Positions 1 to 47,019 of a stretch of 47,019 nucleotides of DNA are shown here, piece by piece. The position numbers were made by a program, and so were the translations under genes. Source of the stretch: Nanobdellati archaeon (GTDB taxonomy: Archaea; EX4484-52; WAPT01); NCBI GenBank assembly GCA_027038505.1, contig JALVWC010000014.1, positions 1 to 47,019 of the forward strand. The letters run 5' to 3'. Position 1 is the stretch's first letter, and each line of letters begins with the position of its first letter. The notes below the pieces were generated by a model. The model was not told the origin of the DNA and did no database searches. It worked only from the letters and a program-made list of their open reading frames with translations.

Positions 1-330
1 GTTATTAATAGTAATGTTAAAAAATATATTTTTGGATACACTATTATAGATTCGGTCAGAGCCATAATAGAATTATCACCAGCAGAATTAGTTAAGATGT
101 ATGGATTAACAACAGAAAGAGCACTAATATTCACAAACATCACACACGGCAGGTCTCCATTCATAGCAATTAAAGTTACTAATTTAAGACCGGGTGTTGT
201 TGTATTTCATGAAATTGATAAATTAGATAGTGTTGGTAAAAGAATAGCGGAAGTTGAAAACATTCCCGTTATTCTTTCCAAAATAAGGAGTGTTGAAGAA
301 ATAATTAAGAGGTTAAAAGTTCTTGAATAG
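1..330 (+). CDS. C-terminal part of a regulator-like protein (cut by window edge)
   Basis: The reading frame is already open at base 1 and ends at the TAG at 328-330, so the 5' part of the gene lies outside the window. The first internal ATG is at 97, but codons before it continue the same protein-like sequence, so 97 is not a credible start. The visible 109 residues contain a HGRSPF segment followed by PGVVVFHEID and a Leu/Ile-rich C-terminus. From memory this resembles the C-terminal domain of archaeal winged-helix 'predicted transcriptional regulators' (DUF7839-like). No helix-turn-helix is visible because the N-terminus is missing, so the regulator call is inference. The stop codon sits inside the first ORB-type box of the candidate origin. 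Confidence 0.5.
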   Translation, partial: VINSNVKKYIFGYTIIDSVRAIIELSPAELVKMYGLTTERALIFTNITHGRSPFIAIKVTNLRPGVVVFHEIDKLDSVGKRIAEVENIPVILSKIRSVEEIIKRLKVLE

Positions 331-350
331 ACCCCTTCATTTCATCTGGA
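328..350 (-). repeat. ORB-type origin recognition box a
   Basis: Read on the minus strand this is TCCAGATGAAATGAAGGGG followed by TCT. It follows the archaeal ORB layout of a short dyad half, a GAAA block and a G-run (remembered consensus near TCCAGTGGAAACRAAGGGG). It overlaps the last codon of the upstream gene. Confidence 0.75.
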
Positions 351-416
351 TGTTTATTATAAACATCTTAATTAATTATAACATAGTTATATTTCACAGC
401 AATAATTAGTTAAAAT

Positions 417-440
417 CTCCATATGAACTAAAGGGGTCTC
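417..440 (+). repeat. ORB-type origin recognition box b
   Basis: Plus-strand box with core TCCATATGAACTAAAGGGG followed by TCT. It is the inverted partner of box a across the AT-rich core. Both share CCA-N-ATGAA, an A-rich step and GGGGTCT. It lies about 85 bp upstream of the preferred cdc6 start codon. Confidence 0.72.
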
Positions 441-510
441 TTTGTGGTAGTGTGCGATTGGTTTAAATTTTTTAATGACCTCACTCCAAATACACCGAAA
501 CTTCAAGTAA

Positions 511-530
511 TTCGTGTGGTTCATATGGAG
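511..530 (-). repeat. Partial ORB-like half box at the cdc6 start
   Basis: On the minus strand this contains CTCCATATGAAC, identical to the first 12 bases of box b, but the AAAGGGG part is missing. It forms a perfect 12-bp inverted repeat with 418-429. It overlaps the preferred cdc6 ATG at 525, so it may serve autoregulation or be a decayed third ORB. Confidence 0.4.
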
Positions 531-1763
531 AATAAACAACTCACACACTTCACAACACCAACACAACGAACTCTTGAAAATTTATTTGAAAGTTTTATGA
601 ATAAAGAATCTATTTTTAGAAATAAAGATGCGCTTTCTATTAAATACTCACCTGAAAAAATCTACCATAGAGACGAACAGATCAATACTTTAAGTAGAAT
701 TCTTGCACCTATACTTAGAAATGAGAAACCATCTAATGTTTTTATCTACGGTTTAACAGGTACGGGTAAAACTCTCGTAACGACTTACGTTACCACCAAT
801 CTTGAAAACTTCACAATAAAACACAACATTCCTTTAAAAGTACTTTTCGTTAATTGTAAAATGAAGAAAGTTGCCGATACTGAATACAGACTTTTGGCTT
901 ATCTTTCTTCTTTACTTGGAGAGGGTGTGCCTGCAACAGGGCTTCCGACCGATGAAGTTTACAGACGGTTTTATTCAGCACTGGAAAATATTGGCGGGAA
1001 TGTTGTTATCGTGCTTGATGAGATTGATGCCCTTGTGAAAAAAGTGGGTGATGAACTTCTTTATAACTTTACGAGGATGTGCGAAACGATGAAAGATGTT
1101 AATCTCAGCCTTATTGGCATCTCGAACGATCTATCCTTTATGGAGTATTTAGATGCCAGAGTCAAATCCTCCCTTTCTGAAGAGGAGATAATATTTCCAC
1201 CCTACAACTACGAACAGTTAAAGGATATCCTTTTTGACAGAGCCATGGTGGCGTTCAACCCGGGTAAGATTGATGAGGCAGCCATAACTAAATGTGCAGC
1301 CCTTGCAGCGCAGGAGCATGGTGATGCGAGGAGGGCACTCGACCTTTTGAGAATAGCCGGAGAAATAGCGGAGAGAAATGGTGATGAGAGGGTTGAGGAG
1401 AAACACATAGACTTAGCGGAGGAGAAACTCGATCTGGATAGGATGAGTGAAGCAGCAAGGGTGCTGCCGAAACACTCCAAGATAGTGCTTTATACTGTGT
1501 TGTGTTTACTCCGAAATAGGGACAAAGTCCTTACAGGAGACATACAAAAATACTATGAGCATGTCTGCGAGCAACTCGGCGTGAGACCTCTAACTCAAAG
1601 AAGGATATCTGATATTATCGCTGAGCTGGATATGCAGGGCTTGATAAATGCGAGCGTCATTTCAAAAGGTAGGTATGGTAGGACGAGGGAGATAACACTC
1701 TCCCTCTCAAAAGCGACACACGATAAAATACTCTTACAACTCAAACAAGAATTAGATTTATAA
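525..1763 (+). CDS. cdc6: Orc1/Cdc6 family replication initiator
   Basis: This AAA+ initiator binds ORB elements at the origin and helps load the MCM helicase. Walker A is GLTGTGKT at about residues 76-83 and Walker B is VIVLDEID with the acidic pair near residues 165-166. Further on are a lid region rich in RRALDLLR and a C-terminal winged-helix domain. The ATG at 525 gives 412 residues, normal for the family, and puts LENLFESF..KESIFRNKDAL at the usual N-terminal position. A GTG at 444 would add 27 residues of atypical sequence, run through the promoter (TATA-like TTTAAATTTTTTAA at 464-477) and abut box b, so I reject it. Three bases separate it from the polymerase D small-subunit gene, implying one transcript. 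Its own origin-like upstream region supports an ORB-binding role. Confidence 0.95.
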   Translation: MENKQLTHFTTPTQRTLENLFESFMNKESIFRNKDALSIKYSPEKIYHRDEQINTLSRILAPILRNEKPSNVFIYGLTGTGKTLVTTYVTTNLENFTIKHNIPLKVLFVNCKMKKVADTEYRLLAYLSSLLGEGVPATGLPTDEVYRRFYSALENIGGNVVIVLDEIDALVKKVGDELLYNFTRMCETMKDVNLSLIGISNDLSFMEYLDARVKSSLSEEEIIFPPYNYEQLKDILFDRAMVAFNPGKIDEAAITKCAALAAQEHGDARRALDLLRIAGEIAERNGDERVEEKHIDLAEEKLDLDRMSEAARVLPKHSKIVLYTVLCLLRNRDKVLTGDIQKYYEHVCEQLGVRPLTQRRISDIIAELDMQGLINASVISKGRYGRTREITLSLSKATHDKILLQLKQELDL

Positions 1764-1765
1764 TC

Positions 1766-3313
1766 TTGTCACAAAACCACTTAATTATGGACGCTGTCCA
1801 AAAACTCATTCAGGATCTTATGGAACGCGGAATTCTTATCGAGCCGTCGGCTTTCGATTTCATAAAACAACACAACATACCGCCCGATAAGATTTATTCT
1901 TTAAAAATCGAGGAGGGCGTACTCACAAGAAAACACCTCGAACCGCTTATCGGTGATGTGGGTTGTGAGGAGATCACATCTGAAAATAACGATACAAGAA
2001 ACACATCCAACTTAATTACATTTGTTGAGATCGTAAGGAAAAAGAAAAGAACAATCGCAGAGGAGTGTGATTTTTCGGTGGAGGTTGAGAACAAGGAGAC
2101 TAATAATGGAGAAATTTCCCAAAAAGGTGCGGAAATTTTCGTCGAAATGTTTAAAGATAGGTACGAAAGGCTGCGCGATTTACTCCTACACAGAGCCGAA
2201 CTCAGAAACGCGATATCTATTGGTAGGCTCAAGGATGCTAGAAACCTCGAAGGAGAAATTACGGTAATAGGGCTTGTCAGAACAAAATCAAAAACCAAAT
2301 CCGGGAATTACATACTCGAACTGGAGGACCCAACTGGCGTGGTGAGTGTTTTCGTCAGGGAGGAAGCTTCAAAACTGGCCGGATATGTGGTGGAGGATGA
2401 GGTTATAGGTGTTAGAGGCACTTTCAACGGAAATTTCCTGTACGCTTCAAATATAGTGTTTCCTGACATACCGATCCCAACAGGAGTAAATAAGGTGGAA
2501 GATCCTGTTGCGGCGGTCTTCATTTCCGATCTGCATTACGGGAGCAAGCAGTTTATGGTGGATATTGAAAGAAGGTTTCTTGGGTGGATAAATGACAAAA
2601 ATGATGAGCTCGCATCTAAGGTTAAATACATCTTCATAGCGGGAGACCTCGTTGATGGGATAGGGATTTATCCAGAGCAGGAGGCGGACCTTCTCATCAA
2701 AGACATATATAAGCAGTACGAGCTCCTAGAAAGGTTCATTGAACGGATTCCTGAACACATAGCGGTGGTGTTGTGTCCCGGAAACCACGACGCTGTTAGA
2801 AGTGCGGAACCACAACCACCCATCCCTAAAGACTTTGTCCCGAACCTTTATTCAATGGATAACGTTTTTCTTGCGACAAATCCTGCTTACGTGAGAATAC
2901 ACGCGATGGATGGGGAGGTAGGTGTTCTGGTTCTGATGTACCACGGTTATAGCTTCACCTCCATGATTGATGCCATGACGCCCATAAGGAAACACGGAAC
3001 CACACACCCACAATATGTTATGAGGGAGATATTGAAAAAAAGACACTTAGCTCCTACATATGGGTGTGTGATTCAGGCACCATATCCTAAAGATCAGCTC
3101 GTGATAGATAAAGTGCCGGACATATTCCACACAGGAGATTTGCACTCTCACGGTGTCGATAACTATAAGGGAGTAACTCTCATAAGCTCGTCAACTTTTC
3201 AGGGCCAGACTGCCTTCATGGATAGGGTCGGACACGTGGCGAATCCGGGTAAAGTGACGGTTGTGGAACTTAATACAAGAAACGTCAAGGTGCTCGACTT
3301 TTGCGGAGAATAA
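1766..3313 (+). CDS. polB: DNA polymerase D (PolII) small subunit DP1
   Basis: DP1 carries the 3'-5' proofreading exonuclease of archaeal replicative polymerase D. Numbering from the TTG at 1766 gives 515 residues; an ATG at 1787 (MDAVQK) is an equally possible start. After a variable N-terminus comes an OB-fold (about 165-245), then the calcineurin-like phosphoesterase domain. Its motifs are SDLHYG (Asp255, His257), GDLVDG, CPGNHD (Asn340, His341), YHGYSF, and GDLHSH (457-462). The last motif is unusual: most DP1 proteins I recall have GHVH, so the first metal-binding His appears to be Asp458. The gene follows cdc6 with 2 intervening bases, a common euryarchaeal arrangement. The symbol follows the polB/polC naming used for polymerase D. 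Confidence 0.95.
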   Translation: MSQNHLIMDAVQKLIQDLMERGILIEPSAFDFIKQHNIPPDKIYSLKIEEGVLTRKHLEPLIGDVGCEEITSENNDTRNTSNLITFVEIVRKKKRTIAEECDFSVEVENKETNNGEISQKGAEIFVEMFKDRYERLRDLLLHRAELRNAISIGRLKDARNLEGEITVIGLVRTKSKTKSGNYILELEDPTGVVSVFVREEASKLAGYVVEDEVIGVRGTFNGNFLYASNIVFPDIPIPTGVNKVEDPVAAVFISDLHYGSKQFMVDIERRFLGWINDKNDELASKVKYIFIAGDLVDGIGIYPEQEADLLIKDIYKQYELLERFIERIPEHIAVVLCPGNHDAVRSAEPQPPIPKDFVPNLYSMDNVFLATNPAYVRIHAMDGEVGVLVLMYHGYSFTSMIDAMTPIRKHGTTHPQYVMREILKKRHLAPTYGCVIQAPYPKDQLVIDKVPDIFHTGDLHSHGVDNYKGVTLISSSTFQGQTAFMDRVGHVANPGKVTVVELNTRNVKVLDFCGE

Positions 3314-3327
3314 AAAATAGGAATTTT

Positions 3328-3561
3328 CTATTCTTCGTCTATAATTTTTTTGATTTCCTCAAAAGAAAATATGTTTTTTAGCACATCGTGAATGTATTTG
3401 GAGTCCACGAGTTCCCTGAAAACTATGAGAACACTCTTTCTAATGTCCTCGTTATCAAGCTCATCAATTTCATAATCCTCAACATACTCGCTGTTCTTTA
3501 AAGCATTTTCAACATCTTCCTTTCTCGCATCTAGTATGATCTCAATCATCGACACGCGCAT
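3328..3561 (-). CDS. Small acidic hypothetical protein
   Basis: This is a 77-residue acidic protein with alternating hydrophobic and charged segments (EIDELDNEDIRK, FSFEEIKKIIDEE) and no cysteines or membrane segment. I do not recognise the family. It converges on the polymerase D small-subunit gene, leaving 14 bases between stops. A TATA-like AGTTTATAAAAG on the minus strand around 3583-3594 lies about 25 bp before the ATG at 3561, which suggests a leaderless transcript starting at MRVS rather than at the ATG four codons later. Confidence 0.6.
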   Translation of the reverse strand: MRVSMIEIILDARKEDVENALKNSEYVEDYEIDELDNEDIRKSVLIVFRELVDSKYIHDVLKNIFSFEEIKKIIDEE

Positions 3562-3644
3562 GAAAAAATATTGTGGTTGTTAACTTTTATAAACTTCTCT
3601 TATGTTTTTATTATGTTAATTTTGGAAAATTTTCCTATTTAAGC

Positions 3645-3666
3645 ACCGAAAAATTTATATATAAAT
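3645..3666 (+). promoter_or_regulatory. Strong BRE/TATA promoter for the 3.7-4.0 kb RNA candidate
   Basis: CCGAAAA (BRE-like) is followed directly by TTTATATATAAAT at about 3653-3665, one of the best TATA matches in the window. The expected transcription start about 25 bp downstream is near 3680-3690. No convincing protein start follows, which points to a stable RNA. Confidence 0.6.
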
Positions 3667-3679
3667 TAGTATAATATAT

Positions 3680-3973
3680 TAGGGTCAACCTTCTCCTTAC
3701 TAAAAAGAAATGAAAAATCGGGCTCGGACGGTGGGGGTTGCGTGCCTTCTTGCCTCCTCACCCCACCCTCCGATTAATTCCGTATTTTCCGGGAAGTTGA
3801 CAGGAGAAGCACATGACCCCGGTCGTCCACACCCCATCACACCAGAAGACAGATGGAATGCGGAGTCATCCCGGGATTATTCTGTGGAGCATCCCGGAAT
3901 AATGTACATAAATTTGGCTACCCACTTACAGAACTTCCATGGATTTAGATGAGTGTGGGTAGCCGCCATTTTT
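3680..3973 (+). ncRNA. Unassigned GC-rich structured RNA candidate
   Basis: A roughly 290-base GC-rich island lies between AT-rich flanks and downstream of a strong BRE/TATA element. Several helices can be drawn directly: 3724-3736 with 3761-3773 (13 bp, one C-C mismatch); 3780-3786 with 3857-3863, enclosing 3789-3793 with 3818-3822; 3871-3877 with 3891-3897; and a perfect 10-bp stem 3916-3925 with 3955-3964, followed by a T-run at 3969-3973 that could terminate transcription. Length suits an SRP or RNase P RNA, but I do not find the SRP helix 8 signature or the RNase P CR-I/CR-V order, so I leave it unassigned. The minus strand also has TATA-like sequences around 4008-4044, so orientation is not certain. 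Confidence 0.5.
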
Positions 3974-4053
3974 AACAACCTCGTCGCAGAATATTAGTTC
4001 GTTTTTCTTTATAAATTTTATCCAAAAACTTTTTAAATACGTTCGGCAACCGC

Positions 4054-4713
4054 CTAAACGCTTGATTTGAGCTCCAACAACTCTCTTCTGAGCTTTGCGA
4101 GCTCGGTTAGATATTCCCTTTCCCTAGATATTCGAGACACTTTTCTTACTTCTGTTGTGGATTCCCCGCTTTCCACACTCTTTTTTACCTTCCCGCTTTT
4201 TTCTTGCTTTTTGCTCACAATTCCTTCGGTACGGGGTGTGGCTTCGGCCTTCTCCACGCTCTTTGCTTCGTCTGGAATGGTTGGAGTGCTGCTCTTTATC
4301 ACCTCATCCACAAGCTTGTCGATGGCAAGAAGCATCTCATTAACCATGGCTTCGGTTCTATTCAATCTTTCGTGGTTGTTCAGCACAACTCTACCAAGGA
4401 TGCTTATATTATCTGCTATCTTTTCAAGTGAAGCAACTCGTTGCTCTAACAGACTAAGCGAGGATGCGAAGCTATTGGTGTTGGGACCTGATGCCTTGCT
4501 GGAGGATTTCAGTTCATTAACAACAGATGCAATTCCATCTATATCCGTGTGAAGTTGGTGAAGGTAAGTGTAAATTTTCTGGAACTCATCTTGGATGTAC
4601 GAGCTAAGTTGGTTGTAGCTGCTTTCGAGTCCGAGAACACGTTTCTTTATCTCTTCAATTTCGTTGGTCGGTTTTTTTTCTTTCTTTTTTCCAAAAAGAA
4701 AATCTAACACCAT
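4054..4713 (-). CDS. Coiled-coil hypothetical protein
   Basis: With the ATG at 4713 (MVLDFLFGKKKEKK) this encodes 219 residues. A basic N-terminus is followed by heptad-like repeats (IEEIKKRVLGLESSYNQL and LSLLEQRVASLEKIADNI) suggesting a long coiled coil to about residue 140. A low-complexity Ser/Lys/Glu linker follows, then a final helix ending LRRELLELKSSV. There is no membrane segment and I do not recognise a family. An upstream TTG start would extend it to 4770 into the opposite promoter. A TATA-like element at about 4738-4746 is about 27 bp from the ATG at 4713 and supports that start. It is divergent from the polymerase D large-subunit gene, so a role near replication is possible but unproven. 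Confidence 0.65.
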   Translation of the reverse strand: MVLDFLFGKKKEKKPTNEIEEIKKRVLGLESSYNQLSSYIQDEFQKIYTYLHQLHTDIDGIASVVNELKSSSKASGPNTNSFASSLSLLEQRVASLEKIADNISILGRVVLNNHERLNRTEAMVNEMLLAIDKLVDEVIKSSTPTIPDEAKSVEKAEATPRTEGIVSKKQEKSGKVKKSVESGESTTEVRKVSRISREREYLTELAKLRRELLELKSSV

Positions 4714-4768
4714 ACGCTCTATATGGGACTGAAAGTAAATAAAAGTTTTGATATACGGATATGTTGTC
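4714..4768. promoter_or_regulatory. Divergent promoter, coiled-coil gene / polymerase D large subunit
   Basis: One AT core (AAGTAAATAAAAGTTTTG, 4732-4750) lies about 26 bp from the ATG of each flanking gene. It can be read as a TATA box in both directions. The spacing predicts leaderless or nearly leaderless transcripts both ways and fixes the starts at 4713 (minus) and 4769 (plus). Confidence 0.45.
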
Positions 4769-7700
4769 ATGAAGCTCCGCGAGTACTTCGAAATGATCAG
4801 AAAGGAGTGTGAGAGAGCTTACGAAATAGCCAATAGGGCTAGGGCTAAGGGGTTCGATCCCGAGGATAGAGTGGCAATACCGGTAGCTGAAGACCTTGCC
4901 GCGAGGGTGGAAGGTCTTGTGTCGATAATATTTCCTCAATTATTCGATTCTGGGTTGAAGGAGAGGATAAGGGAACTGGAGAAAGAATACCATAAAAATG
5001 ACGAGAGAGTGGCTTTTGTAGCGGGAAAAGAAGTGGCTCTTGGCAAATTCTGCAACTTTTATTCAAAAGAGGAAGCTGCCGAAGCCGGTGTGAGGGTTGC
5101 AGTTGCATACTTAACGCTTGGTGTTGTTACAGCCCCTCTTGAAGGCATATCCAAGGTCAAGATCAAGAAAAATAAAGACGGAACGGAATACCTCGCTATT
5201 TACTATGCCGGTCCGATCAGAAGTGCCGGCGGTACAGCATCAGCCATGTCTGTTGTTGCCGCCGATTACATAAGAAGAGCTTTGGGACTGGATCGCTACA
5301 AACCGGAAGAAGTTGAGATACTCCGTTACTACACCGAAGTGGAGGACTACTACAATCGTGTTGCCAAGAAGCAGTACCATCCGACCAAGGAGGAGATAGA
5401 ATCCATAATAAAACATGTGCCTGTAGAGATTACGGGAGAGCCGACAGAGAAGCTGGAGGTGAGCAACTATAAGGATCTGGAGAGAGTTGAGACTAATAGA
5501 ATAAGAGGGGGTATGTGTCTGGTTCTCCTCGACGGCCTTCCCCTAAAGGCGGAGAAATTGCTGAAGAAGATAAATAAGTACGGCCGTGAATTCGGCCTGG
5601 AGGACTGGCTCTGGCTGGAGGAGTTCGTTCAGCTGAAGCACAGGATTCACGCTGCAAAGGAAATCGATGAAGATTCCAACGTTAAGTACGTGCCGAGCAC
5701 CAAATACCTTGAAAAGATCGTGGCAGGCAGGCCGATAATTGCGCACCCGGCAAGAAAGGGGGGTTTCAGGCTCAGATATGGCAGGGCAAGAACATGCGGT
5801 ATTGCCTCAACGGCAATACATCCTGCAACAGCTCACCTGATTGACTTTCTCGCAATAGGAACGCAGATGGCAACGGAAGCTCCGGGGAAAGCAACAGTGG
5901 TTACTGTTTGCGACTCAATAGAAGGCCCGGTGGTTCTCCTGAAAAACGGAGACATAGTTGAGCTCAAAAGTAGGAAGGATGTCGAAAAGTACAGAAAAGA
6001 TATTGTCAAAATATTAAGTCTAGGGGACATACTTGTGCCGTTTGGCGAATTCCTGTCCAACAATCATGTTCTACTTCCTGCAGCTTACTGCGAGGAGTGG
6101 TGGGCCCTGGAAGTTAAGAAAGCTTTGGAAGAGGGCAAGAAGTGCAGCATTAACTTAACAAAGTATGTGGAAAAACCATATCCTGCTCCATCCCTGGAGG
6201 AGGCAATAAAGATCTCGCAGGAACTGGAAGTTCCACTCCATCCTTATTACAACTTCTTCTGGCATGATATAACCAAAGAACAGTTGAAGCTGCTGATAAA
6301 CCACTTCTCCATGAGCAAGATCGAAGGAAACGAGTTAACCGTGAAGTTCGACAGGAAAGTTCACGAGGTTTTGCAGGAGCTGTGTGCACCGTGTGAAGTT
6401 AGGGATGAAAAAATAATACTGAAGGGGAAAAGTATTGCAATTTATTTCTGCCTTGGCAGTCCTGATGAAGGTAATGTGAAGGAATTTACGGAAATTGTGG
6501 ACTCCTGCACCTCCGTTATGGAAGCGCTACAGAAACTCAGTGGCATAAAAATAATGGAGAAAGGCCCCACCAGAATAGGGACGAAGATGGGGAGGCCAGA
6601 GAAGTCCGATAAGAGAATGATGAAGGGCAGACCGCAGATTCTTTTCCCCTGTGGACAGGAAGGAGGAAGGATGAGGAACCTAATGGAGGCCTACTCGAAA
6701 GGATACGTGGAAGCGGAGTTCCCCCTGTACAAGTGTGAGAAATGTAATGATTTCGTCTTCTACCCCACCTGTCCGTTTTGCGGAAGCAGAACAACTCGTT
6801 ACTACCAGTGCGTAAAGTGTAACAGGATAGTGAAGGAAGAGAAGCACTGCGGAACGGACGCGAGACCTTATGCTAAAATGAATGTGAAGATGAGGAAGTT
6901 TTTGGATGCCGCTCTCAAAAACTTGGGGATGAGCCCTCCCACACTGTTTAAAGGTGTGCGCGGTGTTTCGGGAGCGGAGAGAACCATGGAGAGGTTGGAA
7001 AAGGGACTGATACGTGTTGCACATGGACTGTACGTGAACAAGGACGGCACGATAAGGTACGATAGCACCGATGTCCCTCTAACTCACTTCAAACCGAAAG
7101 AAATTGGCATAAGTGTTGAGAAGTTAAAAGAGCTTGGTTACACCCATGATATTTACGGCAACGAGCTAAGGCACGAGGATCAGGTTCTTGAGCTGATGCC
7201 TCAGGACATAATAATCTCTGATAACGATGGGAGTTCTGCAGCGGAATACTTATTGAAGGTGGCGCAGTTCGTGGATGAACTTCTCGTGAGGTTTTACGGG
7301 CTTGAGCCATACTACAACGCCAAAACAAAAGAGGATCTTGTGGGAAAGCTGGTGATAGGGCTTGCTCCACACACCTCAGCTGGAATAGTTGGCAGGATAA
7401 TCGGATTCACAAAAGCAAGGGTGTGCTTTGCTCATCCCTTCTGGCATGCAGCGAAGAGAAGGAACTGTGACGGAGATGAGGATAGCATAATGCTTCTTAT
7501 GGACGCTCTGCTAAACTTCTCCAGAAAGTATTTGCCAGCTACACGCGGAGCTTCAACCATGGACGCACCCCTCGTTTTAACTGTACAGTTAAATCCGGAG
7601 GAAATAGATGACGAGGCATGGAACGTGGATATAGATGACCACTACTCCCTCGAGTTTTATCACGCCACCCTTCGTTATGAGATGCCCACCGAGGTTGAAG

Positions 7701-8224
7701 CTAAACCCAAAGTGGTGGAGGATGTGCTTGCACAGGAAGAGATCCACATCAAGTTCACTCACGATACCTCAGACATACACGATGCGCCATTCAAAACAAG
7801 GTACGTATTGTTGAAAAAAATGGAGGAAAAGATAGAGGAGCAGTTGAGGGTTGCAGAACTCATAAGGGCATGTGATGAGAATAAAGTTGCTGAGGCCGTT
7901 ATTGTCAACCACTTCATGCGCGATATAAAAGGTAACCTGCGAACATTCTCCAAGCAATCGTTCAGGTGTGTGGATTGCAACGAGAAATACAGACGTATAC
8001 CTCTGAGCGGGAAGTGTGAGAAGTGCGGTGGGAAACTTCTGCTCACTGTGTCCGAAGGCACCATAAGGAAATACGTCGAACCAACCAAAATGCTTCTGGA
8101 AAGGTATAAGGTGTCCAGCTACGTTATTCAAGTATTTCGCTTGCTTGAGAGAGACATAGATGATTTGTTTGGAAAAAAGGGAAGACAGATTAATCTTTTC
8201 AGTCTTGCATCAAATAAAGCATAA
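4769..8224 (+). CDS. polC: DNA polymerase D (PolII) large catalytic subunit DP2
   Basis: This is the catalytic subunit of polymerase D, 1151 residues from the ATG at 4769 (a TTG at 4748 is rejected because it lies in the promoter). The N-terminus has the family pattern of EIANRARAKGFDPED and IPVAEDLAARVEG. Catalytic aspartates are in NCDGDED (Asp901, Asp903). A Cys-rich Zn module starts near residue 655 (CEKCNDF, CPFCGS, CVKCN), and a second Zn ribbon lies near residues 1067-1087 (CVDCNEK, CEKCGGK). The C-terminal QINLFSL could be a weak PCNA-binding PIP box. No intein interrupts it, although many DP2 genes carry one. It is separated from the small subunit by the RNA candidate and two minus-strand genes. 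Confidence 0.97.
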   Translation: MKLREYFEMIRKECERAYEIANRARAKGFDPEDRVAIPVAEDLAARVEGLVSIIFPQLFDSGLKERIRELEKEYHKNDERVAFVAGKEVALGKFCNFYSKEEAAEAGVRVAVAYLTLGVVTAPLEGISKVKIKKNKDGTEYLAIYYAGPIRSAGGTASAMSVVAADYIRRALGLDRYKPEEVEILRYYTEVEDYYNRVAKKQYHPTKEEIESIIKHVPVEITGEPTEKLEVSNYKDLERVETNRIRGGMCLVLLDGLPLKAEKLLKKINKYGREFGLEDWLWLEEFVQLKHRIHAAKEIDEDSNVKYVPSTKYLEKIVAGRPIIAHPARKGGFRLRYGRARTCGIASTAIHPATAHLIDFLAIGTQMATEAPGKATVVTVCDSIEGPVVLLKNGDIVELKSRKDVEKYRKDIVKILSLGDILVPFGEFLSNNHVLLPAAYCEEWWALEVKKALEEGKKCSINLTKYVEKPYPAPSLEEAIKISQELEVPLHPYYNFFWHDITKEQLKLLINHFSMSKIEGNELTVKFDRKVHEVLQELCAPCEVRDEKIILKGKSIAIYFCLGSPDEGNVKEFTEIVDSCTSVMEALQKLSGIKIMEKGPTRIGTKMGRPEKSDKRMMKGRPQILFPCGQEGGRMRNLMEAYSKGYVEAEFPLYKCEKCNDFVFYPTCPFCGSRTTRYYQCVKCNRIVKEEKHCGTDARPYAKMNVKMRKFLDAALKNLGMSPPTLFKGVRGVSGAERTMERLEKGLIRVAHGLYVNKDGTIRYDSTDVPLTHFKPKEIGISVEKLKELGYTHDIYGNELRHEDQVLELMPQDIIISDNDGSSAAEYLLKVAQFVDELLVRFYGLEPYYNAKTKEDLVGKLVIGLAPHTSAGIVGRIIGFTKARVCFAHPFWHAAKRRNCDGDEDSIMLLMDALLNFSRKYLPATRGASTMDAPLVLTVQLNPEEIDDEAWNVDIDDHYSLEFYHATLRYEMPTEVEAKPKVVEDVLAQEEIHIKFTHDTSDIHDAPFKTRYVLLKKMEEKIEEQLRVAELIRACDENKVAEAVIVNHFMRDIKGNLRTFSKQSFRCVDCNEKYRRIPLSGKCEKCGGKLLLTVSEGTIRKYVEPTKMLLERYKVSSYVIQVFRLLERDIDDLFGKKGRQINLFSLASNKA

Positions 8225-8276
8225 ATTTCATATGCTTTTTTGGAGAATAATGTAATTTCATGTTATTTTTTCTATA

Positions 8277-9644
8277 TCATATGAATTTAACCTTTTTTAA
8301 TGTTACGTCATTTTCCACATGAAATGAAGGGGGGTTAAGTTCATGTACTTTTTTCACGCCACTCACCAAAATTTTTATAAAATTTATGGTATGTTTTCCA
8401 CATGAAACAAAGGGGTGTGTTAACTTCATCATACCAAATAGTTCAGAATTACCGGAAAGATGAGCGCAGCCATCAGTAAACTCTTCTTCACCGCCATGCG
8501 GTAGGCAAGAATTCCGAGCAAACATGAAGTTAACATGACAAACACCCCCCAAGAATGATGCTTGGATGAAAGTCAAAATCATCAGAAAAAGCAATATTGC
8601 GATGCCAAGCTTTCCGTAGTTGATCTCTGTAAGGTCTGAAGCGAACCTTCTGCCAACTACAATTGTTATTACTGTTGCGAGTGATGCCGATACAACCGTG
8701 CACAATATTAGTAGGGGTATTGAGCTCTTCCCCATCCCGAGACTCTGCAGAGCTATCGCCACGCCAGATCTCGGCTTTGAAATTATGAAAATGGACATAA
8801 CTGCGATGAACGCATGCACGGTGTTCGCGCTTCCAAGCATGGCTATGAAGCTCCTCTCGCTCATCCTTCTTTTCAACTGAGCGACAATTATGGAACTCTG
8901 CGTGGGTGTTATGCCGGGTAGCAGTCCGGAAAGAATACCGGCAACGCTGCCGAGCAGGCTGTTACTCGTGATATCTCTCCAATTAATTTTGAAATTCAGC
9001 TTTTGTCTCTTTATGGATGGGGAAGTATATATGCTCATGATTATTGTGCTCAATCCGAACAAACCCGTGAGCATAGATACCAGCGCATCACCACTCGTCA
9101 TTGGTAAAGACAGGACAACTATGCCGAGAAAGCAACTGAGCAGAAGTATAATCGCTGCGCTTACCTTTTTCCTTTCACCCAACAGAAGAATGAACATTAC
9201 CCCGATGAGAATGTATGGTATAAACGACTTTATGGTGTTGTAAACTTCATTCCCAAACGAAAGGAGGAGTGGAAGGAACAACACAGCAAATAAGGATCCA
9301 AACAGTCCGCTCAGCGCTGAGTAAACCAAAGCAACGTAACCGTAGCCGCGCAGCGTTAGTCTGTGTCCGGGCAGCACAGACAGGCAGGTTGACTCGTCAG
9401 GCGCCCCGACAAAAATGGATGGGATAAAGTCAAGAAAAGTGTGAGTTATTGCCGCACTCATTATGAACACTATGGCTGGGGTGAGCAACAACGGATTTGC
9501 GGAAAGTAAGCTGCTAATAAGGCTAACAAACAGAAAAGCAGCGGTGTTAACGTGAAGACCGGGAATCAAACCCGTGAGCGTGCCAACAAATACTCCAAGA
9601 AGCATTGCAAGGAGACAGAGCACAATCGTGCTGACTAAAGGCAT
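8277..9644 (-). CDS. TctA-like membrane protein (COG1784 type) with probable frameshift
   Basis: This polytopic membrane protein has two similar halves, each with a GxxxGLIPGLH- or GLLPGITP-type motif, typical of the archaeal DUF112/TctA transporter-like family. Its substrate is unknown. The open frame runs 455 residues to 8277, but the last 70 or so residues (after SFLGG) are hydrophilic and unlike the family. A run of six C at 8545-8550 (G on the coding strand) is the likely fault. With five, the frame continues as VMLTSCLLGILAYRM, then ALIFPVILNYLV, and stops at 8429-8431, giving 404 residues with a proper hydrophobic end. So the ancestral gene is 8429-9644, and the extra tail is a translation of ORB boxes d and c. 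It is divergent from the NAC operon. Confidence 0.8.
   Translation of the reverse strand: MPLVSTIVLCLLAMLLGVFVGTLTGLIPGLHVNTAAFLFVSLISSLLSANPLLLTPAIVFIMSAAITHTFLDFIPSIFVGAPDESTCLSVLPGHRLTLRGYGYVALVYSALSGLFGSLFAVLFLPLLLSFGNEVYNTIKSFIPYILIGVMFILLLGERKKVSAAIILLLSCFLGIVVLSLPMTSGDALVSMLTGLFGLSTIIMSIYTSPSIKRQKLNFKINWRDITSNSLLGSVAGILSGLLPGITPTQSSIIVAQLKRRMSERSFIAMLGSANTVHAFIAVMSIFIISKPRSGVAIALQSLGMGKSSIPLLILCTVVSASLATVITIVVGRRFASDLTEINYGKLGIAILLFLMILTFIQASFLGGVCHVNFMFARNSCLPHGGEEEFTDGCAHLSGNSELFGMMKLTHPFVSCGKHTINFIKILVSGVKKVHELNPPSFHVENDVTLKKVKFI
8311..8336 (+). repeat. ORB-type origin recognition box c
   Basis: Core TTCCACATGAAATGAAGGGG followed by GGTT. It shares CCA-N-ATGAAATGAAGGGG with box a near cdc6 almost base for base and is the closest match in the window to the archaeal ORB pattern. 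It is followed by TTAAGTTCATG, which resembles the bases after box d. Confidence 0.75.
8394..8420 (+). repeat. ORB-type origin recognition box d
   Basis: TTTTCCACATGAAACAAAGG continuing with GGTGTG, in direct orientation to box c. The GAAACAAAGGGG part is the remembered Pyrococcus/Sulfolobus ORB core. The similarity between c and d extends for about 30 bp. Confidence 0.75.
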
Positions 9645-9678
9645 ATCTTTTTAAGGGTTAACTCCTTTTTAAAGCTGT
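9645..9678. promoter_or_regulatory. Divergent promoter tctA-like / NAC operon
   Basis: The 34-bp gap contains ATCTTTTTAAG (9645-9655) and a second TTTTTAAAG just before the NAC ATG. The first element lies about 25-30 bp from the NAC start, so a leaderless NAC transcript is likely. The gap is very short for two promoters. Confidence 0.35.
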
Positions 9679-10017
9679 ATGCTACCGGCAGGGATCAATC
9701 CTAAAGATATGGAGAAGCTCCTGAAAAGGATGGGGATGAACATCGAAAATATTGGTGATGCCAGAGAGGTAATCATTAAGTGTGACAATAAGGAAATAAT
9801 AATCAAAGAGCCCGTGGTGCAGGTTGTAAGGATCCAGGGTGTCCAGACCTTCCAGATACAGGGTAGAGCGGAAGAGAAACCACTCACCACCATCTCCGAT
9901 GAGGATGTTGAGCTTGTTGCCCAGCAGGCGAATGTCAGCATGGAGGAAGCCAGAAAGATGTTGGAGGAGTGTAACGGAGATATAGCGGAAGCCATAATGA
10001 GGTTGAAGGGTGAATGA
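9679..10017 (+). CDS. nac: Nascent polypeptide-associated complex protein (archaeal NAC)
   Basis: This is a homodimeric ribosome-associated chaperone that binds emerging polypeptides. The 112 residues match the family length. The N-terminal PAGINPKDMEKLLKRMGM leads into the NAC beta-barrel (VIIKCDNKEIIIKEPVV, then GVQTFQI). A C-terminal UBA domain follows (VELVAQQANVSMEEARKMLE, then NGDIAEAIMRLKG). It is the first gene of an operon whose later members are glycosylation enzymes: its stop overlaps the next start (ATGA at 10014-10017). Confidence 0.95.
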   Translation: MLPAGINPKDMEKLLKRMGMNIENIGDAREVIIKCDNKEIIIKEPVVQVVRIQGVQTFQIQGRAEEKPLTTISDEDVELVAQQANVSMEEARKMLEECNGDIAEAIMRLKGE

Positions 10018-10931
10018 AGCGTGCACACAAGCTAACACTCAATCGAAATGTAATTCTTATCGTGATCTTTCTATCCTATCTTTTTATTGTTGTTTTGCTC
10101 CATCATCGCTTTAAAGCACTGGAATGTAAATTGTCTGTTGCGGATGTACTCCCACTTCTTCTGGTATCTCTCACTGCAACCCTAATAAAGGGGGTAAGGT
10201 GGTACTATCTCCTGAAAGAAAGCGGAATAGAGCTGAGGTTTAGAGACACATACCTGATCTATCTTGCAGGCCTCATTGGAGTGGTTACGCCAGCTAAGGT
10301 CGGTGATGTTGTGAAGAGTGTGCTTCTCAAAAAAAAGTTTGGATTCAGACACAGAGTGGTGCTGCCCACAATTTTGATGGAAAGGATAACGGATGTTATT
10401 TCTCTTTGCATTCTGTCTCTCTTGGGTGTTTTGCGCGCAGGATCCGCTATCAAATACATAGCGATTGGTGTATTTGCAACATTTTTAATGGTGTTCATTT
10501 TGAAATCGGATACGGTCTTGTCTCTCCTGCTCTCCCGAATAGGAAAGGGTTCTAAACGCACGGCAGCACGCGTTATTCTGAGAAACACGAGAAAATTAAT
10601 GAAATTACGGGTAATCACAATCTCAACAGTTATAGACAGCGCTGGATGGGTGGTGGAAGCGACAATCCTTTATTATTTGATTCACCTTTACGGTTACAAC
10701 ATGGGATTTGCTTCTACGATCTTTACATACGTTTTTTCGGTGTTGGCTGGTGTGCTCATTTTCCTACCGGGCGGTCTCGGAGCGACTGATGTAAGCATGG
10801 TCGCGTTATTGGTGTGGAATGGAATTCCGGCTGCTACGGCAACATCAATTACGGCTCTATTCCGAATCTTCACTTTCTGGTTTCATGCGGGGATGGGGGT
10901 TTTCTTCTCCACTCTTGTGTCGAAAAAATAG
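10014..10931 (+). CDS. LPG-synthase-type / flippase-like membrane protein (UPF0104)
   Basis: A 305-residue protein with about eight hydrophobic segments. It carries the family signature LPGGLGATD near residue 245 and an internal TPAKVGDVVKS motif. Members of this family (COG0392) are related to the membrane part of lysylphosphatidylglycerol synthase and are often found beside glycosyltransferases, where a lipid or lipid-linked sugar role is suspected. It overlaps the NAC stop by 4 bases and is followed by a GT39, so it probably belongs to the surface-glycan machinery. The exact substrate is unknown. Confidence 0.85.
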   Translation: MKRAHKLTLNRNVILIVIFLSYLFIVVLLHHRFKALECKLSVADVLPLLLVSLTATLIKGVRWYYLLKESGIELRFRDTYLIYLAGLIGVVTPAKVGDVVKSVLLKKKFGFRHRVVLPTILMERITDVISLCILSLLGVLRAGSAIKYIAIGVFATFLMVFILKSDTVLSLLLSRIGKGSKRTAARVILRNTRKLMKLRVITISTVIDSAGWVVEATILYYLIHLYGYNMGFASTIFTYVFSVLAGVLIFLPGGLGATDVSMVALLVWNGIPAATATSITALFRIFTFWFHAGMGVFFSTLVSKK

Positions 10932-10964
10932 AATTTATATTTTTTGGGCTTTTGATATTGGGGT

Positions 10965-12464
10965 ATGGGGCAAAAAAAGAAGAAAAAAGAAAGGCAGCTT
11001 CTAAGTTCAATCAGGGACCCTTATAATATTATTTTAATCGCTATCTTCATCTTTTCCCTGATCATAAGGTTCAGGTATGCGTTTCTGCCAACGGTCTGGG
11101 TTGATGAGGGGAGATATTCCCTTATCGGCAGAGCTCTTCTTCATCACCCGTTAAGCTATAAAACCAACGTTCATGGAGTTGTGAAATCTTACCCGCCGCT
11201 ATATCCAACCTTGCTTTTTCTCGCTCAGCTCGTTCTGGGTGAGGGGGATTTCGCGACCAGAGTGGTAAATCCCATTCTGGGCGCGTTTCTCGTGCTGGCC
11301 GTCTATTATTTTGGAAAGGAGCTGTTCAACAGGAGGGTTGGCCTGATAGCGGCAGCACTGATGGCTGTTGCTCCCTACAGCATGTTTTTTAGCGACAGAA
11401 GATTGCTGGAGATACCACATGTACTCTTTTTCACGCTCGGCATAGCTTTCTTTTACAGCGGGTGGGAAAAGAAAAAACCGAGAAATCTTTATCTCAGCGC
11501 GATATTTCTCGCACTGGGTGTGCTGGTGAAGCAGCCCGGATATATAGCTCTTGCGGTTATAGGTCTGTGGCTACTCATCTTCTACAGAACCTCCTGGATC
11601 AAGGACAGAAAAATATGGAAGGCCGTGCTCATCTTTGCTCTTGTACTTGCTCCGTGGAGCATCAGGAGTCTCAAAGTGTGCGGTAAGCTCTCTTGCGAGG
11701 CAAGCTATGCCGTTTTCTGGTTTGAACACAAGGGTGGTGGGCTGGATGTTGTTCAAGACCCCCTTTATTACATCAAGCTGCTGCCGTGGATCCTGAACAA
11801 ATGGGTGTTTGTCTTCTCCTTCTTCATCGGAGCGGTGCTTCTCGTTTCTGATAAAAACAAAAGGAAAGAATTCGCACTCCTTGCATTATGGTTTATCGCA
11901 ATACTTTTCGTTTTTTCCATAACCCCTGTGAAGGTTCCGAGATATGTTATTTCCATCATTGTTCCCGGAATTCTTCTTACAGCATATGGTATTGAGAGAG
12001 TGACGTTCACCATCTTCAAGGACAGAACAACACAAGGTGTTATCTGCGTTCTTCTCACAGGGTTTCTGATGTACTCCTCTTATTCACAGGGTGTGTTGAT
12101 GATAAAGGCTCATGCGAACGACTTTTCAAAACTCATCGATGCGGGAAAGTATTTTGAGAACATACCACCCAATGAGGTGGTTGTGACCGCCACCCCCGAA
12201 ATAATAGGATTCTACGGCAACGATCAGAAAGCAATATACTACCCAAGGGATAAGGAAAAGTTTGCGGAGTATTTGTACAAGAAGAACGTCAGTTATGTTG
12301 TCCTCGATGCATACGAGAGGACACAACCGGCATGGACATGGAGTTTTGTGCCTAAACAGCCATATCTGATACCCGTAAAAACATACTACCAGGGGAGAAA
12401 GATTGCAGTAATTATCTACAAAGTCAACAGAACCGCACTTAGACAGTACCTGGGTGTACATTAA
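10965..12464 (+). CDS. GT39/ArnT-like membrane glycosyltransferase
   Basis: A 499-residue integral membrane protein of the dolichyl-phosphate-mannose mannosyltransferase/ArnT superfamily. A basic N-terminus (MGQKKKKKERQ) leads into the first membrane helix. It is followed by a loop with the conserved acidic pair (VWVDEGRYS), the presumed catalytic site. Roughly ten further helices and an extracytoplasmic C-terminal domain follow. Such enzymes take a sugar from a polyprenyl-phosphate donor outside the membrane. The next gene encodes a DPM-like synthase that could make that donor, and the two overlap at the stop/start (12462-12464). Confidence 0.88.
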   Translation: MGQKKKKKERQLLSSIRDPYNIILIAIFIFSLIIRFRYAFLPTVWVDEGRYSLIGRALLHHPLSYKTNVHGVVKSYPPLYPTLLFLAQLVLGEGDFATRVVNPILGAFLVLAVYYFGKELFNRRVGLIAAALMAVAPYSMFFSDRRLLEIPHVLFFTLGIAFFYSGWEKKKPRNLYLSAIFLALGVLVKQPGYIALAVIGLWLLIFYRTSWIKDRKIWKAVLIFALVLAPWSIRSLKVCGKLSCEASYAVFWFEHKGGGLDVVQDPLYYIKLLPWILNKWVFVFSFFIGAVLLVSDKNKRKEFALLALWFIAILFVFSITPVKVPRYVISIIVPGILLTAYGIERVTFTIFKDRTTQGVICVLLTGFLMYSSYSQGVLMIKAHANDFSKLIDAGKYFENIPPNEVVVTATPEIIGFYGNDQKAIYYPRDKEKFAEYLYKKNVSYVVLDAYERTQPAWTWSFVPKQPYLIPVKTYYQGRKIAVIIYKVNRTALRQYLGVH

Positions 12465-13162
12465 TGAACTGGGATGGCGTTTACGTCATTCTGCCCACCC
12501 TGAATGAGGAGGAAGGTCTCAGTCATGTGCTCTTGGAACTAAAGAAAATGAAATTTCCAATGAGACAGGTTGTGGTCGTGGATGGACACAGCACAGATAA
12601 TACGCTTGAAGTTGCGAGAAATTACGGAGTCAACATAATTCTGCAGAGAGGTACGGGCAAAGGCATGGCCTTTCAGACATTCATGGAAGAGTTTCCAGTA
12701 AAAGATGAAAACATATACGTTATGCTTGATGCCGATTACAGTTACAATCCGAAAGAGGTTGTGAAGTTTGTGAGCACAATAAGAGAGGGTTATGATGTGG
12801 TTGCAGGAAGGAGGAAATTCTTCATAGGAGATGCACGCAGCTTCCTCCATATCTTTGGAAATCTTGCGATATCTTTTGTTTCCGCGATTCTTACACGCAG
12901 AATTTTCCTCGATATATGCACGGGATACTGGGCTTTTAAGGGTAGCGCCCTCAAGAGAATGAGGATAAAAACAAGAGGTTTTGAGCTCGAGGCAAATCTT
13001 TTCATCGAGACGGCACGGAAAAATCTGAAGTTCAGAAGTATCCCTGTTGACTACCGTGAGCGGAAGGGTAAGCGAAAGCTGAAAAGTCTTGATGGATTTA
13101 AAATATTGATCTTTTTGTTAAAGGAATGCTTACAGGATAAGGAGGGGTTGAGGACCGCATGA
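12464..13162 (+). CDS. DPM-synthase-like GT2 glycosyltransferase
   Basis: A 232-residue GT-A enzyme of the dolichyl-phosphate mannose/glucose synthase type. Motifs are the N-terminal VILPTLNEEEGL, VVVDGHSTDNT and the metal-binding LDADYSYNP, then AGRRKF and CTGYWAFKG in the acceptor half. There is no C-terminal membrane domain, so it is the short soluble form. It probably loads a nucleotide sugar onto polyprenyl phosphate for the GT39 encoded just upstream. The start overlaps the preceding stop and the stop overlaps the next start (ATGA at 13159), indicating translational coupling. Confidence 0.9.
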   Translation: MNWDGVYVILPTLNEEEGLSHVLLELKKMKFPMRQVVVVDGHSTDNTLEVARNYGVNIILQRGTGKGMAFQTFMEEFPVKDENIYVMLDADYSYNPKEVVKFVSTIREGYDVVAGRRKFFIGDARSFLHIFGNLAISFVSAILTRRIFLDICTGYWAFKGSALKRMRIKTRGFELEANLFIETARKNLKFRSIPVDYRERKGKRKLKSLDGFKILIFLLKECLQDKEGLRTA

Positions 13163-14346
13163 GCGCACGGATACTGATTTTCCACCCCTACCTCAAAGCG
13201 AGGGGTGGGTGTGAAAAACTGATAATGGAGTACCTTTCCAGAACGAAGTTTGATGCTGACCTTTACACATTCATCCATATAAAGGACAGGAGTTTCAAGG
13301 AGTTTGAAAATTTTAATGTAATCGAATTAAGGAACGGCTGGCTTACAAAAAGATATGTTGAATCTTTTTTTACCAGAGGTCTTGTTTTTTCCATCTACGG
13401 CATGTTAACGAAACTTCCTGTTAGAAAATATGACGCTCTTCTTATTTCTGCGGGAGGTTTTGCGGATCTTCTCTCTCTCAAAAACAAACTGGAGGGCAGA
13501 ACATTTATGTACTGCCATACTCCGTTGAGAGTCTCATCTGATGTGCATGACATAAAATGGGTGGAAAAGCAAATGCCCAGAAAAAAACTTATGTATTTTC
13601 TTGCCAGAAAGATGTATTCTCTTGTGGAAAAACTTGCATGGAAACGCTACGATTTTGTTTTTTTCAACTCGAATTTAAGCAGAAACCGTGCGATAACCAA
13701 GAACCTCACATCTATAGAAAAGACGGACGTGGTATATCCTGGAGTGGATCTTCCGGAGGTAACTTCCAGCACAAGCTACGGGAACTATATCATTTATGTA
13801 TCCAGATATGGTACGGCAAAGAGGCAGCTTGAACTCTTGGATGCATGGAAAAAATTTTATGAGAGGTATGAGCCCGATTTAACGCTTGTGCTTGTTGGCT
13901 CCTCGACCAAAAAACACTATTACCTCAAAGTTGTCAGGAAGGCATCCAAAATTAAAGGTGTTGAGGTATATGCCGATGTAAGTAATGAAGTGCTCAATGA
14001 AATTTATGGCAGCGCTATAGCCGGGCTTAATCTTGCATGGCGCGAAGATTTTGGTATAGTTCCCTTCGAGGTTCTGGCTTACGGCAAACCCTTAATTACT
14101 GTCGATGGTGGTGGCTTCATGGAGCTGATAAAAGACGCACCGTCTATGATAGTCATAAAAGATACTCTTAATGAGGAGAAATTCATCAATAGAGTCTACA
14201 ACGCTCTTGTTCAGTTTTGGAGGAACAAAGATTACTATCTTGATAAAGCAAAACAGAATCAAAAATTTGTTAAAAGCTTAAATCTCAGCTGGGACAGATT
14301 TGCAAGGGAACTTGACGAAAAGATTGAACGGCTGATTGGACGGTAA
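13159..14346 (+). CDS. GT4-family glycosyltransferase
   Basis: A 395-residue GT-B fold enzyme. The N-terminal domain begins ILIFHPYLKARGGCEKL, with the glycine-rich acceptor loop of GT4 proteins. The C-terminal domain has YVSRYGTAKRQLELLDAW, LVLVGSS, and the donor-binding stretch LAWREDFGIVPFEVLAYGKP with the EX7E-like acidic pair. It is the last gene of the NAC/glycosylation operon. Sugar specificity cannot be read from the sequence. A transposase remnant begins immediately after its stop. Confidence 0.9.
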   Translation: MSARILIFHPYLKARGGCEKLIMEYLSRTKFDADLYTFIHIKDRSFKEFENFNVIELRNGWLTKRYVESFFTRGLVFSIYGMLTKLPVRKYDALLISAGGFADLLSLKNKLEGRTFMYCHTPLRVSSDVHDIKWVEKQMPRKKLMYFLARKMYSLVEKLAWKRYDFVFFNSNLSRNRAITKNLTSIEKTDVVYPGVDLPEVTSSTSYGNYIIYVSRYGTAKRQLELLDAWKKFYERYEPDLTLVLVGSSTKKHYYLKVVRKASKIKGVEVYADVSNEVLNEIYGSAIAGLNLAWREDFGIVPFEVLAYGKPLITVDGGGFMELIKDAPSMIVIKDTLNEEKFINRVYNALVQFWRNKDYYLDKAKQNQKFVKSLNLSWDRFARELDEKIERLIGR

Positions 14347-14351
14347 ATGTG

Positions 14352-14550
14352 TTCGGTGCGGGTAAGGAAACCGTCATTACTGACGGGGGCTGGTTTTATG
14401 AGAGGTATTTCATAAATGGACTTTTGAATGAATACTGCGGGGCTTATCTTATAGAATAACTTTCATACAGGCATACAGAATGATGGAGAGGAGGATTCAT
14501 TATTTTCTAAGTACTGTCGGTAATGTGTCTTCCGTACCGAAACGCGCTCA
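14352..14550 (+). pseudogene. Decayed DDE transposase fragment
   Basis: Right after the GT4 gene, frame 14352-14459 reads ETVITDGGWFYERYF, which matches the second-Asp region of IS6/IS240-like DDE transposases (TDG.x.WY pattern). It ends at a TAA. A shifted frame at 14458-14556 reads RMMERRIHYFLSTVG, which resembles the RN-xx-ER block holding the catalytic Glu, and then decays. The N-terminal half and terminal inverted repeats are not visible. The rest of the 14347-14609 gap holds a ribosome binding site (GGGAGGAG at 14597-14604) and the next gene's start. Confidence 0.5.
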
Positions 14551-14609
14551 AAAGTGAAAAACTAAAAATTTAAAAACACGTCTTCACTACATCCTTGGGA
14601 GGAGATGTC

Positions 14610-16238
14610 ATGGCGGATCATAAAAAACTGTTGATCATCGGTCTTGATGGCGCGACTTGGGACGTTTTAATACCCTTAATAGAAGGGGGCAAACTTCCAG
14701 TACTGGGGAAACTGGTCAAAAACGGCACATACGGAGCCCTGAGATCAACAATCCCGCCGGTAACGGGCGGTGCCTGGTTATCGATTGCAACTGGAAAAAG
14801 TCCGGGAAAAACCGGAATAATCGACTTTTTGAACAGGAAAGATCGTTCATACAGGTTATGTCCGGTGTCATCTGCGGACTTTAAGGGGCAAGCCTTTTGG
14901 GATTATCTCGGAAAGATAAACAAAAAAATCGGCATTTTTAACTATCCCATGTTATTTCCGCCTTACAGGGTTAACGGTTTTATGGTTTCCGGAGTGGGCG
15001 CATCCCCAGCAGATGAAATAACATACCCACCCTCGTTGAAAAACGAGCTTGAAAATGCTGAAAGGCCATATGAGGTGTCCATCTATTTTCACAGCAAAAG
15101 ATACGAAAACCCGGATTTGTTCATAAAAGATTTAAACGAGTTCTTGGATAAGTTCGAGAAGTGGGTCTATTATGTGGTTAAGGAGAAAGAATGGGATGTT
15201 CTGTTTTTGGTGGTCTCCGTTACGGACTGGGTGCAGCACATACTCTGGAGACACATAGACGAGGATCATCCCTGGTATGATCCAAAAACATCACCGAAGT
15301 ACAAGCAGGAGTTTATTAAATTCTGGCAGAGAATAGACGAAATACTCGGAAAGGTTTTGGAGTTATCCTGCGAAGATACAGCTGTTTTTATGGTCTCAGA
15401 TCACGGGTTTGGGCCCAATGATCAGACATTTAATCTGGCTAAATGGCTTGTAAAGAAAGGGTACATGACCCAGAAAAGGAGCATAAATAGGCTTGTTAAA
15501 AACTATGTGTATAAGATTGTGAACAAAACCGCTGTAATCATGGCAAAAACTCCGGTTTTCGGTTTAATGGAAAAGGTTTTTCTTAAAAGCGCCGAAAATG
15601 TGTTGGGAACAAACCTTATGGACGAAATTGATTTTGAAAAAAGTAAGGCATATTGTTTGGGACACACCATTCCCTTCGGAGCCATTTACATAAACGCAAA
15701 AAATGAAAAAGAAAAGAAAAAAATAAAATCTAAATTGATACATGATTTGAAAAATCTGAGTAAAGATATCGGAAAAAAGGTAGAAGTTCAGATATATGAA
15801 CCAAAAAAACTTTATTCTGGAGAGAAATCGGACCTCTTACCTGATATAATTTTTACCATAAATGACTGGCGGTGTGTCATAATCGAGGACAGGTTTGATA
15901 GACCTCTGTTTGAAGAAAAACCATTTTCAACAAGACATACAGGGACACACAGACTCAACGGCATCTTCTTAGCTTATGGCCCCGGTATCAAAAAAGGCTA
16001 TAGGATAACCGATGCAAAAATATACGACATAGCTCCTACAATCCTTCACATCCTCGGCATGCCAGTTCCGAACGATATGGACGGAAGGGTTTTGATGGAA
16101 ATTTTTGAAGAAGACTCAGAATTTGCAAAAAGAAAACCGAAATATGTTGATCCAAGCTACTACCGTACAAATATAGAAAATGAGAAAGAAAAGCTAAAAA
16201 CAAAAATAAAACATTTAAAAATGAAGGGAAAGATCTGA
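14610..16238 (+). CDS. Alkaline-phosphatase-superfamily phosphodiesterase-like protein
   Basis: A 542-residue member of the type I phosphodiesterase/nucleotide pyrophosphatase group. Metal-site Asp is in IIGLDGATWDVL, and the nucleophile Thr is in PPVTGGAWLS. Further metal ligands are VSDHGFGP and RHTGTHR. No signal peptide is visible, so it may act in the cytoplasm. Start: ATG at 14610 is preceded by GGGAGGAG at good spacing, so the TTG at 14595 is rejected. Relatives are frequent in archaeal polysaccharide clusters, where substrates such as nucleotide sugars or lipid-linked phosphates are suspected but not proven. A second, shorter paralogue lies at 22438-23844. Confidence 0.85.
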   Translation: MADHKKLLIIGLDGATWDVLIPLIEGGKLPVLGKLVKNGTYGALRSTIPPVTGGAWLSIATGKSPGKTGIIDFLNRKDRSYRLCPVSSADFKGQAFWDYLGKINKKIGIFNYPMLFPPYRVNGFMVSGVGASPADEITYPPSLKNELENAERPYEVSIYFHSKRYENPDLFIKDLNEFLDKFEKWVYYVVKEKEWDVLFLVVSVTDWVQHILWRHIDEDHPWYDPKTSPKYKQEFIKFWQRIDEILGKVLELSCEDTAVFMVSDHGFGPNDQTFNLAKWLVKKGYMTQKRSINRLVKNYVYKIVNKTAVIMAKTPVFGLMEKVFLKSAENVLGTNLMDEIDFEKSKAYCLGHTIPFGAIYINAKNEKEKKKIKSKLIHDLKNLSKDIGKKVEVQIYEPKKLYSGEKSDLLPDIIFTINDWRCVIIEDRFDRPLFEEKPFSTRHTGTHRLNGIFLAYGPGIKKGYRITDAKIYDIAPTILHILGMPVPNDMDGRVLMEIFEEDSEFAKRKPKYVDPSYYRTNIENEKEKLKTKIKHLKMKGKI

Positions 16239-16279
16239 GAGAAATCTAAGGTTAAGGTGGGTGTGATTACAGAGAATCA

Positions 16280-16873
16280 TCAATACCAGGAATGATAGAC
16301 CTCCTTATTTTTAGTTCTTCTCGCCAGCTTCAAAGCATCAGTTATGGATTTTAAAAGATATCGAATTCTCATCTTTACTCTTTTTCTCACTCTGATGTTG
16401 CCAATGCGAAGGCTGAGGTTCTTCTCCTTTCTTTCAAAAAATGTTGCAAAAATTATGATGGGTAGTGAAATGAATAAGCTCTTAATGGGTCCAAAATATT
16501 CTATCGAGAAAAGCAAAGCATTTCTCGTAACGACATACACCTTGAACATATCCTTTTCCAAACTCTCTTTGGTTAATTTCTTTGTTGCATAACTCAAAAG
16601 ATGAATGACCTGTGAATCACAAACAGTAACACTTCTGTATCCAAATTTCTTTATTCTAAAAGAATATTCAACATCTTCAACCAAAAAGGGAGAGTACCTT
16701 TCATCCAATAATCCGACCTTTTCTATTACTTCCTTTCTGATTATTGGCGATGCCCCTAAAAAAACGTCAACCTCTTTAACACCTCTCGGTCTGATTCTGT
16801 AATCTTTCTCTGGAAGTGCCGTCAACACCTTTATCATTATGGATGCCAGATTATTGCCCAACTTCTCACCCAC
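16280..16873 (-). pseudogene. GT2 glycosyltransferase lacking its N-terminal half
   Basis: The 197-residue frame (GTG start) covers only the C-terminal half of a GT2 enzyme: FLGASPIIRKEVIEKVGLLDERY and VEDVEYSFRI, the acceptor-side motifs, then a hydrophobic tail. The nucleotide-sugar-binding N-terminus with the DxD motif is absent, and only about 100 bp separate it from the end of the next gene. That gap contains a short open stretch with an in-frame TAA. It is most likely a truncated remnant. A short acceptor-domain protein that still functions is less likely. Confidence 0.6.
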
Positions 16874-16976
16874 TTGTGCTTGGTTTTAGAGCTCTGGAGC
16901 AAGGATTTTGATTTTTGAATCCTGATGGAGTAAGCAATGAGCTACGGGTGGGTATGGAACAACATCCCTTTGATCC

Positions 16977-18038
16977 TTAAATTGCGGGGTGTTTGGTGTT
17001 AGAATTCAAAACCAATCGTCTAAGTGTTCTGAAATACGGGGCACCACCGATAATATTTTTACCGACTCTATATCCTATTGCACTACAAATTCCGGTTTTA
17101 ATCAACCACAACCCCACAGTAAACTTTTGATAGAAGTTCCCGTGTCTTTTAACTACCGTGACCATGTTTCTTAAAGACAATTCGTAAATCTTTCGTCTTG
17201 TTTCCACATCTAGCTTTTTCATCGTTCCCTTTCTCTTGTGCCAGACTATTGCATTCGGAACGAATTTCGCTTTCCAACCTTTCTTATGGGCTCTCCACGA
17301 AAGCTCAGCATCCTCGTAATATGTTATGAAGCTTTCATCGAACAGCCCAACATCCTCAAGCATCTCTCGTTTATACAAACACGCACATGCACAAGCTCCG
17401 ATGATTTCGTCGGTTTTATCGTCATATTGTCCCATGTCGGGTTCTCCCTGCCCCCTATCCACGACCATACCGAAACGGATTATGTGTCCCGTTGTATCTA
17501 TCGTTTTTTTATCAAATCTCATGACCTTCGGCTGAACCATCCCGATCCTTTCATCGCTCTCCGCAACCCTAACCATCTCTCTAAAGCAATTGGGGTGAAC
17601 AACCGTGTCGTTGTTCAGTGCGAAAATGTATTTGACCTCCTTATCCTTAAAGGCTTCTCTTATGCCTATGTTGTTTCCCTTTGCAAATCCGTAGTTTTTA
17701 TCAAGCTCAATCAACTTCACATCGGGGAATTGTTTTTTAACTGTGTCCTGCGAACCGTCTGTTGAGCCGTTGTCCACAACTATGATTTTATAGTTTGGAT
17801 AATCGAGTTTTTCAAGCGACTGCAAACAGTTAATGGTGTCGTCCTTATTATTCCAGTTCAGAATTATTATCGCAACTTTAGGATACTCCAGAATCAACTC
17901 CGTATTTTTATTATGTTCGTGACCCACCCTCACATGATCTACGATTTGATCCGGCATTTTATCACTCATGAACATTATATATTTTTTCTTTTCACATACT
18001 TCATATTGAAATAGGTTTTCTTGGAGATTTATAAGCAT
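16977..18038 (-). CDS. GT2 glycosyltransferase, rhamnosyltransferase-like
   Basis: Up to 353 residues. The GT-A core starts at VAIIILNWNNKDDT, with VDNGSTDGS, YGFAKGNN and LNNDT (DxD-type metal site), followed by GACACACLYKREMLEDVGLFDE and YYEDAELSWRA. This is the WbbL-like pattern of rhamnosyl and related transferases. The first 50 or so residues are not conserved; ATGs nearer the core (for example at 17969) are alternative starts. It sits next to the dTDP-rhamnose operon on the same strand, which makes rhamnose transfer a reasonable inference. Confidence 0.88.
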   Translation of the reverse strand: MLINLQENLFQYEVCEKKKYIMFMSDKMPDQIVDHVRVGHEHNKNTELILEYPKVAIIILNWNNKDDTINCLQSLEKLDYPNYKIIVVDNGSTDGSQDTVKKQFPDVKLIELDKNYGFAKGNNIGIREAFKDKEVKYIFALNNDTVVHPNCFREMVRVAESDERIGMVQPKVMRFDKKTIDTTGHIIRFGMVVDRGQGEPDMGQYDDKTDEIIGACACACLYKREMLEDVGLFDESFITYYEDAELSWRAHKKGWKAKFVPNAIVWHKRKGTMKKLDVETRRKIYELSLRNMVTVVKRHGNFYQKFTVGLWLIKTGICSAIGYRVGKNIIGGAPYFRTLRRLVLNSNTKHPAI

Positions 18039-18116
18039 TTACGAATAGTGATGCCAGGTTCCCATTTAAGATTACAAAATCTTTCTGTAATCTTTCTTCT
18101 CACCTTGTTTAATAAA

Positions 18117-18989
18117 CTATAGCAATTTTATCGCTCTCAAATACCTTTTTAACCCTTCCTTCCATGAAGGCATTCTCAAACTCAGCTTTTTGAGTTTCGT
18201 ATTCTCAAGTGCTGAAAATCCCGGTCTTTCAGCAAGTCTGTCGAGCTCACTTGAGGAAATGGGTTCAATCTCAACATCCCAGCCGAGCATATCAAAAATA
18301 GATTTCGCAAATTCGTACCAAGAACAACAACCTTCATTCACCATATGATACACTCCGAATTCTGGTTCCAGCTTCAAGAACTTTACCAGAGTTGTGGCAA
18401 CATCTTTGGTATGGGTTGGACTGGTTATCTGATCGTCAACCACCCTCAAGATCTCTCCTTGTTTCGCTTTTTCTATCACCCAGTTAACGAAGTTACCTCC
18501 TTTACCGCTGGCTCCTGCTTTTCCATAAAGAGCTGCAACTCGAATCACATAATGCTTGGGAGAATAATTTCTCGTGAAGATCTCTCCAGCGTACTTGCTC
18601 GCTCCGTAAACATTTACGGGGTTTGGGGTGTCTGTCTCAACATAAGGTTCTCCTTTTTTACCGTCAAAAACATAATCTGTGCTTATGTAAATATTGACGG
18701 CATCTATCTCACTTACGACCTTCGCAACATTGAGAGCACCAACGGCATTCACATTAAAGGCTTCCTCCGCGTAAATCTCGGCATCATCCACCCTGACATA
18801 TGCCGCACAGTTAATTATGACGTCCGGTTTAATTTCTTTTAAAATTGTTAAACTTTTCAAATCGGTAACGTCAACATCCTTATGAGTTAACGGAATAACT
18901 TTAAAAGACGGGACTTCATTAAAGACCTCAACGATGTCTGATCCAAGCTGACCGCCCGCACCGATAACAGCAATTTTCACCTGCTCCAT
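18117..18989 (-). CDS. rfbD: dTDP-4-dehydrorhamnose reductase
   Basis: This enzyme catalyses the last step of dTDP-L-rhamnose synthesis, NAD(P)H-dependent reduction of the 4-keto group. The 290 residues match the family. Motifs: Rossmann GAGGQLGSDIV, the STDYVFDG block, and the catalytic YGASKYAGE (YxxxK). It abuts rfbC with a one-base overlap (18989) and is last of four co-directional rhamnose genes. Confidence 0.95.
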   Translation of the reverse strand: MEQVKIAVIGAGGQLGSDIVEVFNEVPSFKVIPLTHKDVDVTDLKSLTILKEIKPDVIINCAAYVRVDDAEIYAEEAFNVNAVGALNVAKVVSEIDAVNIYISTDYVFDGKKGEPYVETDTPNPVNVYGASKYAGEIFTRNYSPKHYVIRVAALYGKAGASGKGGNFVNWVIEKAKQGEILRVVDDQITSPTHTKDVATTLVKFLKLEPEFGVYHMVNEGCCSWYEFAKSIFDMLGWDVEIEPISSSELDRLAERPGFSALENTKLKKLSLRMPSWKEGLKRYLRAIKLL

Positions 18990-19546
18990 TAAAATACATC
19001 ACCTTTCTCAATCAATTCTTTTAAGGTGGGCCAACTTCTGTCTTTCTCAGAAAGTACGGGATTTTTTATGGGCCACTCAACACCAACATCGGGATCGTTC
19101 CATATCAGGCCGCGCTCATATTCTGGAGCGTAAACATTATCCACTTTGTATATGACTTCCGCAACATCACTGAGCACGACAAATCCGTGAGCAAAACCAC
19201 GGGGTATGTAAAGCATATGCTTGTTTTCCTCAGAAAGTACAGCACCCACCCATTTTCCAAAAGTCGGCGAGTTTCTTCTTAAATCCACCGCCACATCAAA
19301 AACTTCTCCTCGCACACACCTCACGATTTTGGCCTGTGCGTAAGGTTCTTTCTGGAAATGCAACCCTCTCAGCACCCCGTGCTTTGATCTGGAGTGATTA
19401 TCCTGAACAAAATCACCTTTTATGCCTGCAATTTCAAACAAATCTTTTCTGTAAGTCTCCATGAAGAAGCCCCGATCATCCTCGAATACCTTTGGAATTA
19501 TCAGAATCACATCCTCTATGCCGAGCTTTTTGAATTCAAACGGCAT
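18989..19546 (-). CDS. rfbC: dTDP-4-dehydrorhamnose 3,5-epimerase
   Basis: A cupin-fold epimerase of 185 residues that converts dTDP-4-keto-6-deoxyglucose to the rhamno form. Visible motifs are FVQDNHSRSKHGVLRGLHFQ, including the catalytic His region, and the second half YIPRGFAHGF with EVIYKVDN. It lies between rfbB (6-bp gap) and rfbD (overlap), in pathway order. Confidence 0.96.
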   Translation of the reverse strand: MPFEFKKLGIEDVILIIPKVFEDDRGFFMETYRKDLFEIAGIKGDFVQDNHSRSKHGVLRGLHFQKEPYAQAKIVRCVRGEVFDVAVDLRRNSPTFGKWVGAVLSEENKHMLYIPRGFAHGFVVLSDVAEVIYKVDNVYAPEYERGLIWNDPDVGVEWPIKNPVLSEKDRSWPTLKELIEKGDVF

Positions 19547-19552
19547 ATGTCA

Positions 19553-20503
19553 TCACTTGATCAGAGATTCCCACCACCATCTGTTTTTCATGTACCACTC
19601 GACAGTTCTCCTTAACCCCTCCTCGAAAGAGGTGGTCGGTTTCCATCCCAGCCTTCTTATCTTGGTTGAATCAATAGAATACCGATAGTCATGCCCGGGC
19701 CTGTCCTCCACAAACCTTATCAGGCTTTCAGGCTTGTTCAAATACTTTAAGATCAGCTTAACAACATCGATGTTCCTTCTCTCGTCGTTTGCCGCAACAT
19801 TATAGATCTCTCCGGCTTTTCCCTTTTTCATAACAAGATCTATAGCTTCACAGTTGTCCATCACATAAGTCCAGTCTCTAACGTTGGTACCATCCCCATA
19901 AAGAGGGAGCGGTCTGTCATGCATGGCAAGTATGATGAACTTCGGTATGAGCTTTTCTGGATACTGGTAAGGGCCGTAGTTATTGCTGGGCCTGACTATC
20001 ACAACCGGCAGTCCGTAAGTTCTGTGATAAGCTCTGCAAAGCATATCTCCCGAGGCTTTTGAGGCTGAGTAAGGAGAGGAAGGGTCAAGCCTGTCCTCCT
20101 CTTTAAAAGAACCTTCCCTTATGGAACCGTACACTTCATCAGTGCTGATATGCACGAACTTATCAATCTCCCTCTTCCTGACAAACTCGAGCAGATTGTA
20201 AACTCCAAAAATATTCGTCCTTATGAACGGTTCGGGATTTTTTATGGAATTATCGACATGTGTTTCTGCGGAGAAATTAACCACAACATCCACATCTCCA
20301 ACCTTCTCCAGATCCTCGGCTTTTGCTATATCGCCTTTAATCAGCTCTATCTTATCCATAATCTCCTTCAGGTTTTCCATCCTCCCGGCATACGTGAACT
20401 TGTCGAGAACAATAATTTCAGCATCACTTCCGTACTTCTGCAGAAGCAACCTAACGAAGTTGCTACCGATGAATCCCGCGGCACCCGTAACGAGGACCCT
20501 CAT
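19553..20503 (-). CDS. rfbB: dTDP-glucose 4,6-dehydratase
   Basis: An extended SDR enzyme of 316 residues that makes dTDP-4-keto-6-deoxyglucose. Motifs: TGAAGFIGSNFVR for NAD binding, ISTDEVYGS with the Thr/Asp/Glu catalytic set, SPYSASKASGD (YxxxK), and RPSNNYGPYQYPEKLIP typical of RmlB. Ten bases separate it from rfbA and six from rfbC. Confidence 0.96.
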   Translation of the reverse strand: MRVLVTGAAGFIGSNFVRLLLQKYGSDAEIIVLDKFTYAGRMENLKEIMDKIELIKGDIAKAEDLEKVGDVDVVVNFSAETHVDNSIKNPEPFIRTNIFGVYNLLEFVRKREIDKFVHISTDEVYGSIREGSFKEEDRLDPSSPYSASKASGDMLCRAYHRTYGLPVVIVRPSNNYGPYQYPEKLIPKFIILAMHDRPLPLYGDGTNVRDWTYVMDNCEAIDLVMKKGKAGEIYNVAANDERRNIDVVKLILKYLNKPESLIRFVEDRPGHDYRYSIDSTKIRRLGWKPTTSFEEGLRRTVEWYMKNRWWWESLIK

Positions 20504-20513
20504 TCAGAACACC

Positions 20514-21569
20514 TCATACAAAAACCCTCGAATGATCCCCTATCACGAATTTCTTTCCTTTGGGATAACTATCTTCCCTTATAATTTTCACATCCCTCCC
20601 TATCAAGCTCTCGAGCAGTCTGCCGCCATTTATTATGGTTGTGCCGTCCATTATTATGGAATCCTCTACTTCTGTGTTTTCTATGACACAGCCATTACCT
20701 ATGCTCGTATACGGTCCGATGTAAGAATTCCTTATTTTGGTATTCTTTCCTATTATAACGGGCCCTTTGATTGTTGTGTTCTCATCTATTTCAACACCCT
20801 CCTCTATCACAACCCTGCCCACAATCCTGCCTTTGATCTCTGACTTTATGTTCGTTTCCAGATCATCAAGAATAAGACGATTTACATCTATCATGTCCTC
20901 CGGTTTACCGGTATCCTTCCACCACCCGGTAACTTTTGTCCAACCAACCCGGTAACCATGGTCGATCAACCACTGAATAGCATCGGTAATCTCAAGCTCC
21001 CCCCTCCACGAGGGTTTCAGATGATCTATGGCCCTATGTATGATCGGTTCAAAAAAGTAAATCCCAACAAGTGCAAGATTGCTCGGGGGGACCTTCGGCT
21101 TCTCCACGAGCCTCTTTATCGTGCCATCCTCGTTAAGCTCAGCAACTCCAAACTGCTGCGGGTTTGGTACTTCACACAACAAAATGGAGGCATCGAAATC
21201 ACTCATCATGAAATGGTCAAGATGATCTACTATTCCCTCCTTCAGTATGTTATCTCCAAGGTACACCACAAAATCATCGTTTCCAAGAAATTCTCTTGCT
21301 ACCTTTACAGCATGAGCTATGCCTTTGGGATCACCCTGATGTATGAACGTGATTTCAGCATCCCAATCCCTGCTTTTCACAGTTTCTATGACCTGTTCTC
21401 TATTCGGCCCGGTTATTATCCCTATTTCGGTTATTCCGGCTTCTATCAGATCCTCTATTGCATAAAAAAGCACGGGTTTGTTAGCCACGGGGATTAACTG
21501 CTTCTGCTGGGCGTAGGTTAGGGGTCTTAATCTGGTGCCGTGACCTCCAGAAAGTATCAGACCTTTCAT
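20514..21569 (-). CDS. rfbA: Glucose-1-phosphate thymidylyltransferase (long form)
   Basis: This enzyme makes dTDP-glucose from glucose-1-phosphate and dTTP. The N-terminal nucleotidyltransferase domain starts LILSGGHGTRLRPLTYAQQK and has YLGDNIL. From about residue 240 to the end (351) the sequence shows left-handed beta-helix hexapeptides (VVIEEGVEIDENTTIKGPVI), so this is the longer, GlmU-like archaeal/actinobacterial form rather than the roughly 290-residue RmlA. It is the first gene of the minus-strand rhamnose operon. Confidence 0.93.
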   Translation of the reverse strand: MKGLILSGGHGTRLRPLTYAQQKQLIPVANKPVLFYAIEDLIEAGITEIGIITGPNREQVIETVKSRDWDAEITFIHQGDPKGIAHAVKVAREFLGNDDFVVYLGDNILKEGIVDHLDHFMMSDFDASILLCEVPNPQQFGVAELNEDGTIKRLVEKPKVPPSNLALVGIYFFEPIIHRAIDHLKPSWRGELEITDAIQWLIDHGYRVGWTKVTGWWKDTGKPEDMIDVNRLILDDLETNIKSEIKGRIVGRVVIEEGVEIDENTTIKGPVIIGKNTKIRNSYIGPYTSIGNGCVIENTEVEDSIIMDGTTIINGGRLLESLIGRDVKIIREDSYPKGKKFVIGDHSRVFV

Positions 21570-21629
21570 ATTGTTCTATAAAAATTCTGTAAATTTTTAA
21601 ATTCATATTACAGGAAGCCCCCATCCAAA

Positions 21630-21914
21630 CTACCAAAATAAAAGTAAAGTGTAGAACTTAAGCGGGTTGGTGAAATTCTGAGTTGAAAAATCTTTCGAAG
21701 CTAGGCTTACGATACCACTATGTCTCAGAAAGGAGGAATTCTCCGCACTTCCCGAACGGAGGTGAATCGTTGATGCGATCAACACGATGAAAAAAATCCA
21801 TGAGATAAGTGTTGTCCCGCACCGCGAGAACTTCATCTCCGGATTGAATAGCCTCATGCCGCCAACGAAGCTAACGACCGGAATGAAAACTGTTTCTCCA
21901 CAATATAAACGGTG
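21630..21914 (-). pseudogene. Unidentified membrane-protein fragment
   Basis: Between rfbA and cysC (362 bp) the minus strand has an open stretch that continues upstream of the ATG at 21857 as VFIPVVSFVGGMRLFNPE and then a hydrophobic helix (TTLISWIFFIVLIAS). It looks like one or two membrane segments of a larger protein, closed upstream by a TGA. I do not recognise it. A decayed transporter is possible, given the sulfate-activation genes alongside, but this is only inference. Confidence 0.3.
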
Positions 21915-21931
21915 ACATCACAACAAACACA

Positions 21932-22465
21932 TCACAAATATCCAAGTTCTCTCGCCCTTTCTATAATGAGTTCAGCTTCATCCTCAACATCCATTTTGTG
22001 GCTTTCAACTCTGACTTCCGGATTTTCAGGCTCTTCATAAACACCGTCATAGCCCGTTAAACCTTCAATCTCACCTTTCATGGCCTTTGCATAGAGCCCC
22101 TTGGGATCTCTCTCAATTCTAACCTCCAGAGGAGCGTAAACATAAACTTCCACAAACCTTCCTATTTCCTTCCTTGCATACTCCCTGACCTTTCTGTAGG
22201 GAGAGATCAAGGACACGATAGCTATTATTCCATTTCTGCTGAGCATCCTGGCAATGTGAATCACAATTCTATTATGCATCTCTCTGGCTTTCCTGTCAAA
22301 CCCGAGCTCAGGATAAAGCTCCTTTCTTATCTCATCTCCATCCAGCACCTCAACCTTGTAACCCATTTCTTTGAGTCTTTTTTCCAGAGCTCTGGCCAAG
22401 ACGGTTTTTCCGGCTCCGCTGGGCCCCGTGAGCCAGATCACGAATCCCTCGCGCATACCAGACAT
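21932..22465 (-). CDS. cysC: Adenylylsulfate (APS) kinase
   Basis: This enzyme phosphorylates APS to PAPS, the sulfate donor for sulfotransferases. The 177 residues include Walker A GPSGAGKT (14-21), DGDEIRKEL, the APS-binding GFDRKAREMHNRI and SLISPYRKVRE, and the family C-terminus (GLTGYDGVYEEP). It overlaps the phosphodiesterase-like gene by 28 bases, or 19 if it starts at the ATG at 22456. It is the last clear gene in the sat cassette. Confidence 0.95.
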   Translation of the reverse strand: MSGMREGFVIWLTGPSGAGKTVLARALEKRLKEMGYKVEVLDGDEIRKELYPELGFDRKAREMHNRIVIHIARMLSRNGIIAIVSLISPYRKVREYARKEIGRFVEVYVYAPLEVRIERDPKGLYAKAMKGEIEGLTGYDGVYEEPENPEVRVESHKMDVEDEAELIIERARELGYL

Positions 22466-23844
22466 TCACCCCTTAACGCGCTTTCAACACCGAAGAGCTT
22501 CAGAATGGTTGGAGCGAAATCATAGATGGTGCAGGTAATTTCCCTTCTCTCCTCCAGCCCCGGCAAATAGAGGGAGAACACGCCATATTTATCATGCACA
22601 GCATCATCCGGGCCGGTATCGTTCTCCCTCAAATAGGGACTGTCGTATCCTACTGTTCCAGCTGCCCTCCAGTTCAGATTGTCAAAGTAAACCATCATAT
22701 CCGGCTTATCTCCTTTAGCAACAGGATAGAGTCTTTCCGGATAGAACACCTTCGTATCCCACTTTTCACCATTCGGCCCTCTGATGCTCTTCAGCATTTC
22801 AGCAATTTCATCACGAACCTTCTCATAATCGCCTGGATTAATAATACCTTTTGCCTCTCTGCCTTTAACATTGAGGAAAACCCTGGAATAGTAGCCACCC
22901 CACGCCCATGCAACGCTCCCATCCCAATCAACCTCAACTTTATCCAAGCGTGTAGGACATTTAATGTTAATAGCGTTTCCACCTTTCACTTTGAGCAAGC
23001 CCTCCTCAATCAGCCACTGGTTTATGGCGAAAGCACCCTTCATAGCTTTTATTCCGTGGTCGGAAACTATAGCTACGGCTGTCTCATCCAGATCAACAAG
23101 CTTGAGAAGCTTGCCGATCTCCCTGTCCAGAAGTTTGTAGTAATCGGGAATAACATCCTTGTACTTGCTGTTCTTCTCATGAAGATGGTGATTCTCATCA
23201 AAGTATTTCCAGAAAGCGTGGTGTATTCTGTCAAGTCCTATCTCAACCAGCTGCACATAATCCCAGTCTTTTGTTTCCATGAGGTGTCTAACGAGTTCAA
23301 ATCTTTTTTCCGTCATCTCCCATATTTTTTCCTTAACCTCATCTCTTTCCTCCTTCCTGAAAACCACATCAAAAATGTAGTCCCCAACAGCTTTCTCCAC
23401 CTCAGCTTTCAGCTCCTTCGGGTATGTGTAATCACAGTTCGTATCGGGAGTTATGAAGCAGGAGACAAGCCACCCGTTTATCTTTTTTGGCGGGTAGGAT
23501 GGAGGCACACCCACAATTATGGATTTCTTTCCTTTCTCTCCGATGTAATCCCATACCGCTTTTTCTCTTACCATCAGGCTGTGAGCTATCCAGATGTCGT
23601 TATAAGATGAGCCCTTTCTGTGCCTGAACCCGTAAAGTCCAAGCTCCCCCGGAGTTTTGCCGGTGGCCATGCACATCCAGGCAGGTATGGTTATCGCTGG
23701 AATACAGCTCTTCATGGGGCCATAAATGGATCTGCTGAGCAGCTTTCTGATGTTCGGTAAGGAATCCAAAAATCTGTCAAACAACAGGTTGGGAGGAGCG
23801 GAGTCCAGCCCTATTACAACAACTTTCCTCACATCTTCGCTCAT
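22438..23844 (-). CDS. Alkaline-phosphatase-superfamily protein in the sulfate-activation operon
   Basis: A 468-residue type I phosphodiesterase/nucleotide-pyrophosphatase-like protein. Metal site VVIGLDSAPP, nucleophile Thr in PAITIPAWM, then VSDHGIKAM and a late His in AVHDKYGVF. No signal peptide. It shares 4 bases with sat (ATGA) and overlaps cysC, so the three are surely co-transcribed. A role in handling APS, PAPS, PAP or a sulfated or phosphorylated product fits the context but is inference. It is a paralogue of the 14610-16238 protein. Confidence 0.85.
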   Translation of the reverse strand: MSEDVRKVVVIGLDSAPPNLLFDRFLDSLPNIRKLLSRSIYGPMKSCIPAITIPAWMCMATGKTPGELGLYGFRHRKGSSYNDIWIAHSLMVREKAVWDYIGEKGKKSIIVGVPPSYPPKKINGWLVSCFITPDTNCDYTYPKELKAEVEKAVGDYIFDVVFRKEERDEVKEKIWEMTEKRFELVRHLMETKDWDYVQLVEIGLDRIHHAFWKYFDENHHLHEKNSKYKDVIPDYYKLLDREIGKLLKLVDLDETAVAIVSDHGIKAMKGAFAINQWLIEEGLLKVKGGNAINIKCPTRLDKVEVDWDGSVAWAWGGYYSRVFLNVKGREAKGIINPGDYEKVRDEIAEMLKSIRGPNGEKWDTKVFYPERLYPVAKGDKPDMMVYFDNLNWRAAGTVGYDSPYLRENDTGPDDAVHDKYGVFSLYLPGLEERREITCTIYDFAPTILKLFGVESALRGECLVCARDS

Positions 23845-25004
23845 TCATCCTCACCCACGAAAGGATCGTCAAAGGATTTAAGCGCATCATACACTTCCTC
23901 TCTCATGAAGTGCGGAGGAACTTTTTCACCTCTCGCAATCATCTCTCTTATCTTCGTACCGCTAAAATACTCTCTGTATTCTTTTGGATGGGGACACACT
24001 TTTTCGTTCACTATGCTTTCGCATTTCTTGCAGAAAAAGAACTCCCTGAAGAACATCGGCACCATCCCGAGATCGGGAAACTCTTCGAATATCTCCTGGG
24101 CTTCGTAGGGTCTGTAGAAGTTACCAACTCCCGCATGGTCCCTACCAACTATAAAATGTGTACACCCGAAATTTTTGCGCATTATCGCATGATGCACAGC
24201 TTCTCTTGGCCCGGCATACCACATTTCATATCTGACCGTGGCGAGCACGGAAGCGTTTGTGGGGTAATAGCTCCTGAAGAGCACCTCATAACATCTCAGG
24301 ATAACCTCATCCTTATAGTCTCCTTTCTTCTTTTTACCTATGACAGGATTTATGAACAATCCGTCAACAAATGTCAGAGCCGCTTTCTGAACATACTCGT
24401 GCCCCATGTGCGGCACGTTCCTTGTTTGAAAAGCCACTATGGTGTTCCAACCCCTCTCTTTGAAGAGCACTCTCGTCTCAACAGGTCTTAATGTGTAAGC
24501 TGCGAACGGATTTTCAATCTCATTTAAAAGTTCTATCTCTCCGCCCACCAGATATTCTCCCATATTCATAACTTTCCTGACCCCCGGATGCTCCTTATTG
24601 GATGTCCCGAAGACCTTCTCGGAGAACTCCTTTTTATCAAATCGATATATTTCATCAACATACATCCTGGCAATTATCTCCCCGCCGTGAAAGAGAAGCA
24701 CGGCATCACCTTCATCAAAATTCACAGAGTCCTCTGGAGCGTCGAGCACTATCGGAATCGTCCACGGGAGATCATCAGGAAGCCTCATATGCTCGAGAAC
24801 AGAGGAGAGTTCATCACTCCTCATGAAACCCGTCAGCGGCGAATAAATTCCATGAGCTATGTTCTCAGCATCTATGGCCACAGCTGTGCTCACATTCAGC
24901 TTTGGAAACTCATCTTTCTCGCTCAGTATTCTCTCCCTCGTTTTTCTTGCAGCAATTTTTCTAATCAACTTGTCTCCGTGGGGTTTTGAGACCATATATC
25001 TCAC
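23841..25004 (-). CDS. sat: Sulfate adenylyltransferase (ATP sulfurylase)
   Basis: This enzyme makes APS from ATP and sulfate. 387 residues with QTRNVPHMGHE (193-203, the HxxH nucleotide site), GRDHAG (287-292), and SGTKIREMIARGE near residue 348. A Zn-binding set CKKC...CPH (Cys325, Cys328, Cys337, His339) is as in thermophile-type enzymes. No APS or sulfite reductase lies nearby, and cysC is in the operon, so the assimilatory or PAPS direction is favoured over sulfate respiration. A 4-base overlap links it to the next gene, and 18 bases separate it from the RHH regulator upstream. Confidence 0.95.
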   Translation of the reverse strand: MRYMVSKPHGDKLIRKIAARKTRERILSEKDEFPKLNVSTAVAIDAENIAHGIYSPLTGFMRSDELSSVLEHMRLPDDLPWTIPIVLDAPEDSVNFDEGDAVLLFHGGEIIARMYVDEIYRFDKKEFSEKVFGTSNKEHPGVRKVMNMGEYLVGGEIELLNEIENPFAAYTLRPVETRVLFKERGWNTIVAFQTRNVPHMGHEYVQKAALTFVDGLFINPVIGKKKKGDYKDEVILRCYEVLFRSYYPTNASVLATVRYEMWYAGPREAVHHAIMRKNFGCTHFIVGRDHAGVGNFYRPYEAQEIFEEFPDLGMVPMFFREFFFCKKCESIVNEKVCPHPKEYREYFSGTKIREMIARGEKVPPHFMREEVYDALKSFDDPFVGEDE

Positions 25005-25022
25005 GATAACTCATAAGCTTTT

Positions 25023-25256
25023 TCAGTCGAGATAGCCGAGAGCTCTCAATCTTTCCTTGACCTTCTCCTCTTCTTCTTTGCTGAACACCTCTTCTTTTTC
25101 CTCTTCCTCCAGGCTTGCGAGCACCTCTCTGAGCACATAAGTCACATAGTCGGAAACCGATGTGAATCCCGTATCTTCTATCCTTTTCTTTATTTTCTCG
25201 TAGAGCGGAGTTGGAATGGATACGGTAGTGTACTTCTTTTTCTTATCCTCACTCAT
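25023..25256 (-). CDS. Ribbon-helix-helix (CopG-like) regulator
   Basis: A 77-residue protein. The N-terminal strand YTTVSIPTPLYEKI and helices ending SVSDYVTYVLREVL form a ribbon-helix-helix DNA-binding domain. An acidic tail follows (EEEEKEEVFSKEEEEKVKE) and ends RLRALGYLD. It is first in the sulfate-activation cassette and has a perfect 18-bp palindrome 23 bp upstream, suggesting autoregulation and control of sat. A GAGGTGAG ribosome binding site precedes the ATG. Confidence 0.85.
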   Translation of the reverse strand: MSEDKKKKYTTVSIPTPLYEKIKKRIEDTGFTSVSDYVTYVLREVLASLEEEEKEEVFSKEEEEKVKERLRALGYLD

Positions 25257-25278
25257 GTTCTCACCTCTTTAATTATGC

Positions 25279-25296
25279 TTAATTACATGTAATTAA
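25279..25296. promoter_or_regulatory. 18-bp palindromic operator candidate
   Basis: TTAATTACATGTAATTAA is a perfect palindrome just upstream of the RHH gene. A TATA-like TTTATAATATTTAA on the minus strand lies immediately upstream (about 25293-25306), so the palindrome sits between TATA box and start codon where a repressor would block initiation. A partial copy (AATTATGCTTAATTA) adjoins it on the gene side. Confidence 0.65.
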
Positions 25297-25678
25297 ATAT
25301 TATAAAGGTTGCGCATGATTGACCAAAATTAACGTCCAAGCATTAAAAATCCAAAACATTGAAAATGAGATGTCAATCATGCTGGAAGATCCGACACTGG
25401 AGCAGAATTCGTAATGATGAAAATAAAAAGAGGTTTTCGAAGACGAGATGTCAAGAAAGCTTTGAAAAAAGAAGCTTCTTTAAACCCTGATAGCAGAAGA
25501 AAACGATGTTTATGGGCTTAATACCGGTTATTGACAAACATTATCAAATACCTTATCCATAACCTGCTAATCAACAAAAACACTAAGCCATTCTGGATTT
25601 TTCTGTATTTGAGCTGCGAGCCCCCTGATGAATGTGAAGAAATTGTCGAAGCTGTTGCATCGATGTGTGAATGATAAT
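25297..25678. other. Intergenic region with possible small ORFs or remnants
   Basis: Apart from the RHH promoter, about 370 bp hold no clear gene. On the plus strand a 35-codon basic ORF (25414-25521, RGFRRRDVKKALKKEASL) and a later open stretch ending YLSCEPPDECEEIVEAVASM at about 25675 look protein-like, but both are short and unrecognised. They may be fragments of one decayed gene. Confidence 0.3.
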
Positions 25679-27253
25679 TCACTTCGCAATTCTTTTCAAT
25701 ATCTTGATCCACTTTTCAACAGGAAGGTCGAGTTTCTGTCCCACTTTTTTTACCATGACAATGTCCTCCTCATCAAATGCCCTCATAATTACGAGAAGCA
25801 TGGCATAAACGAACCCGAAAATCAGGAGGAACAGAACCGCCACAGGAATCGTAACTCTGATTGTGGAGGAGAGGAAACTCACGATGCCTATAGAAATCAG
25901 GCTGGCGAGAATGGATTTGAGATAGCTTGTTGTGAAGGGATGGATTCCCCATGAGATGTAAAGTTTGAACGAGTATAGAGCATTGAGGATGATGATGGCG
26001 GTTGCGGATGCTACGGCGGCACCAACCATTCCGTATCGAGGTATGAGAAGGTAGTTGAGCAGGATGTTTGTTGTTCCTCCGACCAGGCCGGCAAAAAACA
26101 GGAATCGTGTGTTCCCGAAAACGATCAGAGTGTATCCGTTCAGACCGAGCATAACATTTATGAGAAATGCGAAGGAGAGTATTCTCAGTGCCGAAGCTGC
26201 GGCGAGATAATCATGACCGAATAGTATGTTTATCACGGCCTTGGGAAACACGAACACGATAACAAATAATGGCAGGGCACCGAACATAACCCATTTGGTA
26301 AGAATCTGGTATATCCTGCCTATCTCGCTTATTTTGTTACGCGCGTACAATGAAGAACAGAAGGGCCCGTATATAAAGGCTATGAATCCAAGAAACATAC
26401 TGAGCTGTTTTGCGATCGGAACGGCAACGTTGTAAACACCCACCACTTTGCTCCCATAAAAATAACCAAGCATTACGGTATCGGTCCATGCCATCACGAG
26501 GGCTATGATGGATGTTACGGCAAGCGGAGCCGAGAATCCTATAAGCATCTTAACGGTCTTGAAATCAGGAACGAGCCTTTTGATCTCAACGCACTTTTTG
26601 ATTATCGTGCTGTACGATAGAAAAATGAAAAGATACACGACACCCACACCGAACACAACAGCCTTTATGTTCAGATTAAGAAGAGCGCTTAGCACAGCCA
26701 CAGTGAGTACTCCTGCAGGAATCCCCGCGTTGGATATCAGAGCCACGGTCTTGGCTCGTTCAATTCCCCTCAAAACGGCAACTTCAATCCCTATTAGGGG
26801 GGAGAGAAAGATGGCAAGTAAGCCGGCAAGAATTGCTGAAGATGCATCGGGGTTGTGCAGAAGGCGGATAGCTATAGCATCCTTCATGGTGTAAACGAAC
26901 GCGGTCACAAGGATCGCGGTCAACGAAACAGCAAAGAGAGACGAGATTATGATGTGGTCATACCTTTTCCGCTTACCCTTCAGATACCCTATAAACCTTA
27001 CAATTCCCTCTCCCATCCCTAAGGTGGCAACCACCGTGGAAATGGACAGTATGGTCAGGAACATCACATAAATTCCGTATTGTTCTGGTCCGTAATGTCT
27101 ACTCAATATAACCCTACTGAAGAAGGAGAAAAACTTTCCTACCACTGTGCCCGTGAAAAGATATGCTGCACCCTTCGCTATCCTTGTGAGGCCAACACCA
27201 ACGTCATTTTCCATGCAGGTAGATTGAACTTTATCTTTAAAAGAGATAACCAT
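25679..27253 (-). CDS. Wzx-type oligosaccharide flippase
   Basis: A polytopic membrane protein (up to 524 residues, 12-14 hydrophobic segments) of the MATE-like polysaccharide transporter superfamily. It starts TRIAKGAAYLFTGTVVGKFFSFFSRVILSRHYGPEQYGIYV, the family's usual N-terminus, and has LLNYLLIPRYGMVGAAVASA in the C-terminal half. It probably flips the lipid-linked glycan built by neighbouring enzymes to the outer face for AglB. ATG at 27214 (MENDVGVG) is a likely start; the upstream start at 27253 would overlap the GPT gene by 17 bases. Confidence 0.9.
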   Translation of the reverse strand: MVISFKDKVQSTCMENDVGVGLTRIAKGAAYLFTGTVVGKFFSFFSRVILSRHYGPEQYGIYVMFLTILSISTVVATLGMGEGIVRFIGYLKGKRKRYDHIIISSLFAVSLTAILVTAFVYTMKDAIAIRLLHNPDASSAILAGLLAIFLSPLIGIEVAVLRGIERAKTVALISNAGIPAGVLTVAVLSALLNLNIKAVVFGVGVVYLFIFLSYSTIIKKCVEIKRLVPDFKTVKMLIGFSAPLAVTSIIALVMAWTDTVMLGYFYGSKVVGVYNVAVPIAKQLSMFLGFIAFIYGPFCSSLYARNKISEIGRIYQILTKWVMFGALPLFVIVFVFPKAVINILFGHDYLAAASALRILSFAFLINVMLGLNGYTLIVFGNTRFLFFAGLVGGTTNILLNYLLIPRYGMVGAAVASATAIIILNALYSFKLYISWGIHPFTTSYLKSILASLISIGIVSFLSSTIRVTIPVAVLFLLIFGFVYAMLLVIMRAFDEEDIVMVKKVGQKLDLPVEKWIKILKRIAK

Positions 27254-28244
27254 AATGAATCAAAACGAGAACACATATCAGGAACTCTAAAGAGAGTATG
27301 AACACCACAACATCTCTCTCATAAACCTTCTTCTTGATTTTCTTCAGAATCCACAGTGCAAGGTGGGTGAAGTGGTAGATTCCATCGTACGGCATCTCGA
27401 GGCTGTTGTCCTTTTTCACTTTCCCGAACGCTTCAGCTTTGAACCTCTTCCTGAGATTGAACAGGAAATCGAAATAATATGGCAGGAATATCAGGACGGC
27501 GATCTTCTCCATGTTGCCGAGCACGGCCATACATGCAATAAATGCTCCCACACCGTAGGTTAATGTATCCCCCGGAAACACTTTTGCAGGATACCAGTTG
27601 TAAACAAGGAATGCAAGCAAAGCGAAAACCATGGCAAGGCCCATCGCCGCCAGCCAAACATAACCGTTCACATAAGCCACATAACTAAGGGTGGAGAGAA
27701 GCACGACACCCATCCCTGCCTCAAGTCCGTTGTAGCCAGCGAGCATGTTGAAAGCGTTGCTCGCACCCATCACACCGATGGGCACGATAAAAAGGGGATA
27801 GAGAATGCCAAAATTCACAGCTCCAACAAACGGAAGATGCATGATGCTCTTACCCGCATTGACTGCCGAGAGTGCATAGGCGGCAAGAAAAGTCAGAGGT
27901 GGCTTGTGCCACTGCCTTAATCCTATTTTCCATCCAAGTAGGTCATCGATCATACCTATAAACGCTATGATTAGGATTGTGAGAAGAGCTGCATAAATGT
28001 AATTCACAACATTCGTGCTTTTCTCAACGAAAACGAGTTTGGCAACAAGAAAAATTACGGAAGCCGTGAATCCGGCCATGACTGCTATCCCACCCATTTC
28101 CGCGACTTCTGGTTTGCTGTATTTATTCATGTCTTTTCCTACAAGACCAATCCTCTTTGCTGCTTTAATCCATCGCTTCGTAAAGAAAAAGGTCGCAACG
28201 AATGATAAAAGTGGAACAATAATCGTGCACATATTTATGACCAC
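27237..28244 (-). CDS. Alg7-like polyprenyl-P sugar-1-phosphate transferase
   Basis: Transfers a sugar-1-phosphate, probably GlcNAc-1-P, to polyprenyl phosphate, starting lipid-linked glycan synthesis. 335 residues with about ten membrane segments. Motifs are close to the eukaryotic GPT/ALG7 pattern: DMNKYSKPEVAEMGG, GMIDDLLGWKIGLRQWHK, NAFNMLAGYNGLEAGMG and VFPGDTLTYGVGA, where bacterial MraY/WecA would have NxxNxxDG. ATG at 28232 is an alternative start four codons in. It lies between the flippase and aglB. Confidence 0.92.
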   Translation of the reverse strand: MVINMCTIIVPLLSFVATFFFTKRWIKAAKRIGLVGKDMNKYSKPEVAEMGGIAVMAGFTASVIFLVAKLVFVEKSTNVVNYIYAALLTILIIAFIGMIDDLLGWKIGLRQWHKPPLTFLAAYALSAVNAGKSIMHLPFVGAVNFGILYPLFIVPIGVMGASNAFNMLAGYNGLEAGMGVVLLSTLSYVAYVNGYVWLAAMGLAMVFALLAFLVYNWYPAKVFPGDTLTYGVGAFIACMAVLGNMEKIAVLIFLPYYFDFLFNLRKRFKAEAFGKVKKDNSLEMPYDGIYHFTHLALWILKKIKKKVYERDVVVFILSLEFLICVLVLIHYGYLF

Positions 28245-28256
28245 CTATCAATTAAA

Positions 28257-30773
28257 TTAATTATTAAAAACGCTGTAATCTCTTGCCTGTCTGACCCAGT
28301 TCGTGCCGTTGTAAACTATGAGTCCCTTCCAGCCATACTTTTTCCACCACTTTATTAGTTCATTCCTACTCCTGTCCGGAATGATCGTGTGATTCACCTT
28401 GTATATCTTAATTTCCCCGTTATCGAAGACTTTGGTGAGATAATCTATGCCCTTCCCGTTCATGAAAAACAGTCTGTGAAACACAGAATTAAACATGTCC
28501 TTCGTGGCTAGAAGGGCGACAGATGATGTCAGTACCACACACATGTTCAGAGCTGGCTTGCCTTCGGGAACATCGAGTTTGTAGATACTATTTTGAGTGC
28601 ACAAGTATTTTATATAAGCGATGCCCCGAGGTGTGACCAATGCTATGCTACCTCCCAAACGCCCATCATTTTTAATAGGAACCCAGAGAGCATAGTTTCC
28701 GCTTCTATAAACAAAAACCGTAACATTACCTTTCCTCATTGTTCTCGAGGGATCGAGGAAGAAATAAGAATAAGATCTGATCTTGTAATAATCCTTCCTT
28801 TTTGTGATCATCTGGGCTATCTTGGACATAGCGGCATACTTACCTATCATGGACGCGTCGACAAGAACATAGTCTGTACCCATCATTTCCAAGAAGAACT
28901 TTTGCTGCGTCTCATTCATCATGCCTGTGAAATACTGCGCGGTTGGGATGTTTCTATTTGGAAAGTTGTTTCCACCGTCGAGGTTTGTGGACCTATTTCC
29001 CACGGTTTCGAACCAGTATCCAAAATCCCACCAAGATAGTACTGTGGCATTGGGTTCGGTTTTTTCCCGTAAAAATTTCATCGCCTCCTCCCAGTTCTTG
29101 TTGAAACTCGGGGAAAGCGATTTTGCAAGGACTCCTGCGTTAGCGATATACCCCAACATCCCCGTAAAAACAATGAACCCGAGCACCCCGTAGAGCACAT
29201 GTTTGATCGTTGCCGCATCCTCACCTTCAAGCGCAAGTCTTGAAGGAATACGTTCGATTGCCTGTCTGAAGAATTCCCATAACTTCGCAACACAAAATCC
29301 ACTCATTATCGAAAACATCAGAGCTAAACCAAACATCCATCTGATTTTGGAGAGGTAACCGAGCATGGCAACAGCAACCATTGAAAGGTAGAGTGCGGAA
29401 ACAACGCCCTTCTCACTTCTGGCCAGCATGAATATGACAGCCATGAACGGAAATATGAACATGGCTTGAGCTATTGCATGTCCATGTAATTTAAGGAATT
29501 GGTAATACGAAAAAAATGATATGAGTAATAAAGCCGTTACAAGGATCTTCTCCCTCCTTTCTTTAACCCCGCGAACACCTAAGTAAATTATACCAATAAG
29601 TGCGAACAACCACATAGGCAATAATTTAAAGAGGAATTTGAAAGAACTAAGGAAAGAATTATTCACATAGCCTGAAGTGACATAATATAAACTCAGACTA
29701 TGTGTGAAGTCATTTACGGTAGGGATTATGTCCTCAGCGACCGTCGACTCGACCAGCGCTTGGTGATAAAACAGGTAATGATGTATCCCCATGGCTATTC
29801 TTGCTATCGTACCGGAAACCATACCACCCACAATTAACCCGACTACTGCTAAGGAGAACATTATCGGCATGAAATATTCAAACTTCTCTCTCGAAATAAG
29901 ATTCTTGCGTTTGACGAACTCCCTAATCCATAAAAATACCAGAGCACCTATGTTAACAGCAAATATGGTTTTGGTTATTTTGTAAATTGGCATGAAAAGC
30001 GGGATCATTGAAAGCAAACATACGATGGTGTAGGTCTTCACAACACTCTCAGGGACATTGTTAACCAGCAGCAGTGCGAAAACAAACAGAGCATATCCCA
30101 GATATAGCTGCTGAACTCCCCCCCACATGGTGGCCATTATCGCCATACTCAGGCCAGAAGCTATCGCAGAGAAGACTGAATCCCTTTTTATCGCTCTCAC
30201 AAAAAAATAGAATGAGAGAAGCATGAAAAATCCAGCATTCGGTTCTTTTTCAAAGAATCCAGCCGAAGTTCTGAACATCACTCCCGCAAGTGTCGCGTAG
30301 AAGAATGCCGCAGCAAGCCCGGAGTACTTGTTGTATAGCTCTTTTCCTATCAAATAAATCAGTACGGTGAAAAGAGCACCCATAACCGCAGGCTCGATCT
30401 TGGCGTATATCCAAAAATCAATGGAATGCCTCAGAAGTTTTGTGAAGATGAGGTATATGAAAGCAGGGACTATATACATCCCGGGATACTCGTCATGTGG
30501 ATCTATACCAGTTGGGTAGTATCTCATCAAGTCAAGATGAGGCAGTTGTAGGCTGTGCGTTACAGCATACAAGTTCATTCTATAAAGATAGTATGGATCT
30601 ATGGCGGTGAGGTACTCAAATCTTGCGGGCAGAATTCTGTAGTAAAATGCAAGCATGGTTACAGCAACAACAAGAAGCTCGACGTGATGGTCATAAACGA
30701 AGTTCAGAGTACGATCGAGAAGACACTCGGATGGTTTTTTCTTGACCTTCAGACTCCCCTTTTTTGTTGCCAT
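28257..30773 (-). CDS. aglB: STT3/AglB oligosaccharyltransferase
   Basis: Transfers the lipid-linked oligosaccharide to Asn in N-X-S/T sequons. From ATG 30773 (MATKKGSLKVKKK) the protein has 838 residues. The N-terminal multi-span domain has the first acidic loop motif TAIDPYYLYRM and YYPTGIDPHDEYPG. The soluble domain has WWDFGYW (Trp581-Trp587; the family motif WWDYG with Phe for Tyr) and a later MFNSVFHRLFFMNG region near the usual MI/DK site. A longer frame to 30872 would overlap the prenyltransferase gene by 61 bases and adds unlikely sequence, so it is rejected. It is flanked by GPT, flippase and prenyltransferase genes. Confidence 0.96.
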   Translation of the reverse strand: MATKKGSLKVKKKPSECLLDRTLNFVYDHHVELLVVAVTMLAFYYRILPARFEYLTAIDPYYLYRMNLYAVTHSLQLPHLDLMRYYPTGIDPHDEYPGMYIVPAFIYLIFTKLLRHSIDFWIYAKIEPAVMGALFTVLIYLIGKELYNKYSGLAAAFFYATLAGVMFRTSAGFFEKEPNAGFFMLLSFYFFVRAIKRDSVFSAIASGLSMAIMATMWGGVQQLYLGYALFVFALLLVNNVPESVVKTYTIVCLLSMIPLFMPIYKITKTIFAVNIGALVFLWIREFVKRKNLISREKFEYFMPIMFSLAVVGLIVGGMVSGTIARIAMGIHHYLFYHQALVESTVAEDIIPTVNDFTHSLSLYYVTSGYVNNSFLSSFKFLFKLLPMWLFALIGIIYLGVRGVKERREKILVTALLLISFFSYYQFLKLHGHAIAQAMFIFPFMAVIFMLARSEKGVVSALYLSMVAVAMLGYLSKIRWMFGLALMFSIMSGFCVAKLWEFFRQAIERIPSRLALEGEDAATIKHVLYGVLGFIVFTGMLGYIANAGVLAKSLSPSFNKNWEEAMKFLREKTEPNATVLSWWDFGYWFETVGNRSTNLDGGNNFPNRNIPTAQYFTGMMNETQQKFFLEMMGTDYVLVDASMIGKYAAMSKIAQMITKRKDYYKIRSYSYFFLDPSRTMRKGNVTVFVYRSGNYALWVPIKNDGRLGGSIALVTPRGIAYIKYLCTQNSIYKLDVPEGKPALNMCVVLTSSVALLATKDMFNSVFHRLFFMNGKGIDYLTKVFDNGEIKIYKVNHTIIPDRSRNELIKWWKKYGWKGLIVYNGTNWVRQARDYSVFNN

Positions 30774-30811
30774 GCTCCCAAATAAAGACGATGAGTTTTT
30801 TAAGAGTTTCC

Positions 30812-31648
30812 CTACACCCCATAGATTCCAGCAAAACACAGAATGATCCAGATCAGAAGTCCGATTAACCATGCCTTGTCGAGAAAGATCAGCTCGGTAT
30901 TTCTGGCAATCCTGTCATCAACCTCAGTAAGATAAAGGTATCTCAACACCAGAAATGTCGCCGGGATTAAACTGGACATAAGAAACATGTTCGTATGTTT
31001 GTTCTGGAAGGAATAGAGGGCATAGCTCACCAGCACGATCGAAGCGAGGATGGTGCGCATTTTGTCAAAAACATGTTCTTTAAGCCTGTCGTTTTTTATC
31101 CTCGCATCCCCCATCCTTTTTCCGGACGCCAGAAATAAAGCTATAAAGAAAATCATGACAACCAGCCATGGCGATACCTCGACTCCAACAGCATATGCTC
31201 CTGCTACGGCTCTTATTATGAAGTTGAACGCCAGGCTGTGAATATCCAAAATTTCAATTTTTTTCAGAAAAAAAGAGTATAAAGATGTGTTGATCACGAG
31301 CAGAACAGGGAAAAACAGGAACGAAACGCTGACCATCAATCCAGTAACGGTGGAGAGGATTAGGAGGGACAGAGCAACAATAACGGCTTCCCTTACACTT
31401 ATTTTTCCGCTCGCAATCGGTCTATATTGTTTTTCCTTATGCTTTCTGTCATCCTCCCTATCTCTTATATCATTAATTATGTAATTAAAAGATGAAGCAA
31501 AAGCAAGAGAAAAGAACGCAAACACACTCTTAGCAACACCATCAACACTAAAAAGCACACCTCCAAAAAACAGACCAACAAACACCACAAGATTTTTGTA
31601 CCACTGGTGCACTCTGAGAAGCCTGAGGTAATTCTTTATCACATCCAT
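30812..31648 (-). CDS. UbiA-family prenyltransferase, DPPR-synthase-like
   Basis: A 278-residue membrane protein with about eight helices. NYIINDIRDREDDRKHKEK gives the NDxxDxxxD Mg-diphosphate motif, and RPIASGKISVREA follows. The start RLLRVHQWYKNLVVFVGLFF resembles decaprenyl-phosphate phosphoribosyltransferases more than ubiquinone or GGGP enzymes. Located upstream of aglB on the same strand, it may attach a pentose-phosphate (or another group) to polyprenyl phosphate as a glycan donor. Confidence 0.85.
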   Translation of the reverse strand: MDVIKNYLRLLRVHQWYKNLVVFVGLFFGGVLFSVDGVAKSVFAFFSLAFASSFNYIINDIRDREDDRKHKEKQYRPIASGKISVREAVIVALSLLILSTVTGLMVSVSFLFFPVLLVINTSLYSFFLKKIEILDIHSLAFNFIIRAVAGAYAVGVEVSPWLVVMIFFIALFLASGKRMGDARIKNDRLKEHVFDKMRTILASIVLVSYALYSFQNKHTNMFLMSSLIPATFLVLRYLYLTEVDDRIARNTELIFLDKAWLIGLLIWIILCFAGIYGV

Positions 31649-31802
31649 AGTTACAAAATAATGGAGAGAAAGTCATTTATTTATTCTACAGAACCGGGAT
31701 CCAGAAAATGTTTATGGATGGAAACTCTACAGTGTGTCTTTGTGTATTGATTCTCACTCATACACTCAAATCTAAAAAACCTTGCGTGGATAAAATCCTT
31801 AC

Positions 31803-33215
31803 ATGAAGGCTTTTCTTTTCTACCCACCCGGAAAACAATTCCAGCGCGGCGAAGATAGATGTCAGGCAAATGTTGATGCTTCTCCAACAATGACACAGAG
31901 GGCACCCATAGATATGATGTATGTTTCCGCGATTCTGAAAGAGAAGGGAATAAAATGCAAATTCGTAGATTATCCCACAGAAGGAAAAACCTGGGAGGAT
32001 TTTGAAAGAGACGTTAAGAAGTTTTCTCCGGATATCGCGATAATGAGCGTGACCACAAGCAGCGTGCTTCATGACATGAAAGCGTTCAGGATCATAAAGT
32101 CCATTAACGAAGAGTGCAAAACCATTGCAAAGGGTTCCATTTTCTTCGTTGCTCCAAAAACGGTTTTCGAAAAATTTGAGGAGTTCAAATACATGGATAT
32201 TGCTGTTAAAGGAGAGATTGAATTTACCATAGGAAGTATTGTGGATAATCTGAACAAACTGGAGAACGTTAATGGTATTCTTTTTCGGAAAAGAGAAAAG
32301 CTAAAGGACACGGGCAGTCCCGTGCTCGGAAATCTGGACGATTTGCCTTTCCCCGACAGGAGCATAGTCAGGAACGAACTCTACATACGACCAGATACTG
32401 GTGAAGCGCAAACAACAATCGAGACTTCCAGAGGATGTCCGGGCCTATGTATTTATTGCTTAACGCCGATCATTTCCGGAAGAGTTCCGAGGTATCGCAG
32501 CGCAAAAAATATTGCAGATGAGATTGAAGAATGCGTGGAGAAACACGGTATCAGGAACTTTTTCTTTCGCTCCGACACGTTCACCATGAACAGAAAGCTC
32601 GTTAAGGAGGTTTGCAGAGAGATTGTGGGGAGAGGTCTTGATATTAACTGGGTTGCAAACTCGAGGGTGGATACCATAAACGCGGAAACGCTTCGATACA
32701 TGAAAAAATCAGGATGCTGGCTAATTGCTTTTGGCTTTGAAACTGGCAGCGATGAGAGCAAGAGGAAGATAGGAAAATTCACAACAGTCAGGCAGGATAT
32801 TGCCGCGAGAGAACTGTGCAGGAAATTTGACATCCATACCTACGGATTCTTTATGATGGGTTTTCCATGGGAAACGAGAAGCGATATTGAAACAACCATA
32901 AATCACATGTTCAAACTTGACTGCGAGTTCGTTGAGCTTCACATTGCGATTCCGTTCTACGGGACAAAGCTCTATGAGATTTGCAAGAGAGAGGGCCTGA
33001 TCAAGCATGAAATTCTCGGTGCGGATTACTTTGAAAATCCTCCTGTCGGAACAAAATATGTTAGTGTTGAAGAGCTCATAAGCATAAGGAAAGAAGCTTT
33101 GAAAAAATATTACACAAGGCCGAGCTACATCGCAAGGATGCTTCTTAAAGCAAAGAACCCGAAAGTAATGGCAAACTACATAAAATATGGAATAAAGCTT
33201 TTGAAGTGGAGATAA
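31803..33215 (+). CDS. B12-binding-domain radical SAM protein
   Basis: 470 residues. The N-terminal half (about 1-150) has a cobalamin-binding-like Rossmann region (PIDMMYVSAILKEKG, SPDIAIMSVTTSS) without an obvious DxHxxG motif. The radical SAM core begins TSRGCPGLCIYC (CxxxCxxC: Cys212, Cys216, Cys219). Later GFETGSDESKRKIGK and GFFMMGFPWET are typical of the MiaB/Hpn-like subgroup. The reaction is unknown; methylation or rearrangement of a lipid or glycan is possible from the surroundings. It is divergent from the prenyltransferase gene. Downstream, 33216-33397 holds no gene. Confidence 0.9.
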   Translation: MKAFLFYPPGKQFQRGEDRCQANVDASPTMTQRAPIDMMYVSAILKEKGIKCKFVDYPTEGKTWEDFERDVKKFSPDIAIMSVTTSSVLHDMKAFRIIKSINEECKTIAKGSIFFVAPKTVFEKFEEFKYMDIAVKGEIEFTIGSIVDNLNKLENVNGILFRKREKLKDTGSPVLGNLDDLPFPDRSIVRNELYIRPDTGEAQTTIETSRGCPGLCIYCLTPIISGRVPRYRSAKNIADEIEECVEKHGIRNFFFRSDTFTMNRKLVKEVCREIVGRGLDINWVANSRVDTINAETLRYMKKSGCWLIAFGFETGSDESKRKIGKFTTVRQDIAARELCRKFDIHTYGFFMMGFPWETRSDIETTINHMFKLDCEFVELHIAIPFYGTKLYEICKREGLIKHEILGADYFENPPVGTKYVSVEELISIRKEALKKYYTRPSYIARMLLKAKNPKVMANYIKYGIKLLKWR

Positions 33216-33397
33216 GCGGAAAATTGCTTTGTTGAAAACCGCAAATAGAACAAACCTAAAACGAGCATTTTACCGCATTTGACTTATATTATGAAAATTC
33301 ACCCAAGGTTGTTTTATTTCTTTCCCTTACTTGGCTCCTGTTTTCAACAGAGTAAAAACAAACTTGCAGCCCTTGATGTTAAGAAAATGTTAGTTGA

Positions 33398-34492
33398 TCA
33401 GAGAGTGTCATCTCCAAGGAAATCCATATCCGCAACTTTCAGGAATAATTCTTTATTCTCATCTATCATTTCTAGCAGCTCACCTATTTCATCCTTACTC
33501 AACGAGTCGAAAAGCCTCCTTATTATCATTCCAACTCGGATTTTTGTTCCAATTTTTTTTTTCCACACGTTTTCATAGTTTCTCAAGAAAAATCCCTTGC
33601 TGTAATCCCCGGATTGCAAGGCATGAATAACGGATTCGCTCCCTATTTTTGCGCAGATGAGAGAATATATGACCCCTCCCCCGGAAAACGGCTTTACCTG
33701 TGAGGCGGCATCCCCAAGGAGAATGACGTTGTCATCCACGCTTCTATCTATAAGGCCGAGAGGAATGAAACCGGCTTTAATCTCGTTTCTATCCAGCTTA
33801 TGCTCGAATCTGGCACAGAATTTTTCAAGCATTTTAACGGCTTTGCCTTTCTCACATCCCAATCCGTACTCCACCACTCCGTCATTTCTGGGTATCCTCC
33901 AGGCAAAGAAGCCAGGAGCAAATTCATCATCATAATGAATCTCCACAATATCGCTCTCCATATCGTCTCTAACATAAGCAAGCGCAGCGCTCAAAATTTT
34001 AAGCTTCGTCCCCACTCCGAGCAGTCTTCTAACTCTACTCAGAGCACCATCAGCTCCGACAACAACCTTTGCTTTAACCTTCCTGATTAAGTCATCTTTC
34101 TTGAGAATACAAACAGCAAAGCCGTTTTTCCTTTCCACGTTCACAAGCCGCCATCCGAACTCAACATCACAGACCCTACTTGTTTCTTCAATTACATGCG
34201 CGTCCAGCACAGCTCTATCCATCACGTAAGCTTGAGTTGAGCTTCTTTTGAGTTCGAGACCTATCTCCCCTCCAGCAAAGAACCTTGCCCCTTTAATCCT
34301 GTTCGTAATTGCATTTTTCGGATAGGAGATTAAGGAATCTATCCTCACACTTATCAGTCCGGAGCACACTTTCGGGATGAAGTTAGGTTTAGCATCGACA
34401 ACGAGAACATCATGACCGGCTTCTCCAACCCCACTTGCAAGCGAGCATCCAGCAATCCCTGCTCCAACAACCACAACATCCTTCTCTTCCAT
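33398..34492 (-). CDS. Geranylgeranyl-reductase family flavoprotein
   Basis: 364 residues. N-terminal FAD-binding VVVVGAGIAGCSLASGV (GxGxxG at 10-15), KVCSGLISVR, and the second FAD motif VILLGDAASQVKPFSGGGVIYS. This is the family that saturates archaeal isoprenoid chains (digeranylgeranylglycerophospholipid reductase) or modifies dolichol-like lipids. Which one is not decidable here. It is divergent from the membrane-anchored protein at 34544 with a short AT-rich spacer. Confidence 0.88.
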   Translation of the reverse strand: MEEKDVVVVGAGIAGCSLASGVGEAGHDVLVVDAKPNFIPKVCSGLISVRIDSLISYPKNAITNRIKGARFFAGGEIGLELKRSSTQAYVMDRAVLDAHVIEETSRVCDVEFGWRLVNVERKNGFAVCILKKDDLIRKVKAKVVVGADGALSRVRRLLGVGTKLKILSAALAYVRDDMESDIVEIHYDDEFAPGFFAWRIPRNDGVVEYGLGCEKGKAVKMLEKFCARFEHKLDRNEIKAGFIPLGLIDRSVDDNVILLGDAASQVKPFSGGGVIYSLICAKIGSESVIHALQSGDYSKGFFLRNYENVWKKKIGTKIRVGMIIRRLFDSLSKDEIGELLEMIDENKELFLKVADMDFLGDDTL

Positions 34493-34543
34493 AACCCAAA
34501 TTTGACACTAAAATTTAATAACGAGGAAAACCATAAACAAAGT

Positions 34544-35062
34544 ATGTCGTACACCTATTTTACGCTTGCCCTCATCTGCTTCCTGCTTGCTGGAGTTCTG
34601 GAGTTAAAGAGCAGGAAGACTGTGAGAAAATCAAGGGCAGGAACGGGAGTATACGTGGAGATCGGTGAGAGAAAAAAGGAGAGGAGAACAAGAGTTAAAG
34701 AGATTGAAGATGTTGTTAAGGAAGAAAGATCGAAGTTCGATCACCTATTCAAAATACCATTCAAGAAGAAAGCAGATGAGAACACAAGAGAGCAGATTCT
34801 CAGGGAAGCGGAGACCCTCCCAGACATCCCGAAGGTCGGGGAGGAAGATGAGCTCACATCTTACTTCAGAATAGAGGATAAGCGACCACTGACTACCTCA
34901 GCTTCGGAAAGGCGAAAAGAACAGAAAGCTGAAGTTAAACCGGAGGACTGGATTTTTATCGATCCGAAAAAACTTGAGGAGGAAGAGAAGAACGGAAGAA
35001 AAACACAGGAGAAGAAGAATCAAAGTGAGTGGACACCTCCTATATTTTTTGATGATAGCTAA
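34544..35062 (+). CDS. Membrane-anchored charged hypothetical protein
   Basis: From the ATG at 34544 (MSYTYFTLALICFLLAGVLEL) the protein has 172 residues: one N-terminal membrane helix of about 20 residues followed by a long, highly charged, probably disordered or coiled cytoplasmic tail (RKKERRTRVKEIEDVVKEE, KKLEEEEKNGRKTQEKK). An open frame extends back to 34412 but overlaps the opposite gene, so it is rejected. I do not recognise a family. Confidence 0.65.
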   Translation: MSYTYFTLALICFLLAGVLELKSRKTVRKSRAGTGVYVEIGERKKERRTRVKEIEDVVKEERSKFDHLFKIPFKKKADENTREQILREAETLPDIPKVGEEDELTSYFRIEDKRPLTTSASERRKEQKAEVKPEDWIFIDPKKLEEEEKNGRKTQEKKNQSEWTPPIFFDDS

Positions 35063-35133
35063 CCACATTTTTGTTTAGTTTAAGTATTTGAGGAATGACT
35101 GATCACGCTCTTGCTTCGGTACACCATCCAAAA

Positions 35134-35150
35134 CTTTTATATATTTTAAA
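35134..35150 (+). promoter_or_regulatory. TATA box for the 40-residue gene
   Basis: CTTTTATATATTTTAAA is a strong archaeal TATA element in a gap otherwise without genes (35063-35251). The expected start near 35160-35165 leaves a leader of about 90 bases before the ATG at 35252, longer than most leaders in this window, so a regulatory leader is possible. Confidence 0.5.
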
Positions 35151-35251
35151 ACAATAAAATAGAAAAGGCGGTGCTCGTTTAACTCCTCTGGAAGTTCTCA
35201 CATCCCAGTAAGGGGGTAAAAAACAAAATAATTAACAGTGGTGAGTGTAGT

Positions 35252-35374
35252 ATGGCTATGGAGTTTGATCTCCAAGCACTTCTGGAGATGAAGAGACAAA
35301 TGATCTTTAAAGGAAACTGGAAGGAAGTAAAAAGAATTAATAAAATGATTGAACTCAGGAAGAAGAGCATGTAA
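35252..35374 (+). CDS. Small basic protein, 40 residues
   Basis: A short gene reading MAMEFDLQALLEMKRQM, then KGNWKEVKRINKMIELRKK. It is preceded by a purine-rich GTGGTGAG seven bases before the ATG and by a strong TATA box 100 bp upstream. The sequence predicts two amphipathic basic helices. The gene stands alone between two intergenic spacers, so it is unlikely to be a chance frame. No family recognised. It could be a nucleic-acid- or ribosome-associated microprotein. Confidence 0.55.
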   Translation: MAMEFDLQALLEMKRQMIFKGNWKEVKRINKMIELRKKSM

Positions 35375-35519
35375 CTCTTTCTTTTTCTTCTTTAATTTTT
35401 GTTTTAAATTAAGTTATTTGATAAAATTGTATTTATGAAATTTTGTTCTTGAGCGCGGTATTTACGGTTTTTTCAGAACGTTCTAAAACATTTAAAATAA
35501 TTTTAGCCAATATATCCAT

Positions 35520-36146
35520 ATGCCAATAAAAAGGCTCTTACGTTTTTTCAACAGACTTTTCAAGAAAAAGAAACAAGTAAAACTCGGGATTTATGGTCCG
35601 CCCAATGGCGGGAAGACAACACTTGCCAACAGGATCTGCCTTGATTGGCTGGGAGAAGAGCTGGGAAGTGCATCCCATATCCCGCACGAGACTAGAAGAG
35701 TTCAGATGAAAGAAAGGGTTGTGATACAGAGCGGTGATGGAAAAACATTAGATCTGACAGTGGTGGACACTCCCGGCATAGCAACCAAGATAGATTATGA
35801 GGATTTTGTTAAGAAGGGGTTATCAAAAAAAGAAGCCAGAGCAAGGGCAAGAGAGGCCACACGCGGGGTAATTGAGGCCATAAAATGGCTCGACAACGTC
35901 GATGCGGTTATTGTTGTTCTCGATGCCACAAAAAATCCTGTGGATCAGGTGAATGTAACCATTTTAGGAAATCTGGAAGCTAGAAAGATACCGTTCATGA
36001 TTGTCGCGAACAAAATAGATCTTAAAAAATCAAACGTAACCCGAATAAGGGAAGCATTTCCCAATACCAAAGTGATAGGTATAAGTGCAAAGTACGGCCA
36101 TAACATGGATAAGTTTTACGAAGCACTGTTTGAGCTTATCAACTGA
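35520..36146 (+). CDS. Archaeal Era-like GTPase
   Basis: A 208-residue TRAFAC-class GTP-binding protein. A basic N-terminus (RLLRFFNRLFKKKK) precedes G1 GPPNGGKTT (26-34), G3 VVDTPG, G4 VANKID and G5 GISAK. It lacks the C-terminal KH domain of bacterial Era. It heads a three-gene set with DUF2073 and Zn-ribbon genes that is conserved in Euryarchaeota, as I recall (the neighbouring COG3365 and COG3364). A TATA-like ACATTTAAAATAATTTT about 25-30 bp before the ATG suggests a leaderless transcript. A ribosome or RNA-related role is suspected only. Confidence 0.9.
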   Translation: MPIKRLLRFFNRLFKKKKQVKLGIYGPPNGGKTTLANRICLDWLGEELGSASHIPHETRRVQMKERVVIQSGDGKTLDLTVVDTPGIATKIDYEDFVKKGLSKKEARARAREATRGVIEAIKWLDNVDAVIVVLDATKNPVDQVNVTILGNLEARKIPFMIVANKIDLKKSNVTRIREAFPNTKVIGISAKYGHNMDKFYEALFELIN

Positions 36147-36172
36147 AAATTGTGCATGACACGGTGGAATAC

Positions 36173-36538
36173 ATGAAAAAAATAAGCATAAAGTTTATAC
36201 CTTACGAAAAGATGAAAAAAAATATGGAACTTGTTTTCGACGAATTAAAGAGAGGGTCTATCGTAATAATTGATTCCAAACTGAGTCCAGAAGAGGAGAG
36301 CGAGATCATAACAAAAACAATGGAAAACGTTGATCTGAAATTTAAGGGCATTGAAATCTCAACGATGGATGTGAGTGTGGATAGAAACGAGAGCTCCGGT
36401 GGGAAATTTACAACGCTGATCGTTGAAAAATTAAGGAGAATACTCACGGGGAGGGAAAGAGGAATAACGATCATAGGATCGGCAAACTTAGTCAAAAAAA
36501 TAGAAAAAACACCGGAGGAATTATTACTCTACATGTGA
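36173..36538 (+). CDS. DUF2073 protein
   Basis: A 121-residue protein from the ATG at 36173 (MKKISIKFIPYEKM); a GTG at 36152 would add seven residues. Conserved features: a first strand ISIKFIPY, RGSIVIIDSKLSPEEE, and a C-terminal GITIIGSANLVKKI. Function unknown. It follows the Era-like GTPase by a few bases and precedes the Zn-ribbon gene by five, so the three probably act together. Confidence 0.85.
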   Translation: MKKISIKFIPYEKMKKNMELVFDELKRGSIVIIDSKLSPEEESEIITKTMENVDLKFKGIEISTMDVSVDRNESSGGKFTTLIVEKLRRILTGRERGITIIGSANLVKKIEKTPEELLLYM

Positions 36539-36543
36539 TCTAA

Positions 36544-36933
36544 ATGCCCCATAAATGTGTTAGATGTGGAAAAGTACATCCGGACGATGCCGACTACCTA
36601 CTTCAAGGATGTGATGTCTGCGGTTGCAGGTTTTTTCTGTATGTGAGCGAGAAGAATCTTAAGAAAGCGGAAGATGTCATTCAGGATTTAACTAAAGAAG
36701 AAATTTGTGAAATAGAAAGGGACATAAGGATGATTCTTGAATCTGAGGATAACGAAGCAAAGGGTAACGAAATCGTTGTTCTCGATATTGAAGCCATAAG
36801 GGTGATTAAGCCGGGAAAGTATCTCATAGATTTGGTGAATCTGTTCAGCCAGAAACCAATAGTGATTCGTGTTGCTCCGGGGAAATATCGAATAGACCTA
36901 TCTTCGGTCATGCCATCAAAGCATGAATCGTGA
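36544..36933 (+). CDS. Zn-ribbon protein (COG3364 type)
   Basis: 129 residues with an N-terminal zinc ribbon: CVRCGKVHPDD then GCDVCGCRFF, followed by an acidic helix and a C-terminal half with two similar strands (GKYLIDLVNL, GKYRIDLSSV). It is third gene of the GTPase/DUF2073 operon. The family is restricted to archaea as far as I recall and has no established function. It converges on secD with 8 bases between stops. Confidence 0.87.
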   Translation: MPHKCVRCGKVHPDDADYLLQGCDVCGCRFFLYVSEKNLKKAEDVIQDLTKEEICEIERDIRMILESEDNEAKGNEIVVLDIEAIRVIKPGKYLIDLVNLFSQKPIVIRVAPGKYRIDLSSVMPSKHES

Positions 36934-36941
36934 TTCGAGCT

Positions 36942-38450
36942 TCATTTTGTTTTTTCGGTTATGATGTATTCCACTATCTTTGAATAGGCAGGCCTTGTTA
37001 CGAGGACACCAATCCAGACACCGATGAGGGTTGTCACAGCAAAACCTTTCATTACTCCAACACCTGTGTTCAATACCATCATCGGGAACATAGCCGCCGT
37101 TACGGTTGCTGCCGCAGTCAGAATGATGGTCAACGCGCGCTTCAGTCTCTGCTTCAGACTGAGCTCCGATATCTTCTTCTTTGTGCTGACTCTCTCCAGA
37201 GTTTCATCCGTTATGATTATCTGATGGTCGACACCCGTACCTATTATCGCCACTATACCTGCTATTGAAGGTAGGTCAATCGTCCATCCTATAAGGGCAG
37301 CTATCCCCAGAATAATTATGAGCTCCGCTATCAGAGTGATCATAATACATAAGGATATCAGTGGGTGTCTGTAGCGCACGAGTATAACAATCCCGACTCC
37401 CAAGATCGCCACGAGTATGGACAGAATAGCATATTTCATAAAGTATTCTCCGAGAGTTGGAGATATGCTCTCAACGCTCATTATCTCTATCTTGGACGGA
37501 AGTGCGCCACTCTCGAGTATTGACTGGAGTTTTTTCATTTTCTGTAGCGCTTCCTCCCGTGTTTTTGCCCATCCAGTCACAGTGGGCATTGTCAATGCTT
37601 CTCCTTTCAAACTGCACACGATGTTCAGCGAATCCATAAGCACGTTATCCATGTAAAGCTGGAGCGGCTGGTCAAGATAGCACTCCTTTCCTCTGAACAC
37701 CTCCTTCATATCTCTCGTTACCTTCGCAAATCTCTCCGCGGAAGCTTTCGTGGTTATTATTGTAAACATGAATCTGTAGCCGTCGCCTTCCCTCTCAACC
37801 CTAGCATGTTCGACATCTCTGAAGACAGTGGTTATATCGTCCCCGGTATAGATGAGGGCCGAAAAAACAACCTGTGATTTGGTGTAATTCTCATAAGTTA
37901 TATTGACATCGTCAAGATCAAAGGTATCGTTCACGTTAAGCGTGAGATTGACTCCATTCCCTTTCAAAGCTATTTTTCCGGTGGTGGAGTTAAGCACGAT
38001 GACATCGTAACGTTTTCCGTCAAAAACAAATACTCCCTTTCCGTTTTTTATCTCCACAACTCTAGGTATTCTTGCTTCAAATTTTCCTTGACTTTCCAGA
38101 AGATCACGAAGCGATTTCTCATTAAAGCCTGCTATTTCCAACTGCAGGTACTTCTTACCTCCCAGCTCAACGGGCCTCACAACCATCTCCTTCAGCCCGT
38201 AGGCATTGAGTCTTGTCTCTATCACACTTTCTGTTTTCTGGATAGCGGCATCGCTTTGATCCTCAACATAAATCAGGGCCCTCAATCCTCCCTGAATATC
38301 AAGCCCGAACTTCAGAGAGGTGTTCAGGTGGCCCTTCCCGTCTTTACCCACATAATAGGATGGCCTAAGCGCAATGATCGAAATTGTAACAAGAAGTATC
38401 ATAAGGACTACTCTAGGTTCTTTTAGCAGTTTAGGCAATGATGTCATCAT
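36942..38450 (-). CDS. secD: Protein-export membrane protein SecD
   Basis: A 502-residue accessory Sec translocase subunit. One N-terminal helix, the D1 motif GLDIQGGLRALI, a large extracytoplasmic domain (about 60-310), then five membrane helices with GTGVDHQIIITDE in the fourth-fifth loop region. Archaeal SecD lacks SecA-linked partners but keeps this layout. It overlaps secF by 4 bases (38447-38450), a coupled operon read from the minus strand. Confidence 0.95.
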   Translation of the reverse strand: MMTSLPKLLKEPRVVLMILLVTISIIALRPSYYVGKDGKGHLNTSLKFGLDIQGGLRALIYVEDQSDAAIQKTESVIETRLNAYGLKEMVVRPVELGGKKYLQLEIAGFNEKSLRDLLESQGKFEARIPRVVEIKNGKGVFVFDGKRYDVIVLNSTTGKIALKGNGVNLTLNVNDTFDLDDVNITYENYTKSQVVFSALIYTGDDITTVFRDVEHARVEREGDGYRFMFTIITTKASAERFAKVTRDMKEVFRGKECYLDQPLQLYMDNVLMDSLNIVCSLKGEALTMPTVTGWAKTREEALQKMKKLQSILESGALPSKIEIMSVESISPTLGEYFMKYAILSILVAILGVGIVILVRYRHPLISLCIMITLIAELIIILGIAALIGWTIDLPSIAGIVAIIGTGVDHQIIITDETLERVSTKKKISELSLKQRLKRALTIILTAAATVTAAMFPMMVLNTGVGVMKGFAVTTLIGVWIGVLVTRPAYSKIVEYIITEKTK

Positions 38451-39319
38451 TTCCCACCTCTATCAATGTAGATTTTGAGGATGGATACGTTCTGAAGCCA
38501 AGTGAATGGAATGTCCGCACAAAGACCAAATACTATTATGGCCGACAGATTTTTGAGAACGTCTGCGGGAGTTATGAAATGGAGAGCGAGCATCGCAAGG
38601 ATGGATGTTGTTGTCATGGTTATTCCAGTCTTTGCGGAGCTTTTTATTCTCTCCTTAACTGTTGCATCTCCCCTTTTCAGCACACGACTCGACAACAAAA
38701 TGTCGGTGTCCACGGAATAACCCAGAAGAATGAGAAGTGCCGCGAAAGTCGCGAGCGTCATCTTTATTTTAAAGACATCCATAAGTGCAACGGCGGTGAT
38801 TATATCGGATATGGCCGCAAGGATTATCGCCACGGACGGAACAAACACCCTGAATGTTAGGAACACTACAATCGCCATGCCTGTAAACGCTATCACAAAC
38901 ACCTTGATAGCCTGCTTCCAGAACGCAGAACTCACAGCCGGGCTTATGGAGTAGACGGATGTATCGACAACTTCTATCCCAGCGTTGCTCACAGCTTTCA
39001 CCACATCATCTTTGTTGAGCTGGGTTCCGCTCTCAACTATCAGCAGGTAGTTTTCGGAACTCTTACCTTTCTTAACGACAACATTTCCGAATTGTTGTCT
39101 TAGAATGTGGGCAATTTTGTTCAGGTCAAAGTCGTTTTTTGTAATGAGAACAATCTGCGTCCCTCCAGAAAAATCAAGACCCTTCTCAAAAAGATTTCCA
39201 GAGGAGATGTAATGGTATGCTATAATTGACCCGAAGATAGCAAGCAAGCTTAGAGATATAGCAAGCATAACGTATGGCCTGTCCAGAAGAACATCATATA
39301 TTTTTTCTATACTCTTCAT
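38447..39319 (-). CDS. secF: Protein-export membrane protein SecF
   Basis: From ATG 39319 (MKSIEKIYDVL) this has 290 residues, typical for SecF. Motifs: LDFSGGTQIVLI (D1 signature), the extracytoplasmic domain, and GYSVDTDILLSSRVLKR between the last helices. The frame stays open back to 39475, but that extension carries no SecF sequence, overlaps a decayed gene on the other strand and is rejected. It is first gene of secFD. Confidence 0.95.
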   Translation of the reverse strand: MKSIEKIYDVLLDRPYVMLAISLSLLAIFGSIIAYHYISSGNLFEKGLDFSGGTQIVLITKNDFDLNKIAHILRQQFGNVVVKKGKSSENYLLIVESGTQLNKDDVVKAVSNAGIEVVDTSVYSISPAVSSAFWKQAIKVFVIAFTGMAIVVFLTFRVFVPSVAIILAAISDIITAVALMDVFKIKMTLATFAALLILLGYSVDTDILLSSRVLKRGDATVKERIKSSAKTGITMTTTSILAMLALHFITPADVLKNLSAIIVFGLCADIPFTWLQNVSILKIYIDRGGK

Positions 39320-39493
39320 GAAAAATATAGAATGTACGGATAATTTTATAAAATGTGATGGTCTGAAGCCGGGCTGTTCTAATTCCATCTTCACCGCTTC
39401 CGAATTTTCAGCGAACACAGAATCTGTTATACCACAACTGGAGCAAAACGGACTTTCAACAACTCTTTCAATCATGCCTTATGGACGTTCTGA

Positions 39494-40091
39494 TACCTTG
39501 TGTTCGGCGTTCCAACTCCGTTGTCGAGTGATGCGATAGCATCTTCTGTCAGCATCCTCAGGGTGAACAACACTTACAGGAGCATAGGCATATGCCTGGG
39601 ACTTAACTTCACGTAAGGGGGAAAGATGGATAATTTTTCGAGAATGCTCGCGCATCTTCCCGCGATGAACATTTGCAGATGTGAAATTTATTCCTCAGTT
39701 ATTGATGAAAAATTCGTCTAGGAATTGCATACGGACTTATTTTGAGTGGAGTTGCCATGAACATCGCACACTCGAGCAGACCGGAAGTGGCCAGAACATA
39801 ACATATGCCATACTCTGGACAGGATTATCGGGTTTGGCAGTGTTCTCAACGGGCTGCAGGCCGGGTTTGCAACTATACCCACCACATTTTTCCAGGGGCA
39901 GAAAAAAGAGCATGAAAAATACTCGAATTGTACGATAAATTTGGATTTCCAACAAAGCTAAACGAAATCGGGATTGATGAGACCACATTTTTTGAAGCGT
40001 TCAAAAATGGAAATAATTAGAGGAGTACACAATTCTGAACAAGTATGATGTTAATGAAATTATAAATGTGGCAAAGAAACTTCATTTATAA
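39494..40091 (+). pseudogene. Decayed glycerol-1-phosphate dehydrogenase-like gene
   Basis: Three frames of the plus strand give consecutive pieces of an AraM/EgsA-type iron or zinc dehydrogenase. 39494 onward: VFGVPTPLSSDAIASSVSIL (family VPTxxSxDxIASPVASI). 39712 onward: GLILSGVAMNIAHSSRP. After a shift: PEHNICHTLD, then FGSVLNGLQAGFATI. Then KFGFPTKLNEIGIDE, and finally EEYTILNKYDVNEIINVAKK ending at TAA 40089-40091. At least four stops or frameshifts and a deletion separate them, and the N-terminal third is missing. The family makes the archaeal sn-glycerol-1-phosphate backbone, so a working copy should exist elsewhere. The end of the remnant also supplies the TATA box (TTTATAAAAAAATT) for the family B polymerase gene. 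Confidence 0.75.
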
Positions 40092-40145
40092 AAAAATTCG
40101 ACCGCGCATCTATTAAAAAATTTTCTTCATTAACTAAAAATCAAT

Positions 40146-42590
40146 ATGGAAAAAGTGGTTGCTCAGCTTATCCATGTGGATTATTTTGTGGATAAGAACA
40201 GGCCCGTTATAAGGCTTCTGATGAGTGATAATGAAAAAAGAAAGATTGTCGTGCTTGACGACACCTTTGAACCGTATTTCTATGCCATCCCCGCAGAAAC
40301 CGTTCCTATCGAGGAGTTGGCGGAAAAAATAATGGACATAAAAATTCCCGGAAAGGACGGAGTTGTAAGCCCAAAGAGAGTTGAGGCGGTAAAGAAGTTG
40401 GTTGGGATTGAAGAAAGAACCTTGCTCAAAATCACTTGCCACCTACCATCCGATGTTCCGAAGTTAAGGGAAGCTGTTGCAATGGTAAATGGTGTCACGG
40501 GGATAAGGGAATTCGACATTCTTTTCCACCGGAGATACATGATAGACAGAGGACTTGAGCCGCTTGACTGGTACGAGGTGGAGGGAGACAGAACACTTTA
40601 TGATGATTTTCCGTGCGATACTGCTTTAAAGGCAAGAAACATAGAGAGACTCTACAAGCCTGAGGAAAAAATGCGTATTGCAAGTTTTGATGTTGAGAGT
40701 ATAATGGAAAGGGGTGAGATGAGGCTGATAATGGCAGGTATTTACTTTGATGACGGTCATGGCAAGGTGGCAACAAGCATTGATGTTGACGGCAGAGACT
40801 TCGTGGAAAGGGTGGTGGGCGAAAGGGGCATAATAGAATGGGTTGTTAACACTCTAAAAATGGAGGAACCACACATTATCGTAACTTATAACGGCGATGC
40901 GTTCGACTTCCGCCTATTGAAAGAGAGAGCTTCCAAACTGAAAGTGGAACTGAAATTCGGGAGAAACGCATCTCTCGTTTTCAAACGGAGGGGGAGAACG
41001 AGCTATGCTGAAATAGAGGGAATGTCTCATATAGACCTATATCCATTCGTCTCGACCATCATGGCTCCGAGTCTGAACACAGAGGTCTTCACGCTCGAGG
41101 CGGTCTGCCAAGAAATTCTGGGTGAGGGAAAGTATGAAGTTACGTGGGAGGAGATAGAGCACAGCTGGAAGACCGGAGAAAATCTGGAGAAAATAGTGGA
41201 CTACAACTACAGGGATGTTGAGCTCACAATGAAGCTGGCCAAAGCACTACTTCCGAATATTTTTTCACTTGCTTCCCTTACTTATATGACGCCGGTTGAA
41301 GTGGCGAGAGCGAGCTACAGCCAGCTTGTGGAGAACTTTGCGATAAGGAAGGCATACAAGATGAATTATGTTGTTCCAAACAAACCGACAGTTGAGGAGA
41401 TGGACGTAAGGAGACAGGAAGAGAGCTACGAGGGAGCAATAGTTATAGAACCAAAACCCGGGCTGCATGAAGATATAGCGGTATTCGACTTCCGATCTCT
41501 ATACCCATCCATCATAATCACCCATAATATCGACCCGTTCACCATAAACTGCAAATGTTGCACCCCCGAAGAAGCATACAGGGTGCCGGGAAAGCCGTAT
41601 TATTTCTGCAAGAAGAAGAGAGGATTCATTCCCACAATTCTACGGGAGCTGATAGAGAAGAGAATGGAAATAAAAAAGAAGCTAAAGAAAGTGGAGGATA
41701 AAGTGCTGAAGAAAGTTCTTGATTCAAGACAGCAAGCAATGAAAACGGTGGCAAACGCGTTCTACGGTTATCTGGCATTTGTTGGCTCACGTTTCTATGA
41801 TAAAAGGTGCGCCGAGTCGGTAACGGCTTTTGGAAGGTATTACATAACCATGATAGCGGATATGGCCAGACAGCACGGGTTTGAGGTGATCTATGGTGAT
41901 ACTGACTCCATTTTCCTCAAGATGAATGGAAAGAAGAAGGAGGAGGTTATGCGCTTTCTGGAGGAGGTCAACTCGAAACTTCCGGGCATAATGGAGCTCG
42001 AGTTCGAAGGCTTCTACAAGAGAGGGCTCTTTGTGAAGAGAAAGACCGGAGAGGGTGGGGCAAAGAAGAGATATGCGCTCATCGATGAGGACGGAAGGAT
42101 GGTTATAAGGGGTTTCGAGAGAGTAAGGCGAGATTGGTCAAAACTTGCGAGAGAAACTCAGGAGAAGGTGTTGTATCATGTTCTGAACGGAGAGGTCGAG
42201 AAAGCTGTCGAATATGTGAGGGATGTAATCGAAAAGCTGAAGAAGGGTGATGTTGATAAGGAGGACTTATGCATTTACACGACCATCACAAGAAGTCTTG
42301 ACTCGTACGAGCAGATAGGCCCGCATGTTGCCGCAGCAAGAAAAGCAATGGCCAGGGGAGTTGAGATAAGGCCCGGAGAAACCATAAAATACATAATAAC
42401 AAGAGGTACAGGAAGCATCTCAGACAGAGCGGAGCTTGCCATTTTTGCCGAGAGTTACGATCCGGACTATTACATCAGGCACCAGGTGCTGCCTGCTGCA
42501 ATGAGGATCCTGAGCGTTCTCGGTTACACCGAGGATATGATACTGTCCGGGACAAAACAGACAGGACTATTCCAGTTCATGAAAAAATGA
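40146..42590 (+). CDS. pol: Family B DNA polymerase
   Basis: An 814-residue replicative or repair polymerase. Exonuclease motifs: SFDVES (Asp182, Glu184), NGDAFDFRLLKERA, and YNYRDVE. Polymerase motifs: A DFRSLYPSI (from Asp448), B KTVANAFYGY, C YGDTDS (Asp585, Asp587). The last residues QTGLFQFMKK form a good PCNA-binding PIP box. There is no intein, although this gene is a common intein host. Start ATG 40146 follows a TATA-like element at about 40084-40097. It converges on the LTD gene, overlapping its 3' end by 14 bases. Confidence 0.97.
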   Translation: MEKVVAQLIHVDYFVDKNRPVIRLLMSDNEKRKIVVLDDTFEPYFYAIPAETVPIEELAEKIMDIKIPGKDGVVSPKRVEAVKKLVGIEERTLLKITCHLPSDVPKLREAVAMVNGVTGIREFDILFHRRYMIDRGLEPLDWYEVEGDRTLYDDFPCDTALKARNIERLYKPEEKMRIASFDVESIMERGEMRLIMAGIYFDDGHGKVATSIDVDGRDFVERVVGERGIIEWVVNTLKMEEPHIIVTYNGDAFDFRLLKERASKLKVELKFGRNASLVFKRRGRTSYAEIEGMSHIDLYPFVSTIMAPSLNTEVFTLEAVCQEILGEGKYEVTWEEIEHSWKTGENLEKIVDYNYRDVELTMKLAKALLPNIFSLASLTYMTPVEVARASYSQLVENFAIRKAYKMNYVVPNKPTVEEMDVRRQEESYEGAIVIEPKPGLHEDIAVFDFRSLYPSIIITHNIDPFTINCKCCTPEEAYRVPGKPYYFCKKKRGFIPTILRELIEKRMEIKKKLKKVEDKVLKKVLDSRQQAMKTVANAFYGYLAFVGSRFYDKRCAESVTAFGRYYITMIADMARQHGFEVIYGDTDSIFLKMNGKKKEEVMRFLEEVNSKLPGIMELEFEGFYKRGLFVKRKTGEGGAKKRYALIDEDGRMVIRGFERVRRDWSKLARETQEKVLYHVLNGEVEKAVEYVRDVIEKLKKGDVDKEDLCIYTTITRSLDSYEQIGPHVAAARKAMARGVEIRPGETIKYIITRGTGSISDRAELAIFAESYDPDYYIRHQVLPAAMRILSVLGYTEDMILSGTKQTGLFQFMKK

Positions 42591-44514
42591 GTGCTATCTT
42601 GCTTTTTAGGGAGTTGATCAGCATTCTTATTCTGCCAAGAGGTGTGTAATCATAAATGATGTGGGATGTCACAACTTCGCCTGAACGATTATGCGAACTT
42701 CTACCAGCATTCTTGTGTTCCCATCCCTCATTCTGTGGGGCTGAGAGAAGCGGTAGAGCTGTGGTATTGCAGTCGCAAATCTGAGTGTGAGGTGCTGGCA
42801 GGATCACAACTTTTGAATCCACATCACACTTCTTTTTGTCTTTTGAAAGTCTAATTCTGAGGGTACAGGTTTTTGTAATGTTAATTTCCTTTATTTTGTT
42901 TTTTAGAACGATAACTTTTGTTTCGTTTGGCAGCAGGACGAGGTCTTGTCTGTTTGCCAACCAACCCCCCTTGCTAAAGAGCTTGCCCTCACAGATAATA
43001 TATGAGTAAATGGAGATGTTGATCCGATTGGCTGGGTTATGACTTTTCAGTGAGATACGCGTAGTTAGGTCACCACCCCCAACCGCAGCAGGAGAGTGTG
43101 AAACATTCAAGATATCTGCGAAGAGACATCTATTTGGAAGGGTCGCTTTCTCTTTTGCTCTTGTTCTTAAAACAGAGCATGTTGAAGTTTTCGTTACGAC
43201 TTCTTTAATACACCGGGGAGATGCACCGTCCTTGATTGTTATCAACCATTCATCCTTCGAGCCCCACGAACTTTCGGCAACAACAAAGTATTTGCCGCCT
43301 CTCAACCTTCTGTTGCAGTTATATCTTATCTGCACGGGAAGATAGATAGTATAATTCTGATTCTTTTTGTAAAGCTGGATTGAAAGTTTTTCGGAAGCGT
43401 ACCTGTTGGAGGATGCACTCTTAATGTAAACATATACAGTCCTTTTGCTCTCACACCCGCGGTTTGCGACCAGCTTAACACGAAGGACATCCCCGAATTT
43501 AACGTTTTTCGCATTCACGTTTTCTATTTTCACCGTGGGTTTTACACATCCATTGTTGCTTGAACCAACTTTGCTCTTTACCACAACCATGGTACGGTTA
43601 TAGGTAAGGTTTGTGAGGTTGACGGAGGAAGCAACAATTCTGGCGTTTATGAAGAAAACCTCGTAACCCACCTTTCTGGATGGAGTCCACCGACGTGTCG
43701 TGGTGCATCCCTTTTGTCTGCCCTTACCGATTTCTATTGTGGTGTTGTGTGGGGACTTCATCACATCTCCGTACAAATTTTCAATCGAGTACTCCACAGT
43801 TAGATTGACAGTCCTGATTGGAGAGGCGTTGAGGTATGCGCATATTCTGTAGGTGAGAGTTGTGTCGGCATCGCAGACCAAACAGGAGAGGTTTTCAATT
43901 TTGAGCTCTATAGAGTATGTTGATTTTCTTTGACCTTCCGTTACATTACTTGTGTTGCAGAGGTTGGCCTTCAGGGGTGTGGGATCGGCCAAGATAATTT
44001 TATCGTTGCAGACTTGAACTGATAACCCCTCCCTGTTAAAGGATTTATTATAACTAAGAAAGCTGATCACGCTGCCATCAGCATTTTTTAGAGTTACGTT
44101 GCCTCCATCATTTTTCAGCCCTCCACATATGCTGCTTGAGTTCACGTGGAACACAAATGTCAGGTTGGTTATGTTGAATGAGCTCGCTACCTCGCTTCCG
44201 CTGCCACCGTCGGTGATCAGAGCAAACCCGCCGGGGGGAAGAGCAGTCGAGTAACTGGAGTTAACGAGCAACGATGTGTTATTCGCCCTCTCCACGTACC
44301 CCGGGATAATGGAGTTGTTGCACAGCAGATAGGAGGAGAGGTTTACAGGGTTGTTACCGTCGTTGTATATTTCCACGTACTCGTTGTAATTGTCATTCTG
44401 CGCGGGGTTGAACATGACTTCCGAAACCATAAGCGAAAAAGAAATATAAGAAAGGAACGGAAAGATGAGAAGAAAGGTTAGCAGCGTTTTCGTTCGAAAA
44501 CTCGAAAACCGCAT
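42577..44514 (-). CDS. Secreted LTD-domain protein rich in N-glycosylation sequons
   Basis: From ATG 44514 the protein has 645 residues. A signal peptide (MRFSSFRTKTLLTFLLIFPFL) is followed by a lamin-tail domain: VSEVMFNPAQNDNYNEYVEI, PPGGFALITDGG. Further regions look beta-rich (LVCDADTTLTYRICAYLN) and are rich in cysteine (about 20), which suggests disulfide-linked extracellular domains. I count about 25 N-X-S/T sequons, clustered such as NLTNLTYNRT. No clear C-terminal membrane anchor. It is a plausible AglB substrate and surface protein. A TTG at 44529 is a less likely start. It is divergent from map. Confidence 0.8.
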   Translation of the reverse strand: MRFSSFRTKTLLTFLLIFPFLSYISFSLMVSEVMFNPAQNDNYNEYVEIYNDGNNPVNLSSYLLCNNSIIPGYVERANNTSLLVNSSYSTALPPGGFALITDGGSGSEVASSFNITNLTFVFHVNSSSICGGLKNDGGNVTLKNADGSVISFLSYNKSFNREGLSVQVCNDKIILADPTPLKANLCNTSNVTEGQRKSTYSIELKIENLSCLVCDADTTLTYRICAYLNASPIRTVNLTVEYSIENLYGDVMKSPHNTTIEIGKGRQKGCTTTRRWTPSRKVGYEVFFINARIVASSVNLTNLTYNRTMVVVKSKVGSSNNGCVKPTVKIENVNAKNVKFGDVLRVKLVANRGCESKRTVYVYIKSASSNRYASEKLSIQLYKKNQNYTIYLPVQIRYNCNRRLRGGKYFVVAESSWGSKDEWLITIKDGASPRCIKEVVTKTSTCSVLRTRAKEKATLPNRCLFADILNVSHSPAAVGGGDLTTRISLKSHNPANRINISIYSYIICEGKLFSKGGWLANRQDLVLLPNETKVIVLKNKIKEINITKTCTLRIRLSKDKKKCDVDSKVVILPAPHTQICDCNTTALPLLSAPQNEGWEHKNAGRSSHNRSGEVVTSHIIYDYTPLGRIRMLINSLKSKIALIFS

Positions 44515-44569
44515 TCTAAATTTAGTCAAAACAAATTATATTAAATTTTTGTTTTATCAACTTGGTAAC
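44515..44569. promoter_or_regulatory. Divergent promoter LTD gene / map
   Basis: A central ATTATATTAAATTT (about 44535-44548) lies 25-30 bp from the ATG on each side (44514 minus, 44570 plus). This fits nearly leaderless transcripts in both directions and supports both chosen starts. Confidence 0.45.
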
Positions 44570-45460
44570 ATGCTGAGAGACGAGGAAATAGAAAAATATC
44601 TTGCTGCGGGTAGGATGGTGGCTGATGCACTTGAGCTCGCAAGGAAAAAGACAAAACAGGGCGTGAGTGTTTCTTCCCTTGTTTCGGAACTGGAGAATTT
44701 CATAGTGCGTGACGGTGGAGAGCTGGCATTCCCTGTTAACATTTCTCTTAACAATTGTGCCGCACACGATACAGCGGATATAAGTGATGAGAGAGTCATT
44801 CCCGAAAATGCAATCGTCAAGGTGGATGTGGGAGCGCACGTGGATGGGTATATAGCTGATGCCGCCGTAACCATCGATCTCAGCGGAAAATACGGAAAAC
44901 TTGTAGAATGTGTTGAGGAGGCACTGAACAGGGCTCTGGAGCTCTTCACCCCGGGAAGAGAGGTTACGGAGATCAGCGAGGCGATACAGCACACCATAGA
45001 GGAGTACGGATACAAACCGGTGGTTAATCTCACAGGACATAAACTTGAGAGGTACAACCTCCACGGAGATGTGACAATTCCAAACATCAAGCTCAAGGTA
45101 CCGTACAGACTGAAAAGAGGAGATGTTTTTGCCGTTGAACCATTTGTCACAACGGGAAGCGGGAAGGTTGTGGAGAGTGGCGATGCCAAGATATTCTCAT
45201 TCCTGAAAAGGGCAAAGACAAGAAACCCCGTTGCCAGAAAGATTCTGGACTTTGGGGAAAAGAGGAGAGGTTTGCCCTTCGTTCTTCGGTGGGTTTTTGA
45301 GAAGAAAACTCCAATGCTTTCAATCGCGATTAGGGAGCTTGTGAATAGCGGTGCTCTTTACGATTACCGTCCCCTTAAAGATGTCGAGGGAAGTGTGGTT
45401 GTACAGGCAGAGCACAGCGTGATTGTGGATGATGATCCCATAGTTTATACTAAAATTTAA
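44570..45460 (+). CDS. map: Methionine aminopeptidase, type II
   Basis: Removes N-terminal Met from new proteins. 296 residues from ATG 44570 (MLRDEEIEKYLAAGRM). Metal ligands of the pita-bread fold are visible: Asp in VKVDVGAHVDGYIADAAVTIDL-type region (two Asp), His in LTGHKLERYNLHG, Glu in AVEPFVT and Glu in VVQAEHSVIV. The type II insert lies between the His and Glu ligands. A frame open back to 44465 is rejected because the extension crosses the promoter. Confidence 0.95.
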   Translation: MLRDEEIEKYLAAGRMVADALELARKKTKQGVSVSSLVSELENFIVRDGGELAFPVNISLNNCAAHDTADISDERVIPENAIVKVDVGAHVDGYIADAAVTIDLSGKYGKLVECVEEALNRALELFTPGREVTEISEAIQHTIEEYGYKPVVNLTGHKLERYNLHGDVTIPNIKLKVPYRLKRGDVFAVEPFVTTGSGKVVESGDAKIFSFLKRAKTRNPVARKILDFGEKRRGLPFVLRWVFEKKTPMLSIAIRELVNSGALYDYRPLKDVEGSVVVQAEHSVIVDDDPIVYTKI

Positions 45461-45477
45461 AACAGAGAGAAGATTCC

Positions 45478-46542
45478 TTACTGAAGTACGTTCAAACCCC
45501 TCCTTTTCTTTTTACCGAACGAGTTCACGATAACAGCAAGCGTAAGCATCAGTCCAACAATAACTATGGCTTTACCTATATTTGTTAGGGTTAGCTGATT
45601 TGTTAACATAAGCTCGGCAAGGGTATCGGTAAGGAATGTGAGCGCGATTATCATTATTTCAACTCCGAGGAGTGCTGTTATTTTCCTGATCTTCTTGTCG
45701 ATGTAAGCCCCTACACACCACGCCATCGCACTTATTCCGAAGGTATAGATAGACGCATTGAGAAATGTTAATATACTCTGCAGGATTCCGACAGGATTCG
45801 CGTTTTCAACTCCCGAAACACCCGTAACGATGCCGACTATGAAGAAAGTTACGGATGTCAGGTATAGGAATAGGGATATCCTCATCTTTCTCGCAGAGTC
45901 CATTATGGCATTGATCACATGGGCCACATTCTCCTCCAGCTGGAAGCCCTTGAGGAATAAGTAAATTCCCAGAAAACCTATTATCAGCCTTATCGCTGCA
46001 GAACCAAAAATGGCATAAAATATTAGCGCGACTGCAGGCATACCTAAAAACATTCTGGAATATCTAGCATCATTGATCATATGTCTCACAAAATTGTAGA
46101 TGACAAAATACGTGCTCTCTAACTTTGCAGCTTGATTCACTATGACTCTATCAAGATACACCGCAGGAACTTTTCTGTTAATCAATGGCAAAACTTGTTC
46201 GTCACTTGCACCATCAGAAACAAAAATCACCTCGTCCGCATCGAACTTTTTCAGAACATTCTCAAGCTGTTCGTTGATCCTTCTATCAGACTCTATCCCT
46301 AACTTCTCGCTGCCGGTTATCACCGCAACTTCAACTTTTTCACCCTTGTTCCTTAACTCATCATAGAGTTGCACAGCCCTAAAAATGGCATTAACATCGG
46401 AATCCGAGGGATCCGCTAACCCTAACTTTTCTGCAGCATCTAATACAGCATCTCTTCCTATTATTGGACCTTTCACATTTGCCTTTACACCAAGATCATC
46501 ATCTCTATCCACACACAGGACGAGTACTCTGTTTTTGACCAT
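45478..46542 (-). CDS. DUF373 membrane protein
   Basis: 354 residues. The N-terminal soluble half begins VLVLCVDRDDDLGVKAN and has GRDAVLDAAEKLGLADPSDSD and FVSDGASDEQVLPLI, the DUF373 signature. The C-terminal half has about seven hydrophobic helices and ends with a basic GKKKRRGLN tail. The family is widespread in archaea and its function is unknown. It converges on map (17 bp between stops). Upstream is the repeat-bearing edge region. Confidence 0.9.
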   Translation of the reverse strand: MVKNRVLVLCVDRDDDLGVKANVKGPIIGRDAVLDAAEKLGLADPSDSDVNAIFRAVQLYDELRNKGEKVEVAVITGSEKLGIESDRRINEQLENVLKKFDADEVIFVSDGASDEQVLPLINRKVPAVYLDRVIVNQAAKLESTYFVIYNFVRHMINDARYSRMFLGMPAVALIFYAIFGSAAIRLIIGFLGIYLFLKGFQLEENVAHVINAIMDSARKMRISLFLYLTSVTFFIVGIVTGVSGVENANPVGILQSILTFLNASIYTFGISAMAWCVGAYIDKKIRKITALLGVEIMIIALTFLTDTLAELMLTNQLTLTNIGKAIVIVGLMLTLAVIVNSFGKKKRRGLNVLQ

Positions 46543-47019
46543 GACAATTCTATCGAACTATAACAATAAATAAGTTGAGAACATAAGTGTTAACTCTCAC
46601 ATTTGCTTTTACATAGGCATGGATTTTTGCATTATGCTATCACAAAACCTTTTTGGACAGAACAGTCATTCACAAACATCATTGTTTTCAGAATTTTTCA
46701 GATCCATAAAGGAAGCCTCACATTTGGATACCTGTATTGTTCCTTAAACTGTTTGTGAATGTAGTTATGCTGTTGTTTGTTTGGTGGATCTGTTTTTCTA
46801 TCATTTTACACGCGTTTATCAATATCTCATCGAAATTTCCATGGTTTGTCAGATTTCATTGATTTCTCTCACAAACAGTTCAAATTTTTTGTTTATTATG
46901 GGGAATTATTTCCCATTTATTTCTTTAAACTCTCACATTTTGACAAAATTTTTACAAATTTTACCAAAATTTATATTTTAAAGAAATTAAAATATGTCGA
47001 GATATTAAGATATTATGGT
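46543..47019. repeat. AT-rich edge region with repeated TCACAAAC and CTCACATTTG motifs
   Basis: No gene is credible in these 477 bp. Three copies of a TCACAAAC core occur at 46670-46677 (plus), 46752-46759 (minus) and 46869-46876 (plus). They form perfect 12-bp inverted repeats CATTCACAAACA/TGTTTGTGAATG and AACTGTTTGTGA/TCACAAACAGTT. A second motif, C(T/C)CACATTTG, is at 46594-46605, 46716-46726 and 46930-46942. Spacing of tens of bases suits an operator array in front of a gene beyond the right edge. Confidence 0.5.
46962..46982 (+). promoter_or_regulatory. TATA box for a gene beyond the window
   Basis: ACCAAAATTTATATTTTAAAG resembles a BRE plus TATA element. A start about 25 bp downstream would be at the right window edge, so the gene it serves is not visible. 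Confidence 0.35.

Follow-up and report, generated by a model that had tools for sequence, protein, structure and literature searches.

The stretch of DNA analysed here (the window, 47,019 nucleotides from a Nanobdellati archaeon) carries, between the genes of its two DNA polymerase D (PolD) subunits, a GC-rich locus named W. The reading that we favour, judging from sequence comparison, is that W belongs to a new, order-restricted family of structured RNA genes, and that this copy is promoted both ways and is antisense to a sister locus, P. The locus would probably give rise to a family RNA of about 270 nt, transcribed from the minus strand (3982 to 3713), and to an antisense transcript of the plus strand starting at about 3683; the opposing promoters are the least certain part of the case. 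Homologous loci are found in the window genus and, within its DPANN order, in two other families, with conserved neighbourhoods and no more than three copies per genome, and the family is, as far as searched, restricted to this order. The features of a stand-alone non-coding RNA gene are present, i.e., an own promoter, a covarying structure and homologs, and at W opposing conserved promoters are accompanied by complementarity, as in an antisense pair.

Composition and fold of the W locus

A first, sequence-only reading had described about 290 bp of unusually GC-rich sequence, and indeed positions 3682-3968 have a GC content of 0.51, a value matched by only 1.5% of the 287-nt stretches of the window, while the flanks are at 0.175 and 0.31. 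The stem of 13 bp with one mismatch (3724-3736/3761-3773) and the perfect stem of 10 bp (3916-3925/3955-3964) that it had drawn are both confirmed, the latter being followed on the plus strand, after the last hairpin, by a T-run (3969-3973), a possible end of a plus-strand transcript, which is one T shorter in the same-genus genome G002 and absent in the other, G001. When compared with dinucleotide shuffles, the plus strand folds with z = –2.24 (3 of 200 shuffles equally good) and the minus strand with z = –4.56 (none of 200).

The location between the PolD subunit genes holds as well, but two other genes lie there too (gene names, apart from TYW3, radical SAM, TctA and PolD, are by-eye readings of the sequences). 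The minus-strand RNA has as its 5' neighbour a coiled-coil gene (4054-4713, minus strand), syntenic in family f6, and as its 3' neighbour an ORF of 77 aa (3328-3561, minus strand) without a match in Pfam and with its own TATA box just upstream of the ATG. This ORF is a conserved neighbour of the RNA in f1 and f6, and adjoins DP1 also in f3 genomes in which the RNA was not detected. A further ORF inside the RNA (3710-3952) was rejected as a gene, having no ATG in G001 and out-of-frame indels, so that it is not conserved.

The predicted family RNA of W type (3713-3982, minus strand) is delimited on the basis of TATA spacing, homologs and fold, with its 5' end at 3982 and its 3' end within the T-run at 3717-3713 (GATTTTT). 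Four hairpins are predicted along it, all on the minus strand. H1 (3916-3964) is formed by the perfect 10-bp stem 3955-3964/3916-3925, which is kept in G001 and G002; H2 (3866-3902) by a 12-bp helix (3891-3902/3866-3877) in which UUAUUCCGGGAU is paired with AUCCCGGGAUGA and which holds the motif CGGGAUGA, present also in the P type; H3 (3826-3864) by a 13-bp helix (3852-3864/3826-3838) with three G-U pairs; and H4 (3724-3773), the hairpin common to the whole family, by the pairings 3769-3773/3724-3728 and 3761-3767/3730-3736, separated by one G.G mismatch. The 3' tail, GCCCGATTTTT (3713-3723, minus strand), after which a second T-run is found (3706-3702), is kept in the six copies of the genus (in the W copy of G001 the last T is a C), and its GCCC(A/G)A part is kept across the order.

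The arms CCGGG/CCCGG and ATTATT/AATAAT, interleaved at the locus and previously regarded as possibly forming either two exclusive folds or a pseudoknot, do exist. A pseudoknot is unlikely because the linkers between the two helices would be of zero length; in addition, the ATTATT/AATAAT pairing decays in G001. The other arm still pairs there, being CCGGGAU/AUCCCGG in the window genome (G000) and CCCGGAU/AUCCGGG in G001, so that, allowing for a shift by one base, G-C has turned into C-G.

Copies of the family and covariation of the common hairpin

All three genomes of the genus examined carry two copies each, W and P. The W locus is found at the same place in G002 (88% identity) and G001 (72%), and the P locus of G002 is flanked by the TYW3 gene and a radical SAM gene. 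The two loci differ over much of their length; what they have in common is AAAAATCGGGCTCGGACGGTGGGGG, unchanged apart from the first base in the W copy of G001, most of the other strand of its stem and, reading the plus strand, CGGTCGWCC and TCATCCC. On the plus strand of W, the block GAAAAATCGGGCTCGGACGGTGGGGG (3712-3737) is identical in P. A palindromic TATA-like sequence, TTTTTAAAA, lies between the P RNA and the radical SAM gene in L006 (1595-1610) and could serve both directions.

Three models were used to search for further copies. The first (R1), based on the plus strand, matched the genus only, a weak match in G012 being due to chance, as it lies inside a coding gene. The second (R2), built on the common hairpin as it reads on the window's minus strand, gave weak matches in G007 and G032 on the same strand, between the coiled-coil gene and the 77-aa ORF and with the PolD genes outside; through it a syntenic W copy was found in family f6, while an isolated, weak match in another lineage (G355) was discarded as chance. 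The third (R3), built from 12 sequences, gave 25 matches in the orientation proper to the family; they fall in 16 of the order's 34 genomes, and about 360 genomes outside the order had none. A scan of the DP1 locus yielded further f6 genomes and, together with R3, extended the family to all f6 genera and to f2. A third type, T, is found near the TBP gene in g9, and W, P and T occur all together in G023. P-type loci of f1 and f6 have TYW3 and Lrp-like neighbours in common, and f2 genomes (L095, L096, L097) carry one copy directly upstream of an MBF1-like zinc-ribbon gene; the G003 copy lies near TBP. We make no claim of universality in the order, because no copy was detected in f3, f4, f5 and f7 and many of the family members found belong to incomplete genomes. 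No copy came up in a pattern scan of viral contigs; the loci lie at fixed syntenic places, and among the neighbours listed no TnpB/IscB-type nuclease gene was recognised by eye.

In nearly every member a long hairpin is predicted, followed by GCCC(A/G)A, and its loop holds a smaller one of 4-5 bp in the majority of P, T and f2 copies. Covariation in related genomes, proposed earlier as a check on the RNA gene, is evident here: in 19 members, 9 of the 16 pairs of the common hairpin have changed on both sides. Double-sided changes amount to 36 cells, against 12.2 ± 2.9 when the partners are shuffled (0 of 500), and the covariation score of the hairpin is 0.366, whereas slid controls stay at or below 0.145. 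These pair counts come from hand alignments of related, and hence non-independent, sequences, in which N stands for the loops and a few insertions had been removed manually; a covariance-model realignment, in which antisense matches were mixed in, was left out. The 5' domains are instead specific to the paralog and differ by type. In the f2 copies an apparent textbook K-turn, AGGG-GAU-GA-UGAGC/GCUCA-GA-CCCU, can be read from the sequence; P copies retain its GGGAUGA part, and W copies are without it.

Opposing promoters and the strand of the W copy

The textbook BRE/TATA element described originally is borne out: CCGAAAAATTTATATATAAA (3646-3665, plus strand), with a predicted start of the opposing transcript at about 3682-3688, is conserved in both same-genus genomes. 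Positions 3645-3712 are 97% identical between G000 and G002, the BRE/TATA within them being kept in G001, and the element with the next 30 nt is the best-conserved stretch of the W locus. Although placed past the 3' end of the minus-strand RNA, 3645-3712 outdoes the neighbouring genes in conservation, for which an opposing promoter is so far the sole explanation.

On the other strand, the TATA box TTTATAAA (4008-4015, minus) is placed so as to give a predicted start at 3982, with the same 25-nt spacing by which the RNase P, SRP and 5S genes of the window genome follow their TTTAAA-like TATA boxes, and it is kept in G000, G002 and G001 although the surrounding stretch is only 60% identical between G000 and G002. 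Moreover, H3 pairs fully only on the minus strand, where G-U pairs are formed at positions that on the plus strand are A.C mismatches. Contrary to the minus direction, the W hairpin of G002 has two A.C mismatches on the minus strand, which are G-U on the plus.

Taken together, promoter spacing, convergent 3' ends and G-U bias assign the sister types P, T and f2 to the direction of the window's minus strand. By the rule of TATA plus 25 nt, P copies start at GTRGATGG, and in g11 a conserved hairpin marks the start of the T copies, 25 nt past TTTATAA; several T copies, and also the P copy of G023, have 3' ends that abut convergent genes; and in the sense strand of P, T and f2 hairpins G-U is far commoner than A.C among irregularities. 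The W-type hairpins of f6 point the other way. A conserved promoter lies on their plus-equivalent side, 24-27 nt before a conserved TTCTGG, and of the two sides only this one is well supported, whereas in the window genus both are conserved; in g9 the other side of the hairpin is coding to within a few bases. At the few irregular pairs of f6 W hairpins the sense strand has A.C and the antisense strand accordingly G-U, a difference from the P, T and f2 hairpins with a Fisher p of 0.004 on hand-tallied, non-independent counts. Since these f6 promoters added support for the plus strand to that for the minus strand, W is regarded as promoted from both sides.

Of the original proposal, a strong promoter feeding a structured RNA of unknown type, the RNA locus and the plus-strand promoter hold, while the single-strand reading is not supported in that form. 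The strongest competitor, which we nonetheless consider unlikely, is precisely a single plus-strand RNA of unknown type, from 3683 to about 3973, with accidental minus-strand signals: the high conservation around the BRE/TATA, the plus-equivalent promoter being the only well conserved one at f6 W hairpins and the coding sequence on the other side in g9 would all fit it. Against it stand the equally placed minus-strand promoter, at the right distance in all three genomes, the better fold of that strand, the G-U pairs that complete H3 only there, the loss in G001 of the plus-strand T-run and the minus-equivalent direction of the homologous P and T genes, which argue for the RNA promoted both ways.

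The predicted plus-strand transcript of W could pair without a mismatch with the P RNA's 3' end over 26 nt in G000 and G002 and over 24 nt in G001. The longest uninterrupted duplexes between f6 W transcripts and their targets, G-U pairs included, measure 19-27 nt; same-genome duplexes are no stronger than cross-genome ones, and co-evolution of the pairing is consequently not demonstrated. Common descent combined with opposite reading would suffice to explain the complementarity, which may just be a side effect of homology.

Other explanations and possible role of the family

Among the explanations that do without a family RNA gene, one invokes a conserved inverted repeat that works at the level of DNA or transcription, e.g., a bidirectional terminator between converging genes; it would account for the long GC-rich palindromes with T-runs and for the several copies adjoining convergent genes. 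We hold it improbable, as the upstream promoters at fixed spacing, the conserved 5' domains away from the palindrome, the compensatory changes and the G-U bias pointing to one RNA strand all argue against it. Marginally less probable still is that the RNA acts in cis, as leader or attenuator, on the gene that follows it (77-aa ORF, radical SAM or zinc-ribbon): a same-strand gene does lie downstream of the RNA in f1 and f2, close by in the case of the MBF1-like zinc-ribbon gene of f2, but the downstream genes vary and in f1 have their own promoters. What disfavours it are the convergent copies, namely the T copies of g9 and g11 and the P copy of G023, all facing genes that run towards them; the 77-aa ORF also lies inverted in g11.

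The failure to match the locus to known RNAs was confirmed, no Rfam family reaching the gathering score and nothing being credible at E ≤ 10. Likewise, nothing credible was obtained at E ≤ 10 for the P copies, and only tRNAs at E ≤ 2 for the f2 and f6 copies. RNase P RNA (RF00373; G000:C29:9226-9543, found also in G001) and SRP RNA (RF01857; G000:C13:87828-88103), both without a match in the window, and 5S rRNA (RF00001; G000:C13:117666-117782) lie elsewhere. A P copy resembling 5S rRNA (UCAUCCC..GUUAUGCCC) lost this likeness on the Rfam search. By eye, no ACA after a stem and no guide-flanking pair of C/D boxes were seen, and only short, scattered matches came from a duplex search against rRNA, SRP RNA and RNase P RNA, with no convincing conserved complementarity to rRNA. 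K-turns occur in C/D, H/ACA and RNase P RNAs. A highly diverged RNase P, SRP, 5S, H/ACA or C/D guide RNA, which an archaeal cell needs and which the K-turn read in f2 copies might recall, is on these grounds the least probable of all the alternatives, the first three being found elsewhere and neither a credible Rfam match nor convincing conserved rRNA complementarity being obtained. With the K-turn RNAs bound by archaeal L7Ae the family shares the K-turn-like element in the 5' domain of f2 copies and, less clearly, of f6 P copies; it differs from them in having no C/D pair, ACA box or conserved rRNA complementarity, and in the W type no K-turn.

To our knowledge, few non-coding RNA classes have been described in DPANN archaea beyond the universal ones, and a family like the present one is absent from Rfam 15. 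That genomes so small retain a structured RNA in two or three copies makes it likely that the RNA matters to the cell. The family resembles the lineage-restricted candidates of Weinberg et al. 2010 (PMC2864571) in being intergenic, structured, covarying, probably trans-acting and of narrow range, and is set apart from them by the lack of an Rfam 15 match, by having up to three paralogs per genome and by the opposing promoters of one type.

As for the mechanism, the family RNA might be a trans-acting scaffold for an RNA-protein complex. Its common module, for protein binding or for the 3' end, would then consist of the 3' hairpin and tail, and the 5' domain would be the paralog-specific part. 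In the W copy the two promoters would yield the family RNA from the minus strand and the antisense transcript from the plus strand, and the latter, through 26 nt of pairing to the P RNA's 3' end, could regulate P. A tentative scenario, to which we give rather less than even credence, is that a duplicated copy of the RNA gene gained a promoter on the opposite strand and became a trans antisense regulator of its sisters, with the f6 copy having shrunk to an antisense hairpin and that of the window genus still being transcribed in both directions. Such a strand switch, if true, would show a duplicated RNA gene turning into an antisense controller of its sister. Plasmid RNAI/RNAII is an RNA/antisense-RNA pair with opposing promoters and long perfect complementarity, and the W family is alike in its opposing promoters and in the long perfect complementarity between two structured RNAs; unlike in RNAI/RNAII, the sister RNA is encoded elsewhere (in trans), the antisense derives from a duplicated gene and no plasmid context was seen.

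One match of the duplex search found at the same place in both genomes was set aside, as it corresponds to the acceptor stem of tRNA-His. This tRNA gene (anticodon GTG; L034 1062-1167, on G000:C29 upstream of the 16S rRNA gene) has a short insertion interrupting the T-loop, which is also present in L035 with a sequence that differs between the two genomes, and which is probably an intron at an unusual place.
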